Positions 1 through 35,633 of a stretch of DNA of 35,633 nt are shown here, piece after piece (position 1 is the stretch's first letter; each line of letters opens with the position of its first letter). The translations under genes were made by a program, and so were the position numbers. The notes beneath the pieces are model-generated. The model was not told the DNA's origin. It saw only the letters and a list, made by a program, of their open reading frames with translations, and made no database searches. Source of the DNA: a virus; the IMG/VR virus record IMGVR_UViG_3300044633_000728, positions 1-35,633 of that record; one strand, written 5' to 3'.

Positions 1-1
1 T

Positions 2-211
2 TGCAAAAACATGAAGCCAGTAATAGAAAAGTTTATTTCAGAAAATTCAGACATAGAGTACACAGTTATTGATGTAGACAGTCAGTCTGACCTAGTTAAA
101 AAGTATGAAATACAAACAGTCCCTACATTTATTTCAAAGATTGATGGAAAGATTCACGACAGAATTAGTGGGATTGCATCAGAGTTTAAATTAAAATCAA
201 TGTTTGGGTAG
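2..211 (+). CDS. Thioredoxin-like protein, 5' part outside window
   Basis: The frame is open to the left edge and begins Cys-Lys-Asn-Met-Lys-Pro, which matches the residues after the first Cys of the WCxxC-K-x-(M/L)-x-P active site of thioredoxins. The Met at base 11 is therefore internal, not the start. The cis-proline motif Thr-Val-Pro-Thr-Phe follows about 35 residues later, as in the family. A dithiol reductant of this kind could recycle the peroxiredoxin encoded convergently at 750-1286. The missing N-terminal part prevents a subfamily assignment. Confidence 0.85.
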   Translation, partial: CKNMKPVIEKFISENSDIEYTVIDVDSQSDLVKKYEIQTVPTFISKIDGKIHDRISGIASEFKLKSMFG

Positions 212-237
212 TTTTTAGTCATACCCAGGACCTTGTA

Positions 238-750
238 TTAAGCAGATAGTATTTTTGATAAAGCGTTCATAGTCGCTGCAATTCTTCCGATATCACGCAA
301 TTGATCAACACTGTATCCTTCTTGCTTTAATGTTTCATAGTGCGCTTTAACACAGAAATGACACTTTCCTACAATGGATGAGGCAAGAGAATAAGCCTCA
401 AACTTAGCCTTTGTTGTTCCACCATGAGACGTAATGGCATTCATTCTAAGTTGTGCTGGAAGCCCCTTAAGATTTGAATCATCTGCCATTTCTATATAGG
501 GATACCAAACATTGTTCTGTGCCATAATAGATCCTGCAGAAAGAGCAGCATTTTTTTCTACTTCATCAGTTGCATTTGCAACCAAGAATGCAAGAAGTTT
601 TGAGTTACCAGTGGAAAATGCTGCAGCAATAGAAAGGTATAATGCCTGATCAGAATCAATACTAGATCTATTAATTACTGCATCAAGATTTAATCTGATG
701 TCTTTGGCATATTCTGGAAGGTTTTCATTCAACTGACCAACCCATGACAT
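238..750 (-). CDS. ahpD: AhpD-like alkylhydroperoxidase
   Basis: From the ATG at 750 the product is 170 aa and begins MSWVGQLNE. Glu118, Cys130, Cys133 and His137 (CHFCxxxH) fall at the numbers known for mycobacterial AhpD, whose CxxC dithiol has weak peroxidase activity and reduces AhpC through lipoylated adaptors. The start overlaps the ahpC stop (TAATG), so the two are translationally coupled. An upstream in-frame extension to 789 lies inside ahpC and is not used. AhpD is unusual in a phage and suggests host-derived peroxide defence. Confidence 0.93.
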   Translation of the reverse strand: MSWVGQLNENLPEYAKDIRLNLDAVINRSSIDSDQALYLSIAAAFSTGNSKLLAFLVANATDEVEKNAALSAGSIMAQNNVWYPYIEMADDSNLKGLPAQLRMNAITSHGGTTKAKFEAYSLASSIVGKCHFCVKAHYETLKQEGYSVDQLRDIGRIAATMNALSKILSA

Positions 751-1286
751 TATAGTGTGTCTCCACCCAAAGGTCTGTTGCATGCACACAGTTCTCCAGT
801 CTGAAGTGCATCAAGAACACGAAGTGCCTCATCTGCATTACGACCAACATCAAGATTGTTCACTGTAATATGTTGAATAGTATTTTCTGGATCAACAATA
901 AACGTTGCACGATATGTTACACCAGATGAATGATGAACGCCTAGATCTCCAGCCAACTGATGTGCTGTGTCTGCAAATGCCCATGAGTTTGTCTTACGAA
1001 GATCGTCATGTGCATTACGCCATCCAATCTTACAGAACTCGTTGTCTACTGATCCAGTCATTAGTACAGCATCTCTATCGTTAAAATCATTTACAAGTGC
1101 ATCATATGCGACAATTTCAGTTGGGCATACAAAAGTAAAGTCTTTTGGATAAAAGACAATGATCTTCCACTTTCCAGGAAATGAATCCTGTGTTAGTACT
1201 TCAAATGATGAATCATCATATGTTAATGCTCCAGGCTTAACTCCAGTAACAGCAAAGTTGCCTAACTTATCTCCGATAGTTTTCAT
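750..1286 (-). CDS. ahpC: AhpC-type 2-Cys peroxiredoxin
   Basis: The 178-aa product has the peroxidatic motif FVCPTEI (Cys54) and a C-terminal CACN (Cys167, Cys169). This three-cysteine pattern is typical of actinobacterial AhpC paired with AhpD. It reduces H2O2 and alkyl hydroperoxides in the cytosol. The order ahpC-ahpD with a TAATG overlap matches the bacterial operon. A purine-rich AGGTAAG precedes the start. A perfect 12-bp palindrome lies about 50 bp upstream. Confidence 0.95.
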   Translation of the reverse strand: MKTIGDKLGNFAVTGVKPGALTYDDSSFEVLTQDSFPGKWKIIVFYPKDFTFVCPTEIVAYDALVNDFNDRDAVLMTGSVDNEFCKIGWRNAHDDLRKTNSWAFADTAHQLAGDLGVHHSSGVTYRATFIVDPENTIQHITVNNLDVGRNADEALRVLDALQTGELCACNRPLGGDTL

Positions 1287-1328
1287 TTCTTACCTTTTCT
1301 TTTAGTTTAGTAAAACAAATTTAAGGAC

Positions 1329-1346
1329 AATATAGTGTTGCAACAC
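1329..1346 (-). promoter_or_regulatory. Palindromic operator and weak -10 ahead of ahpC
   Basis: GTGTTGCAACAC at 1335-1346 is a perfect 12-bp palindrome. On the minus strand it abuts a TATATT hexamer (1334-1329). The position suggests a repressor or peroxide-sensor operator for ahpCD. No convincing -35 is visible. Confidence 0.4.
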
Positions 1347-1411
1347 GCTACAAAAATGTTTCCCGACATAAAAATAGCGACCATATTGTCACATTACAAT
1401 TATACCATGTG

Positions 1412-1484
1412 CACCCCTGGCAGGAATCGAACCTGCGACGCTTGGCTTAGAAGTCCAACGTTCTGTCCACTGAACTACAGAGGT
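1412..1484 (-). tRNA. tRNA-Arg(TCT)
   Basis: A 73-nt cloverleaf with acceptor ACCTCTG/CAGGGGT (one G-U pair), anticodon loop CTTCTAA (anticodon TCT) and T arm GCAGG-TTCGATT-CCTGC. It reads AGA, a codon favoured in AT-rich phage genes. No CCA is encoded. It is the last of four tRNAs in one leftward array. Confidence 0.93.
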
Positions 1485-1488
1485 TTGG

Positions 1489-1561
1489 CTGGGGATGCAG
1501 GCATCGATCCTGCGACATCCGAATTAACAGTTCGGCACTCTACCATCTGAGTTAATCCCCA
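1489..1561 (-). tRNA. tRNA-Asn(GTT)
   Basis: A 73-nt cloverleaf with acceptor TGGGGAT/ATCCCCA and anticodon arm CCGAA-CTGTTAA-TTCGG (anticodon GTT). It lies 4 nt from each neighbouring tRNA, so the array is probably processed from one transcript. Confidence 0.95.
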
Positions 1562-1565
1562 TCAG

Positions 1566-1639
1566 TACATCTGGAAGGACTTGAACCTTCGGCTCTCTGC
1601 ATATAAGGCAGGTACTCTAACCAACTGAGTTACAGATGT
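1566..1639 (-). tRNA. tRNA-Ile(TAT)
   Basis: A 74-nt cloverleaf with acceptor ACATCTG/CAGATGT and anticodon loop CTTATAT (anticodon TAT, reading AUA directly). One C-A mismatch sits at the base of the anticodon stem. Bacteria usually read AUA with lysidine-modified CAU tRNA, so a UAU isoacceptor is a notable phage supplement. Confidence 0.9.
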
Positions 1640-1643
1640 GTAG

Positions 1644-1717
1644 TACACCAGGTAGGACTTGAACCTACGATAACCGAATTATGAGTTCGGGGCCTTGACC
1701 AACTTGGCTACTGGTGC
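1644..1717 (-). tRNA. tRNA-Met(CAT), elongator-like
   Basis: A 74-nt cloverleaf with acceptor GCACCAG/CTGGTGT and anticodon loop CTCATAA (CAT). The anticodon stem lacks the three G-C pairs of initiator tRNA, so it is elongator Met or possibly an Ile(k2C) tRNA. It is the first tRNA of the leftward array. Confidence 0.92.
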
Positions 1718-1723
1718 TAGTAC

Positions 1724-1867
1724 CTACTTGATAAGCAACCCAAAAAATGTACCAACCAAAAAAGATAAAAAGGCCACAGTCCAGTAAAACTGACTCTTTA
1801 CATGCTCTTTAATTATATACAATTTTAGTTCTTCTGGGATTTTATTTAGTTTGTCGTAATCTATCAT
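1724..1867 (-). CDS. Small single-pass membrane protein
   Basis: The 47-aa product has a charged N-terminal half (MIDYDKLNKIPEEL) and one hydrophobic segment near residues 28-46 ending in Lys. TATACT lies exactly 6 nt before the ATG, so the mRNA is probably leaderless. It sits between the tRNA array and the DUF6065-like gene. Function is unknown; small phage membrane proteins of this form may act in lysis timing or membrane association. Confidence 0.7.
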   Translation of the reverse strand: MIDYDKLNKIPEELKLYIIKEHVKSQFYWTVAFLSFLVGTFFGLLIK

Positions 1868-1910
1868 ATATAAAGTATACCCCAACCTATAGTTATAGTC
1901 AAATCGAAAA

Positions 1911-2615
1911 CTATTTGAAAAGATTAAATATCTTTTTTCTGTTCTTTACTTTTTCTCCATACACGTTCTTTCCGTTTAAATATAAAGAATGTGTATCATC
2001 TTGTTCTTTTGCAACACCATCGTTGCTTCTACTCTTACTAAATAGATCCACCTGATTAATCTTTTCCCAAGTCTGAGCATCCTTATATTCAATCTTAAAC
2101 TCTTCAAATTCAGAGATTTTTATTGGTATGAAGCACATCACTGGATAATCTTTTGGTATAGAGATGTCTTGATTAATAGCAGTCATCTTCCAGTTCATTG
2201 GGAATGGAAAAGCAGACCAATCTGTTTCAACTATGCCAGTACATGGATGCATTCCGTCAATCCACATATTGCTAGGACCAGACATTAGCAGCGAGTATCC
2301 ATCTGGTGTTTCAAAGTACCCTCTAGTTCCACCAAAAGTTATTACGCCTTCTCCAAAATTATTGTTTGCAATAGAATTATCTACTGGCTGTCCAGTTTTT
2401 GTATTGGTTATCTTTACACTTCCAGGCATTGGGTTTCCATTCCAATTAAAGGTGATGTCTTCTTCAAGACCATAGTACCAACCAAGTGTGTTTCCAAGCA
2501 TCATTGGTGGACAGTTAAGCCCACCACTGTTCTTCATCCACTCTCTTTTTACTGGAAGTGGGGTTGCAGTTCTATCATTTCCTGGAAACCTATAAATATT
2601 TATATACTTATCCAT
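1911..2615 (-). CDS. DUF6065-like protein
   Basis: The ATG at 2615 directly follows the upstream oxygenase stop and gives 234 aa. The N-terminal region has TPLPVKREWM and then NCPPMMLGNTLGW, resembling the conserved Arg-x-Trp-Met and Cys-x-P-x-x-x-x-N-x-x-G-W blocks I recall for DUF6065. No enzymatic function is known to me. It is last in a leftward set with two 2OG dioxygenases, so it may act on or with their substrate. The open frame extends to 2876, but that part overlaps the oxygenase gene and is not needed. Confidence 0.7.
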   Translation of the reverse strand: MDKYINIYRFPGNDRTATPLPVKREWMKNSGGLNCPPMMLGNTLGWYYGLEEDITFNWNGNPMPGSVKITNTKTGQPVDNSIANNNFGEGVITFGGTRGYFETPDGYSLLMSGPSNMWIDGMHPCTGIVETDWSAFPFPMNWKMTAINQDISIPKDYPVMCFIPIKISEFEEFKIEYKDAQTWEKINQVDLFSKSRSNDGVAKEQDDTHSLYLNGKNVYGEKVKNRKKIFNLFK

Positions 2616-2616
2616 T

Positions 2617-3213
2617 TTATTTTCCAGTATACATTTGTCCAGAAGTTTTGATTTGCATACCTTTTTCGTTTGCAGCCCAAAGCGTCGATATATATCTTGT
2701 TTGATCAGTAACTGTCTTAACACCATGCCTATACTTTGTTGTTCCTGGATGAATAACCAAATCTCCTTGAGTCGGATGGTATTCAATTCCAATTTCTGGA
2801 TAATATATTTCTCCACCAGGAACGTCATTGTGATATATAGCAGTGTTAAATAAAATAGTTTCTTCATCAGTTTCATCTATCTCACTAAAGTCAGCATGGA
2901 CAAACATATCCTGCCCTTTTGTCATTCTATGAATAGATCCAGGGGTGCCATAAGAAAGTTTTCCACCAAACTTAAACAAACATGAAAACCTAGTTGTTAT
3001 AATATCTGATAACTTTTTTATCTCTGGGTTTCCTAATGCGTTTAGATATTTACCGCTATACCAACCAGAGTTTTCTTTCCACCACTCTTCTTCATCAACA
3101 GAGTTTGCAAAATTTAGATAGACCTCAGACTCATAATCTTTAACAAAGTTATGAATTACCCAAATCTTTTCTTCAATTATTTCTAGATTAGGATTGTCAT
3201 AAAGTATTGTCAT
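2617..3213 (-). CDS. 2OG-Fe(II) dioxygenase, prolyl-hydroxylase-like
   Basis: The 198-aa product has the iron facial triad HxD...H (His106, Asp108, His163) and an Arg at 173 for 2-oxoglutarate, inside the P4H-type pattern GGEIYYPE...GDLVIHPG. It should hydroxylate a protein or small-molecule side chain using O2 and 2-oxoglutarate. Its start overlaps the stop of the related upstream gene by 4 bp (ATGA), so the pair arose by duplication or is at least co-translated. The substrate is not indicated by sequence. Confidence 0.9.
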   Translation of the reverse strand: MTILYDNPNLEIIEEKIWVIHNFVKDYESEVYLNFANSVDEEEWWKENSGWYSGKYLNALGNPEIKKLSDIITTRFSCLFKFGGKLSYGTPGSIHRMTKGQDMFVHADFSEIDETDEETILFNTAIYHNDVPGGEIYYPEIGIEYHPTQGDLVIHPGTTKYRHGVKTVTDQTRYISTLWAANEKGMQIKTSGQMYTGK

Positions 3214-3986
3214 GATAAAGGCCTAGGAGGTAGTTTCATTGCCTCTTTAGGGTCATTGTTAACGAGGTCTGGTTCAACTTCTACAAACTCTCCAGTCTTT
3301 GGATCCTCAAATACGTACTGTGCTTTCTTTAGTTCCTCTGCCTTTTGATCATAGCCAAACCCAGTCGTAATATATCTTTTTGGTCCAGCAAGAAGTGTTC
3401 GTACTCCGTGATCATATTCTTTTCCAGTTCCAGGGAATAGAACTAAGTCTCCAGGGGTAGCCTTGTAGTCAATGCCTAACTCTGGGAAGTAAAGTTCCCC
3501 TCCATTAAACTCATTAAGATAAACAACCATTGCTAATATGCAGTAGTTATTATGTCCAGAGGTTTCTCCAATTTTTTCTCCATGCTCATCATGTAGATCT
3601 CTAATCTCTGTAGGGTTATCAGTATGAATAAACATTCCCTGACCTTCTGTAAGTCGATGAAGAGAACCAAAAGCCCCAAGGTATACATCATCCTGTAGAT
3701 AAGTTTCGAGTTTGTCAGAAAGTTTTTGTGCCAACGGCTTTAGTGGTGATGACTCGTCTATAACAATAAACTTCCCAACCCACCAGTTTCTATTCTTCTT
3801 CCACCACTCTTCTTCTTCAAGGGTTTCGGCATAGTCTATGTAGGTCTTTCTATCTTCTTCAGATATAAAATCTCTAACAACCCAAATGTTTTCGTCAATC
3901 TTTTCTACATTTGGGAGTGCATCTTCTTTTACCATTTTTAACAATGGCGTAAACTTTGTCATTTTATCCCATAAATCTTGTTCCAT
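3210..3986 (-). CDS. 2OG-Fe(II) dioxygenase, prolyl-hydroxylase-like
   Basis: The 258-aa product is a longer paralogue of the next gene. His121, Asp123 and His193 form the metal triad and Arg204 should bind 2-oxoglutarate; GGELYFPE and GDLVLFPG frame the core. Both paralogues share the N-terminal block EEEWWK followed by a W-x-x-GK segment. A GGAG ribosome site precedes the ATG. The C-terminal 40 residues are an acidic, proline-containing extension absent from its neighbour. Confidence 0.92.
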   Translation of the reverse strand: MEQDLWDKMTKFTPLLKMVKEDALPNVEKIDENIWVVRDFISEEDRKTYIDYAETLEEEEWWKKNRNWWVGKFIVIDESSPLKPLAQKLSDKLETYLQDDVYLGAFGSLHRLTEGQGMFIHTDNPTEIRDLHDEHGEKIGETSGHNNYCILAMVVYLNEFNGGELYFPELGIDYKATPGDLVLFPGTGKEYDHGVRTLLAGPKRYITTGFGYDQKAEELKKAQYVFEDPKTGEFVEVEPDLVNNDPKEAMKLPPRPLS

Positions 3987-4016
3987 AGCCTAACTCCGTT
4001 CTTCCTTAGATTACTT

Positions 4017-4181
4017 TTATGATTCTCTTACTGATTGAAGGGCACCAAAAACTATCTGCTCTCTCAATAATGCTTGCTTGCGCTCAAACTTTGACAGGTA
4101 TGGCTTTTTTTGTATTCTTTTTTTATTGCTTGATGCTCTTTTAGCCTTGTGCTGAGAAACTTTATTATTTGATTTTTTCAT
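4017..4181 (-). CDS. Small basic protein, leaderless
   Basis: The 54-aa product is very rich in Lys and Arg, especially in its first 35 residues, suggesting nucleic-acid binding. TATGAT lies 6 nt before the ATG, as in other leaderless genes here. It is separated by about 30 bp from the downstream dioxygenase pair and may be first in that operon. No family recognised. Confidence 0.65.
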   Translation of the reverse strand: MKKSNNKVSQHKAKRASSNKKRIQKKPYLSKFERKQALLREQIVFGALQSVRES

Positions 4182-4207
4182 ATACTAATCATACCATAAC
4201 TTTCTTT

Positions 4208-4657
4208 TTAAGACTTGGACCCATCCCATGTACCAATCTTAGTAGTAGGGATATCATGATCATTCCATAGCCTAATAACGTTTGGATTATCATCTATAGC
4301 ATGCAACACATCCCAATGATTTTTAATTTTATCAAGCATATCTTTTTTTGCTTCATAGTCTGGCCTGTTATCATCGTCTGCTCTCATAAATAGAGCATGA
4401 GATCTTAAGTTGTTTTTTGCAAGCCACATAGATGTTAGACCACGATACTTTTCTTTACGGGATGTTACTACAAGAATTGCATGCCTATCTGCTGCAGCAT
4501 TATTTAACATTTCTACTACATCTAGGTTTGGCAGGGCATCAATAGAGGCCTCATGGAAGGCATCGTAATCCTTATTAGAGCCACGAATATGGTGCAGATA
4601 TGGATCTACATTAGCAAGTGTTCCATCTACATCAAATATGTAGGCAGTAGGCTTCAT
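4208..4657 (-). CDS. HAD-family phosphatase, PNKP 3'-phosphatase-like
   Basis: The 149-aa product has HAD motif I FDVDGTL (Asp9, Asp11), motif II VVTSRKEKYR, a Lys in KKDML and motif IV AIDDNPNV. The arrangement resembles the phosphatase domain of phage polynucleotide kinase/3'-phosphatase, without a kinase domain. It may trim nucleic-acid 3' phosphates or dephosphorylate nucleotides. It follows a 29-aa membrane ORF with almost no gap. Confidence 0.85.
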   Translation of the reverse strand: MKPTAYIFDVDGTLANVDPYLHHIRGSNKDYDAFHEASIDALPNLDVVEMLNNAAADRHAILVVTSRKEKYRGLTSMWLAKNNLRSHALFMRADDDNRPDYEAKKDMLDKIKNHWDVLHAIDDNPNVIRLWNDHDIPTTKIGTWDGSKS

Positions 4658-4658
4658 G

Positions 4659-4748
4659 CTAGTCCTGGTTAACTCTGTAGGTCATAACAATATAACATGC
4701 CACATATCCAAGAATAAATGCTGGAATTAAAAATAGTGCATTAATCAT
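4659..4748 (-). CDS. 29-aa membrane peptide
   Basis: A GGAGGAG ribosome site precedes this ORF, which encodes one hydrophobic helix (MINALFLIPAFILGYVA...) followed by a polar tail. The upstream stop overlaps the ribosome site and the HAD ATG follows directly, so it is part of a tight operon. Unknown function; its strong ribosome site argues that it is translated. Confidence 0.65.
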   Translation of the reverse strand: MINALFLIPAFILGYVACYIVMTYRVNQD

Positions 4749-4750
4749 GT

Positions 4751-4933
4751 CTACTCCTCCTGTCTATTAAAAAACTCAGTCATGTAGTTATCTTCTCCTC
4801 TTGCAATTCTAGCAGCAGCAATACGCATACCTAAAGCATTTGTTACTGAAGCATCAATAGGTATGGCCTCAATAGACCTTGCTATTTCTTCTCTTAGTGT
4901 CATTTCATCTATACTCATACATTCATTATACAT
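4751..4933 (-). CDS. Hypothetical 60-aa acidic protein
   Basis: A polar, alpha-helical looking protein without recognised family. ATG at 4933 or the internal ATG of MSIDEM (4918) are possible starts. It is divergent from the dioxygenase gene at 4979 with under 50 bp between, and is first in the leftward operon leading to the HAD phosphatase. Confidence 0.6.
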   Translation of the reverse strand: MYNECMSIDEMTLREEIARSIEAIPIDASVTNALGMRIAAARIARGEDNYMTEFFNRQEE

Positions 4934-4978
4934 CAATTCCAGTATTGTGTCAATGCAGTTGAGTGCTATAATACTTGT

Positions 4979-5593
4979 ATGTCTATACCTAAAGTTAGCA
5001 ACATTTTTTCTCAGTCCGAACTAGACTTTTTTACACAAAAGATTAATGGTTTAGTTACACCTTTGCATAAGGATGGTAGTTATGTTTACGATGAATCATC
5101 CGATGTATCAGTTTCAAGATATCTTGGAAGAATTCAGACTGGGACTCTTTTTATTGAAATACCAACAAGTATTCGTGAAAAGTTAACTAAGATTGCTAAT
5201 GATAACTTAGATTTTAAAAATGATCTATCTCAAATAACATATGTAGAGTACAACAGTATATACGGAATTCCAGACTTGCCACCACATTTTGATGGAGATA
5301 GTAATGATCTTATTATTAATTGCCAACTATTTTCAAATACCTCTTGGCCAATAGGAATTGGAACAAAGACATATGATTTAGAGGATAACTCGGCATTAAT
5401 TTTTAATGGCAACACTAATATTCACTGGAGACCACACAAAAACTTTAAGGCTGGTGAATATGTTAAGATGCTTTTTGTTAGATTTTGCAACTCAAAAATT
5501 TTATCAGACTACTCTGATAAAATATACTCACAGGACCATGACATATTTAAAGAAGTGCGATCTATAAGAGATGGTAGCCCCACAGGGACTTGA
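4979..5593 (+). CDS. 2OG-Fe(II) dioxygenase-like protein, leaderless
   Basis: The 204-aa product has HFD (His103, Asp105) and a distal His149 in a cupin-like C-terminal half, consistent with a 2OG-Fe(II) oxygenase of a different subfamily from the paired enzymes at 2617-3986. TATAAT (4967-4972) lies exactly 6 nt before the ATG, implying leaderless translation. The last 6 codons run antisense into tRNA-Glu, so the C-terminus is partly encoded by tRNA sequence. Substrate unknown. Confidence 0.8.
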   Translation: MSIPKVSNIFSQSELDFFTQKINGLVTPLHKDGSYVYDESSDVSVSRYLGRIQTGTLFIEIPTSIREKLTKIANDNLDFKNDLSQITYVEYNSIYGIPDLPPHFDGDSNDLIINCQLFSNTSWPIGIGTKTYDLEDNSALIFNGNTNIHWRPHKNFKAGEYVKMLFVRFCNSKILSDYSDKIYSQDHDIFKEVRSIRDGSPTGT

Positions 5594-5646
5594 ACCCTGT
5601 TCACCAAGATGAAAGCCTGGTATCCTAACCTATGGACGATGGGGCC
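5575..5646 (-). tRNA. tRNA-Glu(TTC)
   Basis: Acceptor GGCCCCA/TGGGGCT, anticodon arm CCAGG-CTTTCAT-CTTGG (TTC), T arm CAGGG-TTCAAGT-CCCTG. ACCA follows the acceptor strand, so CCA appears encoded (5572-5574). It overlaps the 3' end of the opposing oxygenase gene by 19 bp. Confidence 0.93.
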
Positions 5647-5651
5647 CTAAA

Positions 5652-5894
5652 CTATTCTTTTAAATCTTTAATCCAGGACTCTGTGTCAATCATATAGTAA
5701 GTCCCCCACCACTCGTAAGGCTTATTAAGATACTTCCACATTTTTGCATGGTACTTATAGGCAAAGCCTAACTTACCTTCTTCATCTAAATCAATAGCCT
5801 TAACTAAGTGATTACCTGCATAGCCACCAAAGAAGTTACCTATGACTCTTAGTGGCCATATCTTAGTCTTCTCTATCTTTGTTGTGTGTTTCAT
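5652..5894 (-). CDS. Hypothetical 80-aa protein
   Basis: Start chosen at MKHTTKIEK; the longer frame to 5990 overlaps two other small ORFs. The protein is rich in Trp and Tyr, with WKYLNKPYEWWGTYY and a glycine-rich FFGGYAG segment. No family recognised. It overlaps the preceding 31-aa ORF by 32 bp. Confidence 0.6.
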   Translation of the reverse strand: MKHTTKIEKTKIWPLRVIGNFFGGYAGNHLVKAIDLDEEGKLGFAYKYHAKMWKYLNKPYEWWGTYYMIDTESWIKDLKE

Positions 5895-5958
5895 CTTTTT
5901 CCCACACCTTTTTTCCGTTTTTGTATACAGGCCAGTAACCCAAGGCTCTCCAGTCCAT
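5863..5958 (-). CDS. Hypothetical 31-aa peptide
   Basis: Starts MDWRALGYWPVYKNG and ends in a charged tail. It lies between two small ORFs of the same leftward operon and overlaps the 80-aa gene in another frame. Coding is plausible from operon packing but not certain. Confidence 0.4.
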   Translation of the reverse strand: MDWRALGYWPVYKNGKKVWEKDETHNKDRED

Positions 5959-5968
5959 CTTCGTAATC

Positions 5969-6070
5969 TTAGGTTCTCTTGGCACACCACACCTTGTAAT
6001 CACTCATAGTTTGATGGGTATCCCAGTACTCAATGTTTTCTTTATCCATCCCGCAGTTTTTGCAGATCAT
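5969..6070 (-). CDS. 33-aa mini-protein with CxxC
   Basis: The sequence starts MICKNCGM, a CxxC knuckle, with a third Cys near the end (VWCAKRT). It could bind zinc. The start overlaps the upstream stop (ATGA), typical of this operon. Confidence 0.55.
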   Translation of the reverse strand: MICKNCGMDKENIEYWDTHQTMSDYKVWCAKRT

Positions 6071-6186
6071 TGTCTATGCCTCTTCTTATTACCAAACTTA
6101 GACTTAACTTCAGCCTTAGCCTGATTAACTATGGCGTTCGTAATGTCTTCTAAATTAAACTCTTGGTCAAACTCTGCTTCGTTCAT
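6067..6186 (-). CDS. Hypothetical 39-aa protein
   Basis: An acidic N-terminal half followed by a strongly basic end (KSKFGNKKRHRQ). Both ends overlap neighbours by 4 bp (ATGA), supporting translational coupling in the 7036-to-5652 leftward operon. Confidence 0.6.
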   Translation of the reverse strand: MNEAEFDQEFNLEDITNAIVNQAKAEVKSKFGNKKRHRQ

Positions 6187-6377
6187 GGTCGTGCAGTCCT
6201 TTCAAGGTAGTCAATGACATCACACTCTACATCACAAAGATCAAGAGAGATAATCTCTGCCACAATGTCTGATCTGAGGGAGTTCATCACTGCTCTCATT
6301 AACTGTTCCTCAAAGTTTAGTTCAAGATCAACATACTTAACCCAAGGCTTGCGTAATGTATATGGTCCTATTTTCAT
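6183..6377 (-). CDS. Hypothetical 64-aa protein
   Basis: No family recognised. It has LRKPWVKYVDLEL near the start and an acidic middle, with two Cys in LCDVECDV. The 4-bp ATGA overlaps with both neighbours support it as a real gene. Confidence 0.7.
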   Translation of the reverse strand: MKIGPYTLRKPWVKYVDLELNFEEQLMRAVMNSLRSDIVAEIISLDLCDVECDVIDYLERTARP

Positions 6378-6604
6378 TTCAACTCTTTCTCAATAGCCTG
6401 AATAGTTGGGCAAGGATAGGTAACTTGAGTCCAAGAATAACCATCATCATCTACATCAACGCAATTCATTGCACATAATCCTTCTTTGTCAGGCTTATGT
6501 AATTCCACTACTGCACGAAGGGCGTATATTGATTGAGCATCACCATTGTAAAGTGCAACCTCTAACCTACGATTAATTTCAATCAGCAATTCATCGTGTG
6601 TCAT
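6374..6604 (-). CDS. Hypothetical 76-aa protein
   Basis: Start at MTHDELL, which overlaps the upstream stop as TAATG. The N-terminal half is a helix-rich segment (LIEINRRLEVALYNGD) and the C-terminal half has a DVDDDGYSW turn and three Cys. Function unknown. Confidence 0.7.
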   Translation of the reverse strand: MTHDELLIEINRRLEVALYNGDAQSIYALRAVVELHKPDKEGLCAMNCVDVDDDGYSWTQVTYPCPTIQAIEKELK

Positions 6605-6813
6605 TAGTAACCTCCAAGGCATTCGTTGCGGGTATGAAACAATCTAATCTTTGTCATAATTTTGCGGGATGGAGCATAAAGATCATCTTTACAAGCACTA
6701 CACTTATAAGACCATTCCCCAGTAAAGAAGTCATGTACATAACCCTTAGCGTTAGCATACTTCTTGGCTACAAAGGTTTGAAATGGATCGGGTATATCGT
6801 AATGTCTAGGCAT
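6604..6813 (-). CDS. 69-aa protein with CxxC
   Basis: Start at MPRHYDIPD with a GGAG-like site upstream. CSAC and a late Cys resemble half a zinc ribbon. It sits between the membrane gene at 6806-7036 and the 76-aa gene, overlapping the latter as TAATG. Confidence 0.7.
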   Translation of the reverse strand: MPRHYDIPDPFQTFVAKKYANAKGYVHDFFTGEWSYKCSACKDDLYAPSRKIMTKIRLFHTRNECLGGY

Positions 6814-7036
6814 CTCGTCTCCAGTGTAGGTAAGATCTAATATAAACAGCACCATAGGCTACTGCTGCAAAGATAAACCCGTACTGATCTGTTACTAGGG
6901 CATAGGCTATCCATAAACACTCGTTGAACAATAGAACAAACCATCCCCAAAGAGTTTTTCTACCCACAAAATAAATGCCAGACACGCCAATACAGGCAAG
7001 TACCCAGTGTGCATAGTCAGCAATCCATTGAATCAT
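6806..7036 (-). CDS. Small polytopic membrane protein
   Basis: The 76-aa product has two to three hydrophobic helices with conserved-looking GWFVLLFNECLWIAYALVT and QYGFI segments, resembling small membrane proteins often seen in actinophages. TATACT lies 6 nt before the ATG, so it heads the leftward operon as a leaderless gene. A holin or small transporter role is possible but not shown. Confidence 0.75.
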   Translation of the reverse strand: MIQWIADYAHWVLACIGVSGIYFVGRKTLWGWFVLLFNECLWIAYALVTDQYGFIFAAVAYGAVYIRSYLHWRRDA

Positions 7037-7063
7037 ATATCCAGTATACCTTAAAGTAGTGGT

Positions 7064-7294
7064 TTAGTCAACTTGTCTGCCCTTGGTTTTTACCCAAGTG
7101 CCTATTTTATTTGTCTTTACTTTATCTCTTAATACTTCTGCAAAATCAGTTGCTATTTCAGACCCTAGGTATTCTTCGCCTGTTTCCATATCAACTAACT
7201 TCCATTTTTCTGGAGCCTTAGTATGTATAATTAAATCAACTGGCTTTTCAAATGACTCTACTTCTGACCCATTTTTAAGTATTCTTTTATTCAT
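7064..7294 (-). CDS. Hypothetical 76-aa protein
   Basis: Start at MNKRILKNGSEV. Alternating hydrophobic residues suggest a small beta-rich fold with basic C-terminus (VKTKGRQVD). The ATG lies 2 bp after the stop of the preceding zinc-motif ORF, consistent with one short operon. Confidence 0.65.
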   Translation of the reverse strand: MNKRILKNGSEVESFEKPVDLIIHTKAPEKWKLVDMETGEEYLGSEIATDFAEVLRDKVKTNKIGTWVKTKGRQVD

Positions 7295-7295
7295 T

Positions 7296-7421
7296 CTATG
7301 AAACAAGGCCCATAGATAGGTGGTCTAAGCAGACATCTGCAACCACATAGTCTGCGTGGTCAACCACAACATCATAATGTGTTGCGTCTTTAGGACAAAA
7401 GAAACACTTAGACTTATTCAT
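7296..7421 (-). CDS. 41-aa zinc-ribbon-like protein, leaderless
   Basis: CFFC near the start and CLDH later could bind one zinc ion. TATAAT sits exactly 6 nt before the ATG. Divergent from the fibre gene at 7476 with about 55 bp between, which holds both promoters. Confidence 0.65.
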   Translation of the reverse strand: MNKSKCFFCPKDATHYDVVVDHADYVVADVCLDHLSMGLVS

Positions 7422-7475
7422 ATATTCATTATATCATAAATCAAGTATCCAAATATAGCATGATATAATGGTAAA

Positions 7476-8867
7476 ATGGCTGTTCTTACTATACAAAACT
7501 TATTGCTCAAATTTGGAGCAGGCAAATCTCCAAGGTCTGCAGACTATATTGATCTTATTGATACACTTGCTGATGATAGAAATGCTGTTTATTTTTCTTC
7601 AACTGCACCGACAGATACAGAAGCAAATCGAATTTGGTTTAACACAGACACACAAATCCTTAGTATTTATGACGATGGTGGCTGGGTAACTGCAGGTGGA
7701 GCACAGGGACCACAAGGTCCAGCAGGTGTAAAGGGTGATACTGGTTTAACAGGTGCTACTGGACCACAAGGTCCAAAGGGTGATACTGGAGATACTGGTG
7801 CTACTGGAGCACAAGGAATTCAGGGTCCTGCTGGTGCTAAAGGTGATACTGGAGAAATAGGACCAGAAGGAGCAGCAAGTACAGTAGCAGGACCACAAGG
7901 TCCAAAGGGTGATACTGGAGATACTGGGCCTGCAGGAACAACTAACTATAATCAATTAACTAATCTTCCAGATCTGACAGTATTAGCAACTAAGATTTAT
8001 GCAGATAACGCTGCAACTACTGCGGTAGCAGCAGCAATCGATTCAGCACCTTCAACACTAAATACTCTTAATGAATTAGCAGCAGCGATCAACGATGACG
8101 CATCATTTGCTTCTACTGTAACCACTGCTCTTGGAACTAAGGCTCCAATTGATTCCCCAACTTTTACGGGGACTGTAAATGGAATAACAAAATCAATGGT
8201 AGGCCTATCTAATGTAGATAACACAACTGATGCTCTTAAGCCTATTTCATCTGCAACTCAGACTGCATTAGATGCTAAGTTGTCATCAGCAACAGCATCA
8301 ACTACATATGAAACAATATCTAATGTAGCACTAAAAGCACCTTTAGCCAACCCTACATTCACAGGTACAGTATCTGGAATAACTAAATCTATGGTTGGCT
8401 TAGGTTCTGTCGATAACACAGCAGATACCGCAAAACCTGTTTCTACAGCAACTCAAGCAGCACTTGACGCTAAATTATCTACTGCAACTGCAGCATCTAC
8501 ATATATAACAGCATCTAGCACCAATACTTTAACAAATAAAAGAGTTACAGAAAGAGTAACTACAGTATCAGACTCTGCTACACCAACACCAAACTCAGAC
8601 ACTGACGATATGTATATTATTACTGGTTTGACTCAAACAGCAACCTTTGGGGCACCAACTGGGACACCCACACAAGGACAAAAGATTATGGTTAGAGTAA
8701 AGGATAATGGAACTGCCAGAACATTAGCATGGAATGCTATATATCGTGCATCGTCTGATTTATCTCTACCTACAGTAACTGTAGCAGGCAAGACAATGTA
8801 TCTTGGTTTTATCTATAACTCTACTGACTCTAAGTGGGATTTGTTGTCGAGGATGAATAACTTCTAA
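7476..8867 (+). CDS. Collagen-like tail fibre protein
   Basis: The 463-aa product has an N-terminal attachment-like region (residues 1-70), then Gly-x-y collagen repeats (about 75-155; motifs GPQGPAG, GPKGDTG), then two copies of a repeat beginning with SPTFTGT or NPTFTGT and continuing NGITKSMVGLSNVDNT, as in phage tail fibres, and a beta-rich end. It should form a trimeric receptor-binding fibre. TATAAT (7464-7469) lies 6 nt before the ATG, so it is likely leaderless. Its Gly-Pro repeats are candidate substrates for the encoded prolyl hydroxylases. Confidence 0.92.
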   Translation: MAVLTIQNLLLKFGAGKSPRSADYIDLIDTLADDRNAVYFSSTAPTDTEANRIWFNTDTQILSIYDDGGWVTAGGAQGPQGPAGVKGDTGLTGATGPQGPKGDTGDTGATGAQGIQGPAGAKGDTGEIGPEGAASTVAGPQGPKGDTGDTGPAGTTNYNQLTNLPDLTVLATKIYADNAATTAVAAAIDSAPSTLNTLNELAAAINDDASFASTVTTALGTKAPIDSPTFTGTVNGITKSMVGLSNVDNTTDALKPISSATQTALDAKLSSATASTTYETISNVALKAPLANPTFTGTVSGITKSMVGLGSVDNTADTAKPVSTATQAALDAKLSTATAASTYITASSTNTLTNKRVTERVTTVSDSATPTPNSDTDDMYIITGLTQTATFGAPTGTPTQGQKIMVRVKDNGTARTLAWNAIYRASSDLSLPTVTVAGKTMYLGFIYNSTDSKWDLLSRMNNF

Positions 8868-8868
8868 A

Positions 8869-9429
8869 ATGGCAATAAGAAAGAAAATTTGGATGTATCC
8901 AGATCCAAACCCAACACTTGGAACACACTTCGAGAACAACCCAGCACACGATATATCATGCACATCAGAGTTAGATTACATTAGAGTCGGTGGATATATC
9001 TCTGCAACAGGTGGCAATCAATATATATATGGTTTTGTACCAGTAACTGGAAGTTATGTTGTTCAGTCTGGAGACTATTTAGAGTATGATGTATACTGGG
9101 AAAGTGGTCCTGGAAATATACAGATGGCTATGGATATGCACTCTTCTGCTGGTACGTTTCGTGATGCTGGTTTGGTCGATCAAAATGGATACGCTGCTCA
9201 TCCAGGTAGCGATCTGTCGGCTGTAGCATATCAAAAATGGTACAGAAGAAGGATTCCAGCAACAACATTTAATCAAGGTAGCAGTATTGGAACAACAATA
9301 TCATATTTTAATATTGTTACAGAGCCAGATACTAGTGGCACATACTACGCAAGATTTAAAAATATGGCAATCACTGATGGCAACGGCGTAGGGGTCGACG
9401 ACAAAAATTCATTTAGTTTATTCTTTTAA
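8869..9429 (+). CDS. Fibre-associated beta-sandwich protein
   Basis: The 186-aa product begins one base after the fibre stop. Rich in Tyr, Gly and Ser, with a pattern like carbohydrate-binding jelly-roll domains (VQSGDYLEYDVYW, YYARFKNMAI). Likely a fibre tip or companion virion protein; no specific family recognised. Confidence 0.75.
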   Translation: MAIRKKIWMYPDPNPTLGTHFENNPAHDISCTSELDYIRVGGYISATGGNQYIYGFVPVTGSYVVQSGDYLEYDVYWESGPGNIQMAMDMHSSAGTFRDAGLVDQNGYAAHPGSDLSAVAYQKWYRRRIPATTFNQGSSIGTTISYFNIVTEPDTSGTYYARFKNMAITDGNGVGVDDKNSFSLFF

Positions 9430-9463
9430 GTTCGGCGCAAAATAGAGTTAACAAACCTTCCTA

Positions 9464-9478
9464 TGCCCTAAACGGGCA
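9464..9478. terminator. Possible bidirectional hairpin between convergent genes
   Basis: TGCCC-TAAAC-GGGCA forms a 5-bp stem with a 5-nt loop exactly between the fibre operon and the HNH gene. No clear U tract follows, so termination strength is uncertain. Confidence 0.4.
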
Positions 9479-9823
9479 CTATCGGTTAGACTTCTCTATA
9501 CTACGCATATAGGTTCTATGCCTATGGCAATTAGCACAAATCAACTCACATTTGGCTACCTCAGCAATAATCTCCTCCATTGTTTTATCTCTCATGCCTG
9601 TGCTGCTAAGTGGGAAAGACTTTTCAAATTGGGGAAGATGATCAAAGTCATAGACATATGGAGGATACTCAATCCCACAGTCTAGGCAAGACTTACCCTC
9701 TTTAAGATCATGCACATACTGGCGTTTGCTGCTTCTACGAAGCCTTATCGCCTGCCTTCTGCGTTCCTTATTGCGTTGGTGCCAAAGAGCCTTAAGGTGT
9801 GCAGTTCTTTCTTTTTGATTCAT
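9479..9823 (-). CDS. HNH endonuclease
   Basis: The 114-aa product has a basic N-terminus, CLDC, then DFDH and CELICANCHRHRT: two zinc CxxC knuckles around the HNH core (D-H...N...H). These are common free-standing or homing nucleases of phages and may act in DNA packaging or mobility. Start overlaps the upstream gene (ATGA). Confidence 0.92.
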   Translation of the reverse strand: MNQKERTAHLKALWHQRNKERRRQAIRLRRSSKRQYVHDLKEGKSCLDCGIEYPPYVYDFDHLPQFEKSFPLSSTGMRDKTMEEIIAEVAKCELICANCHRHRTYMRSIEKSNR

Positions 9824-10017
9824 TCATCCATCTCAATCACACCTTTAGTGTCAAGACATAGTTTACATATCTCAAAGAACATAGTGCCAGAGGAGTCTAT
9901 CCTATAATCGTAATCACATTCGTGTGGTGTATTACGCATTTCGTTAAACTTTTTCCAAGGTTCCTTCATGAAGTCATCTAGGCTAGACATTCTCATACTT
10001 TCTTTTATATTCATCAT
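9820..10017 (-). CDS. Hypothetical 65-aa protein
   Basis: Contains HECDYDYRID and EICKLC, a Cys-x-x-Cys plus His/Cys that may bind zinc. Starts at 10017 or at the internal Met of MSSLDDF. Overlaps the HNH gene and the upstream 53-aa gene, so it belongs to the same leftward operon. Confidence 0.65.
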   Translation of the reverse strand: MMNIKESMRMSSLDDFMKEPWKKFNEMRNTPHECDYDYRIDSSGTMFFEICKLCLDTKGVIEMDE

Positions 10018-10144
10018 AGGTTACATAGCACTTGCCACAGGCTATCTCCCCACACTGCAATGACCATTCAAATTCATGGGTGCAGTTAATTATGATCATT
10101 TTCCAGAATCGGCTGTCTACTTGTCTATCTGTTAGAGGTTTCAT
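9983..10144 (-). CDS. Hypothetical 53-aa zinc-motif protein
   Basis: Begins MKPLTDRQVDSRFWK and has NCTHEFEW, CGEIACGKC and a Tyr-rich tail, so four Cys/His positions could form a zinc ribbon. It overlaps its 3' neighbour by 35 bp and its upstream neighbour by 4 bp. Confidence 0.6.
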   Translation of the reverse strand: MKPLTDRQVDSRFWKMIIINCTHEFEWSLQCGEIACGKCYVTYDEYKRKYENV

Positions 10145-10308
10145 TTGATCTCATGCTTTCTACGATATTTATCAGACATCTTGAATGCCTCATTCCTAGT
10201 AGCCCACTCCTGTGAAGAGTACACACCCAACTCTATGTCTAAGAAGCGCCACTTACCTGTTTTTTTATTGATCTCCACTTTTGTAGGAGATTGTGCTTTT
10301 TTATTCAT
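10141..10308 (-). CDS. Hypothetical 55-aa basic protein
   Basis: Begins MNKKAQSPTKVEINKKTGKWRF and resembles short AP2/integrase-like DNA-binding N-terminal folds only by its basic beta-strand pattern; I do not assign a family. Divergent from the T5orf172-like gene. ATGA overlap with the 53-aa gene. Confidence 0.6.
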   Translation of the reverse strand: MNKKAQSPTKVEINKKTGKWRFLDIELGVYSSQEWATRNEAFKMSDKYRRKHEIK

Positions 10309-10356
10309 ATCCCTATTGTCTCAAAAAAAACGGGGGATGTCAAGTATAATAGACTA

Positions 10357-10671
10357 ATGACCCTATTATATATACTATACAGTCCTGTGTATAAGGCTGT
10401 CAAAATAGGGATATCAGATGTGTCAGGTAGAAGGTTTGCAAGCCATAGGACCAAGGGTTGGATATTAATCAAGTATTGGTGGTTTTCCGAACGGGATAAG
10501 GCAAGAGCAATAGAAACCCTAGTACTAAGAACACTAAGGGAAAAGCATGGTTCTTTCCTAGATAAGGCAGATATGCCACAAGGGGGTTATACGGAGACAT
10601 TTGATGCATCTAAAGTGACTAGAAAAGGCTTGATCCGTATGGTCAATAGGGCCATAAAGGACCTATCGTAA
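10357..10671 (+). CDS. T5orf172/MUG113-type GIY-YIG-like protein, leaderless
   Basis: The 104-aa product begins MTLLYILYSPVYKAVKIGISD, followed by GRRFASH, GW and a conserved Glu in ARAIETLVLRTL, matching the short GIY-YIG-like fold of the T5orf172/MUG113 group (putative nuclease). TATAAT (10345-10350) lies 6 nt before the ATG, so translation is probably leaderless. It is an isolated rightward gene among leftward ones, as expected of a mobile nuclease. Confidence 0.78.
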   Translation: MTLLYILYSPVYKAVKIGISDVSGRRFASHRTKGWILIKYWWFSERDKARAIETLVLRTLREKHGSFLDKADMPQGGYTETFDASKVTRKGLIRMVNRAIKDLS

Positions 10672-10674
10672 TCT

Positions 10675-10773
10675 TTATTTGCCGTCGCATTTTGGACACT
10701 TGGATGTAGGGTTTGGTACCCCATAAGGTAGTTGATACATACCACCACAGTCAAAGCATAGGATGTTTAGCAT
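10675..10773 (-). CDS. 32-aa zinc ribbon
   Basis: CFDC near the N-terminus and CPKC near the C-terminus form two CxxC knuckles 20 residues apart, a minimal zinc ribbon. Start overlaps the upstream 28-aa ORF (TAATG). Small zinc ribbons are frequent in this window. Confidence 0.6.
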   Translation of the reverse strand: MLNILCFDCGGMYQLPYGVPNPTSKCPKCDGK

Positions 10774-10859
10774 TATCCACCCATCCGTATCTGTTGTAGA
10801 TATGCCATGTAGTTTAGAAATATGAATAGGCCAAGCATTATAATGAGAAAAGGTTTCAT
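10773..10859 (-). CDS. 28-aa membrane peptide, leaderless
   Basis: MKPFLIIMLGLFIFLNYMA is one hydrophobic helix, followed by a short basic tail. TATAAT is exactly 6 nt upstream, next to the DnaA-box region. Coupled to the following zinc ribbon. Function unknown. Confidence 0.55.
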   Translation of the reverse strand: MKPFLIIMLGLFIFLNYMAYLQQIRMGG

Positions 10860-10875
10860 GGTTTAATTATAGCAG

Positions 10876-10928
10876 TTATCCACACCCAATAGGCTAAAAA
10901 TGTCATAGTTATCCACATGTTATCCACA
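10876..10928 (+). promoter_or_regulatory. Three DnaA boxes
   Basis: Perfect TTATCCACA occurs at 10876-10884, 10909-10917 and 10920-10928, all in one direction, the last two 11 bp apart. Bacterial DnaA binds this sequence. The cluster opens the largest unassigned region nearby and supports an origin or DnaA-responsive control element. Confidence 0.75.
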
Positions 10929-11032
10929 GATAAATGTTACTGATTATTTAAATAGATAGTCTAGAAGTGGAGTGAAGTGGAGGATAGTGGAGTAGGGAGC
11001 GCTTTTAAAGAGGCGTTCGTAATCCCAAACCT

Positions 11033-11104
11033 CAAACCTTCATATCCCCAAACCTTCGAAGCGGGATTATATCACAAACCTTCATATCTGTCAAACCTTC
11101 ATAT
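11033..11104 (+). repeat. Iteron-like CAAACCTTCATAT repeats
   Basis: CAAACCTTCATAT is present exactly at 11033-11045, 11075-11087 and 11092-11104, with a variant CAAACCTTCGA at 11049-11059. Shorter CAAACC or GGTTTG words continue to about 11625. Phage replication or regulator proteins often bind such iterons. Confidence 0.7.
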
Positions 11105-11262
11105 GCATGGTTTGGGCATTATACATCGTAAACGATGGTTTGTCAAGCCCATTTTATGCAAAAAAAATATCCCCAAACCAGGGGAAAATTTGCCAATATC
11201 GTAATCTTTTTTATTAAAACTATTATGGTTTTTCTAGAAACCAAGGATAAATGGTTTGTTAT

Positions 11263-11490
11263 TTACCATAGGGGTAATTGGGTATACTTTTGATCCCCGC
11301 TTGCAGCGTCCTTAACAGGATTATCAGTCATTTCTGGTGCGGGGGACTTAGGAAAGAAAGCCTTAAGAGTAACTATAGAATACAACATACCACATATAGC
11401 ACCCATGGCTTTATCAAACTCTACAGAGTCATGAGGGATATCATGTCTATGAGATCTGTTCTCATACATCTTTGCAAAGTGGTGTGCCAT
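11263..11490 (-). CDS. Hypothetical 75-aa protein, leaderless
   Basis: Begins MAHHFAKMYENRSHRHD, with many His residues, one short hydrophobic stretch (GAICGMLYSIVTLKAFF) and a polar tail. TATAAT lies 6 nt before the ATG. Flanked on both sides by CAAACC-repeat DNA. No family recognised. Confidence 0.6.
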   Translation of the reverse strand: MAHHFAKMYENRSHRHDIPHDSVEFDKAMGAICGMLYSIVTLKAFFPKSPAPEMTDNPVKDAASGDQKYTQLPLW

Positions 11491-11669
11491 GGTTTAATTA
11501 TAACATGGTTTGACAAACCTTACAAACTATGGTATAAGTTCAGCAGGGGGAAAGTTTTAAGGGTTCGTAATGTCTAGGTTTGGGGAAATTATGGTTTGGA
11601 TCGTAATGTCTTTATGGTTTGAGGTTTGACAAATTGATAAAAGTATGGCACGTGCCCTTTCGGGTCATT
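11491..11669. other. Intergenic region with CAAACC/GGTTTG words and a hairpin
   Basis: Besides the promoter for the 75-aa gene it has about six GGTTTG/CAAACC words, two TCGTAATGTCT words and the perfect palindrome GGCACGTGCC at 11646-11655. The palindrome is followed by CCC-TTTC-GGG, which could help end leftward transcripts. No gene seen. Confidence 0.4.
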
Positions 11670-11942
11670 TTACTCCTGATTGTCCTGATAGTCAAATACA
11701 TGCTGAAGGTCCTCAAACCCAATGTCCTCAAGTTGCATGGCTTCTAACAATAGGTCCCATGTCTCGTTGATGTACTGTTCTAAGTCAGGTGTATGGTTGA
11801 TTATCTTTTCTGAGAATGCAAAGGCAAGCGGCAAACCAATGTCGTTGTACCAAATAAAATCTCTCCATTCACTGTCATCTTTCAATCCTAGCCAAACCTG
11901 ACCCAAGATTAAAGCCTTGTTCTCAAAAGTTGTTGTGGGCAT
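11670..11942 (-). CDS. Hypothetical 90-aa acidic protein
   Basis: Strongly acidic, rich in Trp and Asp (DDSEWRDFIWYND, and the tail DYQDNQE). Such acidic small phage proteins can be DNA mimics, but there is no direct support. Overlaps the upstream gene by 20 bp in the same operon. Confidence 0.65.
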   Translation of the reverse strand: MPTTTFENKALILGQVWLGLKDDSEWRDFIWYNDIGLPLAFAFSEKIINHTPDLEQYINETWDLLLEAMQLEDIGFEDLQHVFDYQDNQE

Positions 11943-12129
11943 AATTTGTACCTTCCTTAGTTTCTTTGGCTGACTCTGCTATTACCTGTAATCTATTATA
12001 CACGACATAGGGTTGGGACTTTGCCAAGTATTCCCCGACTAATTCCAAATCAACTCTGAGGTCAGAAACCATGTTGCCCAACTTCATGGCAACCTTTTCT
12101 TCCTCTGTGACTCGTCTGCTTATACGCAT
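11923..12129 (-). CDS. Hypothetical 68-aa helical protein
   Basis: Begins MRISRRVTEEEKVAMKLGNMVSD and is predicted to be mostly helical. A GGGAG ribosome site precedes the ATG and a sigma70-type promoter lies just upstream (12147-12175). First gene of a two-gene leftward operon. Confidence 0.68.
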   Translation of the reverse strand: MRISRRVTEEEKVAMKLGNMVSDLRVDLELVGEYLAKSQPYVVYNRLQVIAESAKETKEGTNYAHNNF

Positions 12130-12146
12130 AGTTCTCCCTTGTATCT

Positions 12147-12175
12147 ATTGTACCAAAAAGTAGGGGGAAGGGCAA
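12147..12175 (-). promoter_or_regulatory. Sigma70-like promoter
   Basis: On the minus strand TTGCCC, a 17-bp spacer and TACAAT lie about 18 bp before the 12129 start codon. Unlike its neighbours it lacks the TTTGTCAG box. Confidence 0.6.
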
Positions 12176-12222
12176 GCCCCACGCCAGCCCCTCCCACCTG
12201 ATTAATCTAGGTGACCCAATAC

Positions 12223-12591
12223 CTAGATCTGCTCAACTAAAACTTTAGGAATGTAGGCATTGATAAACATTTGCCAGTCAACCTGTAGGTCCTTGCCTGC
12301 TTCATAGATAGTTTCTTTAGCAACATCGATGACTACCGTGGTTTCACCCAGTTCAAAGTTGGTGCCCTTGATTGCATAAATTCCAAACCCTGTTTCCTCT
12401 AGGACAGAATCTTGCATTAGATAACTAATCATCATACGGTTGAAGTAGGCATAGTCTTTCCACCTAGGCTTTGAATGCTGCAGGGCCATTGCTAGGTCCC
12501 GCTGCCATTCGGTCTCACCCCAGTGGCTATATAGAACTACATGGGCTTCATCCTCAACATCTTTAAATACATAGTTAATCCGTGCTCCCAT
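12223..12591 (-). CDS. Hypothetical 122-aa protein
   Basis: Start at MGARINYVFKDVEDEAHVV, where the ATG overlaps the upstream stop (TAATG). Contains HWGETEWQRDLAMAL and a beta-rich C-terminal half. Similar proteins occur in actinophages as I recall, without known function. Last gene of the 13824-to-12223 leftward operon. Confidence 0.7.
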   Translation of the reverse strand: MGARINYVFKDVEDEAHVVLYSHWGETEWQRDLAMALQHSKPRWKDYAYFNRMMISYLMQDSVLEETGFGIYAIKGTNFELGETTVVIDVAKETIYEAGKDLQVDWQMFINAYIPKVLVEQI

Positions 12592-12737
12592 TAGTTTTCT
12601 TCCTTCCAAGATACGATTGATAATTGGCTTAGTACTTCATTGAGCAGCGCCTCTTCATCTTCTGCCTCTGCTTCATATCTAAATGTCATGTAGTCACCTG
12701 TTGGCTCAAAGATAACTTCTACTTTAAATTCTGCCAT
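12591..12737 (-). CDS. Hypothetical 48-aa acidic protein
   Basis: Begins MAEFKVEVIFEPTGD and has an acidic run EAEAEDEEALL. A beta-alpha pattern; overlaps both neighbours as TAATG, supporting expression. Confidence 0.65.
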   Translation of the reverse strand: MAEFKVEVIFEPTGDYMTFRYEAEAEDEEALLNEVLSQLSIVSWKEEN

Positions 12738-12910
12738 TATCTGTTTTGTCCTGTAATCTCATAGCGAATAACTTCATAGGCATTTACGCTACCTTGACGA
12801 TACTCGTCTGCTGAATAGTCACCTTTGGCATGCATTTCTTCTTTTATGTCTGCATGTAGTTTAAGTCTTTCATCTAAGAAAGCAATTAGTTCATCAATTG
12901 TTTTTATCAT
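12737..12910 (-). CDS. Hypothetical 57-aa helical protein
   Basis: Begins MIKTIDELIAFLDERLKLH and is helix-rich and charged. ATGA overlap with the upstream gene and TAATG overlap with the downstream gene. No family recognised. Confidence 0.65.
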   Translation of the reverse strand: MIKTIDELIAFLDERLKLHADIKEEMHAKGDYSADEYRQGSVNAYEVIRYEITGQNR

Positions 12911-13350
12911 TGGGTCTCCTTTATTTGGGTTATTTCTTCAAGTGTAGCACAATGGGGGCATTTTTGCAAGTCTGCCTCATCAAAGGCATCTCTAATAAGA
13001 TTATCAGGGTCCTCCATCTCAGTACCGCAGTTCTCACAGTAGTACCAATTATGACTGACCAAGACCTGAATGGTCGTGTTAGGTGGGCACGGCACCTCAG
13101 TGATAAAGTATCCTAGTCTATTTACAAATCCCCAGCCAGACCAGACATAGGACCCACCGTCGTCACCGTCCCCATACATCCAGATTTTGTCAGGGGATTG
13201 AGACTTAACAAACTCTACCTCATCACCATAGGTCTCAAACATAATGCCACCATCTCCATTGTCAAAGGAGGCATTATTGTCTATATGATTAACGATTGGT
13301 TTGTATTGCTCACACCACTCGTCAAAATCCATTTCAATAAAGTTATCCAT
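12907..13350 (-). CDS. 147-aa protein with C-terminal zinc ribbon
   Basis: Start at MDNFIEMDFDEW (13350), overlapping the upstream stop. Residues 1-100 are acidic and aromatic with DGDDGGSYVWSGWG. The C-terminal part has CENC and CPHC, a zinc ribbon. The first part is reminiscent of small SMI1-like or DUF domains, but I cannot assign it. Confidence 0.75.
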   Translation of the reverse strand: MDNFIEMDFDEWCEQYKPIVNHIDNNASFDNGDGGIMFETYGDEVEFVKSQSPDKIWMYGDGDDGGSYVWSGWGFVNRLGYFITEVPCPPNTTIQVLVSHNWYYCENCGTEMEDPDNLIRDAFDEADLQKCPHCATLEEITQIKETQ

Positions 13351-13615
13351 TGTTCTTTGTCCTATCACTAATAGCAAACGATAGTTGGTATGTTAGGGCA
13401 TATACCCATGATAGAGCGTCCATTTGGCCTTCCCAGTATTTACGCTCCATAGAATCCATTGCCTCTTCTGTATATTCTTCTTGCTCAACAGCGGCATTGT
13501 ATTCTTTTTCAGCCTCAAGCATGAGGTTTTTAAGTTCACCGTGTAGGATGTCAGTTCCTGACTCTCCCATATCAATCAGTTTCTGTAGTCTTGGTTCTAG
13601 GGTTGTATTCATCAT
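13343..13615 (-). CDS. Hypothetical 90-aa helical protein
   Basis: Acidic, helical middle (MLEAEKEYNAAVEQEEYTEEAM) suggesting coiled coil. Start at 13615 directly follows the upstream stop; 13612 is an alternative. Operon member. Confidence 0.68.
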   Translation of the reverse strand: MMNTTLEPRLQKLIDMGESGTDILHGELKNLMLEAEKEYNAAVEQEEYTEEAMDSMERKYWEGQMDALSWVYALTYQLSFAISDRTKNNG

Positions 13616-13617
13616 AG

Positions 13618-13824
13618 TTATATTCTACCCTCTAGCACTGACAAGAAATGGCGGGTAGCAATAAGTTCACCTGTATTATGCATGTCCTCAATCTCTAGGT
13701 CACGATACTCATCAGAGTCATAGTCACCCTCAAATGTGTCCATGAGGTTTTGTAGTTTCTCAGCGTCCTGTAGGAGACTAATCTCATGCAGGCGTACATA
13801 TTCTTTGAATGTATTTAGGTCCAT
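13618..13824 (-). CDS. Hypothetical 68-aa acidic protein
   Basis: Helical and acidic (EGDYDSDEYRDLEIED). TATACT lies 7 nt before the ATG, so the message could be leaderless. It heads the operon running to 12223. Family unknown. Confidence 0.68.
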   Translation of the reverse strand: MDLNTFKEYVRLHEISLLQDAEKLQNLMDTFEGDYDSDEYRDLEIEDMHNTGELIATRHFLSVLEGRI

Positions 13825-13825
13825 A

Positions 13826-14029
13826 CTATAAAGTATACGGGTTTGAGTTGATTTTTACAACTTGTGGAGATGTGACTTCTATCACAGGCTGATACGCAGG
13901 GGATGAGCCAATACCAATAACCATTCCTCTAGCGCAAATACAGTCAGGATCTACCCTTGGTATCTCCAGGGCAGTGACCTCAATAAGAGCATCACAGTTA
14001 GTACATACATAGTCATGCTTAGTCCACAT
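13826..14029 (-). CDS. 67-aa zinc-ribbon-like protein
   Basis: Start at MWTKHDYVCTNCD, overlapping the end of the upstream gene. CTNC and CIC are possible metal ligands. The longer frame to 14065 lies inside the upstream gene. Confidence 0.65.
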   Translation of the reverse strand: MWTKHDYVCTNCDALIEVTALEIPRVDPDCICARGMVIGIGSSPAYQPVIEVTSPQVVKINSNPYTL

Positions 14030-14204
14030 TATGAACATACTCCTTTGCCCACTCAGGTGCTTCACCTTCTACCCAATCTAATTTAACATCGAAATCTCCA
14101 CCGCCTTCAGGCCATCCAGTTGTTACTACCAACTCTGTGCCGTCCTCAAAGAAGATTTGCTCAACAATTAAGCGATATGTGATTTCACGAGATTCTATTT
14201 TCAT
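14019..14204 (-). CDS. Hypothetical 61-aa protein
   Basis: Beta-rich with EDGTELVVTTGWPEGGGDF. An AAAGGA ribosome site precedes the ATG and a TTTGTCAG promoter lies 30 bp upstream, so this gene is leadered, unlike many neighbours. Confidence 0.68.
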   Translation of the reverse strand: MKIESREITYRLIVEQIFFEDGTELVVTTGWPEGGGDFDVKLDWVEGEAPEWAKEYVHNVD

Positions 14205-14234
14205 AAGGGTCCTTTCTTTGTTGTGTATGTATTA

Positions 14235-14258
14235 ATTATAGCGGGGACCACTGACAAA
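14235..14258 (-). promoter_or_regulatory. TTTGTCAG-box promoter 1
   Basis: Minus strand: TTTGTCAG (14258-14251), 10 bp, TATAAT (14240-14235). No good -35. Drives the gene starting at 14204. Confidence 0.7.
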
Positions 14259-14465
14259 TTAGTCCTCTATGTATTCTACTAGGATTTGGTCTCTTACCTC
14301 ATCATATTTAACAAGACTATCAATGTCCTCAGCAAAGCGGGTAACTAGATAATCAACCTTATCATTATCACTCATATCTTCAGGACCATAGAGTTCAAAC
14401 CCTATATCATTAGACATGGCATCATCTAGATCTATAATCTGCTCAATAGCAATTCTAACTTTCAT
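14259..14465 (-). CDS. Hypothetical 68-aa acidic protein
   Basis: Begins MKVRIAIEQIIDLDDAMS; acidic throughout. Last of a four-gene operon starting at 14873, joined to the 29-aa ORF by a TAATG overlap. Resembles DUF-type small acidic phage proteins; no assignment. Confidence 0.68.
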   Translation of the reverse strand: MKVRIAIEQIIDLDDAMSNDIGFELYGPEDMSDNDKVDYLVTRFAEDIDSLVKYDEVRDQILVEYIED

Positions 14466-14554
14466 TAGTCCCCCTGATTAACTAAATAAGCACGAACTTC
14501 TTCAAGGGCATCAATAGCCTGTTCACATACAACAATCATATCTTCTCTAGTCAT
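14465..14554 (-). CDS. Hypothetical 29-aa peptide
   Basis: MTREDMIVVCEQAIDALEEV is a likely single amphipathic helix. TAATG overlaps with both neighbours support it as a translated gene. Confidence 0.55.
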   Translation of the reverse strand: MTREDMIVVCEQAIDALEEVRAYLVNQGD

Positions 14555-14709
14555 TAGTCAAAGTACCCTTCTGCCCATAAGCCCTTTAAGAACTCATCTG
14601 CTTTATCTAAACCAGCATGGATTCTAAGTTGTGTGCTTGGTACTGATTTCTTAGATAGGACAACAGCCCTAATCATTTCATCTAAATCATCAACGGTATA
14701 ACCTAACAT
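14554..14709 (-). CDS. Hypothetical 51-aa protein
   Basis: MLGYTVDDLDEMIRAVVLSK followed by a helical segment ending LWAEGYFD. TGATG and TAATG overlaps tie it into the operon. Unknown function. Confidence 0.6.
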   Translation of the reverse strand: MLGYTVDDLDEMIRAVVLSKKSVPSTQLRIHAGLDKADEFLKGLWAEGYFD

Positions 14710-14873
14710 CAGTTCTCCTCATCCCACCAGTATTTGACTATTGTATTTAAGGTAGTGTGAATTGCACAATCACAATCCCCACCGTTCATATTTTCCATGT
14801 ATTCGAGATGTGCCTCATTGTCCATGTACATCTCATTGACTAGTTCGTCAATCGTTCTCATTGTTTGGGTCAT
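14709..14873 (-). CDS. Hypothetical 54-aa protein, leaderless
   Basis: MTQTMRTIDELVNEMYMDNE followed by CDC and a Trp-Trp acidic tail. TATAAT lies exactly 6 nt before the ATG, and a TTTGTCAG box lies 10 bp before that -10. First gene of the four-gene operon. Confidence 0.62.
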   Translation of the reverse strand: MTQTMRTIDELVNEMYMDNEAHLEYMENMNGGDCDCAIHTTLNTIVKYWWDEEN

Positions 14874-14879
14874 AGATTA

Positions 14880-14904
14880 ATTATAGCGGAAGGGTCTGAC
14901 AAAT
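14880..14904 (-). promoter_or_regulatory. TTTGTCAG-box promoter 2, leaderless
   Basis: Minus strand: ATTTGTCAG (14904-14896), 10 bp, TATAAT (14885-14880), then 6 nt to the ATG. Combines both promoter signatures found in this window. Confidence 0.75.
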
Positions 14905-15072
14905 GCAATCCTGGGGGTTTTTTACAATGATCGTAAAGATTTTTTGGTTTGACATTTTGGGGATTTTTTTGATCCATCGTAATTTAATTTAAGATTGACA
15001 TTTTTATGTCCGATTTGTACTATTTGTCTGCACGTGCAAATTTTATGCATTGTGTTGCATTTTTATTTATTG
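14905..15072. other. Intergenic regulatory DNA
   Basis: No gene seen. Contains ATCGTAA words, two TTGACA-like hexamers, ATGTCCGATTTGTAC (15006-15020) and GCACGTGC (15030-15037). Both of the last motifs recur in other intergenic regions. Confidence 0.5.
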
Positions 15073-15146
15073 CGATCCGTACGGGACTTGAACCCGTGAC
15101 CTCCACCGTGACAGGGTGGCGAACTAACCAACTATTCTAACGGACC
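15073..15146 (-). tRNA. tRNA-Asp(GTC)
   Basis: Acceptor GGTCCGT/ACGGATC, anticodon arm CCACC-CTGTCAC-GGTGG (GTC), T arm CGGGT-type with TTCAAGT loop, discriminator G. It lies directly downstream of the DUF932 gene and of a conserved hairpin, so it may be cut from that operon's transcript. Confidence 0.94.
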
Positions 15147-15150
15147 GTGT

Positions 15151-15171
15151 GAGCAGTTTTAATTCTTACTC
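15151..15171 (-). ncRNA. 21-nt 3' hairpin, copy A
   Basis: Minus-strand RNA forms GAGUA-N11-UGCUC, one G-U pair, preceded by CCU. It starts 12 nt after the DUF932 stop. Member of a six-copy family. Confidence 0.65.
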
Positions 15172-15185
15172 AGGAATTTTTTTAG

Positions 15186-16202
15186 TTATGCAATCTGCAA
15201 AGTGCTTTGCACAATTTTTAGCAAACGATTTTTTTCTGCATTGATAGCAGGGTCAAAACCACTTGCAGAAGCAAGGATAGATTCGTTAGAACCACCACGA
15301 GCAGAACGGTACCAATCAAGGCGTTCAGTTAGTGCATTGAAAGCACCCCAAGCATTACCAGCAATCATGCCGTTAAACTCGCCTGTGTAGATGTCATTGA
15401 TAACATCAACCTTGTTTTCCCACTTCTTGAAAGCACCCTTAGAATCTTTTTCTGGCTTAGGGTATGCAGCAAGAATGATGTCGTTAAATTGCTTAGCATT
15501 AACTTCTGTTTCAATCATTGCTTTTGCCATAAGGTCAAAAGAATCCATGTACTTATGAGCAAGACCAAGAGTCTCACGAGCAACGGCAACCTTACCAGAA
15601 GCGGTCTGAGTGTGACGAATCTTGAAAGATTGCTTGACACCATTCTTTTTCTTAGTAGTGTTTAGTGCAAGGTTAAGAGTGTTAGCGCACACAACACGAA
15701 CAGGTGTAATGCTTGCTTGAATAGCGATTGAGCCGTCATGTGATGTGTTGATAAGTAAATAAGTCTTTACCTTATCCGCAACACCGTTAGGGTCTAGGAC
15801 AGTTTCACGCTCTAGTGCTAATGCACCGAATACAACACGACCACCCTTGATTGAGCCAGCCGTTTCCCAACGACCTCCGCCGTCTAGAATGTTATCGCCG
15901 AATGAGAATAAATCTTCATTCTGCATTACATGATAGCGCTCACCAACGACACCAAGAATGTCGGTCTGAGAGTTATCAGTAGGATTAGTACGCAAAACAT
16001 ACTGGTATGCCTTGTCGCTTGTTAGATGTGTAGGGGTTTCCAAATCTTCCAGACGAACATTCCAATTGTTTAGATTGGCAGCAGCAAGCATTTCGCTTGT
16101 TGTTTTTTCTTCTGTAAATACGGTACCCAATCCATGCCAAGCAGGTTCACGAAATGATGCGAATGAAGCCTTACCATTTTGTGATTCTAGTTCATGTGCC
16201 AT
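15186..16202 (-). CDS. DUF932 / TIGR03299 phage-plasmid protein
   Basis: Start at MAHELESQ with an AGGAG site; 338 aa. The opening REPAWHGLG and later conserved blocks (TDILGVVGERYHVMQN, ANTLNLAL, RHTQ) are typical of the DUF932 family carried by phages and plasmids. Its role is unproven; a DNA-associated function is often suggested. Has its own TTTGTCAG promoter with two Crp-like sites upstream and ends with a conserved hairpin before tRNA-Asp. Confidence 0.9.
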   Translation of the reverse strand: MAHELESQNGKASFASFREPAWHGLGTVFTEEKTTSEMLAAANLNNWNVRLEDLETPTHLTSDKAYQYVLRTNPTDNSQTDILGVVGERYHVMQNEDLFSFGDNILDGGGRWETAGSIKGGRVVFGALALERETVLDPNGVADKVKTYLLINTSHDGSIAIQASITPVRVVCANTLNLALNTTKKKNGVKQSFKIRHTQTASGKVAVARETLGLAHKYMDSFDLMAKAMIETEVNAKQFNDIILAAYPKPEKDSKGAFKKWENKVDVINDIYTGEFNGMIAGNAWGAFNALTERLDWYRSARGGSNESILASASGFDPAINAEKNRLLKIVQSTLQIA

Positions 16203-16233
16203 GAGTTTTCTCCTTTTTGTTGTTGTTAATCTA

Positions 16234-16258
16234 AGTATACACCGACGGTCTGACAAAT
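16234..16258 (-). promoter_or_regulatory. TTTGTCAG-box promoter 3 (DUF932)
   Basis: Minus strand: ATTTGTCAG (16258-16250), 10 bp, TATACT (16239-16234). The transcript start is expected near 16227, leaving a 25-nt leader with an AGGAG site. Confidence 0.75.
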
Positions 16259-16303
16259 GCAAATCGGTATAGTTATACATGGGATAATTCGGACATTTCT
16301 TAA

Positions 16304-16335
16304 AGTGATCTTAATCACATGTGATCTTGATCATG
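16304..16335. promoter_or_regulatory. Two adjacent Crp/GlxR-like sites
   Basis: AGTGA-TCTTAA-TCACA (16304-16319) is followed directly by TGTGA-TCTTGA-TCATG (16320-16335). Their centres lie about 84.5 and 100.5 bp upstream of the expected DUF932 transcript start. The AAATCGGACAT-like motif (16286-16296) lies just beside them. Confidence 0.65.
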
Positions 16336-16353
16336 TGGATAACCTGTGGATAA
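16334..16353 (-). promoter_or_regulatory. Two DnaA boxes
   Basis: TGTGGATAA at 16334-16342 and 16345-16353 are perfect TTATCCACA boxes on the minus strand, 11 bp apart, the same spacing as the pair at 10909/10920. CACGTG (16362-16367) is nearby. Confidence 0.7.
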
Positions 16354-16389
16354 CTTCTGCGCCACGTGGAATTTTTAAGGGAATTTAGG

Positions 16390-16410
16390 GAGCAGTTTAA
16401 AAACATGCTC
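16390..16410 (-). ncRNA. 21-nt 3' hairpin, copy B
   Basis: Minus-strand RNA GAGCA-N11-UGCUC with invariant CCU before and AAAC in the loop. Lies 21 nt after the stop of the 139-aa gene. Confidence 0.65.
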
Positions 16411-16431
16411 AGGTTTATTAGTAGCCCCCTA

Positions 16432-16851
16432 CTAAATATCTATTCTGTCAACACTGGATGACAAATAAGTTACCTCTTCACCATATGAGACTGAATCAAA
16501 ATCAATGTCATGAATTGCATTCTGTGCAGATTCCTCATCACGAGCATTAACTGTAATTGAATATTGAACGGTTACCTCTAGTTCAAATTCTTTTGATAAT
16601 TCAAAACCGCAAATGTTTGCAATTTCTTCTGCAGTGCTTTCATCAATGGTACCGTGCTCCATTGCTTCCAAGGTCCACTCTTGCATTTCGTTACGCATGC
16701 GAGAGCGCTCTGCAGCCTCGCCGTATGAGCGCTGAGTTACTGTTTGGATGTGCTCTTCAAGTTGCTGAATGCGCTTCTTGTTTTCTACTAATTGAGTTTC
16801 TAAAAACTCTCGTGTCATGTAGTGATTGTCTACTTTTGTTACTTGGTCCAT
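16432..16851 (-). CDS. 139-aa coiled-coil protein
   Basis: Residues about 15-60 form a heptad-rich coiled coil (ENKKRIQQLEEHIQTV). The C-terminal part is beta-rich (ELEVTVQYSITVNARDEESAQNAI), reminiscent of small domains following phage coiled coils. Expressed from the TTTGTCAG/TTGACA promoter at 16884-16913. Function unknown. Confidence 0.75.
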   Translation of the reverse strand: MDQVTKVDNHYMTREFLETQLVENKKRIQQLEEHIQTVTQRSYGEAAERSRMRNEMQEWTLEAMEHGTIDESTAEEIANICGFELSKEFELEVTVQYSITVNARDEESAQNAIHDIDFDSVSYGEEVTYLSSSVDRIDI

Positions 16852-16883
16852 GGGGGCCTCTTTCTGTTTGTTGGTTTACATTA

Positions 16884-16913
16884 ATTATACTGGGTACCAC
16901 TGACAATTGTCAA
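16884..16913 (-). promoter_or_regulatory. TTTGTCAG-box promoter 4 with consensus -35
   Basis: Minus strand: TTGACA (16913-16908), then ATTGTCAG, 10 bp, TATAAT (16889-16884). The -35 spacer is 18 bp. It is the only one of the nine with both the box and a consensus -35. Confidence 0.78.
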
Positions 16914-16926
16914 GGGCCCTTGCGGG

Positions 16927-16947
16927 GAGCAGTTTAGGATCTTACTC
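16927..16947 (-). ncRNA. 21-nt hairpin, copy C
   Basis: Minus-strand RNA GAGUA-N11-UGCUC (G-U pair). It is the only copy without a recognised gene stop just upstream; the segment to its right (16948-17048) has no convincing ORF. Confidence 0.6.
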
Positions 16948-17048
16948 AGGATCATCATCTCAGGCATACCCACGCATCATGGCCTGGGGCTTAGCAGAGA
17001 TGAAACTCCACTCTATTTATTTAGCCACGCATTTCTGTGGTCGTGGTT
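16948..17048. other. Unassigned segment between two hairpins
   Basis: No ORF of note. It contains the inverted words CCACGCAT and ATGCGTGG and sits between hairpin copies C and D. It could encode a small structured RNA, but no known family is recognised. Confidence 0.3.
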
Positions 17049-17069
17049 GAGTAGTTTAGCGACATACTC
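17049..17069 (-). ncRNA. 21-nt 3' hairpin, copy D
   Basis: Minus-strand RNA GAGUA-N11-UACUC. Both stem positions changed together relative to copies B, E and F, keeping a Watson-Crick pair. Lies 18 nt after the stop of the 140-aa gene. Confidence 0.68.
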
Positions 17070-17087
17070 AGGTCGTTTATTATCTAA

Positions 17088-17510
17088 TTATAGATAACGG
17101 GCAACGGCTTGATAAGTTGATGTGGAAACTGTTTCCTCATCTGTCATCTTTAGGATACGAATAGCATTAGAGATTTCCTCTTTCTGCTCACGATAGTTGT
17201 AGATAGACATTGACTCAAAATCCTTTACAGGCTCTTTAGGCAAGTCCTTCTCTGATACTGTGAGGTCGAAGTCAATGTTGAGTTGATTGTTCCAAGAACG
17301 GAAGTTAGTGCGGAAGTTTTCTGCCTTTTTGATGTTTGCTACCGCATAGTCAATAAGTTCCTTTTTCCACTTTTCGTGTTGCTTCTGATACTTTGCTTCA
17401 TTTGCTTCTTGTGATGTGTAATTGACTTCTAGTGTAGCAAGTGCTTGCTCTAGTGCCTTGATTACCTTTGGTGTTGCGATTTTAACTGAGATTGCTTTCT
17501 GTCGTGCCAT
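17088..17510 (-). CDS. Hypothetical 140-aa helical protein
   Basis: Helix-rich, Lys/Glu-rich (EANEAKYQKQHEKWKKEL). Begins MARQKAISVKIATPKVIKALEQ. No family recognised. Shares a transcript with the SH3-like gene upstream, with a hairpin between them and another after its stop. Confidence 0.7.
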   Translation of the reverse strand: MARQKAISVKIATPKVIKALEQALATLEVNYTSQEANEAKYQKQHEKWKKELIDYAVANIKKAENFRTNFRSWNNQLNIDFDLTVSEKDLPKEPVKDFESMSIYNYREQKEEISNAIRILKMTDEETVSTSTYQAVARYL

Positions 17511-17552
17511 TGGGTCTGTTCCTTTTCTGTTTAGTTTGTTAGGGGGTTGGTT

Positions 17553-17573
17553 GAGCAGTTTGTATTCTTGCTC
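17553..17573 (-). ncRNA. 21-nt hairpin, copy E, inside an operon
   Basis: Minus-strand RNA GAGCA-N11-UGCUC, 17 nt after the 54-aa gene stop and about 40 nt before the next start. Its position inside an operon argues against simple termination. Confidence 0.65.
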
Positions 17574-17590
17574 AGGAATTAGTAATTAGA

Positions 17591-17755
17591 TTACTTAGCC
17601 GTCCAAGTTGTATAGCGAGCCTGTCCATTGACATCTAACTTAACACGAACATTTCCGTTAGCCTGTGGGTTAATCTCTGTGATTACACCTGTGACCTTTG
17701 ACTTCTGTGTTGTGAAAGTATCGCCTACCTTGTAAGTTGCTGTTGCTACTGCCAT
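17591..17755 (-). CDS. 54-aa SH3/KOW-like small protein
   Basis: YKVGDTFTTQKSKVTGVITEI and a strand-rich remainder suggest a small SH3-like barrel. Clear paralogue of the next upstream gene (17862-18032): both start with Tyr-x-(V/I)-G-D-x-F-T-T. May bind RNA or protein. Driven by the promoter at 17801-17830. Confidence 0.7.
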   Translation of the reverse strand: MAVATATYKVGDTFTTQKSKVTGVITEINPQANGNVRVKLDVNGQARYTTWTAK

Positions 17756-17800
17756 TTGTTTATTTCCTTTTCTGTTAGAGGGTTGTTTTCGTTATACCTA

Positions 17801-17830
17801 AGTATAACATTTTGGGGATAAAAATGTCAA
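17801..17830 (-). promoter_or_regulatory. Sigma70 promoter with consensus -35
   Basis: Minus strand TTGACA (17830-17825), 18 bp, TATACT (17806-17801). A 15-bp palindrome TCTCACAATGTGAGA (17847-17861) lies just upstream, directly after the stop of the previous gene; it could be a hairpin or operator. Confidence 0.7.
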
Positions 17831-17861
17831 ATCCATTTCTGACATTTCTCACAATGTGAGA

Positions 17862-18032
17862 TTACTTAGATGTCTTAACCATAGCCAAGCGACGAGAGCC
17901 GTTTGCTAGTACGAGAGAAACTCTAGTAACCTTATTATTGATTGGTGAGAAACCTGCAATACGACCTGTAACGCCTGTCTTGCTTGTTGTGAACAAATCA
18001 CCAATTTGGTATGTGTATCCATGTAGTGTCAT
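17862..18032 (-). CDS. 56-aa SH3/KOW-like small protein
   Basis: Start at MTLHGYTYQIGDLF; the longer frame to 18140 runs through the promoter. Paralogous to the 54-aa protein downstream (TYQIGDLFTTSKTGVTGRI). Own promoter at 18077-18106 with a Crp-like site at -63.5. Confidence 0.7.
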   Translation of the reverse strand: MTLHGYTYQIGDLFTTSKTGVTGRIAGFSPINNKVTRVSLVLANGSRRLAMVKTSK

Positions 18033-18076
18033 TTGGGTCTTGCCTTTCGTTGTGGGGGTTAATTGCTTATAGTATA

Positions 18077-18106
18077 AGTATAGCAAAAAAATGTCAGAAA
18101 TACCAA
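18077..18106 (-). promoter_or_regulatory. Sigma70-like promoter
   Basis: Minus strand TTGGTA (18106-18101), 18 bp containing CTGACATTTTT, TATACT (18082-18077). Drives the 56-aa SH3-like gene. Confidence 0.65.
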
Positions 18107-18125
18107 TTTTGGGGGGGTTTTGGGG

Positions 18126-18141
18126 TGTGTCCTTAATCACA
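18126..18141. promoter_or_regulatory. Crp/GlxR-like site
   Basis: TGTGT-CCTTAA-TCACA, one mismatch from the palindrome. Centred about 63.5 bp upstream of the expected transcript start near 18070, a classic Crp class I position. Confidence 0.65.
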
Positions 18142-18264
18142 TCTTAACGGCGTGTCGCAACTTGACAAATGAAAGATTTTGCCACGTGCACCCTTTCACT
18201 GATATGCAAAGAATAAAAAAATAAACCAAAACAAAAATACAATTTGCATTTTGCTCATACTATC
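18142..18264. other. Intergenic motif block
   Basis: Holds CGGCGTGTCG (18148-18157), ACTTGACAAA and CCACGTGC in this order. Nearly the same order occurs at 22862-22892, so it is a duplicated control block. No gene seen. Confidence 0.5.
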
Positions 18265-18987
18265 TCATTTCTTAGTTGCAGAAAAAATTATGTCACTCTT
18301 AGAGTATACACAAAGTGAGCAAGAAACGCAAGCCGAGCCAGCCGATGAGATAAGTGGAATCTGTTTATTATTCTCAGGACACTTAGCAGCAGGGCGACCA
18401 ATCATTTCTTTTACATCTGCTTGACCAATAGCAAAATTTTTAGCAAGGTATGCCATGCGAACACCGCTATTAATTTTTAGATCAACGGCAGTTTTAACAT
18501 TCTCACTATCAGCAGAGAAGTACAAACTAAGATTAGGAATGTCCTTAAGGATAAGTGCAGCGCTCTTCACACGAGTGTATACCCAAAATTGAATGTCAGG
18601 GTGCTTATCAATAACTACTTTCCATGCATAAGCATAGGTATCGTTAAAGAAGTCGCCGTCCCAGTGGATACGGAATAGCATAGGTGCCTTACGCTTTACA
18701 CAATCAGCCTTGAATTCTGTGATCATCTCATTAAGTAAGCGCACCATGGTTTCACCGTCTGCGTCTTTAAGCAATTCCCAATTGTGCAATAGATTTTTCT
18801 TTACTGTTGGAAAGACCTTTTCCAATTTGCCTGCATAGCAAACACTCTCGCAGACACTCGTTGCGCCAGGACATGAATAAGCCTTTCCTGCGGGTAGTCC
18901 GAATGTGTTAGCAATACTTGCTTGCTTTCCGTTAGGTGTGACAAGGTTAGCCACCTTTCTATCTTTTGAGCGTAGTAGTTTAGTCAT
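18265..18987 (-). CDS. GP88-family protein
   Basis: The 240-aa product has a Cys-rich N-terminal motif (SCPGATSVCESVCYAGK), FRIHWDGDFFN, and a C-terminal CPENNKQ...ACVSCSLC. This matches the phage 'gene product 88' family seen in many actinophages. The clustered Cys residues suggest a metal or Fe-S site; the biochemical role is not known to me. Driven by TTTGTCAG promoter 5 with an AAAGAGG ribosome site. Confidence 0.85.
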   Translation of the reverse strand: MTKLLRSKDRKVANLVTPNGKQASIANTFGLPAGKAYSCPGATSVCESVCYAGKLEKVFPTVKKNLLHNWELLKDADGETMVRLLNEMITEFKADCVKRKAPMLFRIHWDGDFFNDTYAYAWKVVIDKHPDIQFWVYTRVKSAALILKDIPNLSLYFSADSENVKTAVDLKINSGVRMAYLAKNFAIGQADVKEMIGRPAAKCPENNKQIPLISSAGSACVSCSLCVYSKSDIIFSATKK

Positions 18988-19129
18988 GAGGGCCTCTTTC
19001 TTTCTTTAATTCTATCATGAGGGACTGACATTTTTTTCTGTCATATTTCTTTTTATTGGGTACGGCAGAGGCAGCATTGCTACGGCGTAGTTCCATTAGC
19101 CGTCTTAATTCCTCTTTATTTTTCTTCAT
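18980..19129 (-). CDS. 49-aa basic protein, leaderless
   Basis: Begins MKKNKEELRRLMELRRSNAA, basic and helical. TAAGAT lies exactly 6 nt before the ATG behind a consensus -35, so it is likely leaderless. Its 3' part reads through the gp88 promoter and overlaps the gp88 start by 8 bp. Coding is supported by the promoter rather than by homology. Confidence 0.55.
   Translation of the reverse strand: MKKNKEELRRLMELRRSNAASAVPNKKKYDRKKCQSLMIELKKERGPHD
19009..19031 (-). promoter_or_regulatory. TTTGTCAG-box promoter 5 (gp88)
   Basis: Minus strand: ATGTCAG (19031-19025), 10 bp, TAGAAT (19014-19009). Lies inside the 49-aa ORF. Confidence 0.7.
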
Positions 19130-19135
19130 GTAACA

Positions 19136-19164
19136 ATCTTAGCATACAGGGGGAAAAATGTCAA
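19136..19164 (-). promoter_or_regulatory. Consensus promoter for the 49-aa gene
   Basis: Minus strand: TTGACA (19164-19159), 17 bp, TAAGAT (19141-19136), 6 nt to the ATG. Confidence 0.75.
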
Positions 19165-19173
19165 TTTCTTAAA

Positions 19174-19189
19174 TGTGATAAATCTCACA
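19174..19189. promoter_or_regulatory. Crp/GlxR-like site, perfect palindrome arms
   Basis: TGTGA-TAAATC-TCACA, identical in all 16 bp to the site at 20564. Centred about 52.5 bp before the expected start at 19129. Followed by ACGACACACGTGC, which merges two other recurrent motifs. Confidence 0.72.
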
Positions 19190-19239
19190 TACGACACACG
19201 TGCATTTTTGTGCGGGGAAGCACACAAAAATACTTTTAA

Positions 19240-19479
19240 CTATTCTTCTTCAATAAAAACATACAACGGAATTAAATCAGTGTAAGCAAATTGAACAATT
19301 TCTTTTTCACCAAATTCGTTTTCTGTTTGTATGTCATAGTTATCTCCAGTGGAATCACTTTCAATAAAAATAACTTCAACAATGTCATCACCGATTTTAA
19401 TTAAATCACCAAGCATTAATTGATCTGGTGTTAAGTTATCTGCGTTTATTAATTCCATGCTTACCATTGTATCACTCAT
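19240..19479 (-). CDS. Hypothetical 79-aa acidic protein
   Basis: Strongly acidic, beta-rich (LIKIGDDIVEVIFIESD, FIEEE end), resembling a small SH3-like barrel. Start overlaps the upstream stop. Last in the five-gene operon from 20406. Confidence 0.68.
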   Translation of the reverse strand: MSDTMVSMELINADNLTPDQLMLGDLIKIGDDIVEVIFIESDSTGDNYDIQTENEFGEKEIVQFAYTDLIPLYVFIEEE

Positions 19480-19799
19480 TACTCTAACCCCAATCCTAAT
19501 TCAAATCCTAAGTCTTCGTCATAGTCTTCAATGTTTTCTGGCAACCATGCATGAAGGTGGTGTTGCTCAATGATAGCCCATACTGGTGCAGCGGTTAAGC
19601 CCTTGTACAAAATACCATCAGGCATTTCAATAGTCTCGTCCCACAAATCCTCATGAGCAAAGTCAATAGCCTGTATGCATACTGGCACCATGCTTAGTGG
19701 TACTGGTGGATAGTGATTACCTTGTAAATGATAACCAATAGCCTGTTCAAGGCTTATGTCAATGTTTTCTGCTAAGTCTGTTGCAAAATTACTTCCCAT
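19479..19799 (-). CDS. Hypothetical 106-aa acidic protein
   Basis: Acidic with aromatic segments (FAHEDLWDETIE, EDYDEDLGFELGLGLE). Unknown family. Directly adjacent to the 72-aa gene. Confidence 0.68.
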   Translation of the reverse strand: MGSNFATDLAENIDISLEQAIGYHLQGNHYPPVPLSMVPVCIQAIDFAHEDLWDETIEMPDGILYKGLTAAPVWAIIEQHHLHAWLPENIEDYDEDLGFELGLGLE

Positions 19800-20018
19800 T
19801 TACTTACCCCCTACAATTCCTGAGCGATACAAAATCTTTGTATGCATTTTGCCTGACGGCTCTGATAGATTAACTGTTCGGTATTCGTTAGCAAATCCGT
19901 GGTCTACAAAAGACTCAAAACTTTGCACGGCAGATAAAGCATCACTAAATCTACCAATCCAATTAGGCTTAGTCTCACTATCGTTAGTGCTAGTAACTGA
20001 GTATAGGTATTCGTTCAT
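19800..20018 (-). CDS. Hypothetical 72-aa protein
   Basis: Begins MNEYLYSVTSTNDSETKPNW and has a mixed alpha/beta pattern (FSDALSAVQSFESFVDHG). TAATG overlap with the upstream zinc-motif gene. Confidence 0.65.
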   Translation of the reverse strand: MNEYLYSVTSTNDSETKPNWIGRFSDALSAVQSFESFVDHGFANEYRTVNLSEPSGKMHTKILYRSGIVGGK

Positions 20019-20194
20019 TATGCGTTCTCCTTATAGAATTCGTTCATTACTGTTTCAGCATACCATGTTGAGTATTCATTTTCAAGAGATACGCCCTTGT
20101 TGCACTCACAAAATTCTGAGTCAAATTCTCCATGACCATTACCCCAAAAGAGTACGCCTTCGTCATAGCAATCATAGCAATTCCAATTATTCAT
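20018..20194 (-). CDS. 58-aa zinc-motif protein
   Basis: MNNWNCYDCYDEGVLFWG and CEC form Cys-x-x-Cys plus Cys-x-Cys, a possible zinc or metal site. Acidic C-terminus. Operon member with 4-bp or TAATG junctions. Confidence 0.65.
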   Translation of the reverse strand: MNNWNCYDCYDEGVLFWGNGHGEFDSEFCECNKGVSLENEYSTWYAETVMNEFYKENA

Positions 20195-20196
20195 TA

Positions 20197-20406
20197 TTAT
20201 TCTCCAATCTTTACTGCAAGTATGCGGTATGTATCTTTTAGATTAAATACTGAGGGATAGTGAGGGCGAACCTGAACACGATAACTTTCGCAATCGGCAT
20301 ACCATACATCAGATTTTTCGGCTGAGATAATTTCTCCCGTAAGTGTACGGGACTTATAAGTTTTTCCTACAAGTAGGTTTTCTATTGTATAGACATTTGC
20401 TGACAT
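20197..20406 (-). CDS. 69-aa SH3-like protein
   Basis: Start at MSANVYTIENLLVGKTYKSR with an AAAGAGG ribosome site. Beta-rich with VRPHYPSVFNLKDTYRIL, like the other small barrels here. First gene after TTTGTCAG promoter 6. Confidence 0.68.
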   Translation of the reverse strand: MSANVYTIENLLVGKTYKSRTLTGEIISAEKSDVWYADCESYRVQVRPHYPSVFNLKDTYRILAVKIGE

Positions 20407-20438
20407 GAGCAACCTCTTTCGTTTTTGTTATTAAATCT

Positions 20439-20463
20439 ATCCTACCATGAGGGTCTGACAAAT
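20439..20463 (-). promoter_or_regulatory. TTTGTCAG-box promoter 6
   Basis: Minus strand ATTTGTCAG (20463-20455), 10 bp, TAGGAT (20444-20439), 27-nt leader with AAAGAGG before the ATG at 20406. Confidence 0.75.
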
Positions 20464-20563
20464 CTTTGTTATTTATTTTTTTCTTACTATGTAAGTCTAG
20501 CCTATTAGTCATAAATTATCAACCTACTAACGAGTAATCTTAAATAGTGAGACGCTCAGTGGG

Positions 20564-20579
20564 TGTGATAAATCTCACA
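20564..20579. promoter_or_regulatory. Crp/GlxR-like site
   Basis: TGTGA-TAAATC-TCACA, the same 16 bp as at 19174. If GATAAT at 20520-20515 (with TTAAGA as -35) is a promoter, the site is centred at -63.5; promoter 6 is farther away. Confidence 0.65.
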
Positions 20580-20591
20580 TCTTAAATGACC

Positions 20592-20621
20592 TGTGGATAA
20601 ACTGGTCTGACCTGTGGAAAA
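20592..20621 (-). promoter_or_regulatory. DnaA box and degenerate box
   Basis: Perfect TGTGGATAA (20592-20600) and one-mismatch TGTGGAAAA (20613-20621), followed by GGCACGTGC (20623-20631). Same motif neighbourhood as 16334-16367 and 21619-21652. Confidence 0.6.
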
Positions 20622-20648
20622 CGGCACGTGCATTTTTTTTGATGTGTT

Positions 20649-20669
20649 GAGCAGTTTTAGATCATGCTC
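20649..20669 (-). ncRNA. 21-nt 3' hairpin, copy F
   Basis: Minus-strand RNA GAGCA-N11-UGCUC, 12 nt after the stop of the 64-aa gene. Followed leftward by an A-rich rather than U-rich tract, so not a standard terminator. Confidence 0.65.
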
Positions 20670-20681
20670 AGGATTTTATTT

Positions 20682-20876
20682 TTATTTTAGAGTTGCAAGA
20701 AATTCTTGCGAGTCCATGCAAGCATCAAAAAATTTCTGTTCATCAAATCTTGGATTGTCAGAAGCAAACCACTCACTGAATTCAAAAATTAAATCTTGAA
20801 AATCACCTGAGTCGATTGTGTTAGAAAACTTTTGAAGAATTTTTGCAGTTTCAATGTAGTCTTTGCGAGTCATCAT
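20682..20876 (-). CDS. Hypothetical 64-aa helical protein
   Basis: MMTRKDYIETAKILQKFSNT followed by acidic and aromatic helices (DLIFEFSEWFASDN, FFDACMDSQEF). Similar small proteins occur in other actinophages as I recall. ATGA overlap with the 30-aa ORF upstream. Confidence 0.68.
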   Translation of the reverse strand: MMTRKDYIETAKILQKFSNTIDSGDFQDLIFEFSEWFASDNPRFDEQKFFDACMDSQEFLATLK

Positions 20877-20965
20877 TTATGAACACACTCGCTTTCTATT
20901 TCATGACCAAACTCATCTACCAATTCCTCATAGATTTCATCCATGTAGTCTAAGTAATCGCTCAT
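20873..20965 (-). CDS. Hypothetical 30-aa acidic peptide
   Basis: MSDYLDYMDEIYEELVDEFG is strongly acidic and helical. ATGA and TAATG overlaps with both neighbours support translation. Confidence 0.55.
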   Translation of the reverse strand: MSDYLDYMDEIYEELVDEFGHEIESECVHK

Positions 20966-21171
20966 TATTCGGCCACCTTTAGAATTGCATAGGACCCACC
21001 CGCATTTATTTCATCAAGTGCAGGCTTTAGTGCAGGCGCTAACAATTCTTTTAGCATTCCCTCAAGCATTGCAATTTGCATTTCTTTTTCTAGTGCAAGC
21101 AGGCGCATTCCTACTGGATGAGTTTCGTCTACCTCAGTGATAAACTTTAGATTGTGTTCGATTTGTACCAT
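20965..21171 (-). CDS. Hypothetical 68-aa helical protein
   Basis: MVQIEHNLKFITEVDETHPV, then a long amphipathic helix (LEKEMQIAMLEGMLKELLAP). Unknown function. Co-transcribed with the 65-aa gene at 21189-21386. Confidence 0.68.
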   Translation of the reverse strand: MVQIEHNLKFITEVDETHPVGMRLLALEKEMQIAMLEGMLKELLAPALKPALDEINAGGSYAILKVAE

Positions 21172-21188
21172 TGTTAGTTTTCCTATTC

Positions 21189-21386
21189 TTAGTTTGGGTT
21201 TGTAAGTGTAAGAGTGCCACGAAGGACACCGCTAATTCCGAGAGTGTCGCAAGCGACTTTAACAGATACGCCAACAGGTAATTGTGTTGGGTATGTTGAG
21301 ATAAATTGAGCAACCGCACCTTTTGAGGCAAGGTCGATTTTCTTTACAGAACCATTAAAGGTTTCTAGTTTTACAGTGTATGTCAT
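21189..21386 (-). CDS. Hypothetical 65-aa protein
   Basis: Beta-rich start (MTYTVKLETFNGSVKKIDL) then a helix and a Val-rich strand. First gene of the operon from promoter 7. No family recognised. Confidence 0.68.
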   Translation of the reverse strand: MTYTVKLETFNGSVKKIDLASKGAVAQFISTYPTQLPVGVSVKVACDTLGISGVLRGTLTLTNPN

Positions 21387-21419
21387 TTATTGACTACCTT
21401 TCGTTTAATTGATAAGACT

Positions 21420-21444
21420 ATCCTATCATGGGGGGCTGACAAAT
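21420..21444 (-). promoter_or_regulatory. TTTGTCAG-box promoter 7
   Basis: Minus strand ATTTGTCAG (21444-21436), 10 bp, TAGGAT (21425-21420). The -35 position is CCCAAT, so an activator is probably needed; a Crp-like site is centred at -64.5. Confidence 0.75.
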
Positions 21445-21451
21445 TGGGCAC

Positions 21452-21506
21452 TTATTTGCTTAGGCTCACTGTGATACTCGTCACATTTATTTGCTAAGGC
21501 TCATTG
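21452..21506 (+). repeat. Direct repeat flanking a Crp-like site
   Basis: TTATTTGCTTAGGCTCACTG (21452-21471) and TTATTTGCTAAGGCTCATTG (21487-21506) match in 18 of 20 positions and lie on either side of the palindrome at 21470-21485. They may be a further regulator site. Confidence 0.5.
21470..21485. promoter_or_regulatory. Crp/GlxR-like site
   Basis: TGTGA-TACTCG-TCACA, perfect arms, centred 64.5 bp upstream of the expected start of promoter 7. Confidence 0.72.
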
Positions 21507-21538
21507 CTTATTTATCTTTATTTAATTGTTATACTAGA

Positions 21539-21567
21539 AGTATAGCAAAGAAATGTCAAAAAGTCAA
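21539..21567 (-). promoter_or_regulatory. Sigma70 promoter without recognised gene
   Basis: Minus strand TTGACT (21567-21562), 17 bp, TATACT (21544-21539). A Crp-like site lies at -74.5. The first 100 nt downstream contain no credible ORF, so it may serve the 21386 gene with a long leader or make a short RNA. Confidence 0.6.
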
Positions 21568-21598
21568 ATCGACACACCGTAAATAGGGGAAATAATCG

Positions 21599-21614
21599 TG
21601 TGACCTTAAACACA
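21599..21614. promoter_or_regulatory. Crp/GlxR-like site
   Basis: TGTGA-CCTTAA-ACACA, one arm mismatch. Centred about 74.5 bp upstream of the start expected from the promoter at 21539-21567. CGACACACCG (21570-21579) lies between them. Confidence 0.6.
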
Positions 21615-21618
21615 TTAG

Positions 21619-21639
21619 TTATACACACCCTGTGGATAA
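21619..21639. promoter_or_regulatory. Two DnaA boxes, opposite strands
   Basis: TTATACACA (21619-21627) and TGTGGATAA (21631-21639) both fit TTATNCACA. CCACGTGC (21646-21653) follows. Confidence 0.65.
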
Positions 21640-21659
21640 CTTTTTGCCACGTGCAAAAA

Positions 21660-21684
21660 ATCGCAGAGTTTTTATTTCTGCGAT
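21660..21684. terminator. Bidirectional intrinsic terminator
   Basis: ATCGCAGA (21660-21667), 9-nt loop, TCTGCGAT (21677-21684), with A/T runs on both sides. It ends the leftward operon whose last gene is 21697-21786. Confidence 0.82.
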
Positions 21685-21696
21685 CCTTTTTTTATT

Positions 21697-21786
21697 TTAT
21701 TCTTTTACAAAAGAGTAAAGTCCATAAAATAAACAAATAAAAGAAAACCAAAACAATGCGTTTCCACTTATAAAAAAGTTACTCAT
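21697..21786 (-). CDS. 29-aa membrane peptide
   Basis: MSNFFISGNALFWFSFICLF is one hydrophobic helix with a Lys-Glu end. ATGA overlap with the upstream 30-aa ORF; followed by a strong terminator. Function unknown. Confidence 0.6.
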   Translation of the reverse strand: MSNFFISGNALFWFSFICLFYGLYSFVKE

Positions 21787-21875
21787 TTATTTTCCTCAAT
21801 TTCATTTAGTAAATCCCAAAGTATTGGTTCTAACTCTAACGCAACTGCATCAAGTTTTTCTTGAAGTGTTTTCAT
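21783..21875 (-). CDS. Hypothetical 30-aa helical peptide
   Basis: MKTLQEKLDAVALELEPILW is an amphipathic helix. Both junctions are ATGA overlaps, which supports it despite its size. Confidence 0.55.
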   Translation of the reverse strand: MKTLQEKLDAVALELEPILWDLLNEIEENK

Positions 21876-22021
21876 TGTGATACCACCTCTACATGAAAAG
21901 CGTTAAACTTTTCTAATTCGTTTTCGCTAAGTGGGCGAAGTGTTTTGTTTAGAGCAAATACCGCCTCTAATTCACTATCCGATTCGCATACATACGAAAC
22001 TAACACATTGTATTTAGTCAT
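21872..22021 (-). CDS. Hypothetical 49-aa protein
   Basis: MTKYNVLVSYVCESDSELEA, then a helical region. ATGA/TAATG overlaps on both sides. The beta-alpha pattern resembles the neighbouring 45-aa protein, so the two may be distant paralogues. Confidence 0.62.
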   Translation of the reverse strand: MTKYNVLVSYVCESDSELEAVFALNKTLRPLSENELEKFNAFHVEVVSQ

Positions 22022-22158
22022 TATGCAATCTCCAATTCGTTATAGTCAATGACCTCAAAGTCATGTCGTTCTAGTGGCATAGCCTTTAGCCATGATAGGG
22101 CAGACTCAAAGTCCTCAGCCTCAATAGTGACCATTAGGTCAAAGTTAAATAGTGTCAT
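22021..22158 (-). CDS. Hypothetical 45-aa protein
   Basis: MTLFNFDLMVTIEAEDFESA has a beta strand then helix (LSWLKAMPLERHDFEVIDY), a small ferredoxin-like half. TAATG overlaps with both neighbours. Confidence 0.62.
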   Translation of the reverse strand: MTLFNFDLMVTIEAEDFESALSWLKAMPLERHDFEVIDYNELEIA

Positions 22159-22322
22159 TACTTTACCTCCTTGTATAAAAAGTCCCAAGCCTTACGGCAT
22201 AACACGATAGACTTGCAGTTATCGCAACAGATAACCCCATGAGGGTTAAGGTCTACATCATAGACATCAACGCTTGCTGATGTTGCCCCACATACTGAGG
22301 GGATATTTACAAAGGTACTCAT
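22158..22322 (-). CDS. 54-aa zinc-motif protein
   Basis: MSTFVNIPSVCGATSASVDV followed by CCDNC and LCRKAWDFL: four Cys that may bind zinc. ATGA overlap with the upstream zinc-ribbon gene. Confidence 0.65.
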   Translation of the reverse strand: MSTFVNIPSVCGATSASVDVYDVDLNPHGVICCDNCKSIVLCRKAWDFLYKEVK

Positions 22323-22501
22323 TTTCTAAGTCCTTCCTTTCCATAAGTGTTAATAAAATCAGGGAGAGCCATAACGCCCTTGTAGTCTTTACATCTTGGG
22401 CAAAATCTATTCCACCCGTCAAATAGTGTTATGCAAAATGCACAAATGTTATCCATAGCGCATAAGCCTTGTTCATCTATAAATTGCATAGTGTCGTTCA
22501 C
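22319..22501 (-). CDS. 60-aa zinc ribbon
   Basis: CAFC and CPRC lie about 12 residues apart, a compact zinc ribbon, with an extra Cys upstream. Start overlaps the upstream stop by 4 bp. Confidence 0.7.
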   Translation of the reverse strand: MNDTMQFIDEQGLCAMDNICAFCITLFDGWNRFCPRCKDYKGVMALPDFINTYGKEGLRK

Positions 22502-22674
22502 TTAGACACCTTCCAATCTGTCCACATAGGCAAACGCTCAGGGTCGGTATCGTTATACCAACGCTCAATGTTTTGTTCACAATCCATGCAGAAAGTGAAT
22601 TGGTCATCTCCAATTTCGGAGATAGCAGAAACCATAGGGCTATGGTCTTTACATAGTGTGTTTAGTGTAGTCAT
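22498..22674 (-). CDS. 58-aa zinc-motif protein
   Basis: LCKDHSP and CMDCEQ give a His/Cys set for one zinc. AAAGG ribosome site; first gene of the seven-gene operon from promoter 8 ending at terminator 21660. Confidence 0.68.
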   Translation of the reverse strand: MTTLNTLCKDHSPMVSAISEIGDDQFTFCMDCEQNIERWYNDTDPERLPMWTDWKVSK

Positions 22675-22729
22675 TTTGACCTACCTTTCTTTAAGGGATT
22701 TCTTTACCCTTGTTTTTCTTTATACTGTA

Positions 22730-22754
22730 AGTGTAGCATGGGGGTCTGACAAAT
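22730..22754 (-). promoter_or_regulatory. TTTGTCAG-box promoter 8
   Basis: Minus strand ATTTGTCAG (22754-22746), 10 bp, TACACT (22735-22730). Upstream lie AAATCGGACAT (22774-22784) and a Crp-like site. Confidence 0.73.
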
Positions 22755-22784
22755 TGAGGGGTACAAATAGGATAAATCGGACAT

Positions 22785-22800
22785 TGTGAGGTGTATCACA
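22785..22800. promoter_or_regulatory. Crp/GlxR-like site
   Basis: TGTGA-GGTGTA-TCACA, perfect arms, centred about 69.5 bp upstream of the start expected from promoter 8 and directly abutting AAATCGGACAT. Confidence 0.68.
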
Positions 22801-22897
22801 TGAGATACAAGTCACATTTTTGGGGGGTATTATAACGATTTCATAACAATAGTAATTTTATCGGTGTGTCGACTTGACAAAATCGGCACGTGCTCGA

Positions 22898-22913
22898 TGT
22901 GGTGTAAATCACA
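22898..22913. promoter_or_regulatory. Crp/GlxR-like site
   Basis: TGTGG-TGTAAA-TCACA (one arm mismatch) followed by TGCGACACGCCG. Centred 64.5 bp before the start expected at 22970. Confidence 0.68.
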
Positions 22914-22934
22914 TGCGACACGCCGTATAGGTAC

Positions 22935-22963
22935 TTGACTTTTGGCAGGGTATGTGATAGGAT
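22935..22963 (+). promoter_or_regulatory. Rightward promoter with TTGACT -35
   Basis: TTGACT (22935-22940), 17 bp, TAGGAT (22958-22963). The spacer contains TTGGCAG, a diverged TTTGTCAG one base nearer the -10. It lies about 100 bp before promoter 9. Confidence 0.68.
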
Positions 22964-22996
22964 ACTCCTATAACAATTAAATAACAGGATAATCCA

Positions 22997-23012
22997 TGTG
23001 GTACACATCACA
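22997..23012. promoter_or_regulatory. Crp/GlxR-like site
   Basis: TGTGG-TACACA-TCACA followed by TGCGACACACCC. Centred 64.5 bp before the start expected at 23069, exactly as for the preceding site and promoter. Confidence 0.7.
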
Positions 23013-23037
23013 TGCGACACACCCGAAAAACAGGCTA

Positions 23038-23062
23038 ATTTGTCAGTACCCTATGATAGGAT
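23038..23062 (+). promoter_or_regulatory. TTTGTCAG-box promoter 9
   Basis: ATTTGTCAG (23038-23046), 10 bp, TAGGAT (23057-23062). The rightward copy of the motif; a GAAAGG site precedes the gene at 23100. Confidence 0.77.
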
Positions 23063-23099
23063 ACTAGGTATAAAGATTAAATAAAGAAAGGTCAGATAA

Positions 23100-23195
23100 A
23101 TGACACTAGATGAATACAAGGCTTATGTAGAAGCCCAGCGCAAGGAAAGCCTAGCGCAAGCCCTAACCCTACTAAAGAAAGGTGCTAACAAATGA
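23100..23195 (+). CDS. Hypothetical 31-aa peptide
   Basis: MTLDEYKAYVEAQRKESLAQ is helical and charged with a basic tail. AAAGG ribosome site; ATGA overlap with the next gene. First of five coupled mini-genes. Confidence 0.6.
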   Translation: MTLDEYKAYVEAQRKESLAQALTLLKKGANK

Positions 23196-23338
23196 GCACA
23201 CTAGAAAGAATAAGAGCAGAGCAACAGGCTCGCTATGCTATCCAACGAGAGAAGGATAAGGCTAAGATAGAGGCTATGTTTGCTAGTCACTCTCGCCCAC
23301 TAAATAACCAATACCTTTTAGAGAAAGAAGAAAACTAA
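23192..23338 (+). CDS. Hypothetical 48-aa helical protein
   Basis: MSTLERIRAEQQARYAIQRE, highly charged, long helix. Overlaps both neighbours (ATGA, TAATG). Unknown function. Confidence 0.62.
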   Translation: MSTLERIRAEQQARYAIQREKDKAKIEAMFASHSRPLNNQYLLEKEEN

Positions 23339-23457
23339 TGAACCCTTTTACATACATCATTGATTTATTAGATGAATACGATTACATGGGGCCAATCGGT
23401 GCCTTTGTTGGTGTTGCAATAGCAATCATCACCGCTTTTGTTATTGGAGGTAACTAA
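23338..23457 (+). CDS. 39-aa single-pass membrane protein
   Basis: An acidic N-terminal segment (IIDLLDEYDYMG) precedes one hydrophobic helix rich in Val, Ile and Ala near residues 18-37. TAATG overlap with the upstream gene. Function unknown. Confidence 0.62.
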   Translation: MNPFTYIIDLLDEYDYMGPIGAFVGVAIAIITAFVIGGN

Positions 23458-23619
23458 ATGAAAAGCAATTTTGAGATTACACAAGAGATTAACACTCTTG
23501 CTAAAAAGCACTATCAAGACATGGACTTAGCGTTCATGTGGGGTTGTGCTCAAGCATTACTATCAACAAGTCAATTAGACATTATTCTTGGAATACTAAA
23601 AGAGAAAGAGGTCGCATAG
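23458..23619 (+). CDS. Hypothetical 53-aa protein
   Basis: MKSNFEITQEINTLAKKHYQ followed by FMWGCAQALLS and a helical end. The ATG directly follows the upstream stop and the stop overlaps the next GTG start (TAGTG). Confidence 0.62.
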   Translation: MKSNFEITQEINTLAKKHYQDMDLAFMWGCAQALLSTSQLDIILGILKEKEVA

Positions 23620-23717
23620 TGAACGCTATGTACGCACACACCTGCGAGTTTTGCGGGGATACAGGTATCATCATTTTCTCTGAGAAAGAGACCCGCATAG
23701 ACCCTTGCAAATGCTAA
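23619..23717 (+). CDS. 32-aa zinc ribbon
   Basis: GTG start overlapping the previous stop; an ATG three codons later is possible. CEFC and CKC make four Cys ligands for one zinc. Resembles the DnaJ-type CxxCxxxG half (CEFCGDTG). Confidence 0.6.
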   Translation: MNAMYAHTCEFCGDTGIIIFSEKETRIDPCKC

Positions 23718-23930
23718 ACAAATTGCAGGCACTAGTGCTAAACTAAACCATGGTACTAGTGCTTGGGGCAATTGCATGGAGATCGTAGCCAATAAATCGT
23801 AGCACTATGGGCGCACTATTTTTTTGTGTGTATTTTCTGTATAGTATGTATCATACATCTGGACAAAATATTCAGATTTTAGGCTATTTGGGTTTTACAA
23901 AATTTTTCAGAATTATGCTATAATGGTTTA
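23718..23930. other. Intergenic segment with repeated ACTAGTGCT
   Basis: ACTAGTGCT occurs twice (first within palindrome GCACTAGTGC) and TCGTAGC twice, followed by a T run. The region probably terminates the mini-gene operon; the end of it carries the TATAAT (23919-23924) of the next gene. Confidence 0.35.
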
Positions 23931-24023
23931 ATGACTGAAGACACATATAAAGGGAAAAACTGCTGTTCTGCATGCACATGCACAAACCCTCATCAATCAA
24001 AACCACAAGTTACAGAGGAATAA
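23931..24023 (+). CDS. 30-aa Cys-rich mini-protein, leaderless
   Basis: MTEDTYKGKNCCSACTCTNP has CCxxCxC, repeated in related form in the next protein. TATAAT lies exactly 6 nt before the ATG. The motif could bind zinc, copper or an Fe-S cluster; no family recognised. Confidence 0.6.
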   Translation: MTEDTYKGKNCCSACTCTNPHQSKPQVTEE

Positions 24024-24024
24024 A

Positions 24025-24222
24025 ATGGGAATCCTAGACAATTTAGAAAATTCCTGGGACATAGAAGTCAGACCAGAACCAAGCAATCCAAAGTTTGAAT
24101 CAAGTCCATTCCCAGTAACAGACAACATGGGAAGAGATCAGTTCTGGATAGAAGATCAAAACCTGGCTGTAAAATTATTTTCAGAAACCTGCTGCAGAGA
24201 TTGTAGTTGTAAAAATGGATAG
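24025..24222 (+). CDS. 65-aa protein with C-terminal CCxxCxC
   Basis: The tail CCRDCSCKNG mirrors CCSACTC in the preceding 30-aa protein. The remainder is polar and aromatic (NSWDIEVRPEPSNPKFESS). One base separates the two genes, so they likely function together. Confidence 0.65.
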   Translation: MGILDNLENSWDIEVRPEPSNPKFESSPFPVTDNMGRDQFWIEDQNLAVKLFSETCCRDCSCKNG

Positions 24223-24385
24223 CGATCAACAACAACTTACTCCAGAACAAGTGCAAGCAATATTATTATTTAAGATTGAGCAGAAACTAAGGTTTTATAT
24301 TGCAAACCAAGTTGAGTCAAAATTTCACGGTATGTATCATAACGCATCACACGATATAGCACAATTTATCCGCAATATGGCTTAA
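24215..24385 (+). CDS. Hypothetical 56-aa helical protein
   Basis: MDSDQQQLTPEQVQAILLFK and a helical remainder with FHGMYHNASHD. Overlaps the upstream gene by 8 bp and the convergent gene by 4 bp. Unknown. Confidence 0.62.
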   Translation: MDSDQQQLTPEQVQAILLFKIEQKLRFYIANQVESKFHGMYHNASHDIAQFIRNMA

Positions 24386-24579
24386 TCTTGTACTAACTCC
24401 CACATATTGATATCTACAAACCCATAGCGAGATAGATCTGCTAACTCTTCAGTGTCTGCTTCAATAACAAGTCGCACATTGGACTCAATGTCAAAACCTG
24501 GTTTGTACTCCGTCTTGGCATTCTCCAAATAGGTTTCTTTAACCTTCTCAAGAATCGGACGGTATTGATATTTAGGCAA
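24382..24579 (-). CDS. Hypothetical 65-aa protein
   Basis: MPKYQYRPILEKVKETYLEN with an acidic middle (VIEADTEELADLS). Resembles a small alpha/beta protein. Overlaps the upstream gene by 8 bp. Confidence 0.65.
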   Translation of the reverse strand: MPKYQYRPILEKVKETYLENAKTEYKPGFDIESNVRLVIEADTEELADLSRYGFVDINMWELVQD

Positions 24580-24757
24580 TTACTCCACCATCTTTTAACA
24601 TATCGTACATATTGCTAAGAATAAGTTGAAGGCTAGGCTGACTTTGTGAAATTTGTGATTCTGTATCTGATTCGCTCATTCCAGCCTTCTTGCATAATTC
24701 TCTATTATCAGCATTAATGCTAAATAGCATCATGTCGACTACTTCTTCTTTTGTCAT
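24572..24757 (-). CDS. Hypothetical 61-aa protein
   Basis: Start at MTKEEVVDMMLFSINADN, where ATGA overlaps the DHH-like stop. A helical protein rich in Ser and Gln in the middle. Operon member below the DHH-like gene. Confidence 0.65.
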   Translation of the reverse strand: MTKEEVVDMMLFSINADNRELCKKAGMSESDTESQISQSQPSLQLILSNMYDMLKDGGVIA

Positions 24758-25524
24758 ACCCATTCCTTTTCTTGGTCGTAAGTTACAGAATACTCTCCTG
24801 TAAATATCTCTGCATAAGAGATGATATCTCTATTATACCGTATAAGCGTTTCTATGCCAACTTTGTCACATACATACTTCATACCCTGGACTAATGGCTC
24901 AAACTTCATCCCCTGCCCCTCTAGGGCGTTATTAAGGGTATCTATGTAACGTGTCTTGCCATAACGCTTTGATGTAAATGATTGATCAACATAGTCAAAC
25001 CTTGCTTGTGCATCATTCTTTCTTGCAATGTCCGAATTGTCTATTATGTACTTTGTTGCAGGATGATCCATCCGTGTAGACCAGTTTCGCATGTTATCGC
25101 TGTACTTCTCCATGTTCTTGAGAGTTGAGTCAGCGAAAGCCATGCGTATAAGGTCTTGTTCGGATAGGTCAGCCTCTATTGCGAACGAAATCAAAAAAGC
25201 GGTTGCGAAAGGAAACTTGTCGCTATATGTCGAAACGCCGAAGTGCACATTCGGATTAAACGACTCGACTGACATATTATCTTCTAAGAGTCGCATATGG
25301 TTGCCGAGAGACACAAACTCTTGTCGATTCATATCACAATCGACGAACAAACATTCTTCTGGATTGATCCCGTCGGCGAGACATAAAATATTTTTGTCAT
25401 AAGAACCAACTATTTTCGAACCGTTAAAACGCTCTAGTAATTTTGCGGACATAAAACCATCCATGTCAGGGGAAATAATTAAATTCTTAGAATGCTCTAA
25501 GGTTTCAAGTATGGCTGTTTTCAT
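24754..25524 (-). CDS. DHH-like phosphoesterase homologue, diverged
   Basis: The 256-aa product has SPDMDGFMSA (Asp20, Asp22) and LFVDCDM (Asp62), like motifs I and II of DHH phosphoesterases (RecJ, nanoRNase). Where DHH is expected there is GNHMRLLEDN, so motif III is altered. It lacks the C-terminal DHHA1 signature. It may be a diverged nuclease or nucleotide-binding protein. Heads a three-gene leftward operon. Confidence 0.65.
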   Translation of the reverse strand: MKTAILETLEHSKNLIISPDMDGFMSAKLLERFNGSKIVGSYDKNILCLADGINPEECLFVDCDMNRQEFVSLGNHMRLLEDNMSVESFNPNVHFGVSTYSDKFPFATAFLISFAIEADLSEQDLIRMAFADSTLKNMEKYSDNMRNWSTRMDHPATKYIIDNSDIARKNDAQARFDYVDQSFTSKRYGKTRYIDTLNNALEGQGMKFEPLVQGMKYVCDKVGIETLIRYNRDIISYAEIFTGEYSVTYDQEKEWV

Positions 25525-25558
25525 TTTTGTAAAATACTCCCCTTATAATAATCTAGTT

Positions 25559-25828
25559 ATGACAATCCAGGACTGGGCTTCGTTAATCGTAGCAATACTT
25601 ACAATTGTATCATCAATCGGCTTGTCGATCAAGTGGTTAGTAAAACATTATCTTAGCGAACTTAAGCCGAATTCTGGATCATCGCTAAAAGACCAAGTTA
25701 ATAGACTTGAAAGTGCTCTAGACGAACAAAAAAATGATTCACAAAGATCCAGAGATCGCCAAGAAAAGAAACTTGACGAAATGTATCAGATTTTGATTAA
25801 GCATATTGCTAAAGTTGATAAAGAATAA
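25559..25828 (+). CDS. Membrane-anchored coiled-coil protein, holin-like
   Basis: Start at MTIQDWASLIV; 89 aa. One transmembrane helix (residues 8-27) is followed by a charged coiled coil (KDQVNRLESALDEQKNDSQR). The TM-plus-coiled-coil form resembles XhlA-type phage proteins linked to lysis. The frame extends to 25463, but that part overlaps the divergent gene. Confidence 0.65.
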   Translation: MTIQDWASLIVAILTIVSSIGLSIKWLVKHYLSELKPNSGSSLKDQVNRLESALDEQKNDSQRSRDRQEKKLDEMYQILIKHIAKVDKE

Positions 25829-25863
25829 TTTTCCTATATACTATATATAAAGATAGTTTTTAA

Positions 25864-25886
25864 AACTATAAAGATAGTTCTTTTTT
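25864..25886 (+). terminator. Intrinsic terminator
   Basis: AACTAT-AAAG-ATAGTT hairpin followed by CTTTTTT. Ends transcription of the holin-like gene. Confidence 0.7.
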
Positions 25887-25941
25887 CTTATATATTTAAA
25901 GTATACACTATCCCTAATCTGGCTAAAATAGACTTATGGTA

Positions 25942-26003
25942 ACAAATCGGACATTCTTTATTATAACAATTTGATAACTTTAAATATCATGTCCGTTTTG
26001 TAC
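25942..26003. promoter_or_regulatory. Inverted ACAAATCGGACAT / ATGTCCGTTTTGT pair
   Basis: ACAAATCGGACAT (25942-25954) and ATGTCCGTTTTGTAC (25989-26003) are inverted copies around an AT-rich 34-bp core. The same motif occurs at 15006, 16286 and 22774. Likely operator for a phage regulator ahead of the fibre operon. Confidence 0.55.
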
Positions 26004-26011
26004 CTTTATGG

Positions 26012-26079
26012 TATAATTTATTATTGGCTAATGCCTTGGTTTGTCCTATACCCACCAACCTTGGTATTAGTCAATTTTT
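26012..26079 (+). ncRNA. Putative short terminated hairpin RNA or attenuator
   Basis: TATAAT (26012-26017) is followed by an imperfect inverted repeat with 18-nt arms (26024-26041 with 26057-26074, loop 15 nt), then TTTTT. The arms contain two G-U pairs and one 2x2 T/T mismatch. The expected start coincides with the first arm, so the product would be a hairpin RNA of about 55 nt. It could equally be a read-through terminator before the fibre operon. Confidence 0.5.
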
Positions 26080-26095
26080 ATGGTATAATCACAGT

Positions 26096-26491
26096 ATGCC
26101 TATTCATTCATCCCTGACTTTTGGTGCTGATCCAGTAACCATGCAGTGGAGTGTTGTCAGAGGGGATACTGCTACTTTAAGAGTAGAGTTTTATGAAGAC
26201 AATGAAGTAGATTATTACGATACTTCTGGATGGATTTTTAGAGCAACCGCTTATGATCAATCTGGTAATGTTCTAGATGCCCTTGAATGTGAGCCTAGCG
26301 AGGGATTTGTAGATATTACAGCATACCCATCGGTTACAAAAAATTGGGGATCTAAATACTCTTCAATCGTGGCTCAATTACCATTTGATGTCCAGGTAAC
26401 AATTCCAGAATTAATAGAAGACACAGTTTGGACTCCTGTAATTGGAACCATACATGTATTAGGCGACATTACACCAGGGGGTACACTATAA
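26096..26491 (+). CDS. Virion protein, BppU N-terminal-like, leaderless
   Basis: Start at MPIHSSLTFG; TATAAT (26084-26089) is 6 nt upstream. The 131-aa product contains RGDTATLRVEF and YYDTSGWIFRATAYD, like the baseplate BppU N-terminal/Ig-like fold. It resembles the protein at 28702. Likely a baseplate or fibre adaptor. Its stop overlaps the next start (TAATG). Confidence 0.7.
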   Translation: MPIHSSLTFGADPVTMQWSVVRGDTATLRVEFYEDNEVDYYDTSGWIFRATAYDQSGNVLDALECEPSEGFVDITAYPSVTKNWGSKYSSIVAQLPFDVQVTIPELIEDTVWTPVIGTIHVLGDITPGGTL

Positions 26492-27942
26492 TGGCAGTTA
26501 TTAAGATTGTTCCAATGCCAGGCGCAGTTGGAGACAAGGGAGACGAAGGAGCCGTAGGCCCTCAAGGTCCACAAGGAGCACAAGGTTTGCAAGGAGTGCC
26601 AGGTGCTGATGCACTATGGAGTTACAATGGCCAATGGCAGAGCAATGCTTCATATGCCGAAGGTGATGTCGTAACTTATCAGGGACAACTGTATTACACA
26701 AAGTCAGTTACAACTGCTGGAACACTTCCAACCAATACTACTAAGTTTGATTTAATTGCATCAAAGGGTGCAGATGGACAACCAGGTACAAACGGTACAA
26801 ATGGTACAAATGGTGCAAATGGTGCAGATGCACTTTGGAATTACACGGGAGAATACAGTAGCGGAGCATCATATGCCGTTGGAGATATAGCAACATATGA
26901 CGGACAACTTTGGTATCGCTACAACGCTAATGGTGGAAATGTTGGAGACACTCCTTCCCCAGGACTTTGGAATTTATTAGCAGCAAAGGGTGCAGATGGT
27001 TCTGGTGGAACAGCAAACACTGGAGATATAACTTTTGATGGTGTAAAAATTATTGGTACAGGAACAGCATCTGGTGATGGATCTAATAGAGGAACAATAG
27101 ACTTAGTTCCAGATGCAGATTTACTTACAAATCAATATCATGAAGATCAGTATTTAATTGTTGATCCTACCGCACCAAACCACATTCATATTCGTGCAGG
27201 TGGAACACAAGATGCTTCTGCTGCAGACCTATTTCTTGGCGGAGAAAGAAACAATGTTCGTGTTTCAGATGGCGGAAGAAGTGTAAGTGTTAGCACAAGA
27301 CCAAATACAGTTATTAACACATATACAAATCAAAATACAACAAGTAACACTTCTTTTGTAACAAGTAATGCATCAAGTATTTATATAGGGGATACATTAT
27401 TTTATGTAGGCGGAGATATAGTAACTGTTGATTCAATTACGCAGGACTCACCAAGTGCTGGTCTACAAACTATCACAGCAAACTTAAATGGAGCACCAGC
27501 CTCATTTGTTGCAGGAGAACCGCATATATTTAGCCATGAAGAAGAATGGAATAACTACTGGCAGTTTACCCCAGATGGAACTCTTTCAGGACCATCAATG
27601 GGTGGACTTAAAGTTTTAGGTTTATTAAATTCAGGTGATAATGATCTTGGTCTATATGCTAACGATGCAGACATATATCTACAGGCTTCTTCTGGAGCAG
27701 TAAATATTGCAGCGCCTGAAGTTACCATTACTTCAAATGCCGTTCCTTCTTCAGTAAATATCAACACATATAGTGGTGCAAAAATTAGTAGCGCAAGAAC
27801 ATCTGGCTATTCTGATGCAGACAAAGTTGTAGCAACACTTGGAGATTTACCAACGGGAGCAACAGGAACATTTGAAACTCCAGATAGTAAATTAGTTACA
27901 GTTACTAATGGAATCATTACATCTATAGAGTCACTTACTTAA
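26491..27942 (+). CDS. Collagen-like fibre with chitin-binding-type modules
   Basis: Start at MAVIKIVPMPG; 483 aa. Gly-x-y repeats at about residues 11-31 (GPQGPQGAQG) are followed by two CBM5/12-like modules (W-x-Y-x-G...SYAxGDxxTYxGQLxY) separated by GTNGTNGANGADG repeats, then a long beta-rich region. The modules suggest binding to chitin-like or other polysaccharide on the host surface. The Gly-Pro repeats are candidate hydroxylation substrates. Confidence 0.9.
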   Translation: MAVIKIVPMPGAVGDKGDEGAVGPQGPQGAQGLQGVPGADALWSYNGQWQSNASYAEGDVVTYQGQLYYTKSVTTAGTLPTNTTKFDLIASKGADGQPGTNGTNGTNGANGADALWNYTGEYSSGASYAVGDIATYDGQLWYRYNANGGNVGDTPSPGLWNLLAAKGADGSGGTANTGDITFDGVKIIGTGTASGDGSNRGTIDLVPDADLLTNQYHEDQYLIVDPTAPNHIHIRAGGTQDASAADLFLGGERNNVRVSDGGRSVSVSTRPNTVINTYTNQNTTSNTSFVTSNASSIYIGDTLFYVGGDIVTVDSITQDSPSAGLQTITANLNGAPASFVAGEPHIFSHEEEWNNYWQFTPDGTLSGPSMGGLKVLGLLNSGDNDLGLYANDADIYLQASSGAVNIAAPEVTITSNAVPSSVNINTYSGAKISSARTSGYSDADKVVATLGDLPTGATGTFETPDSKLVTVTNGIITSIESLT

Positions 27943-27962
27943 TATTGTGAGATAATATCACT

Positions 27963-28694
27963 ATGGCTGTTTCTAAATCTATGGACTTTCCAGGTGCAAA
28001 AAAATCTTCGTATGCTGCACAAGTAGAACAAAGTCAAGCATCTCCTACTGTAGATAGTGCTCTTTCATTTCTTCCAGTCCCTGGCCCAGTTGGTCCACAA
28101 GGACCTGCAGGTAGAGATGGTAGAGATGGAAAGCAGGGACCTGAAGGACCAGAAGGAAAACCAGGTCCAAAAGGAGAAAAAGGTCCAGCAGGTAAAGACG
28201 GACTAAGTTCTTTGTCATCTTCAGGACAGCAAGCAGGATGGGCATCTTATACAAATACAATTACTAAACCAACAAAACTTGGAGTGTCTCAAGGAAATGA
28301 TGGCTGGGTAACACTTTTATTAGATACAAAAGACAAAGAGCAAAATGAGACATACCTTCCTAAAGGTTGTACCAGCCTTTGGAATAGTCACCAGAGAGCC
28401 CTAAACTTCCACGGTATAAAAGAAGGCTCCCAAATATTCGTAACATACAACTTTGAACTAACTACCTATACAGCCAATACTGAGGTTTGGCTAAGGACAT
28501 ATTTTGCAAGCAAGGATCAAGAGTTTGTGCAATTAGTAGGGTCTTTAAAGTACCAGAATGTATATAACCTTTCAGTCACCCAAAACATATTTATTGAAGA
28601 CAAGTATATGTGGGGAAATGGTGCAGTTCCACAACTTAGAACAGACTTTGATGCCTCCGTAATCTTCAATTCTGTCTACGTCAGCGTGGTATAA
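27963..28694 (+). CDS. Collagen-like virion protein, leaderless
   Basis: The 243-aa product has a Gly-x-y block (about residues 38-80; GPAGRDGRDGKQGPEGPEG) and a beta-rich C-terminal domain. Charged triplets (GRD, GEK, GKD) are those that stabilise collagen trimers. GATAAT (27951-27956) is 6 nt before the ATG. Likely a trimeric fibre. Confidence 0.88.
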   Translation: MAVSKSMDFPGAKKSSYAAQVEQSQASPTVDSALSFLPVPGPVGPQGPAGRDGRDGKQGPEGPEGKPGPKGEKGPAGKDGLSSLSSSGQQAGWASYTNTITKPTKLGVSQGNDGWVTLLLDTKDKEQNETYLPKGCTSLWNSHQRALNFHGIKEGSQIFVTYNFELTTYTANTEVWLRTYFASKDQEFVQLVGSLKYQNVYNLSVTQNIFIEDKYMWGNGAVPQLRTDFDASVIFNSVYVSVV

Positions 28695-28701
28695 TAAAAC
28701 C

Positions 28702-29181
28702 ATGGCATTTCCAGCAACCTATGACTTTAACTACTATAAAGGTGATACCTTTGAGTTTCGTATCTACCCGAAAAAGAACGATGGAACGGTTTTTGACCTA
28801 AGCGCTTTTTATATTCCAACAAACTATGCCAATACTCCAGATGATGTAACTGACTCATCTGCACCATATGATAGTGCTCAATTTACTATTGCAGAGGTTC
28901 GTGGAGCAACAAAAATTGTAAATAACCTTCCAGTTGCAGTAGTGCCAATTAAATGCTTTGCTAGGGTGTCAGATGATAATACTTTTGTTCAGTGTGCAAT
29001 CAGACCAGCAGAAGGAAATCAACTTGTTGCTGGTACAGAATATGTCTATGACGTTGAAGTTAAAAAGCCAGCAGGGTTATCAGGTAGCGGACAATACGAA
29101 GTTGTACAAACACTGCTAACAGGCAAAATAACAATTACAGATCAGGTTACAGGCGCTACGTCTGCAACATCAGGTGCGTAA
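28702..29181 (+). CDS. Virion protein, BppU N-terminal-like, leaderless
   Basis: The 159-aa product has YYKGDTFEFRIYPKKNDGT and DLS, resembling the BppU N-terminal fold and the protein at 26096. TATAAT (28690-28695) overlaps the previous stop and is 6 nt before the ATG. Stop overlaps the next start (TAATG). Confidence 0.7.
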   Translation: MAFPATYDFNYYKGDTFEFRIYPKKNDGTVFDLSAFYIPTNYANTPDDVTDSSAPYDSAQFTIAEVRGATKIVNNLPVAVVPIKCFARVSDDNTFVQCAIRPAEGNQLVAGTEYVYDVEVKKPAGLSGSGQYEVVQTLLTGKITITDQVTGATSATSGA

Positions 29182-29777
29182 TGGCAGACATACTTTTATC
29201 AAATGACGACTTAACCGTCTTTGGTGGACCAGAAACAATCAGTCTTGATTTAGATATAGGGCCACAGGGTGATCGTGGAAGTCTTATTATTGCTACTCTT
29301 GGAGATCCAAGAAATGCTACAGTGGCCTCGTATATAGTTCAAGATGTTCAGGCTTTAGACATTGCAATAGACTCAAACCCTGCCTCTTTAACATTTAAAA
29401 ATATTTTTCAATTAGTTTCTACACCAAACGGATTGCAATGGACTCCATTAGTTAGCCTTAAGACAGACTTCTACTCTTCTACTAAAACAGTAACTGCTGC
29501 AAACGGAAAACTTACTATACCCCCAATCAATGTAACAGATATTTATTTGTTTCAAGATAATACAACTGTAGACTCTTCTAATTTTAGTGTACAGTACTCA
29601 ATATCATCCCCAGATTCTGGCGGTCCCTTGGCAACAACATTAGTAGTAAAAGAGTTAAGCACTAGTTCAGGCTTTTTAGCGTTACCACTTGAAATAAAGG
29701 GTGTAGAATATGATGGAACAAACTGGGGACCTATAACGGGAACCAAAAACGTCCACTTATTTATTACAGTGGTATAA
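29181..29777 (+). CDS. Hypothetical virion protein
   Basis: 198 aa, beta-rich, Ser/Thr-rich, with DIGPQGDRGS, one short Gly-x-y block, near residue 30. Probably a fibre or baseplate component. Coupled to the upstream gene. Confidence 0.65.
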   Translation: MADILLSNDDLTVFGGPETISLDLDIGPQGDRGSLIIATLGDPRNATVASYIVQDVQALDIAIDSNPASLTFKNIFQLVSTPNGLQWTPLVSLKTDFYSSTKTVTAANGKLTIPPINVTDIYLFQDNTTVDSSNFSVQYSISSPDSGGPLATTLVVKELSTSSGFLALPLEIKGVEYDGTNWGPITGTKNVHLFITVV

Positions 29778-29796
29778 TGAAAAAGGGTGATTTATA

Positions 29797-31680
29797 GTGG
29801 CAGAAGAGAATATTGATAACACCGTTAGTGGTAGCGGACTCTTCAACACCAAAATCCCAGGTTTGTCAGATGCAGCGGATATTCAGGCAGCGTTAAGGCT
29901 TTATCACTACGGAACATATACATATGATGGTGCAAATACAGATCCATCAGTTCTTCCTATTCCTTCTATGGCTAAGCACCTTCAAAACCTTGTAGACGCA
30001 GATGCTGCAGAGATAGTAAACAGAAATGCTGCAATTGCCACACATAATGCAGCCACAACAAATGTTCACGGAATATTAAATACAGCAAATCTTGCAACAA
30101 AAGCATATGTAATTGATGAAATAAATAATTTTGCTGGAGGATACCCAGACCTAGCAGGAGCAGGTATTGACTGGAATGGTGTTGATGAACAGTTTGACAT
30201 TGAGCCAAGAATTGTAAATTCTGGAACATTAATAACAAAAACATCTGATTTTATATTAGCGTCAGAAGATGTTTCTAAAACTATAATTTTAAACGCATCT
30301 TCCCCTATCACATTAACTGTTCCGCTAAATTCTTCAGTAAATATTCCTATTGGATATCAATTTAATTTAATTGAAGTAGGACTAGGAAGAACAACCTTTT
30401 CTCCAGTTTCTGGAGTCACAATACATAGTAAAAATTCACAAATGTACATTGACTCACAATATGGCAAGGCAACACTTTTAAAAATTGATACAAATTCTTG
30501 GATTGTCTATGGAGATATTTATGAGGGATCTACATCTTCTCCAACACCAACTCCAACTCCAACACCGACTCCAGCACCAACTTCAACTTTAACCCCAACA
30601 CCAACACCAGTCCCACCATATTTCGTTCCTCCATTCTTCCCTCCATATTTTGTACCTCCATTCTTCCCACCAGACTTTACGCCTACAGCAACTGCAACCC
30701 CAACGCCTACAGCAACTGCAACCCCAACACCCACCGCAACTGCAACCCCAACGCCTACAGCAACTGCAACCCCAACGCCTACAGCAACTGCAACCCCAAC
30801 GCCTACAGCAACTCAAAGTAATGCTTACTGGTATACAGGTTGTTGTTCAACAACTGGCGCACAGGTTACAGGTTTGAGCAGTACAGAATTTACTGCAGCA
30901 TATAACTCTATGATTGGTCAGTGCGTTGGAGAAGTTACAAACCAGCAAAGTGGAAATTATGGAACCATTCCAACAGTAAACTGTTCAGGACTTACCTATT
31001 GTCCTTCACTAGGGTATAACGTACCTTCAAGTGGCTACCCAGGTAACTGTCCAGGTGCCTCACCAACAGATCCTACAGCAACACCAACTGCTACTCCAAC
31101 ACCAACTGCTACTCCAACACCTACAGCAAGCCTTACCTACTGCCCTTCACTAGGATATAATGTTCCAACAAGTGGCTACCCAGGTAACTGTCCAGGTGCC
31201 TCACCAACAGATCCTACAGCAACACCAACACCAACGCCAACACCTACTCCAACCCCAACAACCACCGCAACTGCAACCCCAACCCCTACTGCAACTGCGA
31301 CACCAACACCTACCCCCGCTCCAGTACCTCTAACCTACTGCCCTTCACTTGGGTATAACGTACCTTCAAGTGGCTACCCAGGTAACTGTCCAGGTGCCTC
31401 ACCTTCACCAACTACAGCACCACCTTACTTTGTTCCACCGTTCTTCCCACCTTACTTTGTACCTCCATTCTTCCCTCCATATTTTGTACCACCATATTTC
31501 GTTCCACCTTTCTTCCCGCCTGACTTTACTCCTACATCAACACCAACTGAAACCCCAACCCCTACCCCCGCTCCAGTACCTTTAACATACTGCCCATCAC
31601 TAGGGTATAACGTACCTTCAAGTGGTTACCCAGGTAACTGCCCAGGGTTTAGATTTGATGCAAATATAATAAATATGTAA
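29797..31680 (+). CDS. Proline-rich repeat virion protein
   Basis: GTG start with AAGGGTGA ribosome site; 627 aa. Residues 1-245 are an attachment region containing NVHGILNTANLATK as in phage fibres. Then come TPTP and TATPTP blocks, PPYFVPPFFPP blocks (two groups), one Cys-rich insert, and four near-identical modules LTYCPSLGYNVPSSGYPGNC. Every module has two Cys and four Pro. The protein is probably an extended stalk with disulfide-closed binding modules. It immediately precedes the hydroxylase/glycosyltransferase operon and is its best candidate substrate. Confidence 0.88.
   Translation: MAEENIDNTVSGSGLFNTKIPGLSDAADIQAALRLYHYGTYTYDGANTDPSVLPIPSMAKHLQNLVDADAAEIVNRNAAIATHNAATTNVHGILNTANLATKAYVIDEINNFAGGYPDLAGAGIDWNGVDEQFDIEPRIVNSGTLITKTSDFILASEDVSKTIILNASSPITLTVPLNSSVNIPIGYQFNLIEVGLGRTTFSPVSGVTIHSKNSQMYIDSQYGKATLLKIDTNSWIVYGDIYEGSTSSPTPTPTPTPTPAPTSTLTPTPTPVPPYFVPPFFPPYFVPPFFPPDFTPTATATPTPTATATPTPTATATPTPTATATPTPTATATPTPTATQSNAYWYTGCCSTTGAQVTGLSSTEFTAAYNSMIGQCVGEVTNQQSGNYGTIPTVNCSGLTYCPSLGYNVPSSGYPGNCPGASPTDPTATPTATPTPTATPTPTASLTYCPSLGYNVPTSGYPGNCPGASPTDPTATPTPTPTPTPTPTTTATATPTPTATATPTPTPAPVPLTYCPSLGYNVPSSGYPGNCPGASPSPTTAPPYFVPPFFPPYFVPPFFPPYFVPPYFVPPFFPPDFTPTSTPTETPTPTPAPVPLTYCPSLGYNVPSSGYPGNCPGFRFDANIINM
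30679..30813 (+). repeat. 24-bp in-frame minisatellite
   Basis: The unit ACGCCTACAGCAACTGCAACCCCA repeats about 5.6 times with few changes and encodes TPTATATP. Such arrays change length by slippage, so fibre length may vary between phages. Confidence 0.85.
30991..31650 (+). repeat. Four LTYCPSLGYNVP modules
   Basis: Near-identical 70-bp modules begin near 30991, 31135, 31330 and 31582, separated by proline-rich linkers of different length. Their high DNA identity suggests recent duplication. Confidence 0.85.
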
Positions 31681-31688
31681 TACCTTGG

Positions 31689-31717
31689 TTGCATAACAAA
31701 ATGTAATCGTGTATAAT
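31689..31717 (+). promoter_or_regulatory. Promoter of the modification operon
   Basis: TTGCAT (31689-31694), 17 bp, TATAAT (31712-31717), just after the fibre operon, before a leader with AGGGGAAG ribosome site. Confidence 0.72.
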
Positions 31718-31744
31718 AGAATCAACTATAAGCAAGGGGAAGAT

Positions 31745-31951
31745 ATGTCAAAATCAAGGTGGGAAGAATACAAAGAAAAAAATCAAGGCATTGTCTCTGA
31801 TCTTTCAAAAGAAGATCCTTTAAAAAGGTTAAGCATATGCAACTCGTGCGAGCACTTAATAAAATTAACAAAAGAATGCAAAAAAGACAAATCTTTTGTT
31901 CTTGAAACGGTAAAAATAAAAGAACAGCAGTGTCCAATAGGAGCCTGGTAA
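31745..31951 (+). CDS. DUF6171-like zinc-motif protein, degenerate
   Basis: Start at MSKSRWEEYKEK; 68 aa. CNSC (Cys32, Cys35), a lone Cys45 and Cys63 in CPIGAW. The paralogue at 32544 has CKQCHC where this one has CKKDKS, so two expected ligands are lost. Coupled by TAATG to the following dioxygenase. Confidence 0.75.
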   Translation: MSKSRWEEYKEKNQGIVSDLSKEDPLKRLSICNSCEHLIKLTKECKKDKSFVLETVKIKEQQCPIGAW

Positions 31952-32547
31952 TGCATAAAGAAGAACTTGCTCCTGGAATTGCATTATATAGCGACGTAAT
32001 TCCTTCTTATAAAGAATTGATTGACAACATAGAGGACTCAACAACGCTTGGCACAATAAAATGGGGTAATGCTGAAGTTCACTCAGACGATAACAATACT
32101 TTAAAGAAAGATACAAGAGACACATCTGTTATAGGTGTGCCATACAAGACAAACCTTTTAGAGGGATTCCCATATCCAGGCTCTACATTTGATACAATTC
32201 TTTCATCTTTATTTTTTGAACATTTTGATCCAATAGAAAAAGATTATATAGGAGACTATAACTCAATAGTTGATTGGCATGACTCTTATGGAATTTTAAA
32301 GTATGGAAAAGGACAGAAGTTTATAAATCATATAGATGATAGTCCTGCTGCTACAAGAAGAATATCAACAGTCTATTATTTAAACGATAACTATTCTGGC
32401 GGAGAAATAAATTTTCCTAGGTTTGGAATAAAATTAAAACCAAAAGCAAATCAAATGATTCTGTTCCCATCTAGTTTCATCTATAACCATTCTGTAGATC
32501 CTGTTATTGATGGCATAAGATATGCTATAGTTAGTTGGTTAAGATGA
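31951..32547 (+). CDS. Prolyl 4-hydroxylase-like 2OG-Fe(II) dioxygenase
   Basis: 198 aa. His127-x-Asp129, His180 and Arg190 fill the iron and 2-oxoglutarate positions; STVYYLND and GGEINFPRFG match the P4H core. Likely hydroxylates proline in proline-rich or Gly-Pro fibre sequences, judging from the neighbouring genes. Very similar to the enzyme at 32768, so a tandem duplicate. ATGA overlap with the next gene. Confidence 0.9.
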   Translation: MHKEELAPGIALYSDVIPSYKELIDNIEDSTTLGTIKWGNAEVHSDDNNTLKKDTRDTSVIGVPYKTNLLEGFPYPGSTFDTILSSLFFEHFDPIEKDYIGDYNSIVDWHDSYGILKYGKGQKFINHIDDSPAATRRISTVYYLNDNYSGGEINFPRFGIKLKPKANQMILFPSSFIYNHSVDPVIDGIRYAIVSWLR

Positions 32548-32765
32548 GCCTTGAAGAATATAAAGAAAAAAATGGGGTTACTCCATTTGATTTAATAAAT
32601 CCAAAATCTCCTAGATCTTCAGAAGACTTAAAAAAAGAAAGAATGAGTATTTGTAATGATTGCCCAGAACTGATAAAGTTGACTACACAGTGTAAGCAAT
32701 GTCATTGCATAATGTATTTAAAAACTACTCTTGAAGAAGCAAAATGTCCATTAGGAAAGTGGTAA
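32544..32765 (+). CDS. DUF6171-like zinc-motif protein
   Basis: 73 aa. CNDC, CKQCHC and CPLGKW give six Cys, as in the small phage zinc proteins (DUF6171) known from T4-like phages. It is the intact version of the gene at 31745. Function of the family is unknown to me; repeated pairing with a P4H-like enzyme suggests they act together. Confidence 0.8.
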   Translation: MSLEEYKEKNGVTPFDLINPKSPRSSEDLKKERMSICNDCPELIKLTTQCKQCHCIMYLKTTLEEAKCPLGKW

Positions 32766-32767
32766 AA

Positions 32768-33370
32768 ATGAAAAAAGAAGAAATAGCACCAGGACTAATA
32801 GTCTATAGCGATGTAATTCCAAATAGTTTAAATCTTAAAAATGACATAGAAGAAGGAGTTGCATCCTCTGGTCTTTCTTGGTTACCAGCCTATGTTGCAG
32901 AAGCAACCAATGATGCAAAGGTTAATTCAAAAACAAGAGACACTGATTCTATAGGGATTCCATATAATGGTGGAGTAAAAGAACTTTCTGGAAATGTTTT
33001 GTCAGAAATTTTCAAGACAAGTCTAGGAAACATATTTTTTGAACATTTTCATCCAGTAGAGCAAGACTACATGAGTTCTTATGGCATTGGGTGGGGATGG
33101 CATGATGAGTACAGTGTTTTAAGATATGGAAAAGGACAACACTTTACAAATCATATAGATGATCATCCAAATTACCCAAGAAGAACATCAACTGTTTATT
33201 ATTTAAATGATGATTACGAGGGTGGAGAAATAAATTTTCCAAGATTTAATATAACCTTAAAACCAAAGGCCAATCAAAAGATAATCTTCCCTTCAAACTA
33301 TGTGTTTAACCATTCTGTTTCTCCAGTAGTTTCTGGAACACGATATGCAGTAGTAAGTTGGCTATTCTAA
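32768..33370 (+). CDS. Prolyl 4-hydroxylase-like 2OG-Fe(II) dioxygenase
   Basis: 200 aa. His129-x-Asp131, His182 and Arg192 are at the catalytic positions. Both duplicates share KYGKGQ/RYGKGQ, NHIDD and KPKANQ blocks, while their N-terminal halves differ more, which may alter the substrate. Expected to act in the cytosol before virion assembly. Confidence 0.9.
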   Translation: MKKEEIAPGLIVYSDVIPNSLNLKNDIEEGVASSGLSWLPAYVAEATNDAKVNSKTRDTDSIGIPYNGGVKELSGNVLSEIFKTSLGNIFFEHFHPVEQDYMSSYGIGWGWHDEYSVLRYGKGQHFTNHIDDHPNYPRRTSTVYYLNDDYEGGEINFPRFNITLKPKANQKIIFPSNYVFNHSVSPVVSGTRYAVVSWLF

Positions 33371-33393
33371 TATGAAAAGGAAAATATAATAAA

Positions 33394-34068
33394 ATGAAAG
33401 AAATGTTAGTTATAATTCCATCAAGGAATAGACCACAGGCAGTTGCAGAAATAACTGAGTCTTTGATGGAAAAATCAATAGGAGTAGATATTTGTTTTGG
33501 ATTAGACGACGATGATACTTCTGAGTACACGTATGTTCCAGGAGTTATATATGAAAGAAATCCAAGAGTTTTAATGAATGCAACAAATAATATACTTGCA
33601 AATAAATATGCTAACAGTTATAACTTTATCTGTTTTCTAGGTGATGACGTTAGACCAAGAACATTTGCTTGGGATAAGATACTTATAGAGCCATTGAGAA
33701 ATAAACCTGGAATTTCTTATGCAAACGATCTAATCCAAAAAGAATTTTTACCAACTCATGTTGCCATGTCATCAGAAATAATAAAGTCTCTTGGTTTTAT
33801 GGCACCACCCGTTTTAAAACATTTATTCATGGATAATTTTTGGCTAGATCTTGGTAAAGCAATAAACTCAATACATTATTTTGAAAATGTTGTACTTGAA
33901 CACTTACACCCAGCATTAGAAAAATCTTCTGTTGACCAGGTATACCTAGAGTCTTGGGGTCTATTTGAACATGACAAAAATGCCTATGAAAAATACAAAG
34001 AAACAGACTTTTTACAAGATGTCGAAAAAATTATGAAGATGTACGAAAATCTTAATGATATGTCGTAG
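33394..34068 (+). CDS. GT-A-type glycosyltransferase
   Basis: 224 aa. Starts VIIPSRNRPQAV like GT2-type enzymes; FLGDDVRPR carries the metal-binding DxD-like GDD. AAAGG site upstream. It lies between the hydroxylases and the GlcNAc-transferase-like gene, so it may extend or start a fibre glycan. The donor sugar cannot be read from the sequence. Confidence 0.8.
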   Translation: MKEMLVIIPSRNRPQAVAEITESLMEKSIGVDICFGLDDDDTSEYTYVPGVIYERNPRVLMNATNNILANKYANSYNFICFLGDDVRPRTFAWDKILIEPLRNKPGISYANDLIQKEFLPTHVAMSSEIIKSLGFMAPPVLKHLFMDNFWLDLGKAINSIHYFENVVLEHLHPALEKSSVDQVYLESWGLFEHDKNAYEKYKETDFLQDVEKIMKMYENLNDMS

Positions 34069-34078
34069 AGTTTTTTAA

Positions 34079-34975
34079 ATGGACAAGATATATGTTTCTA
34101 TTGCCTCTTATAAAGATAAAGAGTTAGCAGATACTGTTTTTTCTATTTTGCGTCGTGCAAAAAATCCAGAAAGAGTTTTTGTTTCAATTTTTTCTCAAGA
34201 TGAGACTCACCCACAATTAGAAAATATCTTTAGTTTGTTTGGAGTGCAGAATTTTTCTTATGAAAAGGTTCATTTTTCTGAAGCAAAAGGTGTTGGTTAT
34301 GCAAGAAAAAAAACACAAGAAAAATTATCTTTAGATTTTAAATACTATTTACAAGTTGACTCACACACAAGATTTATACAAGACTGGGATAGCGTATTAA
34401 TTTCAGAGTATACACAAAGTCAAGATTTTTGGAAGGTTCCAATAATCTTTTCATCTTATCCACTTCCCTATACATATGATAAAAATGGAAATGAAGTGAT
34501 TACTGCAAGAGACAAAGCAAATTTTGTAAGTATTAAGCCTATTGAAGGGACTATGCTATATAAGGCAGAATATGAGGAAAGATCTATATCCAGATATGGA
34601 GAACTTCATGGTCACTTTTGTGCTGGATTTGTTTTTTGCTTGTCTGAGTATATGCTTAGCGTTCCATACGACCAGAGGATTTATTTTATTGGAGAAGAGC
34701 ACACAATGTCTGTTAGGTTTTTTTGTAATGGAATTTATATTATTGCTCCACAAAGATCTTATGTTTATCATCACTACTATGGAGTTCAGACAAGAGAAAA
34801 ACATTGGGAGATAGATCCTAATTGGGGAGATTATGAAAAGGCTAGTTTTGATAGAATAGCAAAGTTTTTTTTGTTTGAGGAACTTGAAGGTTATGGTATA
34901 AAAGATAAACCAAGATATGAATTATGGAAAAATAGATTTGTTGTTGAAAGTGAAAATATAAAAGAGTTGGGATAG
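34079..34975 (+). CDS. GlcNAc-transferase-like protein (PF11397, Skp1 GnT1 type)
   Basis: 298 aa. VSIASYKDKELADTV at the N-terminus, EAKGVGYAR, YYLQVDSHTRF (Asp94-Ser-His96) and a later HFCAGFVF, VPYD and YFIGEEHTMSVR follow the blocks of the PF11397 family. Characterised members in Dictyostelium add GlcNAc to hydroxyproline of Skp1. With the two P4H-like genes upstream, it completes a hydroxylate-then-glycosylate set. No signal peptide, so it acts in the cytosol. Confidence 0.85.
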   Translation: MDKIYVSIASYKDKELADTVFSILRRAKNPERVFVSIFSQDETHPQLENIFSLFGVQNFSYEKVHFSEAKGVGYARKKTQEKLSLDFKYYLQVDSHTRFIQDWDSVLISEYTQSQDFWKVPIIFSSYPLPYTYDKNGNEVITARDKANFVSIKPIEGTMLYKAEYEERSISRYGELHGHFCAGFVFCLSEYMLSVPYDQRIYFIGEEHTMSVRFFCNGIYIIAPQRSYVYHHYYGVQTREKHWEIDPNWGDYEKASFDRIAKFFLFEELEGYGIKDKPRYELWKNRFVVESENIKELG

Positions 34976-35005
34976 CAGTCATATTCTGCCAGCCCAACCC
35001 TTTTT
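34966..35005. terminator. Bidirectional terminator
   Basis: GTTGGG (34966-34971) pairs with CCCAAC (34993-34998), then CCTTTTT. The stop codon of the GlcNAc-transferase-like gene lies inside the hairpin loop. An A-rich run on the other side suits the opposite gene. Confidence 0.7.
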
Positions 35006-35016
35006 GTGTATTTACA

Positions 35017-35580
35017 TTATTTTGGAAATTTGTTCATCCAAAACTTAGTCCTTGGGGTAATACCCTTCCATGAGGACCAGTCTTCTCCACCATTTGTCAT
35101 GTAGTATGCAATCTCTGCATTCTTAACGGGATTGAATAGTTCAGCGTTAGAGTCAAGATCAAACTTGGTTCTACGATCAGGACCAAGGGTATCAATCATA
35201 TTGATTTGGAACATACCATAAGATGAGTCACCAGTTTTGTGGTTGCCATTAAAAGCCAATGGTCGTCCATTAGACTCTTTCTTAGCCACTGCCCAAGCAA
35301 CTACAAGGTCTTTTCCCTTGAAGCCCACTAATGAAAGCAGTTCCTTTAGTTCTAAATCAGTCAGAGAAACCTTATTCTCAAAACTCTCTAACTTTTTAGC
35401 CTTAGAAACCAAAAAAACCTCTTTCGAGGCGGTTTCCAATGTCTGAGCCTGTTCTATGCTCAAGTTGTTTTTAGTATCAAGACCTGAGTCAGCATTGGCT
35501 CCGTTCGACAAAACAGTTACTAATGCTACGATACTGAGTGTGCTAATGATCTCTTTGTTTCTTTCGATAAATTTAATCAT
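35017..35580 (-). CDS. Secreted lysozyme-like (SLT) peptidoglycan hydrolase
   Basis: Start at MIKFIERNKE with GGAGGAAAC ribosome site; 187 aa. Signal-like helix at residues 10-30 ends ANADS. AVAKKESNGRP holds the catalytic Glu102 and SSYGMFQINM follows, as in lytic transglycosylase folds. It could be an endolysin exported by the host or a resuscitation-type hydrolase. The longer frame to 35628 runs into the promoter. Confidence 0.85.
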   Translation of the reverse strand: MIKFIERNKEIISTLSIVALVTVLSNGANADSGLDTKNNLSIEQAQTLETASKEVFLVSKAKKLESFENKVSLTDLELKELLSLVGFKGKDLVVAWAVAKKESNGRPLAFNGNHKTGDSSYGMFQINMIDTLGPDRRTKFDLDSNAELFNPVKNAEIAYYMTNGGEDWSSWKGITPRTKFWMNKFPK

Positions 35581-35602
35581 AGTTTCCTCCTTAGAAAACA
35601 AT

Positions 35603-35633
35603 AACACCCTGGTAGGTGTTACTACCAAGTATA
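35603..35633 (-). promoter_or_regulatory. Promoter -10 and 5'-terminal hairpin
   Basis: TATACT (35633-35628) at the window edge is followed, at the expected start, by AACACC-N6-GGTGTT (35620-35603). A stem at the very 5' end could stabilise the mRNA. The -35 is outside the window. Confidence 0.5.

Follow-up and report, generated by a model that had tools for sequence, protein, structure and literature searches.

The closest solved structures, by sequence, to the two phage proteins described here are AhpC (2bmx) and AhpD (1gu9) of M. tuberculosis, where AhpD receives its electrons from lipoamide. KatG requires heme, here that of the host, and no partner protein. According to established enzymology, AhpCD and KatG share only the removal of peroxide (and peroxynitrite).

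Phage-mediated ROS defence has been proposed for freshwater phages (PMC6802176), in a paper whose main text leaves ahpC unnamed. Viral katG is described from Lake Mendota, a freshwater site (cited in PMC12713726), and from viruses of a low-salinity estuary (PMC13390420), and viral ahpC from Microcystis viruses (PMC12542629). A pure culture of acI actinobacteria, which are abundant in freshwater, grew with catalase added (PMC7308576).

The stretch of DNA analysed here, referred to as the window, is the whole of a linear IMG/VR virus record of 35,633 bases (IMGVR_UViG_3300044633_000728), with ahpC and ahpD at its left end. The features of this end are as follows.

2..211, plus strand: 3' part of a thioredoxin gene, cut by the contig end; convergent with ahpCD and not part of the swap unit described below
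238..750, minus strand: ahpD, 170 aa; its start ATG and the stop of ahpC overlap as TAATG; active-site motif CHFCVKAH
750..1286, minus strand: ahpC, a peroxiredoxin of 178 aa; peroxidatic Cys54, and Cys167/Cys169; from Pfam, alignment, motif counts and the closest structure, 2bmx
1323..1392, minus strand: structured RNA element (model R1), 70 nt, between tRNA-Arg and ahpC; from covariation
1399..1407, minus strand: TGGTATAAT, a site resembling an extended -10 promoter, lying between the structured RNA and tRNA-Arg; from sequence
1411..1484, minus strand: tRNA-Arg(tct), last of an array of four tRNAs and directly upstream of ahpC; ARAGORN and Rfam
1486..1561, minus strand: tRNA-Asn(gtt); ARAGORN
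1565..1639, minus strand: tRNA-Ile(tat); ARAGORN
1643..1717, minus strand: tRNA-Met(cat); ARAGORN

The ahpC product scores 76.4 bits against Pfam AhpC-TSA (PF00578, cut-off 26), and the ahpD product 33.5 against Pfam CMD (cut-off 23). Both fall below the NCBIfam cut-offs, with 109 against 272 bits for the AhpC equivalog TIGR03137 and 112.8 against 191.95 for TIGR00777 (AhpD). The phage AhpC is thus of another type, outside the TIGR03137 equivalog. The longest open reading frame would start ahpD at GTG 789. This start is rejected as over-extended, given the ATG at 750, and 88 of the 93 pairs left after deduplication conserve the TAATG overlap. That set of 93 comes from two scans of viral contigs, which returned 320 AhpC relatives and at least 596 AhpD relatives; the best 80 confirmed were taken from each. 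The window and its copy L001 fell out of it, and in the AhpC tree the window is represented by L002 (99% identical in AhpC).

The peroxidatic motif PKDFTFVCPTE (Cys54) and the C-terminal CACN (Cys167/Cys169) are present in all 153 viral locus records (not deduplicated), so that each has the P-x3-T-x2-C and C-terminal resolving cysteine by which AhpC-TSA is recognised. The AhpD active site, E-x11-CxxC-x3-H, is found in 152 of the 153, the remaining one being truncated. The residue preceding its second cysteine is Phe (CHFC), against His (CSHC) in M. tuberculosis AhpD. The original prediction that all catalytic residues are intact therefore holds for AhpC and for the AhpD signature, with the qualification that CHFC stands in place of CSHC. 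Over 32 sequences of each gene, the median dN/dS (Nei-Gojobori) is 0.060 in ahpC, from the 487 usable pairs among 496, and 0.076 in ahpD, from 432 of 496. Both genes are intact and under purifying selection.

The two genes also travel together. They co-occur in all 153 locus records, some of which overlap. Among loci recruited by terminase alone, 37 have at least 4 kb downstream, and of these ten have both genes, 27 neither and none a single one. The functional unit is the ahpC-ahpD pair and not a trio with thioredoxin. The pair fits the genomic description of auxiliary metabolic genes, being phage-encoded, of cellular origin and under selection.

In sister phages the place of ahpCD is taken by katG. 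An example is L276, which shares 95% terminase identity with the ahpCD phage L130. It has a complete katG (687 aa) at the ahpCD position, behind a like tRNA-Arg and hairpin leader, and its KatG passes the NCBIfam cut-offs (NF011635, 1074.8 against 981; TIGR00198, 970.2 against 770.25). A viral scan with this KatG gave 151 relatives, the best 80 of which were analysed as katG loci. Of the 79 ORFs that reach 600 aa, 77-79 have the active-site motifs, which we take to be the distal Arg/Trp/His, the proximal His and the Met-Tyr-Trp adduct. In gene order, katG follows terL and the pair of small ORFs next to it, as ahpCD does elsewhere, and it occurs at the ahpCD position in two more gene arrangements. 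In L353, L368 and L370 it is found between the upstream small ORFs of the window lineage and convergent genes including thioredoxin, as judged against the window and L002.

The flanking DNA agrees. Of the 80 katG loci, 72 had at least 300 nt on either side for comparison (L428 is not alignable up to the katG start), and for 28 each of the two flanks matches that of an ahpCD locus along 500 nt or more (86 pairs, involving 31 ahpCD loci). The identities on the two sides are 97%/99% for L405/L070, 96%/99% for L371/L086, 95%/97% for L384/L141 and 95%/93% for L374/L273. L370 is 76% identical over 1,075 nt to the DNA upstream of the window ahpC, and 79% identical over 2,390 nt to L002 DNA beginning 7 nt behind ahpD, with katG in between. 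The swap thus occurs in the window's own lineage too.

L376 has an orphan ahpD directly behind katG (12220-12732, plus strand), with CxxC changed to CNYS and the resolving cysteine lost. This seems to be a partner gene decaying after the loss of ahpC. In L479 the structured RNA is followed, near 1150 on the plus strand, by a tiny ORF that fuses a katG-like start to a katG-like C-terminus, which by eye looks like a deleted katG. Four of the 19 katG matches in long records were flagged with an internal stop. The katG ORFs there reach the C-terminal end, so that the flagged stop may simply be the gene's own.

In the records analysed the two alternatives exclude each other. Of the long records, 40 in number, 20 carry ahpC without katG and 19 katG without ahpC, while G397 carries neither and none carries both, and in loci of at least 12 kb ahpC occurs in 0 of 51 deduplicated katG loci; these sets were recruited by the presence of one gene, so that the counts are no random sample, and records in IMG/VR may lack part of a genome. 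The terminase tree, with 66 rows (30 ahpCD, 24 neither, 12 katG), requires ten changes of the katG label, all of them forced by well-supported branches. Pairing, place, exclusivity and repeated swapping are thus properties of the locus. The peroxide function is optional, since G397 and 27 of the 37 terminase-set loci have neither alternative near the terminase. Because the unrelated AhpCD and KatG exchange in one place, peroxide removal as the selected job is strongly supported, and the earlier claim of a peroxide defence carried by a phage is well borne out by this replacement.

The hosts of these phages are very likely actinobacteria, at the level of phylum, because WhiB occurs in each of the 14 long kin records tested (and, of 14 control genomes, in Corynebacterium alone), because the terminase of the group is 60-64% identical to those of Streptomyces phages, and because the gene order is like that of the Streptomyces phage Gilson. 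The host link made originally is upheld to this extent.

On the basis of these observations, we consider it highly probable that the locus is a phage peroxide-defence slot, filled by coupled ahpC-ahpD here and by katG in sister phages, exchanged by recombination, and serving to keep peroxide low for replication. AhpC would reduce H2O2 and organic peroxides through Cys54 and resolve through its C-terminal cysteines, and AhpD would re-reduce AhpC with electrons drawn from the host. The host is the probable source because no flavoprotein disulfide reductase (Pyr_redox_2) was found in any of the 14 long kin records. The heme catalase-peroxidase encoded by katG would perform the same job alone, at the same place. 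Low peroxide in the infected cell of a likely peroxide-sensitive host would mean that replication is not cut short, and the phages would hold either ahpCD or katG, exchanged by recombination within a tRNA-rich cargo region. Enzymatic activity, a host electron donor and a benefit during infection are presumed in this scheme, which implies that peroxide would limit the infection of freshwater actinobacteria.

A related but rather unlikely alternative is that the enzymes protect the infected cell or the particles outside replication, for example in the phagosome of a grazing flagellate or in sunlit water. A phage ROS defence connected with grazing has been proposed (PMC6802176). There is no sign of virion packaging, and nothing separates this alternative from defence during replication, which remains the reading that we prefer.

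Most copies of ahpC and katG begin 30-40 nt behind a tRNA gene. Among ahpC loci with sufficient DNA upstream, a tRNA end on the same strand lies within 200 nt of the gene in 62 of 88, mostly at 29-40 nt, against 69 of 1188 background genes, and upstream of katG in 50 of 63 loci. The identity of this tRNA varies (Arg, Asn, Lys, Met, Leu, Glu, Asp and others). A short hairpin begins 0-2 nt past the predicted tRNA end before ahpC in 28 of 44 distinct flanks. In controls the figures are 5/90 before another gene, 15/109 before a tRNA and 9/85 elsewhere, and one of the five before "another gene" is in fact the katG of L276. The hairpin was counted in 24 of 39 spacers; after their 5' and 3' parts were re-paired among spacers, the count averaged 11.5 and never exceeded 20 over 2000 trials, with the caveat that spacers of related phages do not vary independently. 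Of the katG spacers whose starts pass the motif filter, 8 of 23 have the tRNA-end hairpin. The hairpins differ in sequence, as can be seen in the spacers of L071, L119, L126, L349 and L376. It is plausible that tRNA 3' processing frees the ahpC or katG mRNA and that the hairpin guards the new 5' end. A dedicated consensus promoter before ahpC is weakly indicated (14/88 against 96/1188 background genes) and was rejected; the putative promoter-like site in the window was so named on what we take to be the extended -10 consensus. A fuller picture, in which a freshwater actinophage group akin to the Stanwilliamsviridae has a dedicated AhpCD/KatG slot that is swapped repeatedly and whose expression is set by tRNA processing with a protective hairpin, may be offered tentatively, at somewhat less than even confidence.

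The structured RNA also precedes katG in sister phages. In an alignment of 43 sequences, 97.9% of cells are paired, both partners vary in 13 of 18 pairs, and the fit is lost when the partners are slid against each other. The folding of the window sequence by itself is not unusual (z -1.3), so that the case rests on covariation. The invariant parts are UCGGGAAAC and GUUGCAACAC, and Rfam has no family for 1323-1392. The core pattern occurs in 98 viral stretches. Of the 80 loci read, 35 have it before ahpC or katG, 12 before other ORFs (one of these, L501, is a chance match and was excluded from alignment A4) and 33 with no same-strand ORF found. Carriers of the element are L351-L354, L361, L362, L364, L368-L370, L373, L395 and L416, and further L421, L422, L425 and L429-L506. 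Among 127 further phage loci, from 66 + 63 searched with the window and L003 discounted as part of the model, the model has a single match, L415, and among 21 cellular and Gilson loci it has none. The candidate function of a riboswitch for ahpC/katG is weakened by the proportion of 35 in 80, and the element is better described as a phage RNA next to the slot than as a proven switch.

It may be asked whether the slot is simply a neutral hot spot, tRNA-rich regions accepting any gene and ahpCD and katG being exclusive merely because there is a single slot. The cargo comparison, which took loci of at least 12 kb only, found carbamoyltransferase, IMPDH-like, APS-kinase-like and 2OG-oxygenase genes beside both alleles. 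The region is rich in cargo that is gained and lost (the carbamoyltransferase, IMPDH-like, kinase and 2OG-oxygenase genes), and in Gilson, a related phage that has been isolated, the tRNA array behind terL comes with unrelated cargo, all of which a hot spot would explain. However, several cargo genes can share one slot (as in L276), which ahpCD and katG never do, and their exclusivity holds over whole long records that offer more than one position. A neutral origin also fits poorly with the strong purifying selection on ahpCD and with the like tRNA-hairpin leaders before ahpCD and katG. We therefore regard it as improbable, and retain the peroxide-defence slot.

The original prediction had included thioredoxin as the third member of a peroxide-defence module. 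The complete gene, seen in L002, encodes 83 aa. Among the 153 locus records it directly adjoins ahpCD only in L002, the window and the window's copy L001, in a search at E up to 1e-4 with a partial query that may overlook some. It is present in 14/14 long kin records tested, 13 with ahpC and one without, and is therefore not specific to ahpCD. Being convergent, present without ahpC and also beside katG (it flanks katG in L353, L368 and L370), thioredoxin is rejected as a module member, and only the ahpCD pair of the proposed trio survives. The adjoining thioredoxin gene in the window and L002 could suggest that AhpCD takes part with it in redox chemistry other than that of peroxide, such as ribonucleotide reduction. 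This is very improbable: thioredoxin is equally present without ahpC and beside katG, and the KatG that replaces AhpCD has only peroxide (and peroxynitrite) removal in common with it.

The window has two neighbouring 2OG-Fe(II) oxygenase genes (PF13640) at 2617-3986 on the minus strand, and at 32744-33370 on the plus strand a weak match to an Fe2+-dependent dioxygenase (PRK05467). A link between AhpCD and 2OG dioxygenases, suggested earlier, finds no support. Genes for 2OG oxygenases are common beside both alleles, in 35 of 50 ahpCD loci and 25 of 51 katG loci, these counts covering the loci of the two alleles.

The position of ahpCD at the contig edge might suggest an assembly chimera, or bacterial DNA filed as viral, a condition named beforehand and then checked; it can be dismissed, because L002, an independent contig assembled from a different metagenome, is 99.93% identical to window 1-1402 and extends beyond the edge through thioredoxin into more phage genes, and because the pair is also found inside records of 97-120 kb carrying WhiB and thioredoxin, and beside the terminase. 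The genes are on a phage, as was first proposed.

Among 50,697 phage records there is no close AhpC or KatG. The AhpC matches of isolated phages are below 38% identity, except for two short fragments at 47%, and the KatG matches below 60%, with two of the KatG records bearing bacterial names. Several of these homologues look like bacterial DNA in phage records. An example is Microcystis phage MaAM05 (L263, MW495066), which has rplK, rplA, nusG and ilvD in a row.

The ancestry of the phage pair is different from what was expected. The phylogeny against cellular genomes that had been called for was run as one tree of 32 phage and 50 cellular rows, picked from 93 and 111, and as a second set with 32 phage, 32 other cellular and 11 actinobacterial rows. 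Phage AhpC and phage AhpD (32 rows each) form one clade each with 100/100 support, among largely proteobacterial sequences and apart from the 11 actinobacterial pairs. The stems are long (0.47 and 0.63 changes per site). The check thus confirms a single phage clade per protein and leaves the description of both proteins as actinobacterial-type without support. An actinobacterial origin of ahpCD is accordingly not favoured by these trees, whose cellular rows are among the matches listed and whose phage hosts are not identified. In the cellular loci (the best 80 among the matches listed) AhpC identity is 57-64%, with 64% the best. The CHFC motif is present in most cellular AhpDs that are at least 44% identical, and absent from the 14 actinobacterial ones.

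There are two exceptions within the proteobacterial group: KLAP143, a MAG of the Actinomycetota, and a genome bearing the label Mycobacteriaceae, whose row groups with Burkholderiaceae. An AhpC-like match of some kind is present in 143 of the 296 Actinomycetota genomes sampled, and more than 50% identity is reached in KLAP143 alone, which is the sole genome of 58 in its own order with an AhpC match at E up to 1e-30. In its locus (L155:6001-7082) the ahpC stop likewise overlaps the ahpD start (TTGA). As far as the sample of genomes goes, phage ahpCD appears to be no recent copy of a common host gene. Some alphaproteobacterial/Micavibrio ahpCD loci (L197, L199, L219 and L173) have katG within 2.5 kb, so that some bacteria keep both scavengers side by side.

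The functions of auxiliary phage genes are usually assigned from annotation alone, and the exchange of ahpCD with katG provides a natural replacement test. Unrelated enzymes of the same reaction trading one place point to peroxide removal as the selected trait. This leads to the prediction that H2O2 limits infection of freshwater actinobacteria, of which acI strains reportedly need catalase in culture. Matched sister phages with ahpCD, katG or neither are on hand for a direct test of the role of peroxide.

In comparison with known systems, the published phage ROS genes (PMC6802176, PMC12713726, PMC13390420, PMC12542629) are similar in that phages carry such genes, including katG and ahpC. The difference is that the available parts of these papers report neither an actinophage ahpC-ahpD pair nor an exchange with katG. 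No report of the swap was found in the literature searched, most subscription papers and supplements being outside its reach. A phage ROS-defence gene is thus already known as a kind, and the exchange of ahpCD and katG in one slot is the new part.

The phages themselves may be related to the Stanwilliamsviridae, represented by Gilson. The terminases are 60-64% identical, the order of terL, two small ORFs and a tRNA array with cargo is shared, and a window protein of the phrog_1221 family is 50-53% identical over 94-98% of its length to the best records. Gilson differs in having no peroxide gene in the annotated stretch, and the present phages are metagenome contigs, of about 97-120 kb where long.

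With the AhpC/AhpD of M. tuberculosis the phage proteins share the two-gene system, the CxC tail of AhpC and the E-x11-CxxC-x3-H of AhpD; they differ in grouping with proteobacterial ahpCD and in having CHFC, not CSHC. The ahpC-ahpD operons of proteobacteria (Burkholderiales) are closer, with AhpC 57-64% and AhpD up to 54% identical among the matches listed, and CHFC in most AhpDs of at least 44% identity. From these the phage pair is set apart as a separate long-stem clade, with its TAATG overlap and its place behind tRNA genes.
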